A program made the translations under genes and the position numbers. A model generated the notes under the pieces. The model did not search any database. It was not told the DNA's origin and saw nothing but the letters and a program-made list of their open reading frames with translations. 64,000 bases of DNA, taken from NCBI RefSeq assembly GCF_039555335.1, contig NC_092631.1:2914001-2978000 (forward strand), read 5' to 3'. Numbering within the stretch: position 1 is the stretch's first letter; each line of letters opens with the position of its first letter. Source of the stretch: Amphiura filiformis. Its lineage: Eukaryota > Echinodermata > Ophiuroidea > Amphilepidida > Amphiuridae. Shown here piece by piece: positions 1 through 64,000 of this stretch.

Positions 1-58
1 CTTACATAGGTTGATTCATTCATTAACTTGTGTTACCTTTCGTCTTCTCTCCCTCCAG

Positions 59-419
59 TACCACAGTAACCATGGCAGTGAGTGCATTTTGGCATGGTAT
101 TCATCCGGGATACTACCTCAGCTTCATGACCGTACCTCTCATGCTACTAGCGGAAGATCTAATGAAAGCCGCCTTCAGGACCGATAACAACCGTGCCTTC
201 TACGACTGGGCCAACTGGTTCTTCCGTATGCGAGCATTTGAATACCTCTCAATGGGGTTCCTCTTACTAGGGTGGAGTGCTACACTAAGATATTGGCAAT
301 CAACATTTTTTATAGGACATTTCTTTACTTTCTTATTTATCGGAATAGGGTATGCGTATAGACCAAGAAGAAGCGCATATGTAGCTGGGGAAAGGGCGAC
401 AAATGCAAAGCAGGATTAG
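59..419 (+). CDS. mboat7: MBOAT7-like lysophosphatidylinositol acyltransferase, last coding exon (partial gene)
   Basis: Membrane-bound O-acyltransferase. The family's MBOAT7/LPIAT1 branch moves arachidonoyl groups from acyl-CoA to lysophosphatidylinositol in the ER. The exon opens after a pyrimidine-rich acceptor (AG at 57-58) in mid-codon and stops with TAG at 417-419. The translation carries the MBOAT histidine block SAFWHGIHPGYYLSF, then an amphipathic WANWFFRMRAFEYLSMGF stretch and two or three hydrophobic segments (PLMLLAED, GFLLLGW, HFFTFLFIGIGYAY). It ends in a short basic tail (RPRRSA). From memory, the match to vertebrate MBOAT7 is clearly closer than to MBOAT1/2 or LPCAT3, notably around HPGYYLSF, WANWFFRMRA and TLRYW. 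Earlier exons, including the catalytic Asn, lie upstream of the window. Confidence 0.88.
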
Positions 420-487
420 AATGAGCTTGGTTTGTAATGATGAGGCATACGGTGCTTATTCAGTGCCCCATTGAATGTTGGTATTAT

Positions 488-493
488 ATTAAA
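488..493 (+). promoter_or_regulatory. candidate polyadenylation signal of the MBOAT7-like gene
   Basis: ATTAAA lies about 70 bases after the stop codon, just before a TIR element. A canonical AATAAA occurs at 955-960 beyond that element and is the alternative. Neither can be confirmed from sequence alone. Confidence 0.35.
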
Positions 494-497
494 GAGG

Positions 498-892
498 TGT
501 AATTTTCTTCGGGAGGGGAGGATGGTTATCAATATGTCAGTGACCAGAGTCAATTTTTTATGACCCCCAATCTTGGGTTGAAATGTTTCTGTGACCCAAC
601 CCCTATCTTATGTTGAAATTTTGTATGACCCCCCTTCCACACACACATATACCAAAAACAAATTATTCTCAAGGTCATGAAATCTTTTGCAAAAAATGCA
701 CACGTAGCATGTGAAACTTTTAATTGCAGCTATGATTAAGAAAAATGTGCACATTGTAACTACAAATAATGTGCGCTATATTGATAGTTTAAAAATTTTA
801 TGACCCCCATATCTTTGGTTTAAAAATCTATGACCACCACCAGTATCATATTCATGACACCCCCTTCTGAAGAAAATGACAGCCCACTAGTC
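498..892. mobile_element. non-autonomous TIR element, TCTTCGG family, copy 1
   Basis: Left end carries AATTTTCTTCGGGAGGGG and right end CCCCCTTCTGAAGAAAATGA, imperfect inverted copies. The interior repeats phrases such as TATGACCCCC. There is no ORF. Related copies lie at 5724-5990, 13470-14014 and 14015-14314. Confidence 0.65.
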
Positions 893-1850
893 AAGTTGCA
901 ATATTTTCGATATTTATGAATTAATAACAATACAGGGACTTGCAGGCATAGTATAATAAATCTTCAGGATCAGCTCCCCACAGTTACAGTAGAACAACTT
1001 ACATTAAGTTAGTTATTTGTCCATGAAAATTTAAATTTGCTAATATTATTTTTATTGTGAGGTTCTGAGGTTTAAACTCACTGTCATGCACCAAGCCTTA
1101 CACCTTACTTATTCGCTGTAGAAGTAGTGACATAACAGGATTAATGATGGTTCTATACTATGTTTGAATGTGTTGCCCTGCACTTAATGTTATGCCTTGC
1201 CTCTGTATTGCACATATATAGATTATTCAAAAGAACAAGACAACTATGGTAATTAATCCTGTTAGACCAGTACTTCTATGGCAAATTCAGTTAACCTGAC
1301 CATACTGGGAATTTCAATTGAATGAACACAGCTGCACAACAGTGTGACGATCTTCCGTGTACAGTACACTGAATGATGAACGATTGTGTGTGTGTGATGT
1401 TGAAGTAAATCTGACCATGCCAACTCACTTGTGATTGGTTAGTATTTTAATTATTGTATCCAAGGTCCTGTGTATGCATTGTAATTTGAAATATGTGATT
1501 TACGATCACGGTTTGGTCGAATACAGCTGTTGAAAGCTGTGCTCATTCAATTAATAGGTTGTGTTAGTCATCTGCCAGAGACATGAGAAGTGAATGTGAC
1601 ACACAAAACTCCAGACAATATAACAGTAACTCTGCAATCAGGTGTAGTTTCAAGGCAACTTAACTGAACATGGAAGTTGCTGTCTGAATTCCCAATAAAT
1701 GGCTCCGAATTCCTTGTAAAAGAAAGGAATTACATAAACTGGCGACATCGGTTTCATGTCTTGAGTCTCGGGGGATGACTAGCACAACCTCTCCAGTGTG
1801 ATGGATCTTACACAAGGAAACTATTCATACAAGTAATATAAATTCTACAA
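893..1850. other. intergenic stretch, nothing recognised
   Basis: AT-rich sequence without long ORFs, splice-flanked coding blocks or clear inverted repeats. It may include 3' UTR of the acyltransferase if the AATAAA at 955 is used. Confidence 0.4.
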
Positions 1851-1852
1851 GT

Positions 1853-2040
1853 ATGCTGTCGGTTATCACAGCACCTCTGCACCCGGTCCCTGTGTGAGTG
1901 GTCAAGCTTTTGTTTATATATGTATCTCTGACTTCATCAGGATTGAAGAAAATTGCTTTTCACCAGTCCTGATGAAGTCAGAAACATATGTTCTGACAAA
2001 AGGTTGATCACTCACCAGTACTTTGATAACCGATGGCATA
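1853..2040. repeat. inverted-repeat element with inner hairpin
   Basis: Outer ends ATGCTGTCGGTTATCACAG and CTTTGATAACCGATGGCAT are inverted copies. Inside, CTGACTTCATCAGGA pairs with TCCTGATGAAGTCAG. A diverged partial copy follows at about 2086-2195, with TCCTTATGAAGTCGGAGACA and CTGTGATAACCAACTGC. Confidence 0.65.
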
Positions 2041-2263
2041 CACGATTACACATAGAAATACTTTAAACTTAGTATTGAAACCATTCATCTGAAGAAAAGT
2101 TCAACTTTTCTCCAGTCCTTATGAAGTCGGAGACACATGTATCTGACAAAAGCTCAACAGCTGCACCGGTACTGTGATAACCAACTGCGTAATCCTAGAA
2201 ATACTGTAACTTATTGAAACCATTCATTATGTTTAATGTTTTGTCTGGTGGTACTTGAGTTAT

Positions 2264-2583
2264 TTGAAGGAGTATTACGGGATCCTAGCATCCTTATCCA
2301 CAAAAAAAGCTTCTTCCCAAAATTTCAGTTGATTCCAATTTTGCGTTTGCGAGTTATGCATGATTATGTGCATTGCATTGCTCCATAGGCCACTGTGTTG
2401 AATTACTTTCTAGTACACTAGAACATAATTCAAATTTGGCGATAATTTTGCTAAACGAATTAATCTGCAAGAAAATTGTTGTACATAAACATTATGTAGC
2501 CAGAGTTTTTCAGTGGTATAAAAATCTCTACTTTTATGGAGAAAAGTGGGGATGAGGCTGTGGATCACGAAATGCCCGTTTAA
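2264..2583. mobile_element. TTAA-flanked MITE, family A, copy 1
   Basis: About 320 bp, from AGGAGTATTACGGGATCC to GGATCACGAAATGCCCGT. Ends are inverted copies of AGGRGYRTTTCGTGATCC. The right flank is TTAA and the left is a decayed TTGA. It shares internal blocks such as GCGAGTTATGCATGATTATG with copies at 5296 and 8247. Confidence 0.8.
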
Positions 2584-3130
2584 GGTGCCAAATCTCTTAG
2601 CCTGTTTGTCATGACATAATAACTGAGAGGAGGACCTATTGTATAAATTTCAAAATGAATGTTGAAATGGAAGATTTAATATAATTGCTGTTCCCATTTC
2701 ACTTGTGTAGTGCTACAATTATGTATAGGCACTAGAAAATTTACAATGGGACATAAAATGCAAAAAAAAAGTGTGCAAGAAATTAAGTTATATTGTATAT
2801 TTTGAATACCATTTTTTATCGACCACTCCCATAATGACCACTGCAACATATATTTTATATTTTAGGCCAAAGAGTGCATAATTATGAGTTGTCATAGAAA
2901 TTTATGTTCATTTATGTATATATCTTAACAATAGGTGTTGTCAAATCTGGTGTTTTTAAAGTACTAAACTAAAACTTTGCCTTATGAAACTAGACTTTTT
3001 GAAAAGTGCTGTAAAAGTACTGATGCATTGTTAAAGACTTATAACCTTATTTCCTTGAATAGTCACCCCTTCAAATAACCCCCCACTTTTTTCAACCAAG
3101 ATGTTAAAAAAATGTCTATGCTATCTTGTG

Positions 3131-3333
3131 TATAGTCCATATATCTACCTCGAGGCACCGGCACTAGCTTTGAAGTTTAGCATCTTCTGTGTTAGCTTAG
3201 TGTTACTTGATGCGTATACATGTATACTTTTACGCGCGTGATATGTACATGCGAGAAACCAGGCCAAGCCAAGGCAGCACACGCTGAACTTCAAAGCTAG
3301 TGCTGGTGACTCGAGGTAGATATACAGACTATA
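3131..3333. repeat. palindromic element with about 47-bp inverted arms
   Basis: The left arm begins TATAGTCCATATATCTACCT and the right arm ends AGGTAGATATACAGACTATA. Both arms share a block around CTAGCTTTGAAGTT and its complement. The loop is about 110 bases with no ORF, so this is a fold-back element. Confidence 0.75.
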
Positions 3334-4153
3334 GTAAGCTTACCACATGTGTGATGGCTATTAATGGCGTTGGTAATTGGCGAAAATCTGGTCATAAACC
3401 TGGAAGTGAACCCGAAAGTCGTCATTCCTAAGTTCATAGTTCGTCATTTCGGCATCAGTTTTAAGGTTACCTAATCATTTTAATGGGAATAATCATTCTA
3501 AAAATGACCTCTGATAAACACCCCTTTTGAAAAATGCAATGCCCCCCGGGGGCGACTTTTCAAGGAAATACTGTAAAATAATTGTTACTTTATCATCATA
3601 GTCAAAGTTATGTAATTACATGGTTAGAATTTCAGGGAAAGTCATGAATGGATTCTTGTAAAAAAGGTTTGCATGAATAAGAGTTGATTCTCATATATTC
3701 TCAAAATAAGTACCGTGTTCATTCCATTAAATGGCCGTATACCCCAATAAACGCCCACCTAGCAAAACATGATCAAATTGATTGTCAACTAGTCACAGAG
3801 TTGCAAGGTATGGGGCATTTATGTAGTCTTGAAAAGCCCAAATTGACCACTAAAATAACATATTCCTAAAAAGTTAAATTTGTGAAGACTTTGACCTGAA
3901 AATTACAAGCTCAAGTGGTTTGTTTTGCCACGACGCCATCTTGAATCATAAAAATAGCTTCCATTTGTAAACCGATGGCGCCATACATTGCACACCAGGT
4001 GGGGAAAGACTGTAAGAAGTAGTTTTTAATTGAAAGAAAAAGGAAGCGGCCACCCAAAATGGCTTTATAAAGAGCCTAATGAAATGAATACTGTATTATA
4101 CATTTGTGAGAATCCAGTGATTTCTGTAAAATCCCTTTTCAAGAATCAGGATT

Positions 4154-4327
4154 GGGCTATTCCAGTTGAAACCCATACACCCCCTATAGAAGATATGATA
4201 TCCCATACAGGGGGTGTAGATTTCAAATATATCACCCATTCAGGTAATCCCATTTGATATTCACTCTCCTGTGTGTGGAAAATTAAGGTGTCGTCTTCCA
4301 TAGCGGGTGTGTGGATTTTAGGGCTCT
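4154..4327. mobile_element. MITE family B (GGGCTATTCCAGTTGAA ends), truncated copy
   Basis: It starts GGGCTATTCCAGTTGAAAC and contains the diagnostic CATACACCCCCT and CAGGGGGTGTAGAT pair. The right terminus is lost at the start of the next inverted-repeat unit (4318-4590). The best-preserved copy is 53522-53705. Confidence 0.75.
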
Positions 4328-4590
4328 CACCTAACAAGTAATTATGTACTCGGGTACACGATTGAATCTTTTGCTTCTATTGAACAGGCTGTTGCTAGCT
4401 GTTCAATAGAGCAAAAGCAGTATTTCTCTGGTTTCCAGCCTTGAATAACAAGTAATTTAGGGCCTATAACTTCTTTTATTTCCTTCAAATTTTGTTTAAA
4501 AAATTTGTACTTGTGACCCGTGAATTTTAACCTGGGTAGGCCAAGGACGGGTGGGAACTCTGGTACCCGGGAATTGGTGAGAGCCTTAGT
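4318..4590. repeat. inverted-repeat unit with AGGGCTCTCACC ends
   Basis: AGGGCTCTCACC at the left and GGTGAGAGCCT at the right frame about 270 bp. Inside is a strong hairpin at 4370-4417 (CTATTGAACAG / CTGTTCAATAG). The unit begins where the family B element breaks off, so it probably inserted there. Confidence 0.5.
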
Positions 4591-5295
4591 GGATTTAAAT
4601 TGGAATACATTGACTTGATTGTTAATAAAATTCTAACAATATATGAATTATGCATGATATCAAGGACTCTCATGAAAAAGAATATTGTAAAAAATTATTC
4701 AAATATAATTATGCTGATATATTAAGGGATAATAAAAAAAAAGCCTTGCTCACTCTTAATATATTGTAAATGAACTTTTGTATTAAAGTGTATTAAAATT
4801 TTACATTATTATGTGCTAACTAAAAGTAAAACAATTTATCAAAATTTATTTTCCAGGACTCCTGTCACATATCTATGTACATTGTGTGGTTGAGGGATCA
4901 ATAGCATAGTGAATGGAAATTTTCAATTTTGAACAACCCAAATAATGAAGCTCTAACCATAATCCAAAGAAAATGCACTGATTTTGTAAGTTTTCTTTTT
5001 CAACACCTCATAAAGACAGTTGAGAGCTGCTACTTTTAGAAACCGCTACTTTTAAATGCCTGTTTTAAGATGCACACAGAAATCATCAGTGTTTATGTGA
5101 TGACATCGCTGACTGCATGAAGCTGAAATACTATAGCTCACAAGTACTTGAGGTAGTAACTTTATTAGTTCTCCATATTTTTGCCCAATCTTTGTTTTTA
5201 AAAAGTACCTGCTGATTTTGCAGGCAGGGTTGCTTAATTATATTGATTTAAATCGCGATTTAAATCACATGATTTTTTTCAAAAATATCACTGAT
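4591..5295. other. AT-rich intergenic stretch, nothing recognised
   Basis: No ORF above background and no clear terminal repeats. It contains short A and T runs. Confidence 0.4.
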
Positions 5296-5598
5296 ATAAA
5301 GGAGTATTTCGTGATCCTAGCATCCACTTCTTATGACATTTTTGAGTAGATATTCACGAAAAAAGCTTATTCCCAAAATTTCAGTTGATTCCGATTTTGC
5401 GTTTGCGAGTTATGCATGATTATGTGTATTACATAAACAATGTGGTATACCAGAACGAAATTCAAATTTCACAATATCTTTGCTATATGAATTAATCTGC
5501 AAGAAATTTTTTACACATAAACATTATGTAGCCAGAGGGTTCCAGTGATATAGAAAAGTGGGGGGATGATGCTGTGGGATCACGAAATGCCCTTTTAA
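5296..5598. mobile_element. TTAA-flanked MITE, family A, copy 2
   Basis: The left end AGGAGTATTTCGTGATCC follows ATAA (one change from TTAA). The right end GGATCACGAAATGCCC runs into TTTTAAA. Internal sequence matches the copies at 2264 and 8247, with small indels. Confidence 0.82.
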
Positions 5599-5723
5599 AT
5601 CAACTTTTTCATTTTTTTTACCATTTTTGATCAATTTAAGTTAAATTCTTTCTTAAATTGACTGTTTTACTTCATTCCCAATGCTTCTACAACTTTTTAA
5701 AAATACCTCTATGGTGTCATTTT

Positions 5724-5990
5724 ATCTATCATTTTCTTCGGAAGGCAGGGGGGGGGGGTCATTAATTTTTGGGGAAAATGGGGGGGGGGGGGCGTTTAAA
5801 TTTTTATGACCAAAATGTAGGGAGTTACAAGATGAACACAGATAGTGTGTTTATTTTATTAAAAAAGACTGATTTCAATACAATTTTAGCCTGTTTAGGG
5901 GGTAAGGTGTTGCCGAAATAGTGGGGTTGCAATTTTATTGACGCCGACCAAAATTTGGGACCCCCCTTCCGAAGAAAATGATAGCTCCCT
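5724..5990. mobile_element. TIR element, TCTTCGG family, copy 2
   Basis: The left end TATCATTTTCTTCGGAAGG and right end CCTTCCGAAGAAAATGATAG are near-perfect inverted repeats. They are followed inward by G runs and C runs respectively. There is no coding capacity. Confidence 0.75.
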
Positions 5991-6890
5991 TGTACCAATT
6001 ATGTCTTTATTCCCTTTAACAAATATCAAGGGCATCTGTAAACTTGCCTTATCACAGGATAGTCAAAGGGTAAACTGAAAATTATTTGCAAGTTTGACAA
6101 ATTTCATAGGCACTTTCATATTTAGTTGATGAAGGGGTTTGCAAGAAAACCCCATCAGCAATAGCTGCCAGGTGTCATATTTTGAAATTGAAATGTGTGC
6201 AATATAGAATGCTAATACTTTAAAATGTCTATAGGGCAGCTATTGTAGATAGGGCTTTCTTGCGCTAACCTTCAAAACATATTTGACGAATAGAAACGTC
6301 TTCCTAACATTATTTGTCTCAGTTCTGTGATTTTAAAATAAATTGCATTATTTGTACAAAATAGTTTTTGCACCAAAGAACTGAAATTTTTTATGTTTGT
6401 ACAGTAGATGTACATTGTATTTATGGCAAGAATGCATACACAGTTCAATTAAAACGCACAAAATGTATTTAAAGTTATATTTTAAATGTATGCTATTTAC
6501 ATTTGACAGTAACTTGTATAACTTATTCTAGAGCAAGGGTTTCCGACCAGTGGGGTATAAGACGTTGAAAAGGTTGAAAACCCTTGTTTTAGAGTGAAAC
6601 TGATTTCTACAACTTCTGAAAAAGTTTTATTCAAGGTGTGAAATGGTATGTCTTGTACAATTTCACCAAAATAGAGTGTCTTACTAAAATCCTACTAATT
6701 AACATTGCCCACTGGTAATTAGTAGTTACCCCCTACAGCTAATTTCACTCTCAGCTGGCCAGACCTGCATCCACCCCATTGATGCACCGTAGTGGAAAAA
6801 CTAACTGGTATAAAACTGTTCCGTATAGAACCTCTGGTCACACTGATTTTATTATCCGTTTCATACAGAAATTGGAGTATAAGGGTATGA
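5991..6890. other. intergenic stretch, nothing recognised
   Basis: AT-rich, no supported ORF. Around 6720-6970 both strands have short overlapping ORFs, with no family resemblance and no splice context. Confidence 0.35.
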
Positions 6891-6891
6891 G

Positions 6892-7048
6892 CCTGGGGGC
6901 ACTCCCATGTATTCACATACGTCACGTTCCCATGAAAAACCCCGGTATTTTTGGCAAATCCTACACCCAATGACCCGTTTTTTCAGCAGCCTACACCGGG
7001 CACAGGTACGTCACTTTCATATTCGAGTGCCCCCTCCCCCCCAGGGGC
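6892..7048. mobile_element. short TIR element with GGGGGCACTC ends
   Basis: GGGGGCACTCCCATGTATTC at the left and GAATATGAAAGTG, read on the other strand near GGGGGCACTC, at the right frame about 157 bp. Similar G-rich ends recur at 37690-38146 and around 57949-58283. Confidence 0.5.
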
Positions 7049-7164
7049 ATGAGGGTGTTGGACAAGATCGAATGGCATACCATATGTAGAGTACAAGTGC
7101 TCTGAATTCAGCACATCATTTTGGTCATTTTTGTGGGACACACTACTTTTTACGAATTGATATA

Positions 7165-7523
7165 TGCGGCACAATCTGGTCCATGGAGGCCAAAGACCTT
7201 AGAAATTATAGTAACTCAATTTTCAAAAATGTGACATGATCAAGGGGAATGAGTCACATGTCGGCCATGGTCGAAAATGAGTTTTACACATGTTTCTAAA
7301 GAGGACATTTAGAGCTTTCAGAAACTGAAAACCCTATGTTGATACGACTTTTCTTTGTGAAGTTACGTCAATTTATCAATCGCTGAAAACAATATAAAAC
7401 AAAAGAATTTTAACACTTTCTTTGCCAATATTTCAAAATCAATATTAGCGACATCCGACTCATTTCCTTTGATCGTGGCACAAATGCCTCCTTTGGCCTC
7501 CATGGACCAGATCTTGTCACATA
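7165..7523. mobile_element. TIR element, family D (ATCTGGTCCATGGAGGCC), copy 1
   Basis: ATCTGGTCCATGGAGGCCAA near 7175 and TTGGCCTCCATGGACCAGAT near 7500 are perfect inverted repeats. The element is about 360 bp with no ORF of note. A second copy lies in intron 5 of the AP endonuclease gene (26921-27184). Confidence 0.75.
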
Positions 7524-8246
7524 TGAAAGAAACAGTAGGCCTATTTGTCAAATATCCAGATTCAATTTGGATATTATGTTTCATATGTAACTTTGTAACT
7601 GTAACTTATGTTTGATGTGACTGAATTTTGTGAAGAGAAAATAGCATTCACTATGCACTAATTTAAAATAAAATAATTAAATTGTATTTTGTTGTTGTTG
7701 CATACTTGTGATTTATTTGTCTAATAATTCTGAGAGGACTATTTAAAAAAATTCTCTTTTCCTTTCTTTATTTTCTTGTTGCACTGGTCATACCCCACCA
7801 AACGATTATTCATTTACAAGTGTTAATTCGATCAGCACTAGAACTTTACAGAGTTGGATGAAAAAATAAAGAATGATAGCTTTTGAACAGTGATGCAAGT
7901 TTTCAGGCTTTTGCCTGAATTCAGGCTTTTTTGTAGTCCAGATTTACGTAATTTCTTTTATTTTCAGTCCATTTTAGGGTCGCTCTGGTCATTTTCACAC
8001 TGTTTTTAGGCTTTTTGTCAAAAGAGGATTTTCATCCCTTTTTTGAACAAATACACATTTGCCCTCTAGATGAGGCGAGACGAGACAAGACGAAGATGGG
8101 ATTATAGTGATATAAGAGACAAAGTTGGAAATTATAATATGTTTGACCAAATTTCATTTTCTAAATTCTAGTAGTTAGTGAATTGGAACACATACCCAAT
8201 CTTAAGGATAAAATGAACTTTTTTTTCTTTATTTCTGAATAATATT
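7524..8246. other. AT-rich intergenic stretch, nothing recognised
   Basis: It holds simple features only, including a TTCAGGCTTTT pair near 7902-7931 and a short GACGAGAC-type run near 8075. No coding or terminal-repeat evidence. Confidence 0.35.
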
Positions 8247-8592
8247 TTAAAGGAGTGTTTCGTGATCCTAGCATCCTCTTTTTATGACATTTTTCAGTAC
8301 ATATCCACGAAAAAAGCCTATTCCCAAAATGTCAGTTGAATCCGATTTTTGCTTTGCGAGTTATGCATGATTATGTGTATTACACTGCTCCATAGACAAT
8401 GCGTTGTAATTTCGTTCTGGTGCACCAGAACGAAATTCAAATTTCACGATATCTTTGCAAAAGCGAATTAATCTGCAAGAAATATTTTGTACATAAACAT
8501 TATGTAGCCAGAGGTTTCCAGTGATATAAAAATCTCAACTTTTTTTGAGAAAAGTGGGGGATGAGGCTGTGGATCACGAAATGCCCCTTTAA
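8247..8592. mobile_element. TTAA-flanked MITE, family A, copy 3 (best preserved)
   Basis: TTAA is intact on both sides (8247-8250 and 8589-8592). Ends AGGAGTGTTTCGTGATCC and GGATCACGAAATGCCCCT are inverted over about 18 bases. The 346-bp unit has no ORF. TTAA flanks with TIRs are the hallmark of piggyBac-type mobilisation. Confidence 0.87.
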
Positions 8593-8954
8593 TATGTCTT
8601 TCCATCTTTGTCTTTCTTTTTTTGGCATCTTGTTTCTTTTTCTTTTCTTTTTTTATTTTACTGTTCTTCCTTCATTTCCATCTCAAAATGTCATTATTAT
8701 GAATTCTTTCTAATTGCTTCATTTCTTTCTCAAAATGTCATTATAAAATATACCAGCAACTTGCAGCCGCCTGGGACAAGTTGTAATTTTATTCCAGGCG
8801 ACGGGCTGTATTTAGTAACCGCGCGAAAGTGGATGTAAACACTGGATCGATTGATCATCAAGCATGCTATAAAATCATCTTCATCTTCATCTTCATTGTG
8901 TTACACGGCTACAGAACGTTTGGTTCCATGACGCCGTGGGGTGCAGACGAGCAG

Positions 8955-9224
8955 TTAATTGCTTAATAAAAGGGACGCTTTAAATTTCTCCAAGGTTGGT
9001 TGCGTTGTGGAAGCAAGGGGTAGTCTATTCCAATCACGAATAGTTCTAGGAAGGAAGGAGTTCTGATATCTGACAGTTCTTGTTTCAATAACTTTGTATG
9101 CATCTGCGGTGAAGTGCCTACTGGAATGATTGGTATCCCTCTGCTGAAGTTTGGTGAATGTGCTGGGGATTCTCCTTGTGGACGAAGTAAAATTGACATA
9201 GTCTGGCAGTTTTTCTTCTCTCAA
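8955..9224 (-). pseudogene. LINE ORF2 C-terminal fragment
   Basis: An 89-residue frame with the conserved tail of jockey/CR1-group reverse transcriptases (TRTVRYQNSFLPRTIRDWN, then LPLASTTQPTLEKFK). It continues the frame at 9221-10063 after a shift near 9225. The stop at 8955 is probably the natural ORF2 end, about 80 bases before the microsatellite tail. Confidence 0.8.
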
Positions 9225-10063
9225 CCAAACTTTCCCACCCCAGCTCTCGGATCATTTTGGTTACACTGGACTTGCGATTTAAAGTCGCCAACAACAAATC
9301 TAGCAGCTCTTCTTTGGACTCTATCTAACATCTGTATACATTTGGACTGGTATTGGTCGGTGTCTGCCGCCGCATAGTCGAGGTGAGGTCGAACCAACGC
9401 CTTGTATGCTTTAGCTTTAGTTTCTTTGCTGCACTGGTAAATATTTCTTTGAAGAAGCCCGAGAATTTTGTTGGCTTTGCTAACGGTGCACCGGTAATTT
9501 GAGTTCCAGGTGAGGTCTTCAGCTATTGTGACGCCAAGATATTTGTGTTCTTGAACTTGAGCAAGGGTTTCACCAAGCATGGTATAATCATGGTGAGATT
9601 TGGTCCTCTTTAACCCAACAGACATGGTGTTACACTTTTTGGGGTTAAAGGTCATCTGCCACTTGGATGCCCATTGACACACATGATTTAGGTCCTGCTG
9701 AAGCTTGATACTATCCTGGTCATTTGCAACCGTTGTATACAAGATTGCATCATCAGCAAATAAGCGTATGTTGCATTGGAGACCCTCAACGATGTCATTG
9801 ATATAAATCAGGAATAACAATGGCCCTAAAACAGTTCCCTGTGGGACTCCTGATATAACTGGATGCCATTTAGATGTTTCCCCGTTGATGACGACTCTTT
9901 GCTGCCGTTGACTCAAGAATGTACCAATCCAATTGAGAGTGTTGTTTCTTATCCCATAGTGATGAAGTTTGGATTTAAGGCGTTCATGGGGCACACAGTC
10001 AAATGCCTTAGTAAAATCTAATATTGCAGCATCTATTTGGTCTGAGTTATCAATACCCTCCAT
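9221..10063 (-). pseudogene. LINE reverse transcriptase, palm and thumb region
   Basis: A 280-residue frame with motif A (AILDFTKAFD), motif B (SGVPQGTVLGPLLFLIYIND), the catalytic motif C (LFADDAILY), motif D (KCNTMSVG) and motif E (HKYLGVTI). All catalytic aspartates are present. It is separated from the upstream frame by a break near 10075 and from the C-terminal block by one near 9225. Confidence 0.9.
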
Positions 10064-10083
10064 CCAATCATTAACAACCTGAA

Positions 10084-10278
10084 TCAGCTGAGTAACGCAT
10101 ACGAATGTCCCTTTCGGAAGCCATGCTGCATTGACGTTAGAATGTCATGCTTATCAAGATGCTTGCTGATTTGAGAGTGAAGAATATGTTCCAACAGTTT
10201 ACACATGATCGACGCCAATGACACCGGACGATAATTTTCGGGCTTTCTCTGGATCCTTTTTGAACAGCGCAGTAACAT
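10084..10278 (-). pseudogene. LINE reverse transcriptase, fingers fragment
   Basis: A 64-residue frame with ENYRPVSLASIMCKLLEHI and QHGFRKGHS, the signatures of RT regions just before motif A. Frame breaks flank it on both sides. Confidence 0.85.
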
Positions 10279-10281
10279 TAG

Positions 10282-12030
10282 CTAGAAGCCAGTCATCTGG
10301 GAGAGTTCCCGTCCCGGGGTTCCCGTATCCAAGGATTGTTGAAACAAGGACGTAAGAACCGGAGCGATTTCCTCCGCTGTTTCTTTCAACATCCGGGCAG
10401 TGATCTCGTCTGGCCCAGAAGCTTTACTGGTATCAAGGTTCCTAAGGAGCTTGAGAACACCTTCATTTCTAATGGTGATATTGTCCATGGTGGGGTAATT
10501 ACTTGGAGTAAATGGAATAACATTGTCCCTTTCAATAGTGAAGACGGAATTGAAATGATCAGCGAGGGCAGCTGCTTTTTCAGAGTCTGAGATTAAAAGC
10601 TTGGTGTCCTTTTTCAAGGTTGGGATGGATGAACTATCCACACGCTTGCTTCTAATGTACTTCCAGAAGGCACGAGGATCTGTCTCCAAATCATCAATAC
10701 TATTTTTAATGTAGTCTGACTCTGCTTTCTTGATGACTTTTTTAACAGTGCGACGAGCGTCTCTGAAATTTTCCCAGTCTGCAGGCGATTGCGATTTTTT
10801 TGCTTTCTTATGGAGCTTATCACGCTTCTTGATCATTTTCCTAATGTTCTTAGTAACCCAGGGAAGACTATTTGATGGTCGCGACATCTTGCTCGGAATG
10901 TTCTTATCTCTGGATTCCAGAATTGTTTCTTTGAATTTTGTATAATTTTCAGAAACAGACTGCAGATTCGGTTTTTCAGCAAAATATTGATCTTTAAAAA
11001 GTTGCATATCTTCCCGCATCTGGTCAAAATTCCCTTTATTTGTTAAGAAGACTTTGCGCCTAGGTTTCTTGAGAAGCTTTGGTTTAGACACAACTGAAGT
11101 AAGCACAACATCGTGATCGCCCAAGCCTGGTCTAACATCACATCTTTGGATTTTAGCAGGCAAGTTAGTCAGGACGAGATCAAGGATATTAGCAGTTGTT
11201 GCTGTAACTCTGGTCGGCTCCTTAGTCAACTGTGCAAGATGAAAGTCGTCGCAGATTTCAAGCATGTGATTTCCATGATGATCACCGGGAGTGGGTGGAT
11301 CCACAAGCCAGTCTGTCTCAGAACAGTTGAAATCACCCGTTAGGATGACAAAAGGCACCGAGTTTTTATGATAGACTTTACCCAAGGATTCCTCAAGCGG
11401 TTTCCAATAATCAACAAGCTTACTTGGTGGTCTGTAGAAGTTCCCAACATAAAGAGATTTAGAGTCCTGAAGATGAATACAAATCCATATTATTTCACAA
11501 TCGGTGTCCATATCCGGGCATGGTGTACTGATGAGGTTTGACTTGACAGCAGTTATAACACCACCTCCCCCACGCTTCCTGTCCTTACGATACACATTAA
11601 AGTGCGCAGGGAATAATTCTTGGGAGGTTATATTATCATCAACCTTAGTCTCAGTAACACAAACAATGTCGGGATTATGCTCATCAATTAGGGCGTGGAA
11701 AGCAGCAACTTTGCCAGTTAATCCCTCTGCATTAATTGTCAAAATGCTAACGTCGCACTTTCCAGAAAATTTGGCTTTAGAATGTCTTAGTTGGCTATTT
11801 TTTTGTTCAGTTTTCTCAGCACCATCAATCATAGGTGATGAACTACTATTCCTGGGTGATTTAACCATGTTAACACTCGATGGAGATGGAACATTGTTTT
11901 CATCGGTGGAATCGAAGGACAGTGAACCGTTACTCGCGTTGAACAAATCAATATTGTCATTATTTGCACTAGTTGTATCAAAAAAAGAGTCATTGAATTT
12001 CAGAATTTCACAGCTGGGGCAATATACCAT
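10282..12030 (-). pseudogene. LINE ORF: endonuclease plus start of reverse transcriptase
   Basis: A 582-residue frame. Residues of about 95-320 form an exonuclease-endonuclease-phosphatase domain: SILTINAEGL (Asn), CVTETK (catalytic Glu), TGDFN, and GLGDHDVV (the SDH-type His). A basic linker (KNIRKMIKKRDKLHKKAKK) leads to the start of the RT (LRNLDTSKASGPDEI). It begins with CPSC, the last zinc-ligand pair of the PHD finger whose first part lies in the overlapping upstream frame. This shows one frameshift near 12020. Confidence 0.9.
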
Positions 12031-12707
12031 TCAAAATCTTCTTCAAGGCTAATGTAATGGTTGTACAAACTATCAGAAACATCAGAGCAGCGTGTATGGG
12101 TCCAATTGCCACACAAATCACATTCCATGGCAGTGTGGGTTTTTGCAACATGTTTAGAACATATCGTGCACGGAAAACGCTGATAAGTGGGACCGGGGTT
12201 TGGGTGAACATTCCCACTTATTAACATGTGCAAAGCAATTAACAACTTGAGTCTTGGCGCAAAAGACTCACGATCACTAACAGTTATTGATCTACATTCC
12301 ACGTAAAAACCACGTAGCATCAGGGATTTTTTGCGCGATTGGTAAAAGACGAATAAGTGACACGAAATAAATTTTGTGTCTCTGTTCAAGCAAGCACTAG
12401 CATAGAGTTCAAAATGGCTTTTGTTTGTTATTGGCACAATGAAGTTGTCCTTTTTCAGCTCAAAGTCAATCAAAGTACAGCTTCCTTCAACTTTAAAATT
12501 TGGAAGCACAATCAGCGAGGGCAATTTTTCAACTGGCGTGGTTTCATATGCCCATACATTGGTGTTTCTTTCCGTTGCAGAATTTAGAAAATTAAACGAT
12601 CCTACCTTGTTCCAGCGCAGGGGCGTGGCACAAAAACCCAACTGCAGGGCCAGCAAAAAAGTGATAAAATAACCATCCATGTTAGCCATCCAACAAAAAT
12701 CAAGCAA
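12000..12707 (-). pseudogene. LINE 5' ORF with 2A-like motif and PHD-like finger
   Basis: A 235-residue frame. A hydrophobic start (ITFLLALQLGFC) is followed by a second hydrophobic stretch and SGNVHPNPGP (12191-12217). That motif resembles the 2A signature D-x-E-x-N-P-G-P but has His in place of the Glu. Next come CTICSK, ECDLCGNWTHTRC and EWY, the first half of a PHD finger. The frame shifts just before the final CPSC. 2A-like and PHD modules are known in APE-type LINEs. Whether this altered 2A still works is unknown. Confidence 0.8.
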
Positions 12708-12960
12708 TAATCGATCACAAAACAGGCTCAGGTGAATTCTCCTCCAAGAAAAACAGCAAAATTTTGATTAAATCCAGGTATCCACGATTGAGTTGAATTT
12801 CCCGCGGTTTGATCCCGTATTGCAATATGGCGGCTGTGAGTTGCGTAGTACACGTAGCACAGGTGTAGTGTAGGCAAGATACTGGTCAAAACAAAACTAT
12901 CTTCAAACAGCAAAAGTCCATTAAAATTGTCCACAGAATTTCACGAAACGTTGCACTAGA

Positions 12961-13469
12961 CGATTAAAACTGGATGAAATCCAGGGATAAAAATTTGGGA
13001 AAACTAAAAGAGGTTAAATCGGACTGAGTGTGTGGACTGGAAGTATATTGCAAGATCACATTAACTTAATTGATTGGTATGTAGATTCATCTTTAGAAAC
13101 TAACCTAATATTAAACAATCGTAAATGTATATGCATATATATATCACTGTCTCAGTATCAGATTGGAAAACTTGAGGTAAGCTTAACTTAACTTAAGCTT
13201 ATTAAAAAAAGTTAAATATATTAAGTTCAAAGCATAAAGATCGAGACATGTCTTCTGTATTACTATTAGATGAATAAAGCTTATACAGTCAAACATCATA
13301 ATTGTATCCACAATAAACAAGCCCTAGATCTATCCAATCATGCGGGTGTGTGTGTGGGGGAGGATATGCAGCGACCAAATATAAAAGTGCAACCTGTCAG
13401 TGCTAGACATGTCCATAGACTTTTGCAATCGAGGGGGTGCGTGGCAACCATATTTTTACAACCATTTTT
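12961..13469. other. stretch between the LINE 5' end and the TCTTCGG elements
   Basis: AT-rich sequence with a small TATATGCATATATATATC run near 13128. The LINE's true 5' boundary may lie here. No ORF is supported. Confidence 0.4.
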
Positions 13470-14014
13470 AGGGGGCTGGCATTTTCTTTGGAAGTGGGGG
13501 GGTCACAAAAATACTGGGGGGGGTCATAGAATTTTCAGACCAAAAATAGGGGGGTTATAATTTTGTTAACACCCAAAATAGGGGGTTATAGAATTATTAA
13601 GGGCTGGTGACTCAAAATTTTCGCTCGCTGCGCGCGCATTGTTTAACTTCGCAATCGAAGTGTGCATACAATCTATGCAAAATTTTTACACACACCGCGC
13701 GCCTTCTTTACACTTACAATAAAAATTTTAACACGCGCCTTCTTTACACTTAAACAATAAAAATTTTAACGCGCTACACACACTTTCTTCACTATTAAGT
13801 TTTAAGTTTTGACGCGCTCCGCGCCTTAGTTCCGGCGATGAATCATTTTTCTTGAGTCTGTGTAGTTGGAAGGGGGGGGTCATAAATTTTTTCGATCCGC
13901 GATAGGGGGGGTCGTAAAAAAAATTTGCCCGCGATAGGGGGGTCATAAAAAATTTACTCCGGTCACCGACATATTTGTGACCCCCCCCCTTCCGAAGAAA
14001 ATGCCAGCCCCCTT
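13470..14014. mobile_element. TIR element, TCTTCGG family, copy 3
   Basis: Left GGGGGCTGGCATTTTCTTTGG and right CCTTCCGAAGAAAATGCCAG are inverted. The interior alternates G runs with GGTCATAAA phrases and carries GC-rich blocks (CTCGCTGCGCGCGC, GACGCGCTCCGCGCC). It directly abuts the next element. Confidence 0.7.
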
Positions 14015-14314
14015 AGGGGGGCTATTATTTTCTTCGGAAGGGGGTCCTATAAATTTACAAAAAGTCGGCATCAATTCAAAAATTTTATGACCCCCCATAT
14101 TTGTCTCAGCCCCACTACCGATACACATTGCCCCTAAACAGGCTAAAATTGTATTGAAATCAGTTTTTTTGAATAAAATAGATACACAATAGATCTGTAC
14201 TTGTGGTCATTTTGTGACTCGATCCCTACATTTTGGTTTATTTTATGACCTTGCCTATTTTTCCTTCCAAAAATTGCCCCCCTCCCCCATCAGAAGAAAA
14301 TGATAGCCCCCTTA
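14015..14314. mobile_element. TIR element, TCTTCGG family, copy 4
   Basis: It starts GGGGGGCTATTATTTTCTTC and ends AGAAGAAAATGATAGCCCCC. It shares its left border with the previous copy, giving a back-to-back pair. No coding capacity. Confidence 0.72.
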
Positions 14315-14649
14315 GCTACACTACAGGGTGCATACCAGTAAATAGCCCCTATTGACTTTGTGTACAAACAGGGTCTGGGAAAATGTCATTTTCTTGACTC
14401 CAGAGCGACTCAGTTCTTCAAAACTTACCTTTTCTGCAAGTCGAAGGTCAGATGAAGACATCCATTGAAGAAATTATATACGGAGTCCAGCATTTTTTCG
14501 CAGAAAAATGCCGACTCCATATGCGACCCTATAGCCCACACAGCTTACGCCACCTAACGAATAGCTTGGTGTTTCTGAAATGTAACACATTTTGAAAGTT
14601 TAGCCAAATTGTCATAAAAAGTCAGATCCTGCTCATTTTTCACAGACAA
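14315..14649. other. spacer before the large inverted repeat, nothing recognised
   Basis: A small inverted pair (GGAGTCCAGCATTTTT / AAAAATGCCGACTCC) near 14480-14518 is the only structure seen. Confidence 0.4.
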
Positions 14650-15785
14650 TCTATTTCCCAGGCCTAAATGAGGATTAATTGCAATTCTTTGTAAAAACCA
14701 CATGTGCCTGCTAACGGTCAAATTTTTTTTATTGCATGAGGTGAAAGGGCTTTGGTAGTAGGTTACAAAAAGTCACATCAAAAATTCCTCCGGAGCTTGT
14801 TGCCATAGCAACGGCAGATTTTATGATTTTGGCGATTTTTGCTTATTTTGGGGTGAACATAAGGGAAAATATGTAATTTTCTGAATTGCTTCTGACTTTA
14901 AATTTGAGGTCATGTTAAAAAAGCAACCTTACCACCATAAAGTATTATCTTTGCGCTTTCCCCAGATGTATAAAATATTTCAATAATATTTCCCTATGTG
15001 CAATTTTAGGGCTGGGCAATATTGCCAATTTCGGACTTTTGAACAAATGCAATTTTTACCCTATCTTTGAAGTCTAAAACTAATTTTGCTTGAGCACCCA
15101 GAATTATTTCCTCTTTGTTGGTACTTGGGCAGACATTGCCCCTTCCAAATTTGGTAAAAAATCTCTGGGGCTATTTGACCTGTAAAGCCAGTGTTGCCAG
15201 AAAGTTTGATAATTTTCAAAAAATGCATTTTTGGAAATAATGCATTTTCTCCATATTTACTCATGTAAGCTTTAATACCACCAACTTCATTGAAATATTT
15301 GCACACTTTGCACACATGATTAGACACACACTGCAACGGAAGCAACACTTTGAGGCTGGGGACAAGTCCTGTCCTGCAAAAACCGGTATTGCCAGAAAAT
15401 CTTACTTTAATCCAAATTTCCAATTTGTGCGTTTACACAATTATTTATTAGGTTTAAAGTTTATACTATCAATGTTAGTTGAATAAAATGTGCATTTAAA
15501 CATCATCTGATACAATACAGGTTCAGACACATGGGCAAGTTTCTCGACAGTTGGCTTAGTAAGCCTTAGGCTTAGGTGACATCGAGGATACTAAGCCTAG
15601 TTTCGACCAAAAATGGCAATTTTTACATGGGAAATATTTTGAAAAATGACATATGCATCTTGGAAAGTGTATCAGCTTATTAAGATGGATGTTTAGATCA
15701 AAAAGTAAATCACAACATTTTTCTGTGACCTATGGTTTTTGACCTATGACCTCTTGGAATTCATAAATAGGCCTAAAATGCAGGT
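14650..15785. repeat. left arm of a large inverted repeat
   Basis: About 1.13 kb that reappears in reverse complement at 19073-20207. Shared landmarks are CACATGTGCCTGCTAACGGT, GGAGCTTGTTGCCATAGCAA, a TTGCCAGAAA block and AGCCTTAGGCTTAGG. The arms differ by scattered substitutions and small indels. A 120-residue minus frame lies here, but the same frame is broken in the other arm, so it is not called. Confidence 0.85.
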
Positions 15786-18700
15786 TTTTAATGATTTTGG
15801 TCATTTTGGGCAAAAATGGACCCTTTTTTTACCATTTTTAGCAATTTTTTGCATTACAAAAGTTTAAATTACACTTACCTTTATTGATAAATAGGGCTTC
15901 TTTAATTTTAGGCTATTGAGAGAATTCAACGAGTATGCAGTTTCCATGGCAACGGCCATTAATGCTCATTTTTAAGGAAATATATCTGTCAAATAGAGCT
16001 AATTTCCCAGTAAAATTAACCAAAAATGTGTGTAAATGGCCGTTTCCATGCATGAAACTGTCATCTCTTTGAATTCTCCTAATAGCTTAAAATGTTATGC
16101 CAATCAAACAATTTTTTTAGGCTTTATGACAATCCTGTTATTGAGAATACACGAAACTGCTGATTCTTGATTACGAATCCACAAGACATAGCCGAGTGAA
16201 CTCGTATCAAGGAATAACAGTTTCAAGTGTATTTGCTGATTTAAACCATTGCTTTATACTAACAATAGGCCTATCAATACTCTCTAAAACTGTGGATTCT
16301 TGCATAGAAACGTGTCAAGTGTTCATTCGTTGAAAATAATCTACAGTAATGAATAGACGTCATAGCAAATTAATGGTTCAAGTACATTTTCCAGACATAA
16401 ATGTGTGTGATGTAGTGTATGTAAATATATCAGATATTAATGTAATCTAAAATATGAGAATGATGCGTTTTAAACCTGACTCAACAGGCTACACAATTTT
16501 TAACGAAACATGGCACACAAGGCTAACAAAGAATCGAGGCTATATTGTAGAAGAATCCAATTTCATGCATTCCTACACCTCAATGGCAGCAGGGGCTATT
16601 TTAGAAGAAAAAAGTCACTGCACGTTGGCGATGTAAAGTCTCGGTGATCAACCAGCGGCGGTGGTGAGCTTGCGGGGAAGGGGTGTTGGAGGCAGGGGCG
16701 CAGGTATTCCTACGTGTGGGATCCTACCTACTAGGTAGGATCCCCCAATCATCAAAGACCCAAAAGGTCCACTTTGCGAGCGTAGCGAGCGAAAAAAAAA
16801 ATGCTTTCTTATGCTTTTTCGTTCAAAAGATCCAAATTTGCCCAATTGCTTTCTTGGTCAAAAATGTCCCAAAAAAGGTAGAACCCCAAGCTCATAAGTT
16901 TTAACATTTGGGCCTTTTCAAAGCATCAGACCGGAGAGCTTCCCCTAAAACATATTCATGATTTATATAACTTAAAAAGGATTGAATTAAAATATCAGAT
17001 TTTGAAGATAAAAAAAATACATTTTCGATAGGGTAACAATTACAAAGTTGTTCCGATGACCTGCGCGAAGCGCGAAAAAAAAAATGCTATTGAATTGCAA
17101 ATGTTTGTAAATTTTATCTCGATATTTCGAGCAGGGGTGCAACTTTCCCCTTTCCCCTTTCCCCAAGATGTAGGTCACTGGCGTTGACAAATGGTGCGGT
17201 GCGTGTTGCCAATCTTACATAAGCACGTAAAATGAAGCTAAAATGGTCAAATAGGCCTATGATGCAAATGGAACAAATACGCGAGGAGAGCGCAAAACTT
17301 GGCATTTTTTACGATAAAATGACCACATATGAGGTTAAATTTGTCAGAAATCCACATACGGTCGTGAACATGGGGGTGGGGTGATTGCATGGACCATCCC
17401 CCATACAAAAATATGTCGTGGATCCCCCAAGGATCTAGTCTAGCCTGTGTTTTTTTGTTGCGATCGCCAAGCGTTGCCGCACCACCTCCCCATATAACAC
17501 GCACGTTGGCAAATTGAAAGCTGCCAGACCTTGTTTAGGTTGTAAACACTGTCATTAGCAACGCGTGGGGAAGGGAGTTGTCGATACAAGCTGTTCACAA
17601 ACTATGTGTATAACTATAATATGCACGAGGCCCTTTGAAAATTGGAGTTTTCGAAAAACATGAGGTGAAGTGGTGATGAAGTGTTAAGTGCGCGCAGCGT
17701 GAAAATTTTGAAATTTTATTTGAAAGTGACCATACGGTAGGTGCTATAATTAATAATTAAAGCATCCCTATTGAGTTTGTCAAAATGCATAGAAATATTT
17801 TAAGCACGGATTTCTAATTCTCACTGCACGGAATTTTAATCTCACTGCACAAACGTGCTAGGAGGCATGTTAAAATAGCCCCTGAATGGCAGCCATAGCT
17901 GCCCCCCCCTTTAGGTCTATCCCACCGGAAATGTAAAATGATGTGGTCTATCTTGGCAGTGGCGGATCCAGGGCAGTCAGAAAGGGGGGATTTGAGAAAA
18001 AATAGATAAAATGTACGAAATGGAGCGCCATCGCGTCCCCCCCTCAGAAGTAAGAAACTTTTGCAAAATGAAGACCTAATTGAAGCGATTTGGTGGACCA
18101 TTTTGGCACTATTAGTGTGTAAAATTTTAGTTTGAAAAAGCCAAAAGTTTGTCAAATGAGCGGTCCATGAAGCCTTTCGTGGAAAGGTTTTTCCCTATTA
18201 TTGTAGGCATATAAATTGTGTTAAACATATATTGACAAATGCGCGAAAATAGCCACCTGTATATGGATTACGCAGGGGTGTCAGAAGTTGGAAAATTTTG
18301 CAAAATGAAGGTCCAATTCAAGCCATTTGGTGCATCATTTTGCACTATTTAAACAGAAAAAGGGCCCAATTCAATTTACAAACCTTGAGATTTGCATTTA
18401 CTATTAAAGCATGCATGGATCGATGAAGTCAGTATGGAGTCGGTCTTAGGGAACAAACCAAAAGATTGATGGCGTCCTATAAACGTAAACTAGTTTCGTT
18501 TAGGGGAGGGGTAAAATACTCCATTACGTTTGTAAAAAAACATTGGTCTAATGAAGAATATGTTAATATAATTTGTTAGCTTTTTTTTTCATCAAAATGT
18601 TGATTTTTTTAAAATAAAAAACAAACAAACATTGCAAACCGTTTTAATATAAGAATAGTGCAATAATCAAAACTTTCACATGATTTGTATCAGTTGATTT

Positions 18701-19072
18701 ACATTTATGTGAACATTTTAAAAGTGTGTGATCATGTATGGTGTACCCGCGAGTATCGGTTGTCCGCCAACGTGGACCCCACTAACTTGGACAAAAAAAA
18801 CCCAAAATAAACCCCAAATTAGGGGTGGTAGTTTTGGGTCCCTTTTCCTTGTTTTATGGCATCGGAACAACAAACGGATGTCTTAATTTAGGGGAGATAT
18901 TCAATAAGGGTGTCAAATAATGCAAACATCAATATTGATGCCCCCATGGGAGTTTGAAGTTTATATTATTGTGCGTATCATTCATTTTACCAGGCTACAT
19001 TTTTAAACAAATGCTCGCATGCTTTGACGAACTCAGAAATTACAGGTATGGGTAAATTAATTGTCATATAAT
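15786..19072. other. 3.3-kb spacer between the large inverted arms
   Basis: It holds a fold-back at 15911-16090 and a GGATCCTACC/GGTAGGATCC palindrome near 16720. GC-rich modules followed by A runs occur at 16773-16800 and 17061-17085, with a weaker one near 17690, and there is a GGCAGTGGCGGATCCAGG phrase at 17956. No ORF with recognisable domains or splice context is visible. Confidence 0.5.
15911..16090. repeat. fold-back sequence within the spacer
   Basis: GCTATTGAGAGAATTCAACG at the left pairs with TTGAATTCTCCTAATAGC at the right. TTTCCATGGCAACGGCCATT pairs with AATGGCCGTTTCCATG closer to the centre. Confidence 0.6.
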
Positions 19073-20207
19073 CTGGTTTTAGGCCTACTTATGAATTCCA
19101 AGAGGTTATATGTCAAAAACCATAGGTCACAGAAAAGTATTGTGATTTACTTTTTTGATCCAAACATCCATCTTAGTAAGCTGATACACTTTCGAAGATG
19201 CATATGTCATTTTTCAAAAAAATTCCCATGTAAAAATTACTATTTTTGGTCAAAACTAGGCTTAGTATCCTCAAGGTCGCCTAAGCCTAAGGCTTACTAA
19301 GCCAACTGTCGAGAAACTTGCCCATGTGTCTGAACCTGTATTGTATCAGATGATGTTTAAATGAACATTCTATTCAACTAACATTGATAGTATAAAATTA
19401 ACCAAATAAATAATTGTAAAACGCACAAATTGGAAATTTGGATTAATAAAATATGATTTTCTGGCAATACCGGTTTTTGCAGTCCACAGGACTTCTCCCC
19501 AGCCTCAAAGTGTTGCTTCCGTTGCAGTGTGTGTCTAATCATGTGTGCAAAGTGTGCAAATATTTTAATTAAGTTGGAGGTATTAAAGGTTACATGAGTA
19601 AATATGTAGAAAATGCATTATTTCCAAAAATGCATTTTTGAAAATTATCAAACTTTCTGGCAACACTGGCTTTACAGGTCAAAGAGCCCCAGAGATTTTA
19701 AACCAAATTTGGAAGGGGCAATATCTGCCCAAGTACCAACAAAGAGGAAATAATTATGGGTGCTCAAGCAAAATTAGTTTTTAGACTTCAAAGATAGGGT
19801 AAAAATTGCATTTTTTCAAAAGTGCTAAATTGGCAATAATGCCCAGCCCTAAAATTGCACATATAGGGAAATATTATTGAAATATTTTTTACATCTGGGG
19901 AAAGCACAAAGATAATACTTTATGGTGGTAAGGTTGCTTTTTTAATGTGACCTCAAATTTAAAGTCAGGAGCAATTTAGAAAAGTACATATATATTTTCC
20001 CTTATTTTCACCCCAAAATAAGCAAAAATTGCCCAAATCATAAAATCTGCCGTTGCTATGGCAACAAGCTCCGGAGGAATTTTTGATGTGACTTTTTGTA
20101 ACCTACTACCAAAGCCCTTTCACCTCATGTAATAAAAAAATTTTGACCGTTAGCAGGCACATGTGGTTTTTACAAAGAATTGCAATTAAATATGAATCAG
20201 GGCCTAA
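19073..20207. repeat. right arm of a large inverted repeat
   Basis: Reverse-complement partner of 14650-15785, running from the TTTTAGGCCTACTT end to AATTGCAATTAAATATGAAT. Together with the spacer this gives a 5.6-kb unit. It could be a long-TIR DNA transposon without a recognisable transposase, or an inverted duplication. I saw no target-site duplication. Confidence 0.85.
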
Positions 20208-20804
20208 TAGTTGGGTTTCTAATGTATTAAATTAAGTCGTGTTGTACGTTTCCGCGTTTGAAACACTGATTTTTTCCTCCCAGGGTGTAGGAGACTTGTA
20301 TTTACTGGTGTGCAGTGTGCACTCTACAGAGCAGTTTGACTTCACTCATTCCGAGCTTTTTAATATATCTTTTTGAAATATTTGATCATTTTTTACCGGA
20401 AAAATGCAAGCCTATTTTTATGGAAATTTATCCATCATAAACTTCAGATACTGCAGAATATAGAAATAAGCAGTGGGAAAGCAGGTGGGACTCTCCAAAG
20501 TGGAACCCTTGTAGCGTTGGACGTAAGACACTTTTTATGCGTAGCATTATCAGCTTGCACTACTTGATTTTTGTTACATTTGTACACTTCACCAAGTTTA
20601 TGGCATAAATTTGCTGAATGTTTATATTGACTATGGGGGTTGTGGCAAAGTCCCAGTTGGGGGGGGGGGGGGTACAAATATAGCTGCCGCTGATCCATCC
20701 CATGGCAAGTAACTATTGGTACCAAAAGTTGCAGAGATTATCATCTTGTGATTTACACATTGATTCTGTTTTTTATTTGCAGACTGTAATTTACTAATTT
20801 CTAG
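20208..20804. other. upstream region of the AP endonuclease gene
   Basis: It contains a G run near 20660 and a good acceptor (TTTTTATTTGCAG ending at 20782), 22 bases before the ATG. The start codon therefore probably lies in the second exon, with an untranslated first exon further up. No promoter motif is convincing. Confidence 0.45.
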
Positions 20805-21630
20805 ATGGCGCCGAAAAAAAGAAAGCCTAAGAAGCAACATGATTCAGAGGAAGATGATAAGACAACATCAACAAAGAAAACCAAACCAGAAAAGTCTCAA
20901 GAGAATGGTGATGCTGGTGTAGCCAAGAGACCAAGCAAAAGAAAGACACAACCTTCTGAAGAGAGGGAAGGTATATCATCTCCTCCTCAGGAAAGAGGTA
21001 CCTCACCTCCCAAAAGATCAAGTAAAAGAAAAACACAGCCTGCTCAAGAAGGAGGAGCATTGTCTCCCAAAAGGGCAAGCAAACGAAAGACAATTCCTCC
21101 AGAAGGAGTAGGTGCATCACCTCCCAAAAGAGCAAGCAAAAGAAAGCCACAACCTCCTAAAGAAGGAGGTACATCATCTGATTCATCTCCCAAAAGAGCA
21201 AACAAAAGAAAAGCACAACCTCCTCAAGAAAGAGAAGGTGGAACATCTCCAAAGAAACCTGCAAAGAAAAATAAAGGGACATCTTCAAATCAAGAAGTGA
21301 AGAAAAGGACAAAAGCACCCACCAAAGAACCTGCTAAGAAAGTGAAAAAAGAGGACAAGGAACCTTCAAAGAAAGCATCAAAGACTTCGACCAAGACCAA
21401 CTCAGGAAAAGGGGATGCGAAGGCAGTTTCAAAGAAAGTTGTTAAAACCAAAGGAAAAAAGAAGACAGTAAAGACTGAAGGAGGAGAGGAGGAAGGAGAA
21501 ACTGAAGTGACAAGTACAGTGAAGGAGGAGTTGGGTGAAGACTTAGCTTCTACTGAGTCTGAACAAGGAATGACCAAAATGGTGTGTTCAGAGGGGATGA
21601 AGTTTCTTGGTGCTCATATGGGAATTGCAG
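20805..21630 (+). CDS. apn1: apn1 exon 1: basic N-terminal extension and first barrel strand
   Basis: It encodes 275 residues plus one base. It starts at ATG in GATGGCGCC context and begins with an SV40-like basic cluster (PKKRKPKK). The middle is a degenerate tandem repeat of SPKRASKRK-type units, then Lys/Glu-rich sequence with AKK and KKVKK. The conserved domain begins at residue 265 ([12 protein letters not shown]). The exon ends GCAG|GTTTGT. Reading on past the donor meets a stop at 21644. Confidence 0.93.
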
Positions 21631-24600
21631 GTTTGTTGCCATGACACCATAATGTAGTATACATTTAGTGGGGATGTACACATTCACACACATCTTTGGT
21701 GGGTAACTTTCAAGTTGGGTGGGTCTAAAAGTACCCATTCATCTGACAAATAATAATTTCACTGAGATCAGAATCTGTCACTGACAGTTAGGCTTGTAAC
21801 TTATTAGAATTATTTGCCTATTGGCATGTGTTTTGAAAGTTATGACACATCCCTGATTATTAGAGCTGAATTTTATGTTGCTGCATATAAAAACTTGGTT
21901 GTGTCTTGAGGTAAGAAATCATCAAATTTCTACACTTTTTTTAAAACTTGGAGTCTGAAATATAAGTGAACATTCTCTCTGAAACAAATCTGTGAGAAAT
22001 ATCTCAATGCCGTAAACAATCATAAACATTTTTTTTCTTTCTCTCTTTCTCTCTTTCTCAACCTGAAGGTGGACTTGACAAGGCTGTAATAGGTGCATCC
22101 GAAATTGGAGCCAAATCTTTTGCTCTTTTTCTTCGCTCACAGAGACAGTGGCAAGCCAAACCTTTGGATGATAAGGTATACTAGTGATATTTAATAAGTT
22201 CAGGTTTTGTATGAATGCATGATAAAACCTCAATTGGAAATGGTATGGATGATTTTAGAATTCCAAGCAAAATTTCTTAAAAAGTAATTTTAAAACAAAT
22301 TTAATCAATTTAATGTTCTCAGTTGGATCTTAAAATATAAAAATTCTACCTGGATTCACTGGATTGAAATAAAGTTCAAATGGAATTGAGATAATGGTGT
22401 CATCATATTCAACAGGGATGAGTGTGGAAATTCCAAATGTATTAGCCTCTAACATGGCTATAATAGTGGTGCTGTAGGATGTTTCATGATGTTGACTGGC
22501 TTATACATTATGCAAATTGTAATCTTGTCTGATAAATCGCCACGATGTACCATACAAGATCTAAAGATGGGTGGTATGAGAAGAAAACAACTACTTTATG
22601 CCCATATCATACTAGTATTCGCAGCGTTCAATTAAACAATTGCTAGTCAGCGGCGTAGCTGGGATTTTTCCTGGGGGGGGGGGAGGCAAGCATGTATGGG
22701 GCGGGAGCCCAAACTAGGGGGGCGGGGCCAAATTGACAATTTTGCCAGGCTTATTGATAATAATCGTATGGTATTGCATATCGTATGGATTCCAATATCT
22801 CTCTTTCCCTCCTCTCCCTCTCTCTTCTCTCTTTTTCCTCCTCTCTCTCCCTCCTTTTCCCTCTTTTTTCCTTGCACTAGGGGCGCCATTGTTGCTAGTG
22901 ATCAAGCGCTGCATTGTCGCGTTTGAAAAATCAGTACTAGTATTCAGTTCTGGCTAGCAACATAGCGTCAAAGTAAGCTTGAAGTCATCAACTGCTTGCG
23001 ATTTGATGTTAGGGCATGCTAGCCATCTTATAGACCTGATATTACCAATTATTGCTCTTCCTATAGGCGATGTAATTAAGTTACTTCACAAAGAAAAAAC
23101 ACTGTGCTCCTTGCGATTGCTTACAGGCATAGGAAGCTTGGATTTCGGTATGCAAATCCAACAAAAGTCTCTTAGCCTAATTGTGATCATAATGAACTGA
23201 AATCTGCTGCTAACATTCTTTTTTCCATACAGGTTGCCGAGAAATTCCGTGCAGCATGCAAGGAGCATAAGTTCTCTCCTTGGCATATTTTACCACATGG
23301 TTCATATCTCCTGAATTGTGGCTCACCAAACCCAGAAACACTACAGAAGACAAGAGATACACTCACAGATGAACTGAAGAGATGTGAAAAATTAGGACTG
23401 GCTTTGTACAACTTCCATCCAGGTATCGTATCTATTGATAGCTTCAGTGACAATTCCAGTTTTATCAAAGAATGTAAATTTTGAAGGTTCCAATAATAGT
23501 GTTTAACTTTTTCTGCCCTTTCAGACCCAACCTTAAAGTCATAATGTACGATCTTTTTTCAGAATTTACCTTTATTTTTTTCAAAACCGATTTTTTGGCA
23601 TATTTGTAATACTTACACATGTTCTAACTTAAATCTATGAGCAAACTGTCAAATTCGTCCTATTTGTAGTAAAACGGGACGATTTTCTGTTGGTCCGACA
23701 TAAAGTCATAATTTTTAGATTATGACTTTATGTCGGCCACGATCATAAACCGTAGTCTCAGTACAAAACTAGCTTAGTTACGCTCCCTCCACATGTGGAG
23801 GGAGCGTAACCAAACTGGCCGCTGAGGAGACTAACTCTGAGGCCGCACTCGCTGTCCTAATCCAAATAGTGCGAGATGTTTGAGTGATAGAGGTGAAGTT
23901 TATGATGTTGTTTCTTTGCAAATTCCCAATGTTTTTAATGTTCCGTCAAAATGTATTGGGAACTTTCATAATGATTGCATAAATATCATTTTAGAAGAAA
24001 AATCTAAAAATTTAAAAAGATTGTACATTAAGGCTTTAAAAGTTTGTTGTTATTGCAAAGATTTTATTTTGATTGATGAAAGAGGATGGTCCGATTTCAT
24101 CACATGCTATTTCCACCATGGTTAGACCTTGGCCCTCGCTCCTCATAATGGAGTTTCATTATGTCATATAATTGCATTCACTTTTCATATGAGTGCCAAA
24201 ATTTACCCACTTTCAACACATTTTAGCTTGCAAAAACTTCTTTTAACCCTATTATTTCAGATGGTCAATGAAAAAAAATCCATTGATAGCAAAATCTCAA
24301 TCATGATGTAGAAAAAGTAGGGATGAGATTAACATTGTTGACCACCCTCCTTTAACAATGGCAGTATGTAGGTCTGATGATACCAAATTCTCGCTTCTCT
24401 GTTCAGTTGTAAGAATATATAAATAATTGCTTGGAAAGAAATATCTTCTTTGAGTTGTTGGTTTGTTGGGGAGGGTTCCTCTGAATAAATTAGTTTTAAT
24501 GTATTTTTAGCTGGTGTGTGACCAATAAAGTTGCCATCTTTGTTGTTTTAATATCTACATAATTATAATATATTCCTTATTATAATTTTTTTGGTCATTT

Positions 24601-27600
24601 TCATCAACAATTAATTAAGGTTCAACTTGTGGACAGATATCAGTGGATGAATGTTTGGACAAAATTGGAGAAACTCTCAACTTGGTGCATAAACAAACAA
24701 ATAGTGTCATGACTGGTAAGTATTAAAAAATAGTCAATTCATTTATAATAATAGTCTGTCAGAGAAGATTTATAAGCATGCAGTCCCATGATACTACTGA
24801 AACATCCGGGTATTTGAGAACCAGTCTAGTAATCACAGAATTTCACACAATTCTTCACTGTTGATTCCCGTTCCAAAGAGGCGATTGTCAAACACTCAAA
24901 ATATGTCCAAAACTTGGGTCGTTAAACATTTTAAGATGATCCCTGAAAAGAACATCGGTACCCTGTTCAAATGAGCTCTTAATTTGAGGGCTCTGTTGGC
25001 ATACACTTGAATGTAAGGCAGGAATTCATAGGGAAAATGCCTCAAAATAAATATCAATACATGTGTTGTAATGTTAGATTTATAATTTTTTTCAGTGGTC
25101 GAAAATATGAGCCGTCAAGGAAATACTGTTGGAGGAAAATTTGAAGAGTTGCGAGGCATCATAGACCGTGTTGAGGATAAATCACGGGTCGGTGTATGTC
25201 TGGACACATGCCATGCATTTGCAGCAGGTGATTGTATAACATGTATATAAATTTGAAATGAGTCCAGAGAGAGTGAAACTCATTTACTCGTATTTCAACG
25301 GTGCGCATTATGATTGATCGAGAGCCAGCTGCTCCGTGCCCTCAATTCTATTAAGGGAACTGGAATGAAGCGTTTGACAGCATTTTTGTGGGACATGAGA
25401 GCACATCAAACCTATCGAATTGCATTCTGAATACGAAGAATGACTTTCTGATATCAAATAATTTTCATTTTATGAAATTCACGATATAATACAAATTTTA
25501 TGACAAATTATTAAAATTTGATATTTTTCACATTTGGAGATATAACAGTCCTCGAAGTAAATTTTATAAATTTAATGATATAGTCTTAAAGTGTATGTAG
25601 CTGGGAGGAAAAGCCGACGATCAATTGAAAATTTTGACCTTTCATATTGATGATATGGATTTTTTCCCAAAAAGACCTAATTTTTTTTTTTTTGGTGTTT
25701 GGTGAAAAAAATCCATATCTTCAATACTGAAAGGTCAAAATTTTCAATTGATCGTCGGCTTTTCATCCCACCTACATACACTTTAGGTAGAAATCATCAG
25801 ATTTATAAAGTTTACTTCGAGTACTGTTAAATATCAAAAATATCAATGTTTAATGATTTGCCATAAAATGTGTATTACATTGCGAATTTCAAAAAATCAA
25901 AATTATTTGATATTAGAAGGCCATTCTTCGTATTCAGAATGCAATTCGATATGTCTGATGTGCTCTAATGTCCCACAATAAATACTGTCCAAACGTTCAT
26001 ACCCATTCCCTTAATGAATCAAAAATTAATTTATCCCATGGCCACATTAACATAAAACTCCATCCAAGTTAGATTTACCATTTCTGAAATGTGACCTGCT
26101 CCTGTGAAATGAGCTTAAAATCGCAAGTTGGGAGTTTTGAGACATTCCCGCTATTGAGATACTATTCTTTGTTTGAAAACACCTGTATAGTCAGTGGTAT
26201 GACCTAGGGACATAATATGCTGTACTCTGTATTCAATTCTGTCCCCATTCACAAAGTACATTCTCTTGGTCAGGCTGATGTCACAAAGGGGAAATAGCCT
26301 TGTAAAACTAGTGTGCGCATGTGCAGTTCCCCTTTCTGGAGCTGGTTAATGCACGCTTGTGCAAAGGGGACGAAGGGGACAATGTTCCGGATGTCCGACC
26401 GAGTGAATATCACTGCCAATACATGTACCTTCAAACAAAGAACATCAACATCAACTCAACAATTGGAACGTCTCAAAATTCCAAACTTGCGACTTTACGC
26501 TCATTTTGTGCAAGCAGGTCACAAATAGGTTGCTTTTAATTCCATAAGCTCCCATAGTATCACCGATCAAGTTGCACAAAATGCACTGGGCCTAATGGTC
26601 AGGGTGTTCAACTCAATGATAACAAGGTTGTTGGTTCTTACATACTCCATCATAGGAAATGTGTTGTGTTCCTAGGGAAAGAAATTTTATCTTGCTTGCT
26701 TCACTCCACCCAGGTGTAAAATGGGAGAGTAATAATGAATGTGCTTCAATACCATAGGTAGCCAACTGATGTGATTCCTAGTGCAGCCCAGTAAATATAA
26801 AACACTAAAAAAATTGCTGTATAAATGCATACATATATTTTTTTATATTTTTCATAAAGAAATGATGTCAGAAAAGTTGTTTTCACCTGTGAGCACAGGC
26901 ATAATAATAATGTGTTTAAAATGTGACACGATCTGGTCCATGGATGCCAAAGGCAGCAAATTTGAAATTGAGATAAAGGCAAAAACATGGAGTAAATAAA
27001 AAACCTAATAAAATACATATAACAAAATACACATCACAAAGCTTCAGAACTTTAGAACCAAGTATGTTAGACCTTTGGTGTTTTCAGTATATGATATAGC
27101 CTACATGTATATAATTATAGTAACTCAATTTTCAAAATGCCTCCTCTGCCCCTCTCCCCCATGGAGCAGGTTGTGTCACAAATATGAATCCTTTTGTAAA
27201 ATGATTCTCATCATCAATCTGTCATTTAATGTGAAATATTCTCATTTCTATTTTCAGGATTTGACCTCTCCACAGAGTCTGGCTATGAATCCATGATGGA
27301 TGACTTTGACAAGATTGTTGGGTTGAAATACCTCAAAGCTGTACACCTCAATGATTCTAAAGGTAAATATTTAAGGGAAATTAAGGTAAAAGGTAATTAT
27401 TTTCTGTATTACTTGCTAACACATGCGCGTATGCGTAACATAACTCACGCAATATCCTAAGACTAGGGCACATACTTCACGTGCAGCATAGCTGTTCTGG
27501 TAAAAAAAACAAGGAAGAAACTAGCCTACTTTTCATCAGTAAGATTATCAAACTAAATTCCTTCAGTAAATTTTAAAAAAGGTGAAAGATATAATAGAAT

Positions 27601-30600
27601 TCATGTTCACTAAAGGATAAAATCATTACCCCCCCCCCCCCTGTTCATTCTCATGAAATAAGGGAAAATTTGGCTTCATAGAATATGGCTCCAGACCATA
27701 GATATTTTCCCTATTTTGTGAACAAACAAGGGGTAACTGCTAGGGTCAGGGTTAAGAGATTAGGGTTAGAAGCAAGGTCTTAGCCAGCGATACGTCCACA
27801 CGTCTTCAAGACGGGTAATTAAAAAAGTGGACGGATAGAAAAATTCTCAAGCCGTCTAATAGACGGGCAGTTTCACAACCAAAGAAAAATTAAATAAAGG
27901 CTTTCACAAATGATGCAACAAACTCCGTATGTTATGTCTCCGCTTCACAAAAAAATTTCATTGTCAACCAATTTCTATTAAGAAACCCCCCAAATCATCG
28001 TTATGCAGTCCTATTTATTTATTTTTTTCGCAAACATCGATGAAATCCCTGGCAAAGTTATTTTTACCAGAGTCTGCGGTGTACGTATATCTACATATCA
28101 CGCCCAAATTATCAGCGCCATCGTATTGGGCGGGCTGATGGGCACAGAAACGGCAACATTCACATTATTTTCGAGAGTGCACAAAAGCACCCAGAAATCC
28201 GCCCCTTCCACAAAGCTTTCTAACTATTACGCTATGTTTACGCCCAGTTTGGGCGCATGCAGCAAAGATTTTCGTGAAGTTCCTGGGAAAAGTTGTGATC
28301 TATTTTTAACACCACCGATGCGATTATAATGCCGAGGATTTAATGATGAAGCGGCAACAACAGTCAATATGCCAGACCCTGTATTATGCAGTACAAAGTC
28401 GAGGCGCATGTATTGCGTGAAGCATATCGTAAACAAAGTATATTATATAACATGAACCAGATTAAAGCTCTTCAATGCTGCATGCTGATCATCCTGCGCA
28501 CAAAGTTGCTGTGAAAAAAAGTTTTGATATTTGTGGAGAATTTTGCCGAAAATAAAATTAAAAAAAAATTTATAACGTCAATCTTTTCTTTTGATGTAAT
28601 CAGACCATCAAAATAAAATGATCAAACCCCGGTCAGGATCAAACTAAGCTCCGTTCTTATCGCGCGGCAAAGATCACAGTTCGCCAGGGCCTGAACCTTT
28701 TTCTGATGTAAACAAACAGAATCAAATTATAAAGCTGTTATAGCGCGGTTAAGTTGTACCATTATTGTACCACACCATTGCTTTAGATGTTTGCCGCTCA
28801 ACTCCATACTCCTCACCTCAAAGGGATTTCCCGGGCAGCGTACGGTACCAAGGCCGAAGGTGTGAGTTTAGCCATGTTCTCAATTACGTGGGAAACTGGG
28901 AATGTTTATGAATTTAAAAAGAAATGTACGAATCAGCAGTGGCGTAGCCAGGTTTTAGAACCTGGGTGAAGGGGGGGCACAACTTGTAACTCTACCGACA
29001 GAAAAAAACAAATTTTGCCGACGGAAGTTGTGAATTGTTGACCCAAATTTGTTTTGCCCAGTGCGCTCCTCAAAAATCCAATTTTAATAGTGTATGTGTG
29101 TGTGGGGCACACCGACATCGCGACAAAACTTCCTATACCCCCCCTTGAAGTCTAATGGTGCGTCTCTTATGCACACTTTCGTGATGTTTGAATTTTCATT
29201 TCTATTTACATTTTGTATACCTCACCACGCCACATACTTGTTAATTTATGCAGGGAATTATGCATGTGGGTAACTGCTCCCCAGAAAATCCCCAGGTATA
29301 ACCTGGTCATTGTACATTATACATTGTACACCATGTATTCAGTCATTCACGCCTAGCCTCGATCGCCACATGCTTTTTAATTTTATGCATCTGTGTTACT
29401 GCCCATGCGCACTACGATCACAAAATCGCCACTGGGTAAAAGAATCAAGTCTCCCCACGTGCTTGTTAATTTATGTAGGGAATTATGCACCTGGGTGAAG
29501 CCTGGATTACTGCCCCACACAAAATCCACAGGTATAAATGACATCTCAAACATTGACCGATTTGATTGTCAACCAATGAAATAATTATGAGCCCGGAGAG
29601 AGTTTTTTTTTGGGGGGGGTCAAAGATCTTTTGGCAAACCGAGAGGGAGGGGGAAAGTACGGACCACCTTTTAAATAATACGCACGCTCTAAAATGGCTT
29701 AGGGAAACGCTACAGGAACGTTCAATATATGCAAACTTTTCTTCAAATTGGGAACCCACATATTGGCATGTGCAGAGGGGGGAGGGAAAGATTTTTTGGC
29801 AGGCCAAGAAGGGGAGTTTTGGCGGGCCAAGGGGGGAGCAATTTTTGGCGAGTCGTTTGCATTTGCAATCCCCCATCCCGCGGGGGGGGGGGGCTCGTAA
29901 TTATTGCACAGGCCTTTATTACCGTACTTTGTAATGAATTTTTTAAAATTTTTTAAAATTCATTCGCTCGTCTAAAGCATTATTTTTGCACATAGTAAAT
30001 TGCACCACGTGGCATAACTCGATGCTCACGATGAGGGGGTTTCCCAGGGACCGAGTGAGCCTGGCGATTGAGACGCTACAAACAGCTTTATTTTCGTGAG
30101 AAATGAGTGATTTAATTTAAAAGGTAAGCAATTAAGATAAACCTTGACATGTACGGCAACTTGAATAGTTTGAAACTTTGAGATTTTATGTAAATGTTTG
30201 ATGTTGCAATGTGTTTCACGATCGTATCTAATTTTCGTAGGCCTATGTAACATTTTGATTTATGAACAGAAAAATTGGTCCCAGATACATCAAAATTTCG
30301 GTCCTAAATTAGCTTAAATCCTCGAGGCGTCCGGGGCTTCGCCCTGGATTCCCTAACAGGGCTTTGCCCTGTACCCCATCAGGGGCCCTAAGGCGGGTCC
30401 CTGGACCCCACCCGTTCACGGCTTCGTGCCAAGGCGCTCGCAGTGCCCGCTACGCGTGCACTAGGACTTAAAACATTAAAGTTTGTATTTTTACATAATT
30501 ATAATTTTTGGACGGGTAACTTTCAAATCCTGGCTAAGACCCTGGTTAGAAGTATTGGTTGGAGGTATATTGAACATAATTCTTTTAAGATTTATGTTCA

Positions 30601-33315
30601 ATAATAATAATAAAAGTTCTGAATATCTGTTCAGTTTTTAAAGAGCAACCAGATACGGAAAAGTTAAGACACCCTTTGTGATTTGTCATTAACAACCTAA
30701 CACATGGTCTCTGGGATAGCCTAGTTCATTGAAAGTAAGTGGGGTCAACAGAACTCATTAGAGAGCTTGCGGAATGAAGTTACTGGAACTTTAACGGCAA
30801 CTTCAAAAATATCGATTCGATTTCTTGCTCAACTTCACTTCAACGCGAACGTCAGATTGGTTTCTGTACCAACAGCGTCTTGTTGCAACTAGGGAAGTGT
30901 ATCAATGGGTGATCAAAAGAAGGGTATGTAAAAGCGACTGCATCAAATTTCTCCCTTTTGTTTGCTGAAGTGGTTTGTTGGTAACACTTATTACAATAGG
31001 CGCTTAGTTTGAATAAACATGGATTACATCTCTTGGCGATGACCAATGCAATGGGAATTAGGCCTATGTTATGAGCTATACGCTAATATTATACTTCTAA
31101 ACATGTTTCAATTAAATATTCTTGTGATATGCCTATTATTGTCCCGGATTATTATAATAAAAGCTCAATTATTATTCCAGTAAACGCCAGCTTTGTCAAT
31201 TTTATATTTCCATCAGGACACAAGCCCATTTTATCTGTTTGCTCTCCCTAGCCCCCCCCCACCATCACCACCTCTCCATATCATCCCCTCCCTCCATCTA
31301 TTCATCTATCCTCACTTTCCCACTCCCCAGTGGCGTTGCCAGGAGTTTTCTTTTAGGAGGGCAAGGACTCCTCTTTGCATTCTGATCGAATTAAATATAT
31401 CTCTCCTAATGATCCTCATTTTGTTCTTTAAAAACTCCCAGAATTTTGAATTTCAACCAACATATTTCTGGATGCTCCTTTTCTGACATTCTTATTTTTT
31501 GTAACAAATAGGCCTCCTCTTTTAATAATGAATAATTTGGTTGACATACAATACCCATAGGCCTATAATATGCGTATAATAGCGTGGCACATGTTAAACC
31601 AGCTTTCTGCTGAATTGGGGTACATAATGTAGGCCTAAATGAATAAAATAATAATTAAATAAAATACCTGAACAGTACAAACATATTTGGTTATATAGAG
31701 GTGTAATTATAAGACACGCAACGTTGTAAAAAAATGTTCACAGTAGCTGCAATTCGCAGAAGTTCACTACACTGCTGGGTCGCGTAAAATCAGTCAATTT
31801 TACTGGAACTTAATCCCCTTGGCGTTGAAGTCAAGCCAAAACTTGGTTCCATAAGCTGATTTGGTGTACGTCATGAGCACACACAAATGTATATATCAAG
31901 TGTGACGTTTGGAACAAAATTTATTTTGATCTAATTCAATCAGTAATTTTTAGCATCATGTGGCATGTTTTTTACCCAAACCAAATTAGATTTCCAATAA
32001 TTGGTCTATTAACTAGACAATACAAAAGTGGTAATTATGTAGTCTATGAGGAAATATGCAAACCATTGTTTTAATTATGACGTATTTTCATCATAATTTA
32101 CGGCACACTATAGATTCTGGCGTTAACTTTAACTTCAAGCGGCTTTAATAGCTTTTAATGGCAGAGTGGTTTTGAATACATAATCCTCTATAATCCTCTA
32201 GACGTTAAAGTTAAAGTTAAAGTAACTTCATTTCGCAAGCTCTCTATTACATCTAATCAGGGTCTCCGTAATAAACCGACACTTGGCATCTGTGGGATTT
32301 TGTGAAGAAATAAATTTATGTAATATTCTCCTTATCCCGTGTGCTTTCTTTTCACTATCCCATATTTTTAGGTAAAGTTGGCAGCCATCTTGACAGACAT
32401 GAAAACATTGGCAAAGGCTTCATTGGTTTGAAGACATTCAGAAGACTTATGAATGATCCTCGATTTAATGGCATACCTATTGTACTAGAGACTCCAGCTG
32501 AGTAAGTCTACATACAAATAAAGATCTATTATGAGGAAATTCCTAGCACTAACCCTGAAAATAGTAATATAGGGACATGTTGAGGTGAAAACTTCTTTAA
32601 ATCCTATTGAAAATTGCTGGAAAACAGCTGGTGCCCCCTTAATCAAGGCCGGCTCCCCCATTCAAGCCTGGAAATAAGCAGACCGGAACCAGGAGCAATT
32701 ATTTGTTTTTGAACATTGCTCCTTGTTCACTGGGATTTTTCAAGTACCAGGAGCAATTTTCAAATAATAAATCCTTTTCTGCATATACAATATAGCCCCG
32801 TATATAGCATTCCAGCACTATTGCATCAAGTGCAAAAACTGGAACCAGGAGCAATTTTCTAAAATAAACTGCTCCTGGTTCATGTGAATTTTACAAGAAC
32901 CAGGAGCAATTGGTGGCTTTATGAGGCCAAATTTGCTCCCTGCGCCAAATTCTATAGCACTAATTTTGATATTATTTCTAGCTGAAATTATGCCCAGTTG
33001 CTGAGCGATTAATTTACATCCAGCATTCCATTAAAGTGGAAACAGCTTGGATTTTGGTAACAATATAATGTTAAAATTTCCACATGCCTGCCCAGCATGT
33101 CCACATAGAAATCCATTTACCTGACTTGATATGTGATCTGCCCTGCTCTTTTCCAAGTTTGTACACCCCATGTTACAGATTTACAACAGTTGACAGGAGT
33201 CGCCAATTATCATTGTGGCACTTTTTTTCTTATCCATATTTATTTTGATAGGGAGGATACAACTTATGAGAAGGAAATCCGCCTGCTGTATTCAATGCAA
33301 GATGCAAAGAAGTAA
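20805..33315 (+). CDS. apn1: endonuclease IV (Nfo/Apn1-type AP endonuclease) with Lys-rich N-terminal extension, 8 coding exons
   Basis: It incises DNA 5' to abasic sites and removes 3'-blocking groups in base excision repair. Exons: 20805-21630, 22069-22175, 23233-23422, 24620-24715, 25096-25227, 27258-27362, 32372-32501 and 33252-33315. All are GT..AG with compatible phases and sum to 1650 bases (549 residues). Residues 265-549 form a 285-residue TIM-barrel domain, the same length as E. coli Nfo and alignable without gaps. All nine metal ligands are present: His333, His373, Glu409, Asp443, His446, His480, Asp493, His495, Glu525. Residues 1-264 are basic and repetitive, start [10 protein letters not shown] and are probably nuclear-targeting. 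Introns hold mobile elements. A bacterial contaminant is excluded by the splicing. Confidence 0.95.
20929..21255 (+). repeat. coding minisatellite, SPKRxSKRKxQPP units
   Basis: Five to six imperfect units of about 18-23 residues, each with KR(P/S/A)(S/N)KRK, then a Pro/Glu/Gly-rich spacer and usually SP or SPP before the next unit. The codons vary less than the spacer lengths, which suggests expansion by unequal exchange. The SPKR motif resembles the DNA-binding and CDK-site SPKK motif of histone H1 tails. Confidence 0.8.
21631..22068 (+). other. apn1 intron 1
   Basis: 438-base intron, GTTTGT donor, acceptor after a long TTTCTTTCTCTC tract. No element recognised. Confidence 0.85.
22069..22175 (+). 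CDS. apn1: apn1 exon 2
   Basis: Encodes [20 protein letters not shown] and continues to [11 protein letters not shown]. This is the Nfo region with the conserved QRQW that contacts abasic DNA in the bacterial enzyme. Donor AAG|GTATAC, phase 0. Confidence 0.95.
22176..23232 (+). other. apn1 intron 2
   Basis: Contains the phrase CAGCGGCGTAGCTGGG followed by a G run (22648-22685), and an 80-base CT-rich tract (22797-22875). The tract gives Arg/Glu-rich or Ser/Pro/Phe-rich spurious ORFs on the two strands. Confidence 0.7.
23233..23422 (+). CDS. apn1: apn1 exon 3
   Basis: Encodes [20 protein letters not shown] to NFHP. It contains metal ligands His333 (ILPHGSYL) and His373 (NFHPG). Acceptor after TTTTTTCCATACAG, donor CCAG|GTATCG, phase 1. 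Confidence 0.95.
23696..23737. repeat. perfect short palindrome in intron 3
   Basis: CCGACATAAAGTCATAA and TTATGACTTTATGTCGG form a stem of about 17 bp with a short AT-rich loop. A partial TAAAGTCATAATG copy lies near 23535. Confidence 0.7.
23751..23835. repeat. 85-bp hairpin element, family G, copy 1
   Basis: The core GTTACGCTCCCTCC...GGAGGGAGCGTAAC is perfectly paired. The outer parts pair imperfectly out to GTAGTCTC / GAGACTAAC. The second copy is 59760-59850. Confidence 0.75.
24620..24715 (+). CDS. apn1: apn1 exon 4
   Basis: Encodes [20 protein letters not shown] to NSVMT, the helix after the second metal ligand. Acceptor AATTAAG is weak in pyrimidines but phase and homology fix it. Donor ACTG|GTAAGT. 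Confidence 0.92.
24716..25095 (+). other. apn1 intron 4
   Basis: 380-base intron, consensus GTAAGT donor and TTTTTTTCAG acceptor. No repeats recognised. Confidence 0.85.
25096..25227 (+). CDS. apn1: apn1 exon 5
   Basis: Encodes [20 protein letters not shown] to [11 protein letters not shown]. Carries three zinc ligands: Glu409 (VVEN), Asp443 and His446 (CLDTCH). [14 protein letters not shown] is the PROSITE-like hallmark of AP endonuclease family 2. Confidence 0.96.
25351..26014. mobile_element. TTAA-flanked long-TIR element, family E, full copy
   Basis: 664 bp between TTAA (25351-25354) and TTAA (26011-26014). It folds almost entirely: GGGAACTGGAATGAAGCGTT versus AACGTTCATACCCATTCCC at the ends, AATTGCATTCTGAATACGAA farther in, and GCCGACGATCAATTGAAAAT near the centre. 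The loop is an A/T homopolymer region near 25680. A right-half copy is at 46486-46696. Confidence 0.9.
26921..27184. mobile_element. TIR element, family D, copy 2
   Basis: GTGACACGATCTGGTCCATG at the left, with GCCAAAGGC inside, and CCCATGGAGCAGGTTGTGTC at the right. It shares ATAGTAACTCAATTTTCAAA with copy 1 at 7165-7523. It ends about 75 bases before exon 6. Confidence 0.65.
27258..27362 (+). CDS. apn1: apn1 exon 6
   Basis: Encodes [20 protein letters not shown] to AVHLNDSK. His480 (AVHLND) is a metal ligand. Acceptor TTTCTATTTTCAG, donor AAAG|GTAAAT. Confidence 0.95.
27774..30543. mobile_element. possible 2.8-kb element with GGTCTTAGCCAG ends
   Basis: AAGGTCTTAGCCAGCGAT at the left and ATCCTGGCTAAGACCCT at the right are inverted over about 14 bases. 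Each is followed inward by a GACGGGTAA motif in inverted orientation. The interior carries CAGTGGCGTAGCCAGG (28936) and the GC-rich block. No transposase is visible; boundaries are tentative. Confidence 0.45.
30325..30470. repeat. GC-rich block with GGGCTTCGCCCTG-type hairpins
   Basis: Short complementary units (GGGGCTTCGCCCTGG, AGGGCTTTGCCCTG, CACGGCTTCGTGCC) spaced 20-40 bases apart stand out sharply from the AT-rich surroundings. Function unknown. Confidence 0.55.
30761..32244. mobile_element. 1.5-kb TIR element in intron 6
   Basis: GAGAGCTTGCGGAATGAAGT at the left and ACTTCATTTCGCAAGCTCTC at the right are inverted. They continue inward into AACTTTAACG and CGTTAAAGTTAAAG. Flanks ATTA (30757) and TATTA (32245) could be a target-site duplication. 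No transposase. Confidence 0.72.
32372..32501 (+). CDS. apn1: apn1 exon 7
   Basis: Encodes [20 protein letters not shown] to IPIVLETPA. Holds the last three metal ligands: Asp493 and His495 (LDRHENIG) and Glu525 (VLETP). Donor GCTGA|GTAAGT, phase 2. Confidence 0.96.
32502..33251 (+). other. apn1 intron 7 with CAGGAGCAATT repeats
   Basis: Between about 32690 and 32910, AACCAGGAGCAATT and its inverse occur at least four times, with AT-rich spacers. A related cluster is at 61135-61235. Confidence 0.65.
33252..33315 (+). CDS. apn1: apn1 exon 8 (C-terminus)
   Basis: Encodes [20 protein letters not shown] and the stop TAA (33313-33315). The last helix matches the end of bacterial Nfo. AATAAA at 33572-33577 is a candidate polyadenylation signal. 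Confidence 0.93.
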
Positions 33316-33590
33316 GATTGAAACCCCCATACCAATATCAAAAACAGAGCTGGAGTAACTTACAGACTACAGACCAAGTCATCCAGATTTTTCTCCTGTG
33401 ATGTATTCAATATTTAAATTTGTAGGTAATCAGGTATGTTCAGACATGAATGTTTCAAAGGATCATTTACTATTCTGTATTTTAGTAGTGTTATTATGCT
33501 TCACATTAACCAAGCTGAGATTAAGGACTGGTATTACAAAAAAAGGTCCACTTTCTGTAAGTCCCTCCCAAAATAAAATCTTGACTACAG

Positions 33591-34197
33591 GCCTGCCCAA
33601 AAATATTTGCTATTGAAAAGTGATATATACCGTATTCATTCCAATAACCGACCAGGTCGCTTAACAAAATCACTTTGGATGGGTGCTTATTTTTTACATT
33701 GTTTACATAATTACATATGTAAAAAAATGGCCCAGAATATGGACTTTGTGTGTAGATGGCTAGTTGCATGCATGGATTCTGCGTATAATGATAGAGGATC
33801 ATGTGTAATAAAGTCACTCGGTAGGTTCTTATAGGGGCTTTTAAATAAAGAAATGACCAAAGTGATGGAGTGTAAGGTAATGTTGAATTTACACTCCATC
33901 ACTATTTGCCCTTTGCACGGATCCGCCATCTTGCTACCAAAACGAGGTTCTCCCTGCAAACGCATGTGCAAAATGTGAATTAATTGTTTCCCGCACTTTT
34001 CTAGTAATGTGTCAGAAAGCGTTTGCAGCATGTACGTGGTAATTAAAGCATGCGTTTGACAGGCGTATGCATGCACCACACGCACTTTGCCGGTAGAACC
34101 TTGTTTTGAATTGACCGTGCGATCAATGAATGGCAATTTTTTGTTGTTGAAAAAGTGACAGATCACTTTTCAATAGCAATCAGATTTGGGCAGGCCC
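33591..34197. mobile_element. TIR element with GGCCTGCCC ends downstream of apn1
   Basis: GCCTGCCCAAAAATATTTGC then TATTGAAAAGTGAT at the left; ATCACTTTTCAATAGCAATC and TTTGGGCAGGCC at the right. About 607 bp. An inner hairpin (AGTGATGGAGTGTAA / TTACACTCCATCACT) lies near 33860-33905. The 151-residue minus ORF inside shows no domain. Confidence 0.75.
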
Positions 34198-36760
34198 ATG
34201 GTCAGGATTTTAATTTAGGGGGGTAACCTATGTAGATTTTTTGTGTGTAAAAAGTGCAAAATTATGCAAAAAGGTTGATCTCAAAAAGAAATGAGTGGTG
34301 AAAAGTCAAGGAGTGGAAATAAGTGCTGCCCACACAGCTCAGTCAGCATTCCAAGGGCCAGAGTTAGCATTCCAGCTTCAAATTAACATATAACATGGTC
34401 ATGACAAAAAACTTGCCATCCAAATTTCCAGAGATTCACTTTCTCTATACAAAGGATGCATCCAATAACAGTGAACCATCACATCACCATTACAATTGCT
34501 ACAGGCCTAGATTTGAGGGTTTCCAGCACATCAGATGGCAACAAGTGTGCAAATTGATTTTTTCCAGATTACAATAAAGAACATATTGTATTTACATTTT
34601 GTTGATATTAGTTTGGCTAAAGTTGTTTTCTTTAAACTTCCGTAGTCGTGCCTGTGCGTATCGCGTACACGAGCGTAAACACAAAAGCAATAAACAATCA
34701 CGCTGATTGGGTGATCAATGCACTTGACAACAAGCCGGCTGACCCATTGGTCTTCGCCAAGCGGTAGCGTAGTAGGCTTAACCTTGTCACTTCTACGCCG
34801 ATCGCAATTCACCAGCGATGCACTCGGACCACGGCAGTTTAAAGAAAACAACTTTAGATTGTGCGATGCGATACAGGCTATATTATTATTATTATTATTG
34901 TGCCTGGGTACATTCCACAATCTTGTCAAGGACATCAAAGTCCAATATTATGATTTGTTATCTAAAGTTTGTAACAAAGATTGATTTTGTGTCGATCAGG
35001 AAAAGATATTATATTGTTATCATAAACATATTATCATTGCTCAAAGATACCATGACAACTGTCACATGCATAATACTAATTTTGGGACACTCTAATATAT
35101 GTTCCCATGTATATTCATATAGTGACCAAACTTAGCAGCTTGTGGCATTTTGGGGGTTGGAACTTCAACCAAACAGTATACTAAGTAGAAGATAGGGGGA
35201 TGTGGTAAAAGTGTTTGTGATTTATTATACCGCTTCATAATATTATATTTTTCCTTGTTTATACTGTTCGTTTTACAAAAATATTAAAATACGGTAACCA
35301 TGCATTGACAAAAACTTGTTCAATTGGCAACTGGGGCAAAAATTGGTGGTATTCTTTGCCTGTTGTTTCATTTTGACTCTGGCTTAATCAAAAAGCTTGC
35401 TATGCCACTACTGCTCTGGAGGTGCATTACTCCAGAGCCCAAAAAAGTACAGCACTAAGTTTTGGGATTGAAAATATATCTTATTTTGTCATTATAAAAC
35501 ATAGAACAAGCTTAATTCTTTATTTGAAACTAACTGGCAATAAAAGCCAAATTTCATTTTTTTTGTAAATATGAGCCAACAACATGCAGTTTTGCATGTT
35601 TTGACAATTATTACAGTCACAAAATTTATAGATTTTGCACAAGTAGCATTGAGAATCTTTAGTATAGGCTACAGATATTGTAATCTTACAATTCTCGCGA
35701 TTCCAAATACAGCGCGCCACCAACGACGGCAGTGAAAATGGGCATTTCCCGTGTCTGGGATCGACATCCTTTTTCATCAACCATAGCTGACCATGTTTGT
35801 GATTATTACTCTAAAAACACAATGTTTTATAGTACTTTTTAAAATTTTTTGAGATTTTCTGTGTTGAAGTGAAATATTGCAGTTTGATATTCACAGATAT
35901 GTCCTTTTCTAAAAGCCGCAAACTTGATGTTGATACTATGTAGGTGTTTCCTTTTTGTTATAGGCCTACATTTTCTAAAACCGCCCTTTTTGTTTTTAAA
36001 CTTTACGATGCTTTTCAGCCCGATACGTGCGATCCTAGTCAATGCGAAGTAGTCCTAGGCCTGTCCTTTTTTAATGGAAAACGCATAGGTTTTACTTTGG
36101 TTATTAGAATAAATTGTTTTAATTCTTTCTGAATTTATTGTTTGTTCAATACGATAATAATATATCACCAGGATACTTAAGAACATCCATACTATTAGGT
36201 GTTGCGTTTTTGTAATCGGCCTACATTTTCTAAAAATGAGGTTTTTTTTGCACGAAGGCGCTTATAGCGGCCCGCCGCGCGGGATAGGCCTATAGCAAAG
36301 AAATTCAAGTAAATTTAAAAAAGATTCTTAACGTCTCTTTACTTATAAACATGCATCACATTGGTTTGCCGTTTTTGTTATTATTGTAATTGTTTGATTT
36401 GTCCTTAAGTTATTTTTAGCCTAAATTTGTATTTTTAATTATATATTACTATCAAACATTAAAAAAATTACGATCGCAATAAAAACACTTTAATATTAAT
36501 TCATGTTTCTTTTTCATATTTTATTTTTACTTCCGCTTTCTTGCATGTCATACCATCTTTATTTCATCTTTCCCCTTTAATAATTCACAACCCAAGGAAA
36601 TTTACTCTTAATGTAGGCCTAGGCCTACTCCCAAATAGCATTTGAGTTATAGAGTTATTTTTAAGTCATATTATCGGTCGGCACAACATTGAAAAATTAA
36701 AAACTTTTTCGACTAAATATTCAATTGGACAATTTTAAACACCTAGGCCTAGGCCTATAC
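34198..36760. other. intergenic stretch without recognised genes
   Basis: AT-rich, with a short TTA microsatellite near 34878 and several TAGGCCTA octamers from 35.9 kb on. No splice-flanked coding block was recognised on either strand. Confidence 0.4.
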
Positions 36761-36768
36761 ATGTTTTT

Positions 36769-36828
36769 TTTAAAAAGAAAAAGAAAATGGGAAAGATTTT
36801 AATCTTTCCCATTTTCTTTTTCTTTCTC
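36769..36828. repeat. purine/pyrimidine hairpin
   Basis: AAAGAAAATGGGAAAGATT is followed after a few bases by AATCTTTCCCATTTTCTTT, a perfect stem of about 25 bp or more. One strand of the stem is nearly pure purine. Confidence 0.8.
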
Positions 36829-37689
36829 ATGAAATTATAAGTCAACACTGTGAAAAGAACTGAACTGTAGTGTAGCCCAACCTTTATGGCATTGTGGACT
36901 TTGACCAAATTGGAAAGGTTTAAATTTAAAAAAAACCTTAATCACGCATGGTAATAATTATGGGAAAAGTTATCCAAAGAAGAAATAAAAAAGGTACAAA
37001 TTTGCGTTTTAGATTAAATTTCCTGTTTGAAATTGTCTTGCATCAAAAGTAGTTGCTATTATAGACCTACCCAAACTCGAAAATTGACATTTTGACATCG
37101 GGTCTATAGGCCTAGATGGTCGATCAGAGACATCAACATTTTTGAAATCGAGTTTTAACCATAGATATGGTTGAATAGGAATAGAGTACATTTGAAATTC
37201 GAAAACGTTTTAATCGTATTAATAAAAATAAATGCTTTACGCTGTCCATGCATATTTTTCAGTGTTCTTTTCTTGTAAACGAGAGCCCTAAAGTATTTTC
37301 CCAAGCGCCTCGGATCGGGTTCGGAAAAGTTTGAAAATAAGCGTTTAATTGATGCCCATTATTTTGTGTGGGAATAGGCCTAACACTCTGAACATTCACA
37401 GAGGTAGGCCTAAACCATGACTGTCGAAATTAACTTTTAAAAGGAGGCAGAAATGGAATAAAAATCGTTGGAGGGTTGAATCAACAGCTGATCATCATCA
37501 ACGTAAATAAACAAAAGTGGTTGAGTAATCCATAGCAACACTCGATCGTTTCCGTTTCCTGGGTCTATGGTTCATCGTCGACGCGTCATGGATGTCGACT
37601 TTTACCCATGATGCTCTGCGCGAAGTAGATCAGCCAGGCGTGATCGTAGGTGGCGCGCTGTATTTGGAATCGCGAGAATTTTACCCAGG
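36829..37689. other. intergenic stretch, TAGGCCTA-rich
   Basis: At least three TAGGCCTA sites between 37100 and 37410. No ORF supported. Confidence 0.35.
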
Positions 37690-38146
37690 GGGGCCACTTG
37701 TATTTCAAGGTGGACACCATGCTCGTTTAAAAAAACAAGTAAAAAGGGTTGTTTTTCAGCATTGGGCAAGTACAGCGCTGTACCTGTTTAGGGTGTCAAA
37801 AACGAAAAAAATCAGGAAAAAGGGTATACTTTTCCAAGCAAAATACTTGCTTAGGCCTTTTTAGGGTACCAAAGTTTAATGGCAAAATCAAAAAGGGTGA
37901 AATAGACTATGTTTGGTTTCTATCAGAACAAATCATAGGGTAAAACATTAAGAAACATCAAACTACTTATATTAAACAAGAACCTGAACCTGAATTTTTA
38001 CTTTCTTAGTGTTAAAAAAATGTCAAAATACTTGTTTAGGGTATGTTTTGCATGCGCTGAGTAATACTCGTTTAGGGTGCGTTTCGAGAGTCCATACATG
38101 AGCATGGTGTCCATCACGTAATGTAAGTGCCCCCCCTCACCCCCCG
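37690..38146. mobile_element. TIR element with GGACACCATGCTC ends
   Basis: GGTGGACACCATGCTCGTTT near 37709 and CATGAGCATGGTGTCCATC near 38098 are inverted copies. G runs and C runs lie at the outer edges, with CACTTGTATT / AATGTAAGTG between. The interior repeats GTTTAGGGTG-type phrases. A right-half relative is at 42715-42853. Confidence 0.7.
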
Positions 38147-38509
38147 GGCAATTTTATGTTCATTTTATTAACTGTATAGACCTTGGCTCTGAGCTTGCTT
38201 ATAAAATAAAATAAAACAGTAAATGCATTTGATAAAAATTAGAGTGTACAGGCTGAAAATTTTGCACAAGTCTTTGGGCTTGATTATTACAGCATGCAAA
38301 AACAACCATAGAACACATCTTTTTGGTCCTTTTCCCAAAAATTTGCCAAATATTAAAATTTTGCATTACCTGCCAGTTATTTTCAAGGATTAGTGTTTAG
38401 CTATTTTTCATTTGGCAAAACAAGATTATATTTTTTTAATCCAAAAAAAAGTTAGTGCTGTGTTTTTCTGAAATAATGGTGTAGTCCCCTTCCCTGCATG
38501 GATAACTTT
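38147..38509. other. short AT-rich spacer, nothing recognised
   Basis: No ORF, inverted repeat or splice signal of note. Confidence 0.4.
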
Positions 38510-39797
38510 GGGTTATTCCAGTTGAAATCCATAAACACCCTATGGAAGACATGGCCTTAAGGGCAGAGTAATGGGAGAGAACATGGACCTTTTCGAGCTT
38601 CATTATTTCTGAATTGTATGTCCAAAGTATATAAAACTATACATTTTTGGAAAGGAAATGAGTCAAGGAATCCCATGGTGACATCAGATTTGTTCAAAAA
38701 TCTCAAGTTTTTGAAAAATCACAAAATTCACTTTTTACCCCAATTTTTTGTGACAACTTAGAAAAAAATCCGCTCGAGTAAAAACAATTCAGTTAGCTTT
38801 TCATGAAGAAGAGACATGAACTTAGGGAAGTTTTTTTATTTTTTTGAAATTCGTCTCTTTTTTCGAAATATTGAAAAAACATGTGAAAAAAGCCATTTTG
38901 TCACTGTATTAAGCTAAAATTGCACATAATGGTGTATATTTTTGTTTAAAACAAATATTTTGAAAAAATGAAAAAACCTTCCCTAGACTTTGGTGTACTC
39001 TAAAGGATAGTGCAAAAAGTTTACCCTTTGCTTGCATATTTTTCGAAAGTTATCTTGTCACAAAAATCGCATAATATTGTCAAAAGTGAACTCTGAGAAA
39101 TCGACGTTTTAGTAAAAAATGTCAAAATTATGCACAAAACGTCCTTAAATTTTAAAACGGTAAGACTTTCACACTTGTAAAAGCTGTATCTGGTGCATGG
39201 TCTAAATATGCATCTTTTTGCACCAATGAATCTATAATCTCTGCTTTCAGTGCGCCAAAATTCAAAATAATTAAAAAATCTAAGTGGCATTTTGACTGCA
39301 AATTTTTGTTTTGTTTACACCACATTTGCTGGCGTTAACAACATACCGAATGCGCCTTGACTGCGTTGGACATACGCACAGATTTGCGCCGCGTCACGCG
39401 ACGCGAATCGCGCGCGTAATCACAATATTTCGCATTCGCGCATTGCTGACTCATTATTTCCGCCAATTTACTAAGCTGTCTTGAGCCATGTGACTTTTTA
39501 GAGTTGAAAAGAGTGAAATAAATCAAGCAAAAATACGAATAAATATTAGCAAGTTGTATTTTATCAGTTTCAAGTGAAAGAATACATCTTAGTGTTGATA
39601 AATATCAAAAATCTCAAATTCGGTCGTGGGACTTAATGTGTCTTCCATTACTCTGGCCTTAATCTCCTACACAGGGGGTGTAGATTACAAACAGATTAAG
39701 TCACCCATTTGGGTAACCCATTTGAAATTCACACTCTCTGTATGGAAGGTTAAGAATATATGTCTTCCATAGGGGGTGTATGGATTTCAACTAGAAT
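38510..39797. mobile_element. MITE family B copy, split by a later insertion
   Basis: The host pieces are 38510-38556 (GGGTTATTCCAGTTGAAATC...) and 39663-39797 (ending GGGTGTATGGATTTCAACTA). Removing 38557-39662 restores the usual family B order, as in 53522-53705. This shows the TTAA element landed in an existing copy. Confidence 0.82.
38557..39662. mobile_element. 1.1-kb TTAA-flanked element, family H, copy 1
   Basis: TTAA on both sides. Ends GGGCAGAGTAATGGGAGAG and TTCCATTACTCTGGCC are inverted over about 17 bases. The interior is non-coding but strongly conserved with 55359-56469. It contains GC-rich CGCGTCACGCGACGCG near 39390. Confidence 0.9.
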
Positions 39798-40102
39798 TCA
39801 ACATGTAATCATAAGTACACTAGTAAAGTTTTTTTCAGAGAAGAACAGGACTTGTTTACATTTTGAGAGTGTGCAGAGCATAAACAAGGAAGTGGCTTTC
39901 TGATTGGCTGAATCAATCGTCTGACAATCATAGCAACAGGCCGACAATCTGATTGGCCGAATGTGCTTCAAATCGTTGGTCAGCGCAGATCGACGCCCTT
40001 GAAATGAACACAAAGCTCTGCGTATGTCGCTCGCATCAATCTGAGCAAGAGACTGCCGTTCTTCTCTGAAACCCAGTGTAGATTCCTACTGCTGCCCACC
40101 AA

Positions 40103-40299
40103 AGAGGAACACAGCTGCCCATGCAGCTACTTTGTGGTTACTCTAGAGTACCAGTGCATGCAGTACCAATCCAGTACCAATGCGTGTACTGTACATATGA
40201 TTCTGATGTGTGTACTGTACATGTGATTCTGATGTGTGTACTCTTATAGTACCCACACATGTACTAATGAAGTAGCTGCATGGGCAGCAGTGTACCTCT
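40103..40299. repeat. fold-back repeat with TGCCCATGCAGCTAC arms
   Basis: CAGCTGCCCATGCAGCTACT and AGTAGCTGCATGGGCAGCAG are inverted. Between them CAGTACCAATNC and GATTCTGATGTGTGTACTGT units repeat in tandem. A run of ten G follows directly. Confidence 0.7.
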
Positions 40300-41369
40300 A
40301 GGGGGGGGGGGAACAATATGAATCAGGTAGTGTACATGTAATCCAAGGTACAATATGTTGGCATCCAAAAGATGGACTCTGGACTCTCCTAGTGTAATCT
40401 CTGTGATTCACATTGAGATATGGTTCAGACAATAAGGTTTCAGGCTGAATAAAACAAGTAGGTCAAAAGGACATGATCATTGTGTCACAGAATCACAGGT
40501 TTATTATTTCAGTAGTATAAAGCTGGTCAACTTATACATTCTTTACAGATTTAAGTACCAGTTTTTAGGTTTTATACTATTAGTACTTTCCAATGTTATT
40601 TGACCACCACAAATAAACATAAAAATAAACCTCAAACCTCCTCAAATGAAGTTATACAACAACAGTTACCTTTGTATTTCTTTGTTTTCAAATTGTTGAC
40701 CCTACCAAGCCACCAATGTATTAAAAACCACGCCAATTCACTAGCATTTCTGACAAGCCAATATATTCTGGATAGGTGACAAATTGCTACTGCCTTTGAT
40801 GCAAAGGGAAAATGCTCACAAGACATTTGACTATATTCTGAATACATGGTCTCAGAAATGCATTATATACAAGTACTGCAACTTCTTAATTATTTATGTA
40901 CAACATACAAAAGTATAGAATTTTTGAAAGGAATCTAAATATAAACACAGATTTGGTATAAAAAATCATTTTGAAGAAAAGTACATTACAGCTGTACACC
41001 CACAAACACACCCCATACCAACCCCCCCAAAAAAAAACACACCCCGAACTTTGGCTCCATTTGTTTTTGCAACAGTTAGCGCAATAAGCAGTGATTTTTC
41101 TGAACCAGTTCACTCTAAAATTAATCAAAAATTATTCAGATTTTTTCCCCATTTTTGGAACAAACAGAGATATGCTCCTGAAACATAAAAGCAATTTAGT
41201 AAAAATGTCCGCAATTTCAGCCAGTTTTTGGTACTTTTTGCCCAATTTCACACACATTTTCAGTTTTTTTCAGGAAAGTGCAGTCTCATGCCTGAAAATC
41301 CGACATCAAAATGAAGATGGAACAAAGTACATTCAACAACTCTTCCTATACCTTTGTACAGGAGCCAAC
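40300..41369. other. intergenic stretch with one shared repeat fragment
   Basis: 41196-41300 (TACTTTTTGCCCAATTTCAC, then GTCTCATGCCTGAAA) reappears in reverse at about 53985-54120. Otherwise nothing recognised. Confidence 0.45.
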
Positions 41370-41370
41370 C

Positions 41371-41780
41371 AGTAGCGTATATGCGAACGCAAGGTTACGC
41401 GTACTCGTTACCCGTGAGCGCGTAAAATTCGTCATATCTGGAACTTATGCGTAAACACTTTCTTAAATATGTTATTAAAGTAAAGCTAAACATTACCGCT
41501 TTATTCTGTAGTTTTATTGCTGATATCTTCTTGTAAGGTTGATTGGCAATGACAAATGGATATTCCGAATGAAAGAATCATGTGAATTGGACGATCTTTA
41601 GCTTGTTTTCGTTGTTGAAAGGGATTCAATCCTGTTTCACCATTGTTCATCACCGATTAACAACTCGCGTCCGGCGCTTCTGCGTCGCTAAAGCTGCCCT
41701 CGTGAAGTAAACCATGCAGACGACGTGGACACATCGTTGTTAATCGGTGATGAACAACAGTGAAACATGATTGAATCCCT
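41371..41780. mobile_element. family F repeat, copy 1
   Basis: From AGTAGCGTATATGCGAACGC to the fold-back AGGGATTCAATCCTGTTTCA ... GAAACATGATTGAATCCCT. Inside are TTGTTCATCACCGATTAACA and its inverse. An inverted copy about 400 bp long lies at 61727-62126, within the intron of the coiled-coil gene. Confidence 0.78.
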
Positions 41781-42097
41781 AATTCACCTTTATTACTTCA
41801 GTATTTTTCTTATCACATAATTGAAGTTGTCAAATTCAGCATTGTATAGTATGGATGAATCAGCCTATATAGGTACCAAAAGTTGCCAATGATAGGGTGA
41901 ATCCATCGCAACATCTTAGGATTTCTTCTGATGAAGATGTGTGTCACACATCGAAAATTCAAGGTTAGTGAATTTTTGTGCTGAAAGTCAGTCTAAACTT
42001 TTGCAAATTGTTTATTACCAGCACGTATGAACTTACATTCGAGTATAGGTACCAAGGATAGCAACTTTCAGAAGAGCGGATTATTTACATGCTTTAG

Positions 42098-42241
42098 GCT
42101 GCGATCACATAGAAGTATACGGTATTCGCTATACGAAATACGCTCATTCAATCAGGCTGAGTTCACATAGTATACCCTATGTGAACTCAGCCTGATCAAT
42201 TTCGTATGGCTAATACAGTATACTTCTATGTGATCGCAGCC
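42098..42241. repeat. 144-bp nested palindrome
   Basis: Outer stem GGCTGCGATCACATAGAAGT / ACTTCTATGTGATCGCAGCC is perfect. Inner stem CAGGCTGAGTTCACATAG / CTATGTGAACTCAGCCTG is perfect around a 7-base loop. Probably a fold-back MITE. Confidence 0.85.
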
Positions 42242-42537
42242 TTATGAAATATATATGAGATATTATGATCAAATCGGTCAACATATAATTGTTGATAGTT
42301 TGGCAGTGCAGTTAGACCCAAGAGGCCACTCAGTGAATAAAGATTCACATAAAAAAGATTTTCAAGATCAAAGCGCTGTACGTACGTGACATGTACGTGA
42401 AATTCAAACAAATTAGAAAAAAGGTACTCCTTGTTCAATAAATCATCCATGTTAAAGGATCCTTTTCCAGTTGCATATTCAAGGATTTGTGTCTCAAATA
42501 ACTGGTTTAGAGTGTATAAATTGATCATTTACTTGCC

Positions 42538-42686
42538 TATCATTAGGCGGAGTTGCCTTATTTAGCATTAGCTTTGCATATTTAATTAATTTCTTTATTT
42601 TTCATCCGTCTTACGGGGTGAAAAGTCAATTAAGTAATATTATCCAAAGCTAACATTAAATAGGGCACCTCCGCCTAATAATGATA
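42538..42686. repeat. 149-bp fold-back MITE
   Basis: TATCATTAGGCGGAGTTGCC and the inverse of GGCACCTCCGCCTAATAATGA frame it. TTTAGCATTAGCTTTG / CAAAGCTAACATTAAA continue the stem. About 40-bp arms. Confidence 0.8.
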
Positions 42687-42714
42687 CGAGTAAAATATTG
42701 CTAATACTTACTTA

Positions 42715-42853
42715 GGGTATAGGAATGACATTTGCTAGGTAGTACTTGTTTAAGGGTGCATTTAAGATCAATGCTTACAAATGTTTAGGGTGCTTTTTGA
42801 AAGTACATGTTCATGATAATTCCCTTGTCAATGTAAAGTGGCCCACCTGGGAG
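42715..42853. mobile_element. partial relative of the 37690-38146 element
   Basis: Shares TTTAGGGTGCTTTTTGAAAG-like phrases, ACATGTTCATGATAATTCC and TCAATGTAAAGTGGCCCACC with the right half of the 37.7-kb element. The left half is missing. Confidence 0.5.
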
Positions 42854-43212
42854 TTAGACAAAACATTTGCACTGAAAAATCTCTGCAAATCTCTTAAATA
42901 TTAATAATAATATTTATTTGAATTACCAATAAAGTGACATAGGGCCTGCACTTTGGCTCGACATTTGAAAGGGGCGTGAATTCATTTTTGGATACGCCCC
43001 TATTATAATTAGGTAATACTCGACTCACACACATTCCCTATGTATATACATGTACCACATGTAGTCAATCTGTCTGCTTTATCTGTATTGTACCGTTCTT
43101 AAGCAAACACGGTAGTTAAACACGATTTCATCAAACATTATAACAATAGCTCTTTTACAGTGTGCAATCATCCCGGGCAATAATTGGGCAATAATAGAGG
43201 ATGTGCGTGAAA

Positions 43213-43300
43213 TTATTGATTGGCTCCATACAAAGGAATTGAACCGGTGTCCTTCACGTAATCATGGCACAATGCAGTGCATTCAATCAAACGTTGTCGC
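43213..43300 (-). mobile_element. tRNA-derived SINE-like sequence, copy 1
   Basis: On the minus strand GGACACCGGTTCAATTCC contains a near-consensus pol III B box. An A-box-like TTGATTGAATGCA lies about 50 bases before it. The same sequence in the same orientation is at 47570-47680. Confidence 0.5.
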
Positions 43301-43464
43301 CAACCTATTTGATCGTATTTGTGCATTTGTTATGTGTGTGAGACGAGCTGTCGCGTAGATTGCAATAGCTTGTAATCATGCGCTTGTTGAATGAATTTGA
43401 GTACTCCGCCATATTTACGGTATGATGCGTCATAATCTAGGTGATTATTTGCATTGGATGTCTT

Positions 43465-44160
43465 GAATACGCTGGCGAGGTTGTGTAATAATCGGATTAA
43501 TGCTATAACAGTAGGTGAATACAAGTTTTGAATATATCGCGTTGCAAAGCCCCATTCAGTGATCCCAGCGAAAGTGAAAAAAAAAATCAAATTGTTACTT
43601 TTATAAAAAATTTTAATGAACAAAATTGGCACAAAACCCAAGAAAACGGCAGTATTTAAGAAGTTGAAGCCCCATTCAAATACATGTAGCTAATTTATAT
43701 ATACTGTCAGTATATAAATTACAGATTCAATAAATGCATTATTTTTGTCTTAAATAGGCCTACACGGCTTAGGGCTGAACCACTAGCAGAAGACACCAAG
43801 TTGATGTTTTATGACCTTTGACATTCTTGGCAGTTGTGTTCAATTCACGCGAGTGTCCTTGACAGGTTTAACTCTGCTTCGGTGGTCATGAAAGAATTCA
43901 AAAGATAACCTCTGCCCCAACAATCCCAAGCAATTGTCTGAAACTGCTCTTCGGATGATGTATCATAAGAACTCAGTCGTCAAGTCAAATGATGATAGTC
44001 ATATAATGACCAAAAGATTATTACTGACTATATCATTGAAGACTGAGTTCCGCAGTCTTAATACAAAATCTGAATTTTGATGATTTTTACGATCGTCCGG
44101 ATGAAAAAAAAAATCACTGAATGGGCCGTTAGTTCCTCCTCTCCTTACACTGGCAATATG
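43465..44160. repeat. left arm of a second inverted pair, containing a TIR element
   Basis: It contains an element with CCCATTCAGTGATCC / AATCACTGAATGGGCC ends (about 43551-44136). Similarity to 46750-47521 in reverse extends past these ends (GTAATAATCGGATTAAT; CTTACACTGGCAATAT), so flanking DNA was copied too. Between the arms lie 2.6 kb. Confidence 0.78.
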
Positions 44161-44282
44161 GATCAAAGAAAAAAAAAGAAAAAAAGAAAGAAAACAAGAA
44201 AAAAAAAGACAAAGAAAAGAAACAATAAAAGAAAAACAAATATGAAAAGTTCGAACAATAATTGGTTTATAAAATTAATGTG

Positions 44283-44380
44283 ACCGTGATGAGGCTCGAA
44301 CTCACCACCTTCCGATTTAAAGTTCAAGCGCTAGTGTACCAAATTCTGATGCCTTACCAAGTGAGCTGTGCTCCTGAGAT
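44283..44380 (-). pseudogene. tRNA-like sequence (SINE or tRNA pseudogene)
   Basis: The minus strand reads GGAGCACAGCTCACTTGGTA (A-box-like) and GGTGAGTTCGAGCCTCATCA (B box). The acceptor stem does not close and the spacing between boxes is long, so a working tRNA is unlikely. Confidence 0.4.
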
Positions 44381-45545
44381 ACTGAAATAAAAATAAAATA
44401 ATACACTGTATACCTGCTTGTGTCGGTAATTGATTTGCTCAAATTCCATAATGGTACAGTGCAACAGAGCAAAAATGCCCAAAATTTAAAAGCTATATAA
44501 TTTATGACCACTATATACACTACACATAAAAATACTGATACAAGGGAATTTCAACGTAAGAATCCAAACAATTAAGTACCAACATGCACAGCTTTGTCCT
44601 TATATCACATTTGGGTTTTTAACAAAATGTTATCAAACCTCTACTGTGATTGGCAGCTGCACAAGGCATCTCTTTGATAGCTGATCATGGCCATCCATTC
44701 AGCAAGTGGCTACTAACTGACCTTGACAGGCTTGAATGAGCACTGTCATCTGCTACAAAACCATCACACTCTAGGACTACACCACATTTTCGCCATACTG
44801 CATTCTAGAAACGCTTGCTGTTAGAATAAGAAAAATTTTAATGCTAAATTATTGCACATTCTAGGGAAGCGTGGTTACCGCTTTTGAAATAACCGAGTGA
44901 GAGGGTTTTCAAGAAAATATTTTTCCTGTCAAAACTGAAGCATCCTCTGTATAAAAGAAAATATGAATATTAACTGCACATCATATATAACGATTCGTGA
45001 TACCCAATTGTGGCACATTTGAGGTCGTTTATGAGGCAGAGAATTTTATTTCAATTTTATATACGCCTAAAATATTTTTTTAATTGAGCAAGAATAAGGA
45101 TAGAAAAAACGTTGAAAATTCTATGTATAAATAACATTAGACCCGGCAAAAGATTACTGTTTCGTTTTTATGGTAATCTAATCTTTTATTTCCTGTAGAA
45201 ACATTGGGGTCTAAAATGGATTTTTTATGTAATTGATAAAAACATCGAACGTGTATACAAGAAAAATGGTAGGTTCCTCTATAGTATTTTACTGACCATG
45301 GAAATGTACTGACACCCGTGCGAGCACATGTCAAAATCGATATAATGTATTGTCCATATAGACGCCGCATTTATCATGTTTATTGTCGGATTAACAACAA
45401 TTGAGCGCTATTAATACACATTAATGTTTTTAGGCAAATAAAATTCCAAAATATGGTACGTTTTCTGCTTTTGCTTGTCACGTGGTAGGCCTATATTGAA
45501 GTTGCGATTATATCTTCAAATACGTTTCATAAAAGATTCCATCAA
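44381..45545. other. spacer within the second inverted pair, nothing recognised
   Basis: AT-rich. No supported ORF or terminal repeat. Confidence 0.35.
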
Positions 45546-45635
45546 GACAAGTGGCCGAGTGGTCTAAGGCGCTAGGCTCATAGAGCATCTCCAAAGCGGC
45601 GTGGTGCGCCGTGAGTTCGAACCCCGCCTCTGCCA
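45546..45635 (+). pseudogene. tRNA-Leu/Ser-like (class II) pseudogene
   Basis: 90 nt. The A box TGGCCGAGTGGTCTAAGGC and B box GAGTTCGAACCCC are intact, followed by a CCA-like end (CTCTGCCA). However, the 5' acceptor GACAAGT pairs poorly with CTCTGCC and the anticodon stem after CTAGG does not close. It looks like a tRNA-Leu-derived pseudogene or SINE head. The tail downstream is A/T-rich. Confidence 0.55.
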
Positions 45636-46485
45636 AACTTTAAAAGAAGTAAAATTAAAATTTAACTTTTTTTAAATTTCATATTGGGGAAATGTGACTG
45701 GGAGAATTTATGTATGGCGTGGAGTGGTGTACTCTAGGACCTGGTCACTCCATAATGCTACAGGGAGCACAGTACTTTGACAATGGAGTGAAAGACTATT
45801 ATTATTGATTAGGCGCGGATTTTAAAAGTACAGCTCCTATGCGTGTATAGCAAAAAATTGGAATAGAATGTTTGGAATCATGTAACTAAAGTATGCATTC
45901 TGCAAAATGCGCTCTGGCCAATTTATAAAGCATTTCATTAGCTTTAATTTTACATATTGTTTGACATATTTGGAATTATGGTAAATCATTAAATAAAATA
46001 TTTATTAATTAATCAATTATGTCGATTAATTAAAAATTTAATGCAAATATGCATATTTTCTCTGACAGAATTGTAGGATTTGACAAGAGCCATCTTTCTT
46101 GTAAGTTTGATTCTTATAACATACCGGTATCGTATTGCGTCCCGTTATAGTTGCAGAAAAAACAACGCATGCATGACACACATACGCACACACCCCCACA
46201 CACCCAGAGGATCGTACCGTTTTACAATCGTATGACATTCATTGGCGCTAGTAGTAGTAAATTTCAATTTTCTTTGCTTTACCTCACTTGTTCTGCTCAA
46301 AATTAAAAGGGGACATATCTGACAGTAAAAGCTTACATTTTATGGAAATTATGTTTAACTATTTGCTTAAACAGCACAAAACAGATAAAGCAGACAAATT
46401 TACTATACATAGGCCTATACATGTATGGTATCTGTATGCCAGGGACTGTTTAAGAATATAACATTAGATTTATGATATTTACTTG
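45636..46485. other. AT-rich spacer, nothing recognised
   Basis: CA-type short repeats near 46170-46205 only. Confidence 0.35.
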
Positions 46486-46696
46486 AGGACTGTTATTTAT
46501 CAAAAATGTGAAAAATATCAAATTTTAATAATTTGTCATAAAATTTGTATTATATCGTGAATTTCAAACAATGAAATTTATTTGATATCAGAAAGACATT
46601 CTTCAGTATTCAGAATGCAATTCGATATGTCTGATGTGCTCTCATGTCCCACAAAAAATACTATCGAAAGCGCTCAAAACAGATCCCTTAATTTGG
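46486..46696. mobile_element. family E element, right half only
   Basis: Matches the right arm of 25351-26014 (AATATCAAATTTTAATAATT; AGAATGCAATTCGATATGTC; TGTGCTCTCATGTCCCACAA) and ends CCCTTAA, keeping the TTAA. The left arm is lost. Confidence 0.75.
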
Positions 46697-46749
46697 TTAA
46701 TTTTCTTTTCTTGTTTTCTTTATTTTTTTTTTTATTTTTTTAAAATTTA

Positions 46750-47521
46750 TATTGCCAGGGTAAGGAGAGGAGGGAACTAAAGGCCCATTCAGTGATTTTT
46801 TGATTTTTTTTCATCCCGACGATCGTAAAAATCATAAAAATTCAGATTTTGGATACTAGACTGCGGAACTCAGTCTTCAATGATAGTCAGTAATTTTTAT
46901 ATTTTGGACATTATTATGACTATCATTTGAGGAGTGAGTTCTTATGATCCGAGGAGCAGTTTCAGAAAATTGCTTGGGATTATTGGGGCAGAGGTTATCT
47001 TTTGAATTCTTTTATGACCACTGAAGCATAGTCAAACCTGTCAAGGACACTCGGCGTGAATTGAAAGACCATGTCACTCGCCACAAAAGAATGTCAAAGG
47101 TCATAAAACACCACTTTTGTGTCTTCTGCTATCTAAAGGCCTATGGCTGATTTTGTACCTTTCGTCATTGTCATAGATGTGCTAACATAGCTTGCTAGTG
47201 CAGTGGTTCAGCCGAAAGCCGCGCCGTGTGACTAAGACAAAAAATAATTTATATACCGGTACTGACAGTATGTAAATTAGCTACATGTATTTGAATGGGG
47301 CTTCAACTTCGTCAATACTGTCGTTTTCCTGTTGTTGTTTTTTTGCCATTTGTTTTTCATTAAAAAAATTTATAAACGTAACAATTTGATTTTTTTTCCA
47401 CTTTCGCTGGGATCACTGAATGGGACTTTATAGCGCGGATTATTCAAAACTTGTTTTTACCTACTGCTATATAGTATTAATCCGATTATTACATAACTTT
47501 GCCAGCGTATTCAAGACATAG
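46750..47521. repeat. right arm of the second inverted pair
   Basis: Reverse-complement partner of 43465-44160: ATATTGCCAGGGTAAGGAG, AAAGGCCCATTCAGTGATT, TTGGGGCAGAGGTTATCTTT, GGATCACTGAATGGGAC. It is slightly longer than the left arm owing to an extra stretch around 47060-47220. Confidence 0.78.
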
Positions 47522-47569
47522 GTTATGTAGGGATAAACTGTACATGGGTATAGAGGCCCTGCATGCTTT

Positions 47570-47680
47570 TATCGATTGGCTCCAAACAAAGGATTTGAAC
47601 CGGTGTCCTTCACCGTAATCACGGCGCAGTAGCCTACAGTCCATTCAATCAAATGTTGTCAGTGTGCGAGACGAACGATG
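47570..47680 (-). mobile_element. tRNA-derived SINE-like sequence, copy 2
   Basis: The minus strand has a good B box (GGTTCAAATCC). It shares GATTGGCTCCAAACAAAGGA, CATTCAATCAAA and GCGAGACGAAC-like blocks with copy 1, in the same orientation. Confidence 0.5.
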
Positions 47681-48983
47681 TATAAATCTGGAGGTCACAT
47701 CATCACTTATCATGCTTATTGTAAAAAGTTTGTCCAATGCATATGTGTATTGTTCCCGGGTATTGTCAATACAGTCAAGCAAACAGGTATTATATTTTGA
47801 AAAGGCCGCTATAGTATATTCACAGGGGTGTCTTGAATGGCCAATCATATGGGACATAATCAAATTGCAGTGACTGCTTCCTTTGTTACCACATGTCAGT
47901 CATCTTGTGATTATTGGACCATGTAAACCTGCAAAAAACGAGCCAAAGTGCAGGCCCTATGTTATAAACAAACAATATATTTAATACAAGCAAGCAAATG
48001 GTAATTCAGGAAAGAATAACACCTTGTTAGTCCAAACACAGAGTTCTTCCCTTTCCTGTTACATAACATAATTCATAGTATAAAAGAAAACACAAAAATA
48101 AATACAAAATTAAATAGATACATATTCTACATGAATGGTTGAAAGTCTGTGTACAGGGGATACTCAACAGAAACAAATGTACGCAACAAGTAAAGCAAAA
48201 GCTCAAAGACAAAAAATCATATTCAACAACATCTACTTTTATGAAGTAAATTATGCCAATCATTTTACAGATGTACATACACACTCACCCATCACACACA
48301 CACACCCACCCCCCTGCACACCACTCACACCCTCATTCATAAACTCATTTTTACACAAACAGACACTCAAAGCATATCAAGGCCTATAAGTTTCAAGTTA
48401 AATTGCACAAGTGGTTTGGATTCAAGAAGCAAAAATGTGTGTCACAGTGGCCCATGGAAGATAACAGTAGGCCTACATGCATGTGCATGACTTTCCGGGT
48501 GGTATACTATGAGAAAAAATATGTGCTTTCACCCGATACCAATATCTACTTTTTGATGGGGGTAAAGTAGGGGGGATGATTGGGTTAATCGGGTCACCCA
48601 CCTTTAAAAATAATGTCCAGTATGTATACACCACTGAACTTACCAGGCCAAATTGATGCGCACTGGGAGACTGATGAGGGGGTTTTTTTCGTTTTTTTTT
48701 TTAGTTTTCATGCATTTTATGCATTTAACTGTGAGTTAGGTGGGGAAAGTTTTTTTTAGTGTTGGTGGGGACTGGGGAAAGGTGTATTTTTTTTGCTCAT
48801 GTAGTGGGTGAAGTTTTTTTTTTCAAAAACTTCCTACCCCCATTGAAAATCTAATGGTGCATCCTTAAGTTCCTGGTTTATATTTGATATTTATTTAATC
48901 AGGAAACTATACTTACACTCCCATCATGCTCATGGACTTAGCACTCCATTTGCACTTTTGTTACCAGCCATGACAGGTCCTAT
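47681..48983. other. region downstream of the kinase gene
   Basis: A CA-rich stretch at 48277-48330 and G/T-rich sequence at 48540-48850. TTTATT at about 48890 (AATAAA on the minus strand) is a candidate polyadenylation signal for the kinase gene. No other gene seen. Confidence 0.4.
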
Positions 48984-49792
48984 TTATTCTAAACTAAATA
49001 TTTTAATGTGAGGTAATCCACTCAGAGCAAGTTGGAATACTCCCTCTGATGTGACTGACAACCCTTTATTATAATACTGCACTGCACCCACATCATCAAT
49101 GACACATCCAGTGTTGTGATACTTTGGTGTGCCATTCCCGTCCCAGGTATATTTAAATACACGCCCCTTCCTATCCCCCACATTATAACATGCAGCATAT
49201 AGATGCCTTGCATCATTCCTATAGGATACAGCTTTAAATCTCCAACCATCAGGTGGTTTTATCCTACACAGATCCTGACCCATATCTCCCATTGCTTTGA
49301 TTACCATCTCATGGTGATCCATTACCACCAGGTAATCTGTACTGATAGTGAGATCACATGGGTTGAAACTAAGGTCTACAATCTTTTGCTGTGTAAACCC
49401 TGGCATACTACACACTACCAATGCATGCCTATCATATAAACCTATCACAGCTGTATTGACATTAGCTACAATACACAATGGCTGCACATGAACCTGATAT
49501 TTCTTTAAATAGTTTGATGCTTTGTGGGATGGGAACTGATACACATAGGGGTCTTCGTAGCATATCACCAATATGCAAGATGATGGCATAGACTCACTCA
49601 CTGCTACATCAAATGGCCACACAATACCTCTCCACTCATCAGATGTCAGGGTATACAGTAGATGTGTCTCTTCCCTGCTTACATGATGCACCTCCACACT
49701 GTCACCTCTACAGATAGCCAGACGGTCACTATCCACAAAATGAAGTGTTCTGCCCCAAGAATCAATCTCATGCTTCAATTTCCACTCCAACC
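48984..49792 (-). CDS. kinase-propeller gene, exon encoding the beta-propeller
   Basis: Starts after a TTTACATTTCAG acceptor with LEWKLKHEIDSWG and ends KIFSLE then TAA (48984-48986). Blades are not obvious WD40 repeats. The diagnostic strings match TRIM-type propellers. The stop overlaps an AATAAA on the minus strand. Confidence 0.88.
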
Positions 49793-52700
49793 CTGAAATG
49801 TAAAATGATATTATACCATACACAGCTCAGTGCAATAATAGTAGCTAATAGTGAACAGATATATATATGAATGAATTTATGAAACATCAAGAAGCAATAA
49901 ATAGGTGAATCCTGAGGGGGTCATTCACTCATTAGAGCAATAATGTGCGATTTGCAAAGATAGATTTTTATTTTTTCCCACTAAATGTTAGTTTTCACTA
50001 TATGTCTTCTTTTAACTGCAGGCCGAACAAATAAGGTATAACAATAACAATCGCATTTCATTTCAGTTTCTATTGTGTATCAGTGTGTCAATCTGATGAA
50101 CATCCTGTAGCTTCATAAGGGACCCTTCAATGTTTACGCAGAGGGAAATCTGATTTTTTGAGGTCTTGAGGGGGGAATCTGAATTTTTTATTTGACCCAC
50201 GAGGGGGAATATTACGTTTTAATTGAGAAAAAGAGGAAAACAAAGGGGAATCCGAAATTTTTTTCTGCGGATGAGAGGGGGAACAAAAATATTTTTATCA
50301 AAACTCCCACTCTCCCTGGCATAAATATTGAACAGTCCCTAAATAAGACATATATCATAATGACTAATTGTAATACATGCATACTTTATAATTATAATAC
50401 ATCAATTCTATACTTTATATATAAATCTAAACCCCAGGGATCCTCCATGTTTATTCAAAACTCTTATATTTTACTGTAATTAAAGTACATCTACTGTAAA
50501 GCAATGTTACTGTAATTAAAGCCACTACATTATGTAACATGGGAAAACGTAGTAAATCGCACATTATTTTTTGGTGATTTTAGCTGATTGATCAAAAAAA
50601 TTGCGTCGGCAATTTTAGCTGATTGATCAAAATTTGAAACAATTTTGGGAAATTGACCTCTTTGCTGTGATTCATCAAAATTTATCATTATTCGTAGTGA
50701 TCATTCACAATTTAGCATAGTTTTAGGCAATTTGCTGTATAATTTCCAGCACTTTTGTAGATTTTAAGCTTTCTTAGCAGATTTTCGTCAATTTTAGCCG
50801 ATTGATCAAAATCTATCATTCGTAGTGATTTAGCATAATTTTAGGCAATTTACTGTAATTTCCAGCAATTGTTGATTTTGGGCGATTTCCCGTTAATTCC
50901 CATGTGACATGGGGCCTTAATACTCCCAGATCATTTGACATGTAAGTAAAATCACTCAGGTTACCGCAAGTAAGAAAAATAGAACAAAATTGGAGGGTGC
51001 ACAAAAATGACATTTTCACTTATTCGCCCAAACTGGTTTGAAATATGGGCCATATTTTCCACTCACGGAATCTCCAGGCAGCCAACATTAAGGAAAGTGT
51101 CAATTTTGGGCTTCAACTTCTGGCTTTACTACAGCGCTCTATGGACAACAATGATTTCAAATGTTTTTTTCCGGAAATCTTTCCTCTGGCGAAAAAAAAA
51201 TCATTCCCGTTTCAAGTTTTACAACGAGAAAGCCCATATTACTTTTGGAGTTGGAGATAAAAAAAATAATCAAAATATACAATTTGCAGTTGTGTGATCC
51301 AGAGTGCAGGCCAGGTGTGTGCTCAATGTGCATAGCTGCATACACAGCTCATGTATAAGCCTTTTTGAAATATGGCGGGCACAAAAGGAGAGGGCGTACT
51401 TTGAAGTAATCTTTTGTCAGCTGAGAAGCATACAAAAGATTACTTCAAAGTACGCACTCTCCTTTTGTGCCCGCCATATTTCAAAAAGGCTTATATAAAT
51501 CCCAGCATTAAAACCAGGTCAGTTTAACCACAGTGTTGTGTGTTCCACAATGCGGTGTGTGTGTGCTCAATGTGTGTTAGTAGCTGCATGCATACACAGC
51601 TAAATTTATATAGCTCCCAGTATTAAAACCGGATCATTTTAACCACATGTGTGAGTTTTTACATGTTACATTTTACATGTTAAATCATCCGGCTTATCGC
51701 AAGTAAGAGCTAATTAAAGCACTTCTGGCTTAGTCTTTCACAGGATATTGAAGTAACCATTGGATAAAGTAGAAATTCAAGAAAATTAAGGGCATCACTG
51801 TGAGCAAATCACACATATTGGCAGCTATCTTGTGTTATTCACAATCGACCCCAGTTTGCACCTCTAACAGATCTTCAAGACCAACAGTTCACCAGTTTTG
51901 ACTTTGGTCTAGATAAAGGGGGAATTTGACCAGACATTTTGCTATATTAATGTATCCAAAGGTCCACAGAAATTAATGAGGTGTCACTGGAGTTGGAATA
52001 GTCTTAGTTCTATGTCTTTATATGGTTCCTCACATGATGATATCATTTCCCAGATGATGATTCCAAAAGCATATATAGCAGCTTTTGGTTACAGTACATG
52101 CAAGATTGCAATTCAAAAAATCTCTGGTGCTAGCCATTATACACTCCCTCTTACACTTTCTGTTGTTTATAGTACTGATAATGTGTTCAGCAAAAACCAC
52201 AGTTATATAATAAAGCAAGATAGGTTATATTACTCACCATTATCAAGTTCATGTGTGACATTTAAACAGGTAGGCGTTGGTCTGTATTCACGCCACACAC
52301 GTCTCACAATTTCACTGCTTTTTGGTCTCTGTGTGCGGTCTTGATGCCAGCATTGCTCCATCAGTTCTCTCAAGAATTGGGGACAATCATCAGGAATCTT
52401 TGGACGGAGACTATTTGCCATAACTTGATAGATCACCCTCTCGGGTCGAAAGCCTTTATACGGTTCCTCACATGATACCATTTCCCAAACGATGATTCCA
52501 AAAGCATATATAGCAGCTTTTGGAGAAAGTATTTCATCTTTGAAAATCTCTGGTGCCTGCCATTTCACACTTCCTTTGTGGGCACTTCTTGTGGTCTTGG
52601 TACTGGTAAGGTCTTGCGCAATACCAAAATCACAAATCTTTAAGACATCATCAGCCATTATGATGCAATTGGGCGATTTCAAATCGCAATGCGCCACATC

Positions 52701-53063
52701 ATTCTTCTCAAGGTAGTTAACTCCGCAAGCCAGGTGATAGATCCACTGTTGAAGGAGAGTTTTAGGAAGCTTGTCTCTATCTTTGAGATAGCCATCCAAA
52801 GATCCCTTCGCGGCATATTCAGTTATAATCACTACATGTTCTTTCTCCATAACAGCATCATAATACTTGATAATGTTTTTATGATCTAGTCTCTTGAGGA
52901 ATTCAATCTCTCGTTTATGTTTCTCTGATATTTCTCCTTCAAATCTGATCTTCTTTGCGGCAGCGTCAATGGTGCCAAATTCTTTAGACTTCCATGTGAC
53001 TCTGTAGACTGTACCACTGGCTCCAAACCCTAAACGTTCATGATAAGTCAAATTAGCACCCAT
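48984..53063 (-). CDS. TKL/MLK-like protein kinase fused to a TRIM-type beta-propeller, 2 coding exons
   Basis: Exons 53063-52238 and 49792-48984 join in phase 1 (AATG|GG) and give 544 residues. Residues 1-275 are a kinase domain most like MLK/ZAK MAP3Ks: glycine loop GFGASGTV (12-19), Lys37, alpha-C Glu54, HCDLKSPN (Asp127, Asn132), DFG (145-147), APE (170-172). The HRD Arg is Cys126 and the normally invariant subdomain IX Asp is Ala184 (KAAIYAFG). Residues of about 276-544 resemble the C-terminal beta-propeller of invertebrate TRIM2/3/56-like proteins (PCDLTIS, RIKPPDGWRFKAV, TWDGNGTP, GLSVTSEGV). Cytosolic signalling or immune sensing is inference. An AG at 53082-53080 before the ATG suggests a 5' non-coding exon upstream. 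Confidence 0.88.
50575..50890. repeat. degenerate tandem repeats, TTTTAGCTGATTGATCAAAA units
   Basis: ATTTTAGCTGATTGATCAAA occurs at about 50578, 50613 and (as GCCGATTGATC) 50795. The longer block TTTAGCATAGTTTTAGGCAA recurs near 50826. Imperfect 35- and 150-200-bp periodicities. Confidence 0.65.
51310..51660. repeat. tandem duplication interrupted by a palindrome
   Basis: GTGTGCTCAATGTG and ATACACAGCT occur near 51315 and 51565. TCCCAGCATTAAAACC (near 51500) recurs as TCCCAGTATTAAAACC (near 51620). The first unit is split by the palindrome at 51356-51495; the second is not. Confidence 0.7.
51356..51495. repeat. 140-bp near-perfect palindrome
   Basis: Arms of about 62 bp (ATAAGCCTTTTTGAAATATG at the left outer end, CATATTTCAAAAAGGCTTAT at the right) with about one mismatch and a 16-base loop (CAGCTGAGAAGCATAC). 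Both ends lie in the duplicated block above. A very recent fold-back insertion or miRNA-like hairpin source. Confidence 0.88.
52005..52205 (-). pseudogene. decayed duplicate of part of the kinase exon
   Basis: Matches the exon at about 52450-52620: GGTTCCTCACATGAT, the identical ATGATTCCAAAAGCATATAT with AGCAGCTTTTGG, then AATCTCTGGTGC and CACTCCCTC-like sequence. It covers kinase subdomains VIII-IX, including the Ala184 position. Frameshifts and stops break it. It lies in the intron about 445 bp from its source. Confidence 0.82.
52238..53063 (-). CDS. kinase-propeller gene, exon encoding the kinase domain
   Basis: 275 codons plus one base on the minus strand. It starts MGANLTYHERLG after an acceptor at 53080 and ends VTHELDN with a GTGAGT donor. 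The entire catalytic domain lies in this single exon, which is unusual for metazoan kinases and would fit a retro-derived or compacted module. Confidence 0.9.
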
Positions 53064-53079
53064 GGCTTAACATCTTGTT

Positions 53080-53521
53080 CTGAAAATATGATGATATTAG
53101 CTGGTTAATTTGAGAAACAATGCTGCCAAATTATTTACATTAAATAATACTAACCGATAGATAAGATGATGATAGTCGTGCGCAAGTAAAATGACATACT
53201 GACTAAAGATAAGTATTTACCAAATTATTTGTTTCTTTAGCTGCATTACAAATGTGTCACCATAATAAGAAGTAATAACAGGAGTACTGTGACATATGAA
53301 GTTAAATGAAATTAAACATAAGTTAATCAAACTTACCAAAAAGTTGACTTTTAGTAAGTATAGTTGTGAAATTCTGTTGGCAAATTCCCTACCAAAATTT
53401 GATAAGAGCAAGCTATGAAGTGGACCTTGAACTTAATGTAGAAATAGAAATAGTTTAAGCACCCAGAATTTGCCATAGTCTGGTGTTAGCTTTTGTAATC
53501 AAATACAGTTGTAGAGTCAAT
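53080..53521. other. upstream region of the kinase gene
   Basis: Probable 5' intron. AT-rich, no coding evidence. Confidence 0.4.
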
Positions 53522-53705
53522 GGGCTATTCCAGTTGAAATCCATACACCCCCTGTGGAAGACATGACCTTATTCTCCAACACAGGGAGTGTAGATATCAA
53601 ATGGAGTTGCCTATTCAGGTAACCCCATTTGAAATTCACACTCCCTGTGTGGAAGATTAAGGGCATGTCTTCCATAGGGGTTGTGTAGGTTAATGGGAAT
53701 AGCCC
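53522..53705. mobile_element. MITE family B, complete copy
   Basis: 184 bp, from GGGCTATTCCAGTTGAAATC to AATGGGAATAGCCC, inverted at both ends. Subterminal CATACACCCCCTGTGGAAG pairs with TCTTCCATAGGGGTTGTG. AAT on both sides may be a 3-bp target-site duplication. Confidence 0.85.
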
Positions 53706-54543
53706 AATACAACAAACAAATATTTGACTTTTGTGCCAAGATAATATTTATTATGATAATTATTATTTACCTGCATCAACTTCAATCAAAGCAAATTATG
53801 TCTCAAATTGATAATATTATTAATATGACATAATTGCGCTTTTAATTTGTGTTCCCAGCAAACATATAACATTTTACAATAAAGGTTTAAATGTCAGGTT
53901 ATAAAAAAAGGGTATAAAAACGTTTTAATAACATTCATTAAACCTTTTTGAAAACGTCATGCAAAACATTCTAACAGAATGTAATTTATAGGCATGAGAC
54001 TGCGCTTTCTTAAAAAAACTGAAAATATGTGTGAAATTGGGCAAAAAGTACCAAACACAGCCTGAAATGAAATAAAGTTGAACTGAATTCAGTTTAAAAA
54101 CTGAAAATTCTCATGCCTGAATTTAAATTTTATTTATCTGTTGACAAAATATTTTGCAAAAATGTTTGCCCAAAATATTTTACAACGTTTTGTAAAACGT
54201 ATTTATGAGTATTATCATATTTCTAAAAATGTATTCATGATCTTTATAACCCAACATTTAAATGTAAAAATGTTTTGAATTGCCAAGTGTATGGGAGAAT
54301 TCCTACTAACTGCTAAGTGCTTGGAAGAATTCAACAAAAATTCTTGATGCCATGACCAAAACGTCAACTATTTTATAAAATGGAGGTACACAAATTTCAG
54401 TTATCAAGCTCCAAATTCTGGTCAAGAAAAGCATCAGAATTCCTTGTTTTTTGTTGTTCCCGGCATTATGTAACATCCAAGTGCATGCACACTATTCTAT
54501 ATCAATATATGATGTTATGAGTCACCATTATTTTCACCAATTA
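53706..54543. other. AT-rich repeat mosaic
   Basis: 53870-54250 is full of AACGTTTT/AAAATGTTT-type phrases. It is interrupted at about 53985-54120 by sequence related in reverse to 41196-41300 (AGGCATGAGACTGCGCTTTC). Confidence 0.5.
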
Positions 54544-55157
54544 CGAGGGGGTATCCAAAAGTTTTTGACATCACCCAGAAGGAAAAGAGCTATATTGATG
54601 AAATTTTGTCAGTGTAATCACTGGTCCTTATGTACATTATGGTCCAAAAATGGTCTCCTAAGTATGTTTACTTTCTTTACAGGTGGCGCTAGATGGGCAG
54701 TAGGCGCATAACCTGTAAGATGGTGAAAATTGAGGCACGCAGATTGATTAAGTTCATGCATTTGGAGGGTTAGGCCTACAATGCTCAGAAAATGTATGAT
54801 GAAATGAAAGCTATCTGCGGTGATGATTGCCCATCATATGGCACCGTTGCTTTTTGAAAAAGGAATTTCCAAACTGGCCGCATGTCCCTTACAGATGAGC
54901 CAAGAAGTGGACGTCAATCATTTACGGATGATGCGCCACAGTGAAGAAACTCAAAAAGTGGAGGATCTTATCACGAAAAGGTTATGTGCCTATTGCCCAT
55001 CATAGCGCCACCTGTAAAAAACTAAACATACTTATGAGCCCATTTTTAGACCATAATGTACATAAGGACCAGTGATTTAGTGATTACACTGACAAAATTT
55101 CATCAATATAGCTCTTTTTCTTCTGGGTGATGTCAAAAACCTTTGGATACCCCCTTG
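54544..55157 (+). mobile_element. mariner-type deletion derivative with long TIRs
   Basis: Flanked by TA (54542-54543 and 55158-55159). Ends CGAGGGGGTATCCAAAAGTT and CTTTGGATACCCCCTTG are inverted, and the inverted arms extend to about 125 bp. Between them, a broken frame (54735-54960) resembles the N-terminal HTH of mariner/SETMAR transposases (LIKFMHLEG, SYGTVAF, LTDEPRSGRQ). The catalytic part is missing. Confidence 0.85.
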
Positions 55158-55358
55158 TATAAGCCAAACAAACAAATTTGGTTATAATCAAGTTGAATTT
55201 TGGTCATATGTTGAAATGCAGGAGAAACACAGAAATATTTTGACTTTCACTGCTTGGAGGAGCGCAGAATCTAAATTTTGAAGTATGTGTGTTGAGTCAC
55301 CACTTGCCTTGAAACAAAATTTGTGCAATTTTGAAATTCAAAATCTTAGAATGTCCCT

Positions 55359-56469
55359 TTAAGGGCAGAGTAATGGGAGAGAACATGGACCTTTTCGAGC
55401 TTCATTATTTCTGAATTGTATGTCCAAAGTATATAAAACTATACATTTTTGGAAAGGAAATGAGTCAAGGAATCCCATGGTGACGTCAGATTTGTTCAAA
55501 AATCTCAATTTTTTGAAAAAATCACAAAAAATCACTTTTTTACCCCAATTGTTTTGTGACAACTTAGAAAAAAATCCGTTCGGAGTAAAAAAAATTCAGT
55601 TAACTTTTCATGAAGAAGACATGAACTTAGGGAAGGTTTTTTATTTTTTGAAATTCGTCTCTTTTTTGAAATATTGAAAAAACATGTGAAAAAAGCCATT
55701 TTGTCATTCTATTAAGCTAAAAATTGCACATAATGGTGTATATTTTTATTTAAAACAAATATTTTGAAAAAATGAAAAAACCTTCCCTAGACTTTGATGT
55801 ACTCTATAGGATAGTGCAAAAAGTTTTCCCTTTGCTTGCATATTTTTTGAATTATCTTGTCACAAAAATCGCGCAATATTGTCAAAAGTGAACTCTGAGA
55901 AATCGACGTTTTAGTAAAAAAATGGCAAAATTATGCACAAAACGTCCTTAAATTTTTAAAACGGTAAGACTTTCACACTTGTAAAAGCTGTATCTGGTGC
56001 ATGGTCTAAATATGCATCTTTTTGCACCAATGAATCTATAATTTCTGCTTTCAGTGCGCCAAAATTCAAAATAATTAAAAAATCTAAGTGGCATTTTGAC
56101 TGCAAATGTTTGTTTTGTTTACACCACATTTGCTGGCGTTAACAACATACCGAATGCGCCTTGACTGCGTTGGACATACGCCGCAGAGTTGCGCCAGCGA
56201 TCACGCGACACACGAATCGCAGCGTAATCACAATATTTCGCATTCGCGCATTTCTGACTCATTATTTCCGCCAATTTACTAAGCTGTCTTGAGCCATGTG
56301 ACTTTTTAGAGTTGAAAAGAGTGAAATAAATCAAGCAAAAATACAAATAAATATTAGCAAGTTGTATTTTATCAGTTTCAAGTGAAAGAATACATCTTAG
56401 TGTTGATAAATATCAACAAATCTCAAATTCGGTCGTGGACGAATGTGTCTTCCATTACTCTGGCCTTAA
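55359..56469. mobile_element. 1.1-kb TTAA-flanked element, family H, copy 2
   Basis: TTAA at both ends (55359-55362 and 56466-56469). Nearly collinear with 38557-39662, with small indels (for example, around 56180-56225). No transposase. Ends GGGCAGAGTAATGGGAGAG / TTCCATTACTCTGGCC. Confidence 0.92.
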
Positions 56470-57560
56470 AGACATGATTATAGGGGTTGGTAGCCAGTAA
56501 GGTACAGTACAACAGTGATGTAATTTTTAGTAGCAAACCTCTTTATTGCTACACAATACAATACATATAATTGCTGCTCACAAGTTTTTACAGGAAAATT
56601 CAACAGTTTTGCCACAGGCAGGAAAAAAACTTCAAAATTGATGGGCCAAGAGAAAACTGTCCACAAAGTCTTTTTACTGAAAGCTTTTGAGGCCCATTAA
56701 AATGGGCCTCAGCTTCCAATCCTATTCACCGTCGAAGTGATGATGTAACAGGATTAATTACCATAGCAATAGACCTTTTCATATCGTGTGAATCGGCATC
56801 GGAAATGTTCGCAAAATACATGGACGCGAGCGTCTTTACACGCCCGCGGAAATACACAAACGCTCCTCAACTGCGTGCATTGACGCAACGCACAACTGGC
56901 GTAAGTGTGCACCCAAGAACTGCGTATAATGACCTGTTTTTAAAAACTGGGTCATCACTTCGGAAAACTTCAATATGAAAAGGTCTATAGATGAATACAA
57001 TTTTTGAATAGATTGCCCCGTAACTATAACGTTGATGCGGTACCTATGCATTGAACCATAGATGTCAAAGAAATGCTAATCACTCGCACCTATATGATTC
57101 GTATCTTTGAAAAGAGCGGTATTGTATTCATTCTATGATTGCAGACATACACAGGTGATGAGTGCAACCTGCTTGTAGTGCAGGGCAATCTATTCAAAAT
57201 TGTATTCATCTATTGCTATGTACTGAGTAGTTACATAACTTTGATGGCAAATAACGGATCTCTATCAAAGCATTTGATAAAGACCTTAGTGTAATAGAAA
57301 ATCTCAGGCCATTAACTTTGATTTTTAACATAGCTTTTGAATTTTACAGGTTATTCTTATTGATAATCAGATTTCCAAAGGTTATTTTTAATTTACAAAG
57401 TGTCTAAATGTTCTGATATTTTTCAGCATTCTCCAATGGTATATTTCCGATAAGGTAAATAGAAGACGTGCTTGTCCGCATATATATTAATAATGGCACA
57501 ACTGTTCCAAAATGTTACACCTCTGGTTGTGGAAGACTTACTGAGTATCCAGATACTATA
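56470..57560. other. intergenic stretch, nothing recognised
   Basis: No ORF with domain support. The 56836-57051 minus ORF has no family resemblance. Confidence 0.4.
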
Positions 57561-58309
57561 TATATGTGACCCGTTACAGCGAAAGGTACCTTATGTCGGC
57601 TGCTACAAGTGTCTCTTTTTCCCCAATGTTGGCAGAAAATATCAAACAATAATGACAATCTGAAGTGGCGGTCATTTCAAATCATCTCCAAGTCAACGAG
57701 GTTCAGGAATGTCCTCTCATTGTTAGTGGGTGGCTACATACCTATACAAATACAATACAATGCTTTTGTAACCCACCACTCACGCCACTTGAACAGGGAT
57801 TAGCCATATCAAATAAATACTAGAGCTGTATAACAAACAGTTCTATAGACAGGTACAAGCTTATTATCCTCTACAACAATAGGATTAATGATTGGTTTAG
57901 AATGCATTTGTTACTAGCAAAATAAGGCATATGTAGCTCCCGACTTAAGTTACCCCCGGGGGGGGGGGCACTCACATGTTAAGGTGGTACGGGTATGTGC
58001 GGCGGTCAAGGGTCCCTTTTTCAGGCTCTCCGGCAGTTCCTTAAGCCCCACATTTGAATCTAATCCAGTTCTTTGAGCCTCAAACTCTGACAATTGTAGC
58101 TCTTTAAGCTCAAATTTGGAAAAAAATGGAAATTTTTAGCTCAACAGCCTATAATTTGGCCCAAATTTCAGTTCTTCAAGCCCCTATTTTGCCCGAAAAT
58201 CAGTTCTCAGTTCACAAAGTTCGGCGCTCCGCGCCGCACACCCCTACCAAAATTTAAGTTGAGTGCCCCCCCCCGGGAAGTTACCTTTTGCTGTAACGGG
58301 TCACATATA
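57561..58309. mobile_element. TIR element with TGTGACCCGTTACAGC ends
   Basis: TATATGTGACCCGTTACAGC at the left and GCTGTAACGGGTCACATATA at the right are perfect inverted repeats. The right end abuts the G-rich element below. Confidence 0.75.
57949..58283. mobile_element. G-run TIR element nested in the previous one
   Basis: GTTACCCCC followed by a G run and CACTCAC at the left; GAGTG, a C run and GGGAAGTTAC at the right. The interior repeats CAGTTCTT(C/T)AAGCCCC-like phrases. No coding capacity. Confidence 0.62.
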
Positions 58310-59431
58310 ATGTTGACCGTTTTATCTAGTGCTTGAAGAAGGCCAACATCTTCAAGGGCCATTCAGGCATAAATTTATGTGCCTCGCTAATTTACATAAG
58401 CCTGAACTCAAAATTGTAGTAAAAAGTTACACTGGTCCACATTTCATTCTGCATGCTTTGTAAGACTTCAGACTCACAAATGACAACAGGTAATGCCATA
58501 GATTGATGATGAAATCAGCATTGAGCCTGATGTCTTGCTAAATTTGGTGACAACATTTCACGGGTGGGTCCGCACCCGCAGTGACTTTCACTGGCTTCTT
58601 TCTTTTGGCCCGAGGGCCCATCTTATTTTGAGCACTGCCTTTGTCACATATCAAGGGCTAAAACCAGAATGCTGAAGCCTATGTCCACTTTAACTGCAAG
58701 GGGATTTACAATGCAGATTTAGTCCACCATTTTAGCAAAAACTTGGGTATGGTCACTATTATACCTGAGGTGTATATTGTTGAATTAATAATTTTGCTGG
58801 GTTATTTAATTTTTCAGAAAGAATAAAAACATTTGGACTGAAAACATCTATTTTGGACATGGCCAGTTCTGTTTTTTATGATAGCATTTTACATTTTGTA
58901 CATTTTGTGACACTTGAATACATAAACTATAATTATATTACTTTTTATACATATTTATTCATATATTGTAATATGTACATCATTAACTATTAAAATAGTT
59001 CTCTTCAACACCTGAAATTGACATGGACGGATTGCTATTCTCATAAAACAACTGGAATACATTTCCGGGATACAAAACTGCCTATTAATAGTTATCAAAT
59101 ATTATACAGTACACTGGTGATATTTCTTAGGATATTTTTGATATAGAGAATGTATGCATTTTACATCACATTCAAGGGGTCACAAGAAACCCACTGTTAA
59201 TGTTGTGGTGGGTTAAAGAGTACTCACAACCTTGTGAAAACCTCCCAGACTAAACAAAATATTATCCACAAAGTATAAAATCACCGTACTACACAAAATT
59301 TATGATGTTGTATTGAAAAGTTGGTGAAATTAAATTATTATGAGTCTGATACTCCTTCATAGCAAAGTATAATATCCAACACATACAGGCATTTTCAGAG
59401 TTCAAAAACATGGTGCTCATATGCACGCAAC
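58310..59431. other. intergenic stretch, nothing recognised
   Basis: AT-rich. No supported ORF or element. Confidence 0.35.
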
Positions 59432-60256
59432 GGGCTATTCCATTTAAAATCCACTGTGGTAGATTTTGGAAATACCTTCCACAGGTGGCGTCAAGGCTCC
59501 CACTGGATGCAAAATCGTGCATCAAGACGCAAAATTGTATTGCTGGACGCAATGTTCAACCAATTTCATCAACCCGTTGCGTCCAGTCGGACGCAAGTTG
59601 ATTCAGCCCCAAAATGAGTGATTATAAGCTTACCAAATTGGTGTTTGCAATGATCCTATTTTGTAACTTAAAAAATAACATTTCACATCTCGATCGTGCA
59701 TATATTAATATTAAATTAGCAACAGGCCGATCAGTAATCGGCATTATTGACCTTATTTTGTAGTCTTCTATGCAGCCAGTTTGGTTACGCTCCCTCCATG
59801 CAAACATTTTGAGGAGGGAGCGGAACCAAACTGGCTGCTGTGGAGACTACGTATTTTGCAAACAACTTCCGGGGGTCAAGTCTGACTGTCAATGGTAATT
59901 CTTCCGGCAAGGCGACATGGGAATCACTTATATAAGCTTAAAACACAAGAGCGAAATTACACATTTCTTAATTATCGATTCGTACAGTGTCAGCAAGTTT
60001 ACATTCACGTAATTTGTTATTGAGAATAACATTTACATAAATCTTTAAAATCTCATCAGAAAAGAGACAACCAGAAAAGCCTTGTAAAATTGTATTGCCT
60101 GTTGCCCAACACGTCAACATTCGTACGGACGCACAAAAATATTGTGGGACGCACATTTCCCGACCAGGTTTTACAGTTGTGCATCCGATCGGACGTACGC
60201 AGAGCTTTTGAAGGCTAGCGGGAGCCTTGGGAGGCATATAAATTTTAAATGGAATG
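59432..60256. mobile_element. family B relative split by a 750-bp insertion
   Basis: Host ends GGGCTATTCCATTTAAAATC and TTTTAAATGGAAT are inverted. The insert (about 59487-60236) has its own inverted ends (GGCGTCAAGGCTCCCAC / GCGGGAGCCTTGGGAGGC) and carries several (T/G)GGACGC-type repeats. Confidence 0.62.
59760..59850. repeat. 91-bp hairpin element, family G, copy 2
   Basis: Arms of about 38 bp: CAGCCAGTTTGGTTACGCTC at the left against GAGCGGAACCAAACTGGCTG at the right, extending to GTAGTCT(T/C)C at the tips. Loop CATGCAAACATTTTG. Same family as 23751-23835. Confidence 0.82.
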
Positions 60257-60261
60257 AACAC

Positions 60262-60460
60262 ATTAGCAGCTCCATTTGAAATTCACCCTCCCTCGTGGAA
60301 GATCAGGTTGAATCTCTCTCAGAGGGTGTATGATTATAAAATTCAAATGGAGCTACCTAATGTGGTCATTCCAGTTGAAATTCATACTTCCCTTGTTGGA
60401 GATATTTCCAAATTCTTCCACAGGGGTAGTGTGGATTTTAAATGGAATAACCCAATGACA
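60262..60460. mobile_element. family B relative with inner palindrome
   Basis: TTAGCAGCTCCATTTGAAAT / TTCAAATGGAGCTACCTAA form an inner palindrome (60262-60360). It is followed by GTCATTCCAGTTGAAATTC and GTGGATTTTAAATGGAATAA of the family B type. Confidence 0.6.
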
Positions 60461-60740
60461 TTAAATATCCTGACATGCATAAACACGCTCCTATGCAAAT
60501 AACTCTCAACGATTATGAAAATGCCTGCTTTTACATGTACTTCCACAAGACCTTTGGTTTTAATGTATCAATTAATCAAATAATCATGGTTTGAATGCAT
60601 AGAACCAGTTTATCAAAGGCATACAAAGGAGACACAACATTGTTATGATGGAATCATCCTTGAAATGTCAGTATCATTATTAATGCTGTAACATCACTAG
60701 TCTTAAAGTCAAGTTATAAGACAGACATCTCTGCAAGGTG

Positions 60741-60998
60741 TTATTTAGTAGGTTCCTGGTTTTCTTCCTCCAACAGTCCAAAAGATTTCAACACTTTATG
60801 TTGCCTTGTGCCTTTCAATCTCTTCAGGTCGGCCGCATACTGTTGTTCTCGAAGCAACTCTTTCTGTTGGTCTTCAAGAGCCGTTTTGTGTGAATTGAGG
60901 GTTCGTGATTTTGTGATCAGTTTGAGCAGCTCCTGCCGCAACTTGCGATTTTCAGACTTGATGCGGGTTGTGTGCTCATTCAAACAGTGTATTGCTTC
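60741..60998 (-). CDS. coiled-coil gene, terminal exon
   Basis: Encodes EAIHCLNEHTTRIKSENRK to the stop TAA (60741-60743), 85 residues. The frame is open from the acceptor at 60999. The first residues join in frame with the upstream exon. Confidence 0.78.
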   Translation of the reverse strand, partial: EAIHCLNEHTTRIKSENRKLRQELLKLITKSRTLNSHKTALEDQQKELLREQQYAADLKRLKGTRQHKVLKSFGLLEEENQEPTK

Positions 60999-62508
60999 CT
61001 GTAGGTTTGGGGTAAAAAGAGTAAATCATGAAAGTGATCTAAAGTATTAAAAGAACTTATTCAATAAAAAAATTCAAGGAAGTGCAAGGCTTATTATATA
61101 TTAAGCAGACATGCTTTTTTACCCCATGGTTGCCCAGTTTTGGCTCCTGGTGTGTCCAATATTTTACACTACAAACTATAGGACCAGGAGCCATCTTTGT
61201 GACCAGGAGCTCATTTTTCTAGCTCCTGGTCCATCCAGGCATACTTGATATAAGGCCTGAGGAAGTGATACACTGGCCAATCTGTTCCGGGACTGTGACT
61301 CTCATATTAATTGTCATAATTACGTAAGGGGAGATACAAAGTTTTGTTAAAATATTCCTATATAAAGTGGCAATTTTCACGCTTTACTAATTTTGAACAT
61401 GTTTCAGTTGTTTTTAACTGCGCAATTCCAAGTTCCCTTACATTGACCAATACACAAAAGTAAAATAATTGCATGTTGTTATTCTCACGGTAGCAAACAT
61501 AAATGTAGTGCAAAAAATGTCCACTTTTACAGGTACTATCCAGGTTGTCATTTTGGGCCACTTTTGGTGACGCATTATGTTCATGGATAATCTGATCCAA
61601 CCAGACACACTGAAGGCAATCATGAATAGTGGGTTGTTGTTATCAGAAACCTATTGCTGAAATCCTTACATCCCTATCCTATTTCTTGTCCTGGGGAGTC
61701 AGTGGTGTCAATGCGTTGAGTTCAAACATGTTTCCTGTTGTTCATCACCAATTAACAATGATGTGTTCGCATCGTTTGCGTGGTTTACGAGCGTAGTAAA
61801 CCACACATACGTGCCGGACGCGAGTTGTTAACCGGTGATGAACAACGGTGAAACATGATTGAATCCCTTTCAACAACGAAAACAAGCTAAAGATCGTCTA
61901 ATTCACATGATTCTTTATTTCAGAATATCCGTTTGTCATTTCCACTCAACCTTACAAGGAGATTTATCTGTTGATATCAGCAATAAAACTAAAGAATAAA
62001 GCGGTAATGTTTAGCTGCTACTTTAATAATAACATATCAAGAAAGTGTTACGCGTAAGTGCCAGGCATGATGAATTTTACACGCTCACACATAACACATA
62101 ATCTTGTGTTGCGTATACGCTACTGGAAAAGTGTGGATTCATCACGGATTAACAACGCTTGACTCCTGTACAAAGGTATAGCAACTATTTTGCATTCTCA
62201 TCTATGCGGCATATTTAAACATGTGGGGGGGTGTGTGTGTGTGTGTGGTTGAGGCAGCTATTTATCCATGGGCATATCGTCCATAGGAGGTGCATTCATT
62301 TCAGCATGAATAACCCAATCCCTGTACTCACCCTATTAGCTTGTTTGGCCACCTCTTGGATCTTAGCCTCTGATTCTTGTTGGAACTCTCTCTTCTCTGA
62401 AAGAAACTGGCTCTTCAGTTTCTGTATAGTTTGTGTGTGATCACCCCTCATACCCATAACTTCTTTCTCCAGATCTCGTATCCTTTGTACCTGCTCCTCT
62501 TGAAGTTT
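60741..62508 (-). CDS. coiled-coil protein, last two exons (partial gene)
   Basis: Exons 62508-62332 and 60998-60741 on the minus strand, both phase 0, give the last 144 residues. The sequence is Glu/Lys/Gln-rich and coiled-coil-like throughout (LEKEVMGMRGDHTQTIQKLK; ENRKLRQELLKLITKSRTLN; LREQQYAADLKRLKG) and ends SFGLLEEENQEPTK. Splice sites are good (GTGAGT donor; CCAAACCTACAG acceptor). The style recalls ciliary CCDC/DUF4515-type proteins, but I cannot name it. Upstream exons lie beyond the window or were not recognised. Confidence 0.75.
60999..62331 (-). other. intron of the coiled-coil gene
   Basis: Contains CAGGAGC-type repeats (61135-61235) related to those in apn1 intron 7, family F copy 2 (61727-62126) and a short GT run at 62230-62250. 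Confidence 0.75.
61727..62126. mobile_element. family F repeat, copy 2 (inverted relative to copy 1)
   Basis: Matches 41371-41780 in reverse: TTGTTCATCACCAATTAACA, GAAACATGATTGAATCCCTT, AAGATCGTCTAATTCACATG, GCGTATACGCTACTGG. No coding capacity. Confidence 0.78.
62332..62508 (-). CDS. coiled-coil gene, penultimate exon
   Basis: 59 codons, KLQEEQVQRIRDLEKEVMGM to EVAKQANR, between an ACGTAG acceptor and GTGAGT donor. It is missed by a simple ATG search because it lacks an early Met. Heptad-like and rich in Glu and Gln. Confidence 0.78.
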
Positions 62509-63185
62509 CTACGTATGGAAATTGATATTTAAAGAAAATAGAATATGTCACCAATTTGAATGTGGGATCAAGCAACCCATTTTCATATAAAATCACTTCT
62601 CGTTTGAACAGTAACACTAATAATAATTGAAGTGTTTCATCGCAAAATGCAATAAGCGCCAAATATATGAAAATTTGGATAACACTGCCAAACAATTGTT
62701 GAGAGATGGTGCGATTACTTTTAAAAAAAACTCGCAAATCCAACAGTAAACAGGTGAGTAAATAATTTCTTTATTGCAAAATACGATAAACGCCATGTCC
62801 ACTTAACGCAATTTAGTATTTTTCTCACATGGATTTAACGTGTTTTGCGATGAAACTCTTCAATTCATTCATATAAAGCCCCCCCCCCAAAAAAAAAACA
62901 CCCCAAAGAATGAAACAAATGCAAAAACCATCCTATGAAATCAACTCTATGGTGGAAAGGACAAGCAAACATGAGTTATCTTCTAAGTCTACATTCCAGA
63001 AGTACCTATCTTCTATGGACACTGCTGGCTGGTCAGTGGAAGAGGCGGCAATTGGTACATAACATAGACTAATCACCTAGACTTATGAGTGCCCATCCCT
63101 TACCACAGCAGGAGGTGAAGCCACGTATCCATGTTGATTTTGACCGGGTAACCAGAGTTAAAAGGCATATAGAAATAATGTGTGG
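62509..63185. other. stretch between the coiled-coil exon and the candidate secreted exon
   Basis: A C run and A run at 62880-62900. No further minus-strand coiled-coil exon was recognised. Confidence 0.4.
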
Positions 63186-63392
63186 ATGTTTGGAAAGAAA
63201 GACATGCTCATTTGCGTGATTGCTGCGCTGTTATTGTTCGCATCAAATGCAACATGTTCAGTAGATGCAAACATGTCTGCTTGTTTGCATCCTTGCCAAA
63301 ATTGTTGCTATGCCGTGTCGGCTTCACTACGCGAAACCAAAGTCATTAGTCTAGGTGCTCATACTGACAGCAGGTGCAGACACACAAGAAAG
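63186..63392 (+). CDS. candidate first exon of a small secreted Cys-rich protein
   Basis: From ATG at 63186 the frame begins MFGKKDMLICVIAALLLFAS, a convincing signal peptide. Next come SACLHPCQNCCYAV (Cys spacing C-x3-C-x2-CC) and a basic SRCRHTRK. It ends in phase 0 at a good donor (AAAG|GTAAGG). The next exon lies outside or was not found. I recognise no family; a neuropeptide or other secreted precursor is a guess. It could be chance. Confidence 0.35.
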
Positions 63393-63555
63393 GTAAGGTA
63401 AGACTTCTGTAGTGGATATATCCTAAATTGAGTTTTGGTTCTGGTTTCAAATACTGCTAAACACCCCTTGAAGGAGCAAAATTAGTAGGGATGATGCAGA
63501 ATGGTTTGGCGTAGTACTGGGATATCACCACCTTAAACTTGTCTTTAAGGTTATG

Positions 63556-63809
63556 GTCCGTATGCACAAAAGAGTTAGACTGGGTCTAAAGTTAGACCTG
63601 ATCTAAGTGGAATTTAGTACCAGGAGGACGGACGTTTTCCTTTACATTTTCTTAAGTTAATTAGAACTTTGCATTTATTTAAATCTTTAGAATTTGCTAG
63701 TTACTCTAGGAAGGAAATATGAGTAAAGAACCATTCCTGATGGAACTTAATTCCACTTAGACCAGGTCTAACTTTGGACACGGTCTAACTCTTTTTGTGC
63801 ATACGGACC
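63556..63809. mobile_element. MITE with GTCCGTATGCACAAA ends
   Basis: GGTCCGTATGCACAAAAGAG and CTTTTTGTGCATACGGACC are inverted. The stem continues through GTTAGACTGGGTCTAA / TTGGACACGGTCTAAC and AAGTGGAATT / AATTCCACTT. About 254 bp, no ORF. Confidence 0.85.
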
Positions 63810-64000
63810 TTTGAGTTCAGGTAGGGCTTTTTTTTGGTATAAACAAGTATTTGTAACTGTTTTTGTTGCTGATATTTGGGTATACTTTGAGTGCCTTGAT
63901 GAGTGTTGGACTGGGCATAGGACCTTCTGATTTCACTTTCAGCACACAATTATTTTCAATATAACTAAGCTTGAAATCTTGAAGTAAAGCGCACATCTTC
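63810..64000. other. window end, nothing recognised
   Basis: AT-rich sequence without recognisable signals. Confidence 0.35.

Follow-up and report, generated by a model that had tools for sequence, protein, structure and literature searches.

The minus strand of a stretch of Amphiura filiformis DNA (NC_092631.1, positions 2,914,001-2,978,000, forward strand) raises the question of whether a protein kinase and a beta-propeller are encoded as parts of one protein, and from which family such a propeller might come. The whole stretch of 64,000 nt was analysed and is referred to as the window; all positions are window coordinates.

Gene model and kinase domain

On the minus strand, two open exons lie between 53063 and 48984, and their spliced product comprises 544 residues plus stop. 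The gene model consists of the following features:

53064-53086, minus strand: candidate acceptor TTTTCAG (53086-53080), followed by a 5' UTR stub that leads to the ATG, as read from the sequence
52238-53063, minus strand: exon 1, kinase, residues 1-275 and first base of codon 276
49793-52237, minus strand: GT-AG intron, phase 1, 2445 bases
48984-49792, minus strand: exon 2, probable six-bladed beta-propeller, remainder of codon 276 (two bases) through residue 544 and the stop
48983-48988, minus strand: AATAAA, overlapping the stop codon

The donor of exon 1 reads ATG|GTGAGT, with 52237 as the first intron base, and the acceptor TTTACATTTCAG (TTTCAG|GG), with 49793 as the last intron base, precedes exon 2 at 49792. 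Both splice sites are good and the junction is in phase. Exon 2 terminates in TAA at 48984, and a further ATTAAA, starting at 48899, lies near the AATAAA at its end. Due to an in-frame TAA at 53069-53067, the second codon upstream of the kinase ATG, the N-terminus is fixed at this ATG unless splicing occurs at a nearer acceptor. A six-codon upstream ORF in a different frame (53053-53073, minus strand) overlaps the start codon of the kinase and, provided that the candidate acceptor at 53080 is genuine, may act as a brake on translation. The N-terminal residues MGANLT (53046-53063, minus strand) presumably fit the N-myristoylation pattern and could tether the kinase to a membrane.

Exon 2 has coding character. 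The stop-to-stop ORFs of exons 1 and 2 span 278 and 280 codons, compared to 198 codons for the longest ORF obtained when the window was resampled 100 times under a Markov-1 model. GC content by codon position is alike in exon 1 (0.495/0.367/0.378) and exon 2 (0.504/0.369/0.381), and flat over the three positions of the intron (0.345/0.348/0.361). When a codon model was trained on either exon, the best score of the other exon among the six frames fell in its assigned frame; in each direction this score was matched by 5 of 1000 random window segments, some of which may overlap real exons. The initial annotation had joined both exons in phase to a single protein of 544 residues with an MLK-like kinase. 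Splice sites, phase and length were confirmed, and since the codon statistics are shared as well and the first Met of exon 2 occurs no earlier than its residue 69, fusion of the two exons in one protein is likely. A distinctly improbable alternative is given by two separate proteins, i.e., a kinase of 277 residues that is read into the intron, and an exon 2 that forms part of a different gene or is spliced to a different upstream exon. The kinase frame indeed runs into a stop at codon 278, shortly behind the donor, 2.4 kb lie between the two parts, and the fusion, including its splicing, is deduced from sequence; the in-phase donor and acceptor, the late Met and the similar codon statistics argue for the fused protein, and neither ORF lists nor pattern scans revealed a further coding exon in the vicinity.

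In agreement with the initial annotation, sequence comparison confirmed exon 1 as a complete kinase, of probable TKL/MLK-like affinity. Pfam PF07714 (PK_Tyr_Ser-Thr) covers residues 6-255 (E 3.7e-62, 210.4 bits). Among the best 60 of 911 PDB matches at E<=1e-20, ZAK (MAP3K20) with 153 bits and DLK (MAP3K12) with 151 bits are the top single-domain matches, followed by a reconstructed SRC-ABL ancestor (143), CTR1 (142), MLK4 (140) and TAK1 (133 bits). The highest score in the same set, 172 bits, belongs to a tandem EGFR construct and arises from two domains with 85 bits apiece. These affinities were read from bit scores. The kinase motifs are located as follows:

residues 12-17: G-loop
residues 34-38: AAAKK, containing the Lys
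residues 50-56: segment containing the alpha-C Glu
residues 125-127: HCD, inside HCDLKSPN (125-132)
residues 145-147: DFG
residues 170-172: APE
residues 182-189: KAAIYAFG, alpha-F segment

The catalytic Asp and Asn, the Gly-loop, Lys, DFG and APE motifs are all present. HCD aligns with the HRD of ZAK, so the Arg before the catalytic Asp is absent and the kinase is of the non-RD type. Furthermore, KAAIYAFG contains an Ala where ZAK has the alpha-F Asp.

Two further features were found inside the intron of the gene:

52016-52193, minus strand: second, incomplete copy of the kinase exon, interrupted by stops
51354-51495: palindrome, arms of 69 nt with 96% complementarity, separated by 4 nt

The copy was detected by tblastn at 52166-52017 (66% identity, E 6e-13, stops in frame) and by blastn, where bases 443-610 of the kinase exon recur at 52193-52016 with 74% DNA identity over 181 columns. 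A kinase of this type has therefore been duplicated locally. This broken fragment, together with the change from HRD to HCD and the Ala in place of the alpha-F Asp, would suit a duplicated kinase family in which the present member is decaying or inactive, either a recent pseudogene or a pseudokinase scaffold. We consider such a decay very unlikely, as both exons are open over 544 codons and the catalytic Asp and Asn, the DFG, APE and Lys motifs are kept. KAAIYAFG is identical in the intron copy; thus, this change is probably older than the duplication and does not reflect decay of the present gene copy. The palindrome looks like a foldback element.

Family and fold of the C-terminal domain

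For exon 2, no family was found in Pfam up to E 10 or in NCBIfam up to E 1, with most weak matches being dropped by the filters of HMMER, and no PDB sequence match was obtained up to E 10. Pattern searches for related loci gave 3 matches in viral contigs and 11 in genome contigs, none of which was confirmed by tblastn. An assignment to the citron-homology (CNH) sequence family failed on the same Pfam result, and both CNH and WD40 were set aside as identities of exon 2, since neither gave a sequence match.

A propeller of the TRIM2/3/56 type had been proposed in the initial annotation. TRIM56 is described as a distantly related member, and NHL and NHL-like domains are 19-41% identical (PMC9634614). 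Among the 60 of 119 PDB entries listed, TRIM56 does not occur. The proposed parallel to TRIM-NHL proteins and TRIM56 lies in a C-terminal propeller of similar size, but here the N-terminal half is a kinase, where TRIM proteins have RING, B-box and coiled coil, and the NHL signal in the sequence is not significant. Comparison of exon 2 with the NHL domains of TRIM71, Thin and Lin41 by hhalign gave a probability of 0.62% and a score of 18.2, which was reached by 9 of 100 shuffles and exceeded by the kinase exon against the same domains (23.4). A single-blade NHL HMM built from 16 blades scored -0.3 bits over the whole of exon 2, a value reached by 38 of 500 shuffles, and its best domain was equalled by 54 of 500. 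RING and B-box patterns were absent from the six frames of the window, in an unspliced scan that is blind to motifs split by introns. With these NHL references, a TRIM-type origin of exon 2 is not supported by the sequence comparisons, and this part of the initial annotation was not confirmed. It is possible, if rather doubtful, that an NHL or TRIM56-like propeller of a TRIM protein was captured by exon shuffling and has kept TRIM-type target recognition. Both the 268-residue size of the domain and six segments set by eye (46, 45, 40, 40, 51, and 35 residues) would suit an NHL domain, and between the last segment and an NHL blade of TRIM71 an alignment of 27 columns at 26% was obtained; the hhalign, HMM and Pfam results as well as the RING/B-box scan speak against such a capture. 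It would be compatible with the explanation preferred below.

The fold was approached by structure prediction. For two low-confidence models of exon 2, 25 of 50 and 19 of 50 Foldseek matches listed are propellers recognised by name, and these come from unrelated families in both lists. The other 25 of 50 entries of the first list do not say whether a propeller is concerned, and 7kya_A, in row 41 of the second list, is a flippase rather than a propeller. Among the matches listed, none reached E<=0.001 for either model. The HPK1 citron-homology structure 8eec appears at rank 49 of the first list and is not significant (E 0.076). No NHL structure is named for either model among the matches listed, which is no evidence against NHL. 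The propeller fold expected in the initial annotation is thus favoured by neighbour lists rich in propellers, but the low confidence of the models and the lack of listed matches at E<=0.001 withhold firmer support.

The six segments have a weak profile in common, which is reached by 1 of 40 within-segment shuffles, a result that is biased because the segment boundaries were chosen by eye. No sequence repeat was found in exon 2, the self-alignment score being equalled by 24 of 60 shuffles. Beta-propensity autocorrelation is slightly raised near lags 10-11, 26-28, 38-41, and 49-51; with z of at most 2.6 over 62 lags, uncorrected, it was not counted as evidence. In view of the low-confidence models, the missing repeat and the absence of listed structural matches at E<=0.001, exon 2 might be an all-beta domain other than a propeller, whose structural matches reflect beta meanders in a poor model. 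Such a domain appears unlikely, as propellers of unrelated families are abundant in the neighbour lists of both models and the six segments share their profile, with the bias mentioned. The models make it likely that the domain is a beta-propeller, probably six-bladed.

Related architectures and proposed mechanism

ZAK and DLK, both MLK-type MAP3Ks, carry leucine-zipper, SAM or other regions and are not known to have a propeller; likeness to the kinase described here amounts to about 150 bits, but ZAK has HRD and the alpha-F Asp in place of HCD and Ala. LRRK2/Roco proteins show the same order of a TKL kinase followed by a C-terminal propeller, of the WD40 type, but they are very large, with LRR-Roc-COR before the kinase, whereas the present model has only 544 residues. 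The NHL chain 1rwi is named PknD in the PDB, and we take PknD to be identical to the M. tuberculosis kinase Mbk. For Mbk (gi|2078052), an order of kinase, TM, and NHL repeats has been described, and a D. radiodurans protein likewise shows a kinase followed by NHL repeats (PMC1262709). Unlike the candidate protein, in which no TM is apparent by eye and which is presumably cytoplasmic, the M. tuberculosis protein is bacterial and has a TM between the domains.

MAP4K kinases consist of an N-terminal kinase, a proline-rich segment, and a C-terminal seven-bladed citron-homology propeller, with a citron-homology domain of 340-354 residues (PMC11066036). The same article states that the HPK1 propeller binds the kinase domain, with binding correlating with negative regulation, that the citron-homology domain helps to dock the substrate SLP76, and that prior to AlphaFold this propeller could not be predicted from sequence (PMC11066036). 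Like in HPK1, the C-terminal domain of the candidate protein is not predictable from sequence either. MAP4K kinases are of the STE20 type, whereas here a TKL/MLK-like kinase is joined by a linker of about 30 residues to a 268-residue domain lacking a Pfam match. By analogy, HPK1/MAP4K1 is the nearest working model for the candidate protein.

From the MAP4K, M. tuberculosis and LRRK2 precedents it follows that the plan of a kinase with a C-terminal propeller is already known. The initial annotation named no standard family with this order, which is too strong for a kinase followed by a C-terminal propeller, considering what has been described for MAP4K (PMC11066036) and the M. tuberculosis kinase (PMC1262709). 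The plan is uncommon and not unprecedented, and it might serve as a switch operated by a sensor; here it takes a new form, with an MLK-like kinase of the non-RD type placed before a short probable propeller. No description of an MLK-like kinase with a propeller was found among the open-licence titles and abstract starts listed on kinases and NHL or propeller domains in sea urchin, echinoderm, amphioxus, and hemichordate.

The reading preferred here, which we hold to be somewhat more probable than its opposite when taken as a whole, is a two-exon gene for a non-RD MLK-like kinase with a C-terminal propeller that docks ligand or substrate, restrains the kinase, and serves a MAP3K-type stress or immune role. 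The 544-residue protein would be composed of the N-terminal TKL kinase, the short linker, and the probably six-bladed propeller. A ligand, partner or substrate would most likely dock on the propeller, and direct contact with the propeller would most likely restrain the kinase, as proposed by analogy with the citron-homology propeller in HPK1/MAP4K1. Binding to the propeller would release or recruit the kinase, which would then work at the MAP3K level of stress or immune signalling. The non-RD HCD motif slightly favours the inferred role in innate immunity (PMC8463890).

If both fusion and fold are true, a propeller for recognition and a MAP3K-like kinase have been joined directly in an animal lineage, which would provide a short path from recognition to signalling. 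The MAP4K parallel offers a concrete mechanism, with a propeller that restrains the kinase and docks the substrate, and the immune role suggested by the non-RD catalytic loop is a testable idea. It is tempting to speculate, at rather low probability, that animals possess a family, so far undescribed, of soluble MLK-like kinases of the non-RD type, each with its own C-terminal ligand-binding propeller. Such proteins would be cytosolic sensors in one polypeptide, whose TRIM-like recognition propeller would be coupled to phosphorylation rather than ubiquitination, and they would multiply by local duplication as immune receptors do.

Other features of the window

Rfam and tRNA scans of the 64-kb window gave no matches. 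A LINE-type retroelement occupies 9221-12767 on the minus strand, with a PHD finger (PF00628), an endonuclease (PF03372/PF14529) and a reverse transcriptase (PF00078) in three different frames. On the plus strand, an ORF at 23176-23481 matches PF01261 (AP_endonuc_2, xylose isomerase-like TIM barrel; E 2.2e-11). A Lys-rich ORF lacking a Pfam match is situated nearby at 20805-21644, and the two ORFs may belong to one gene.
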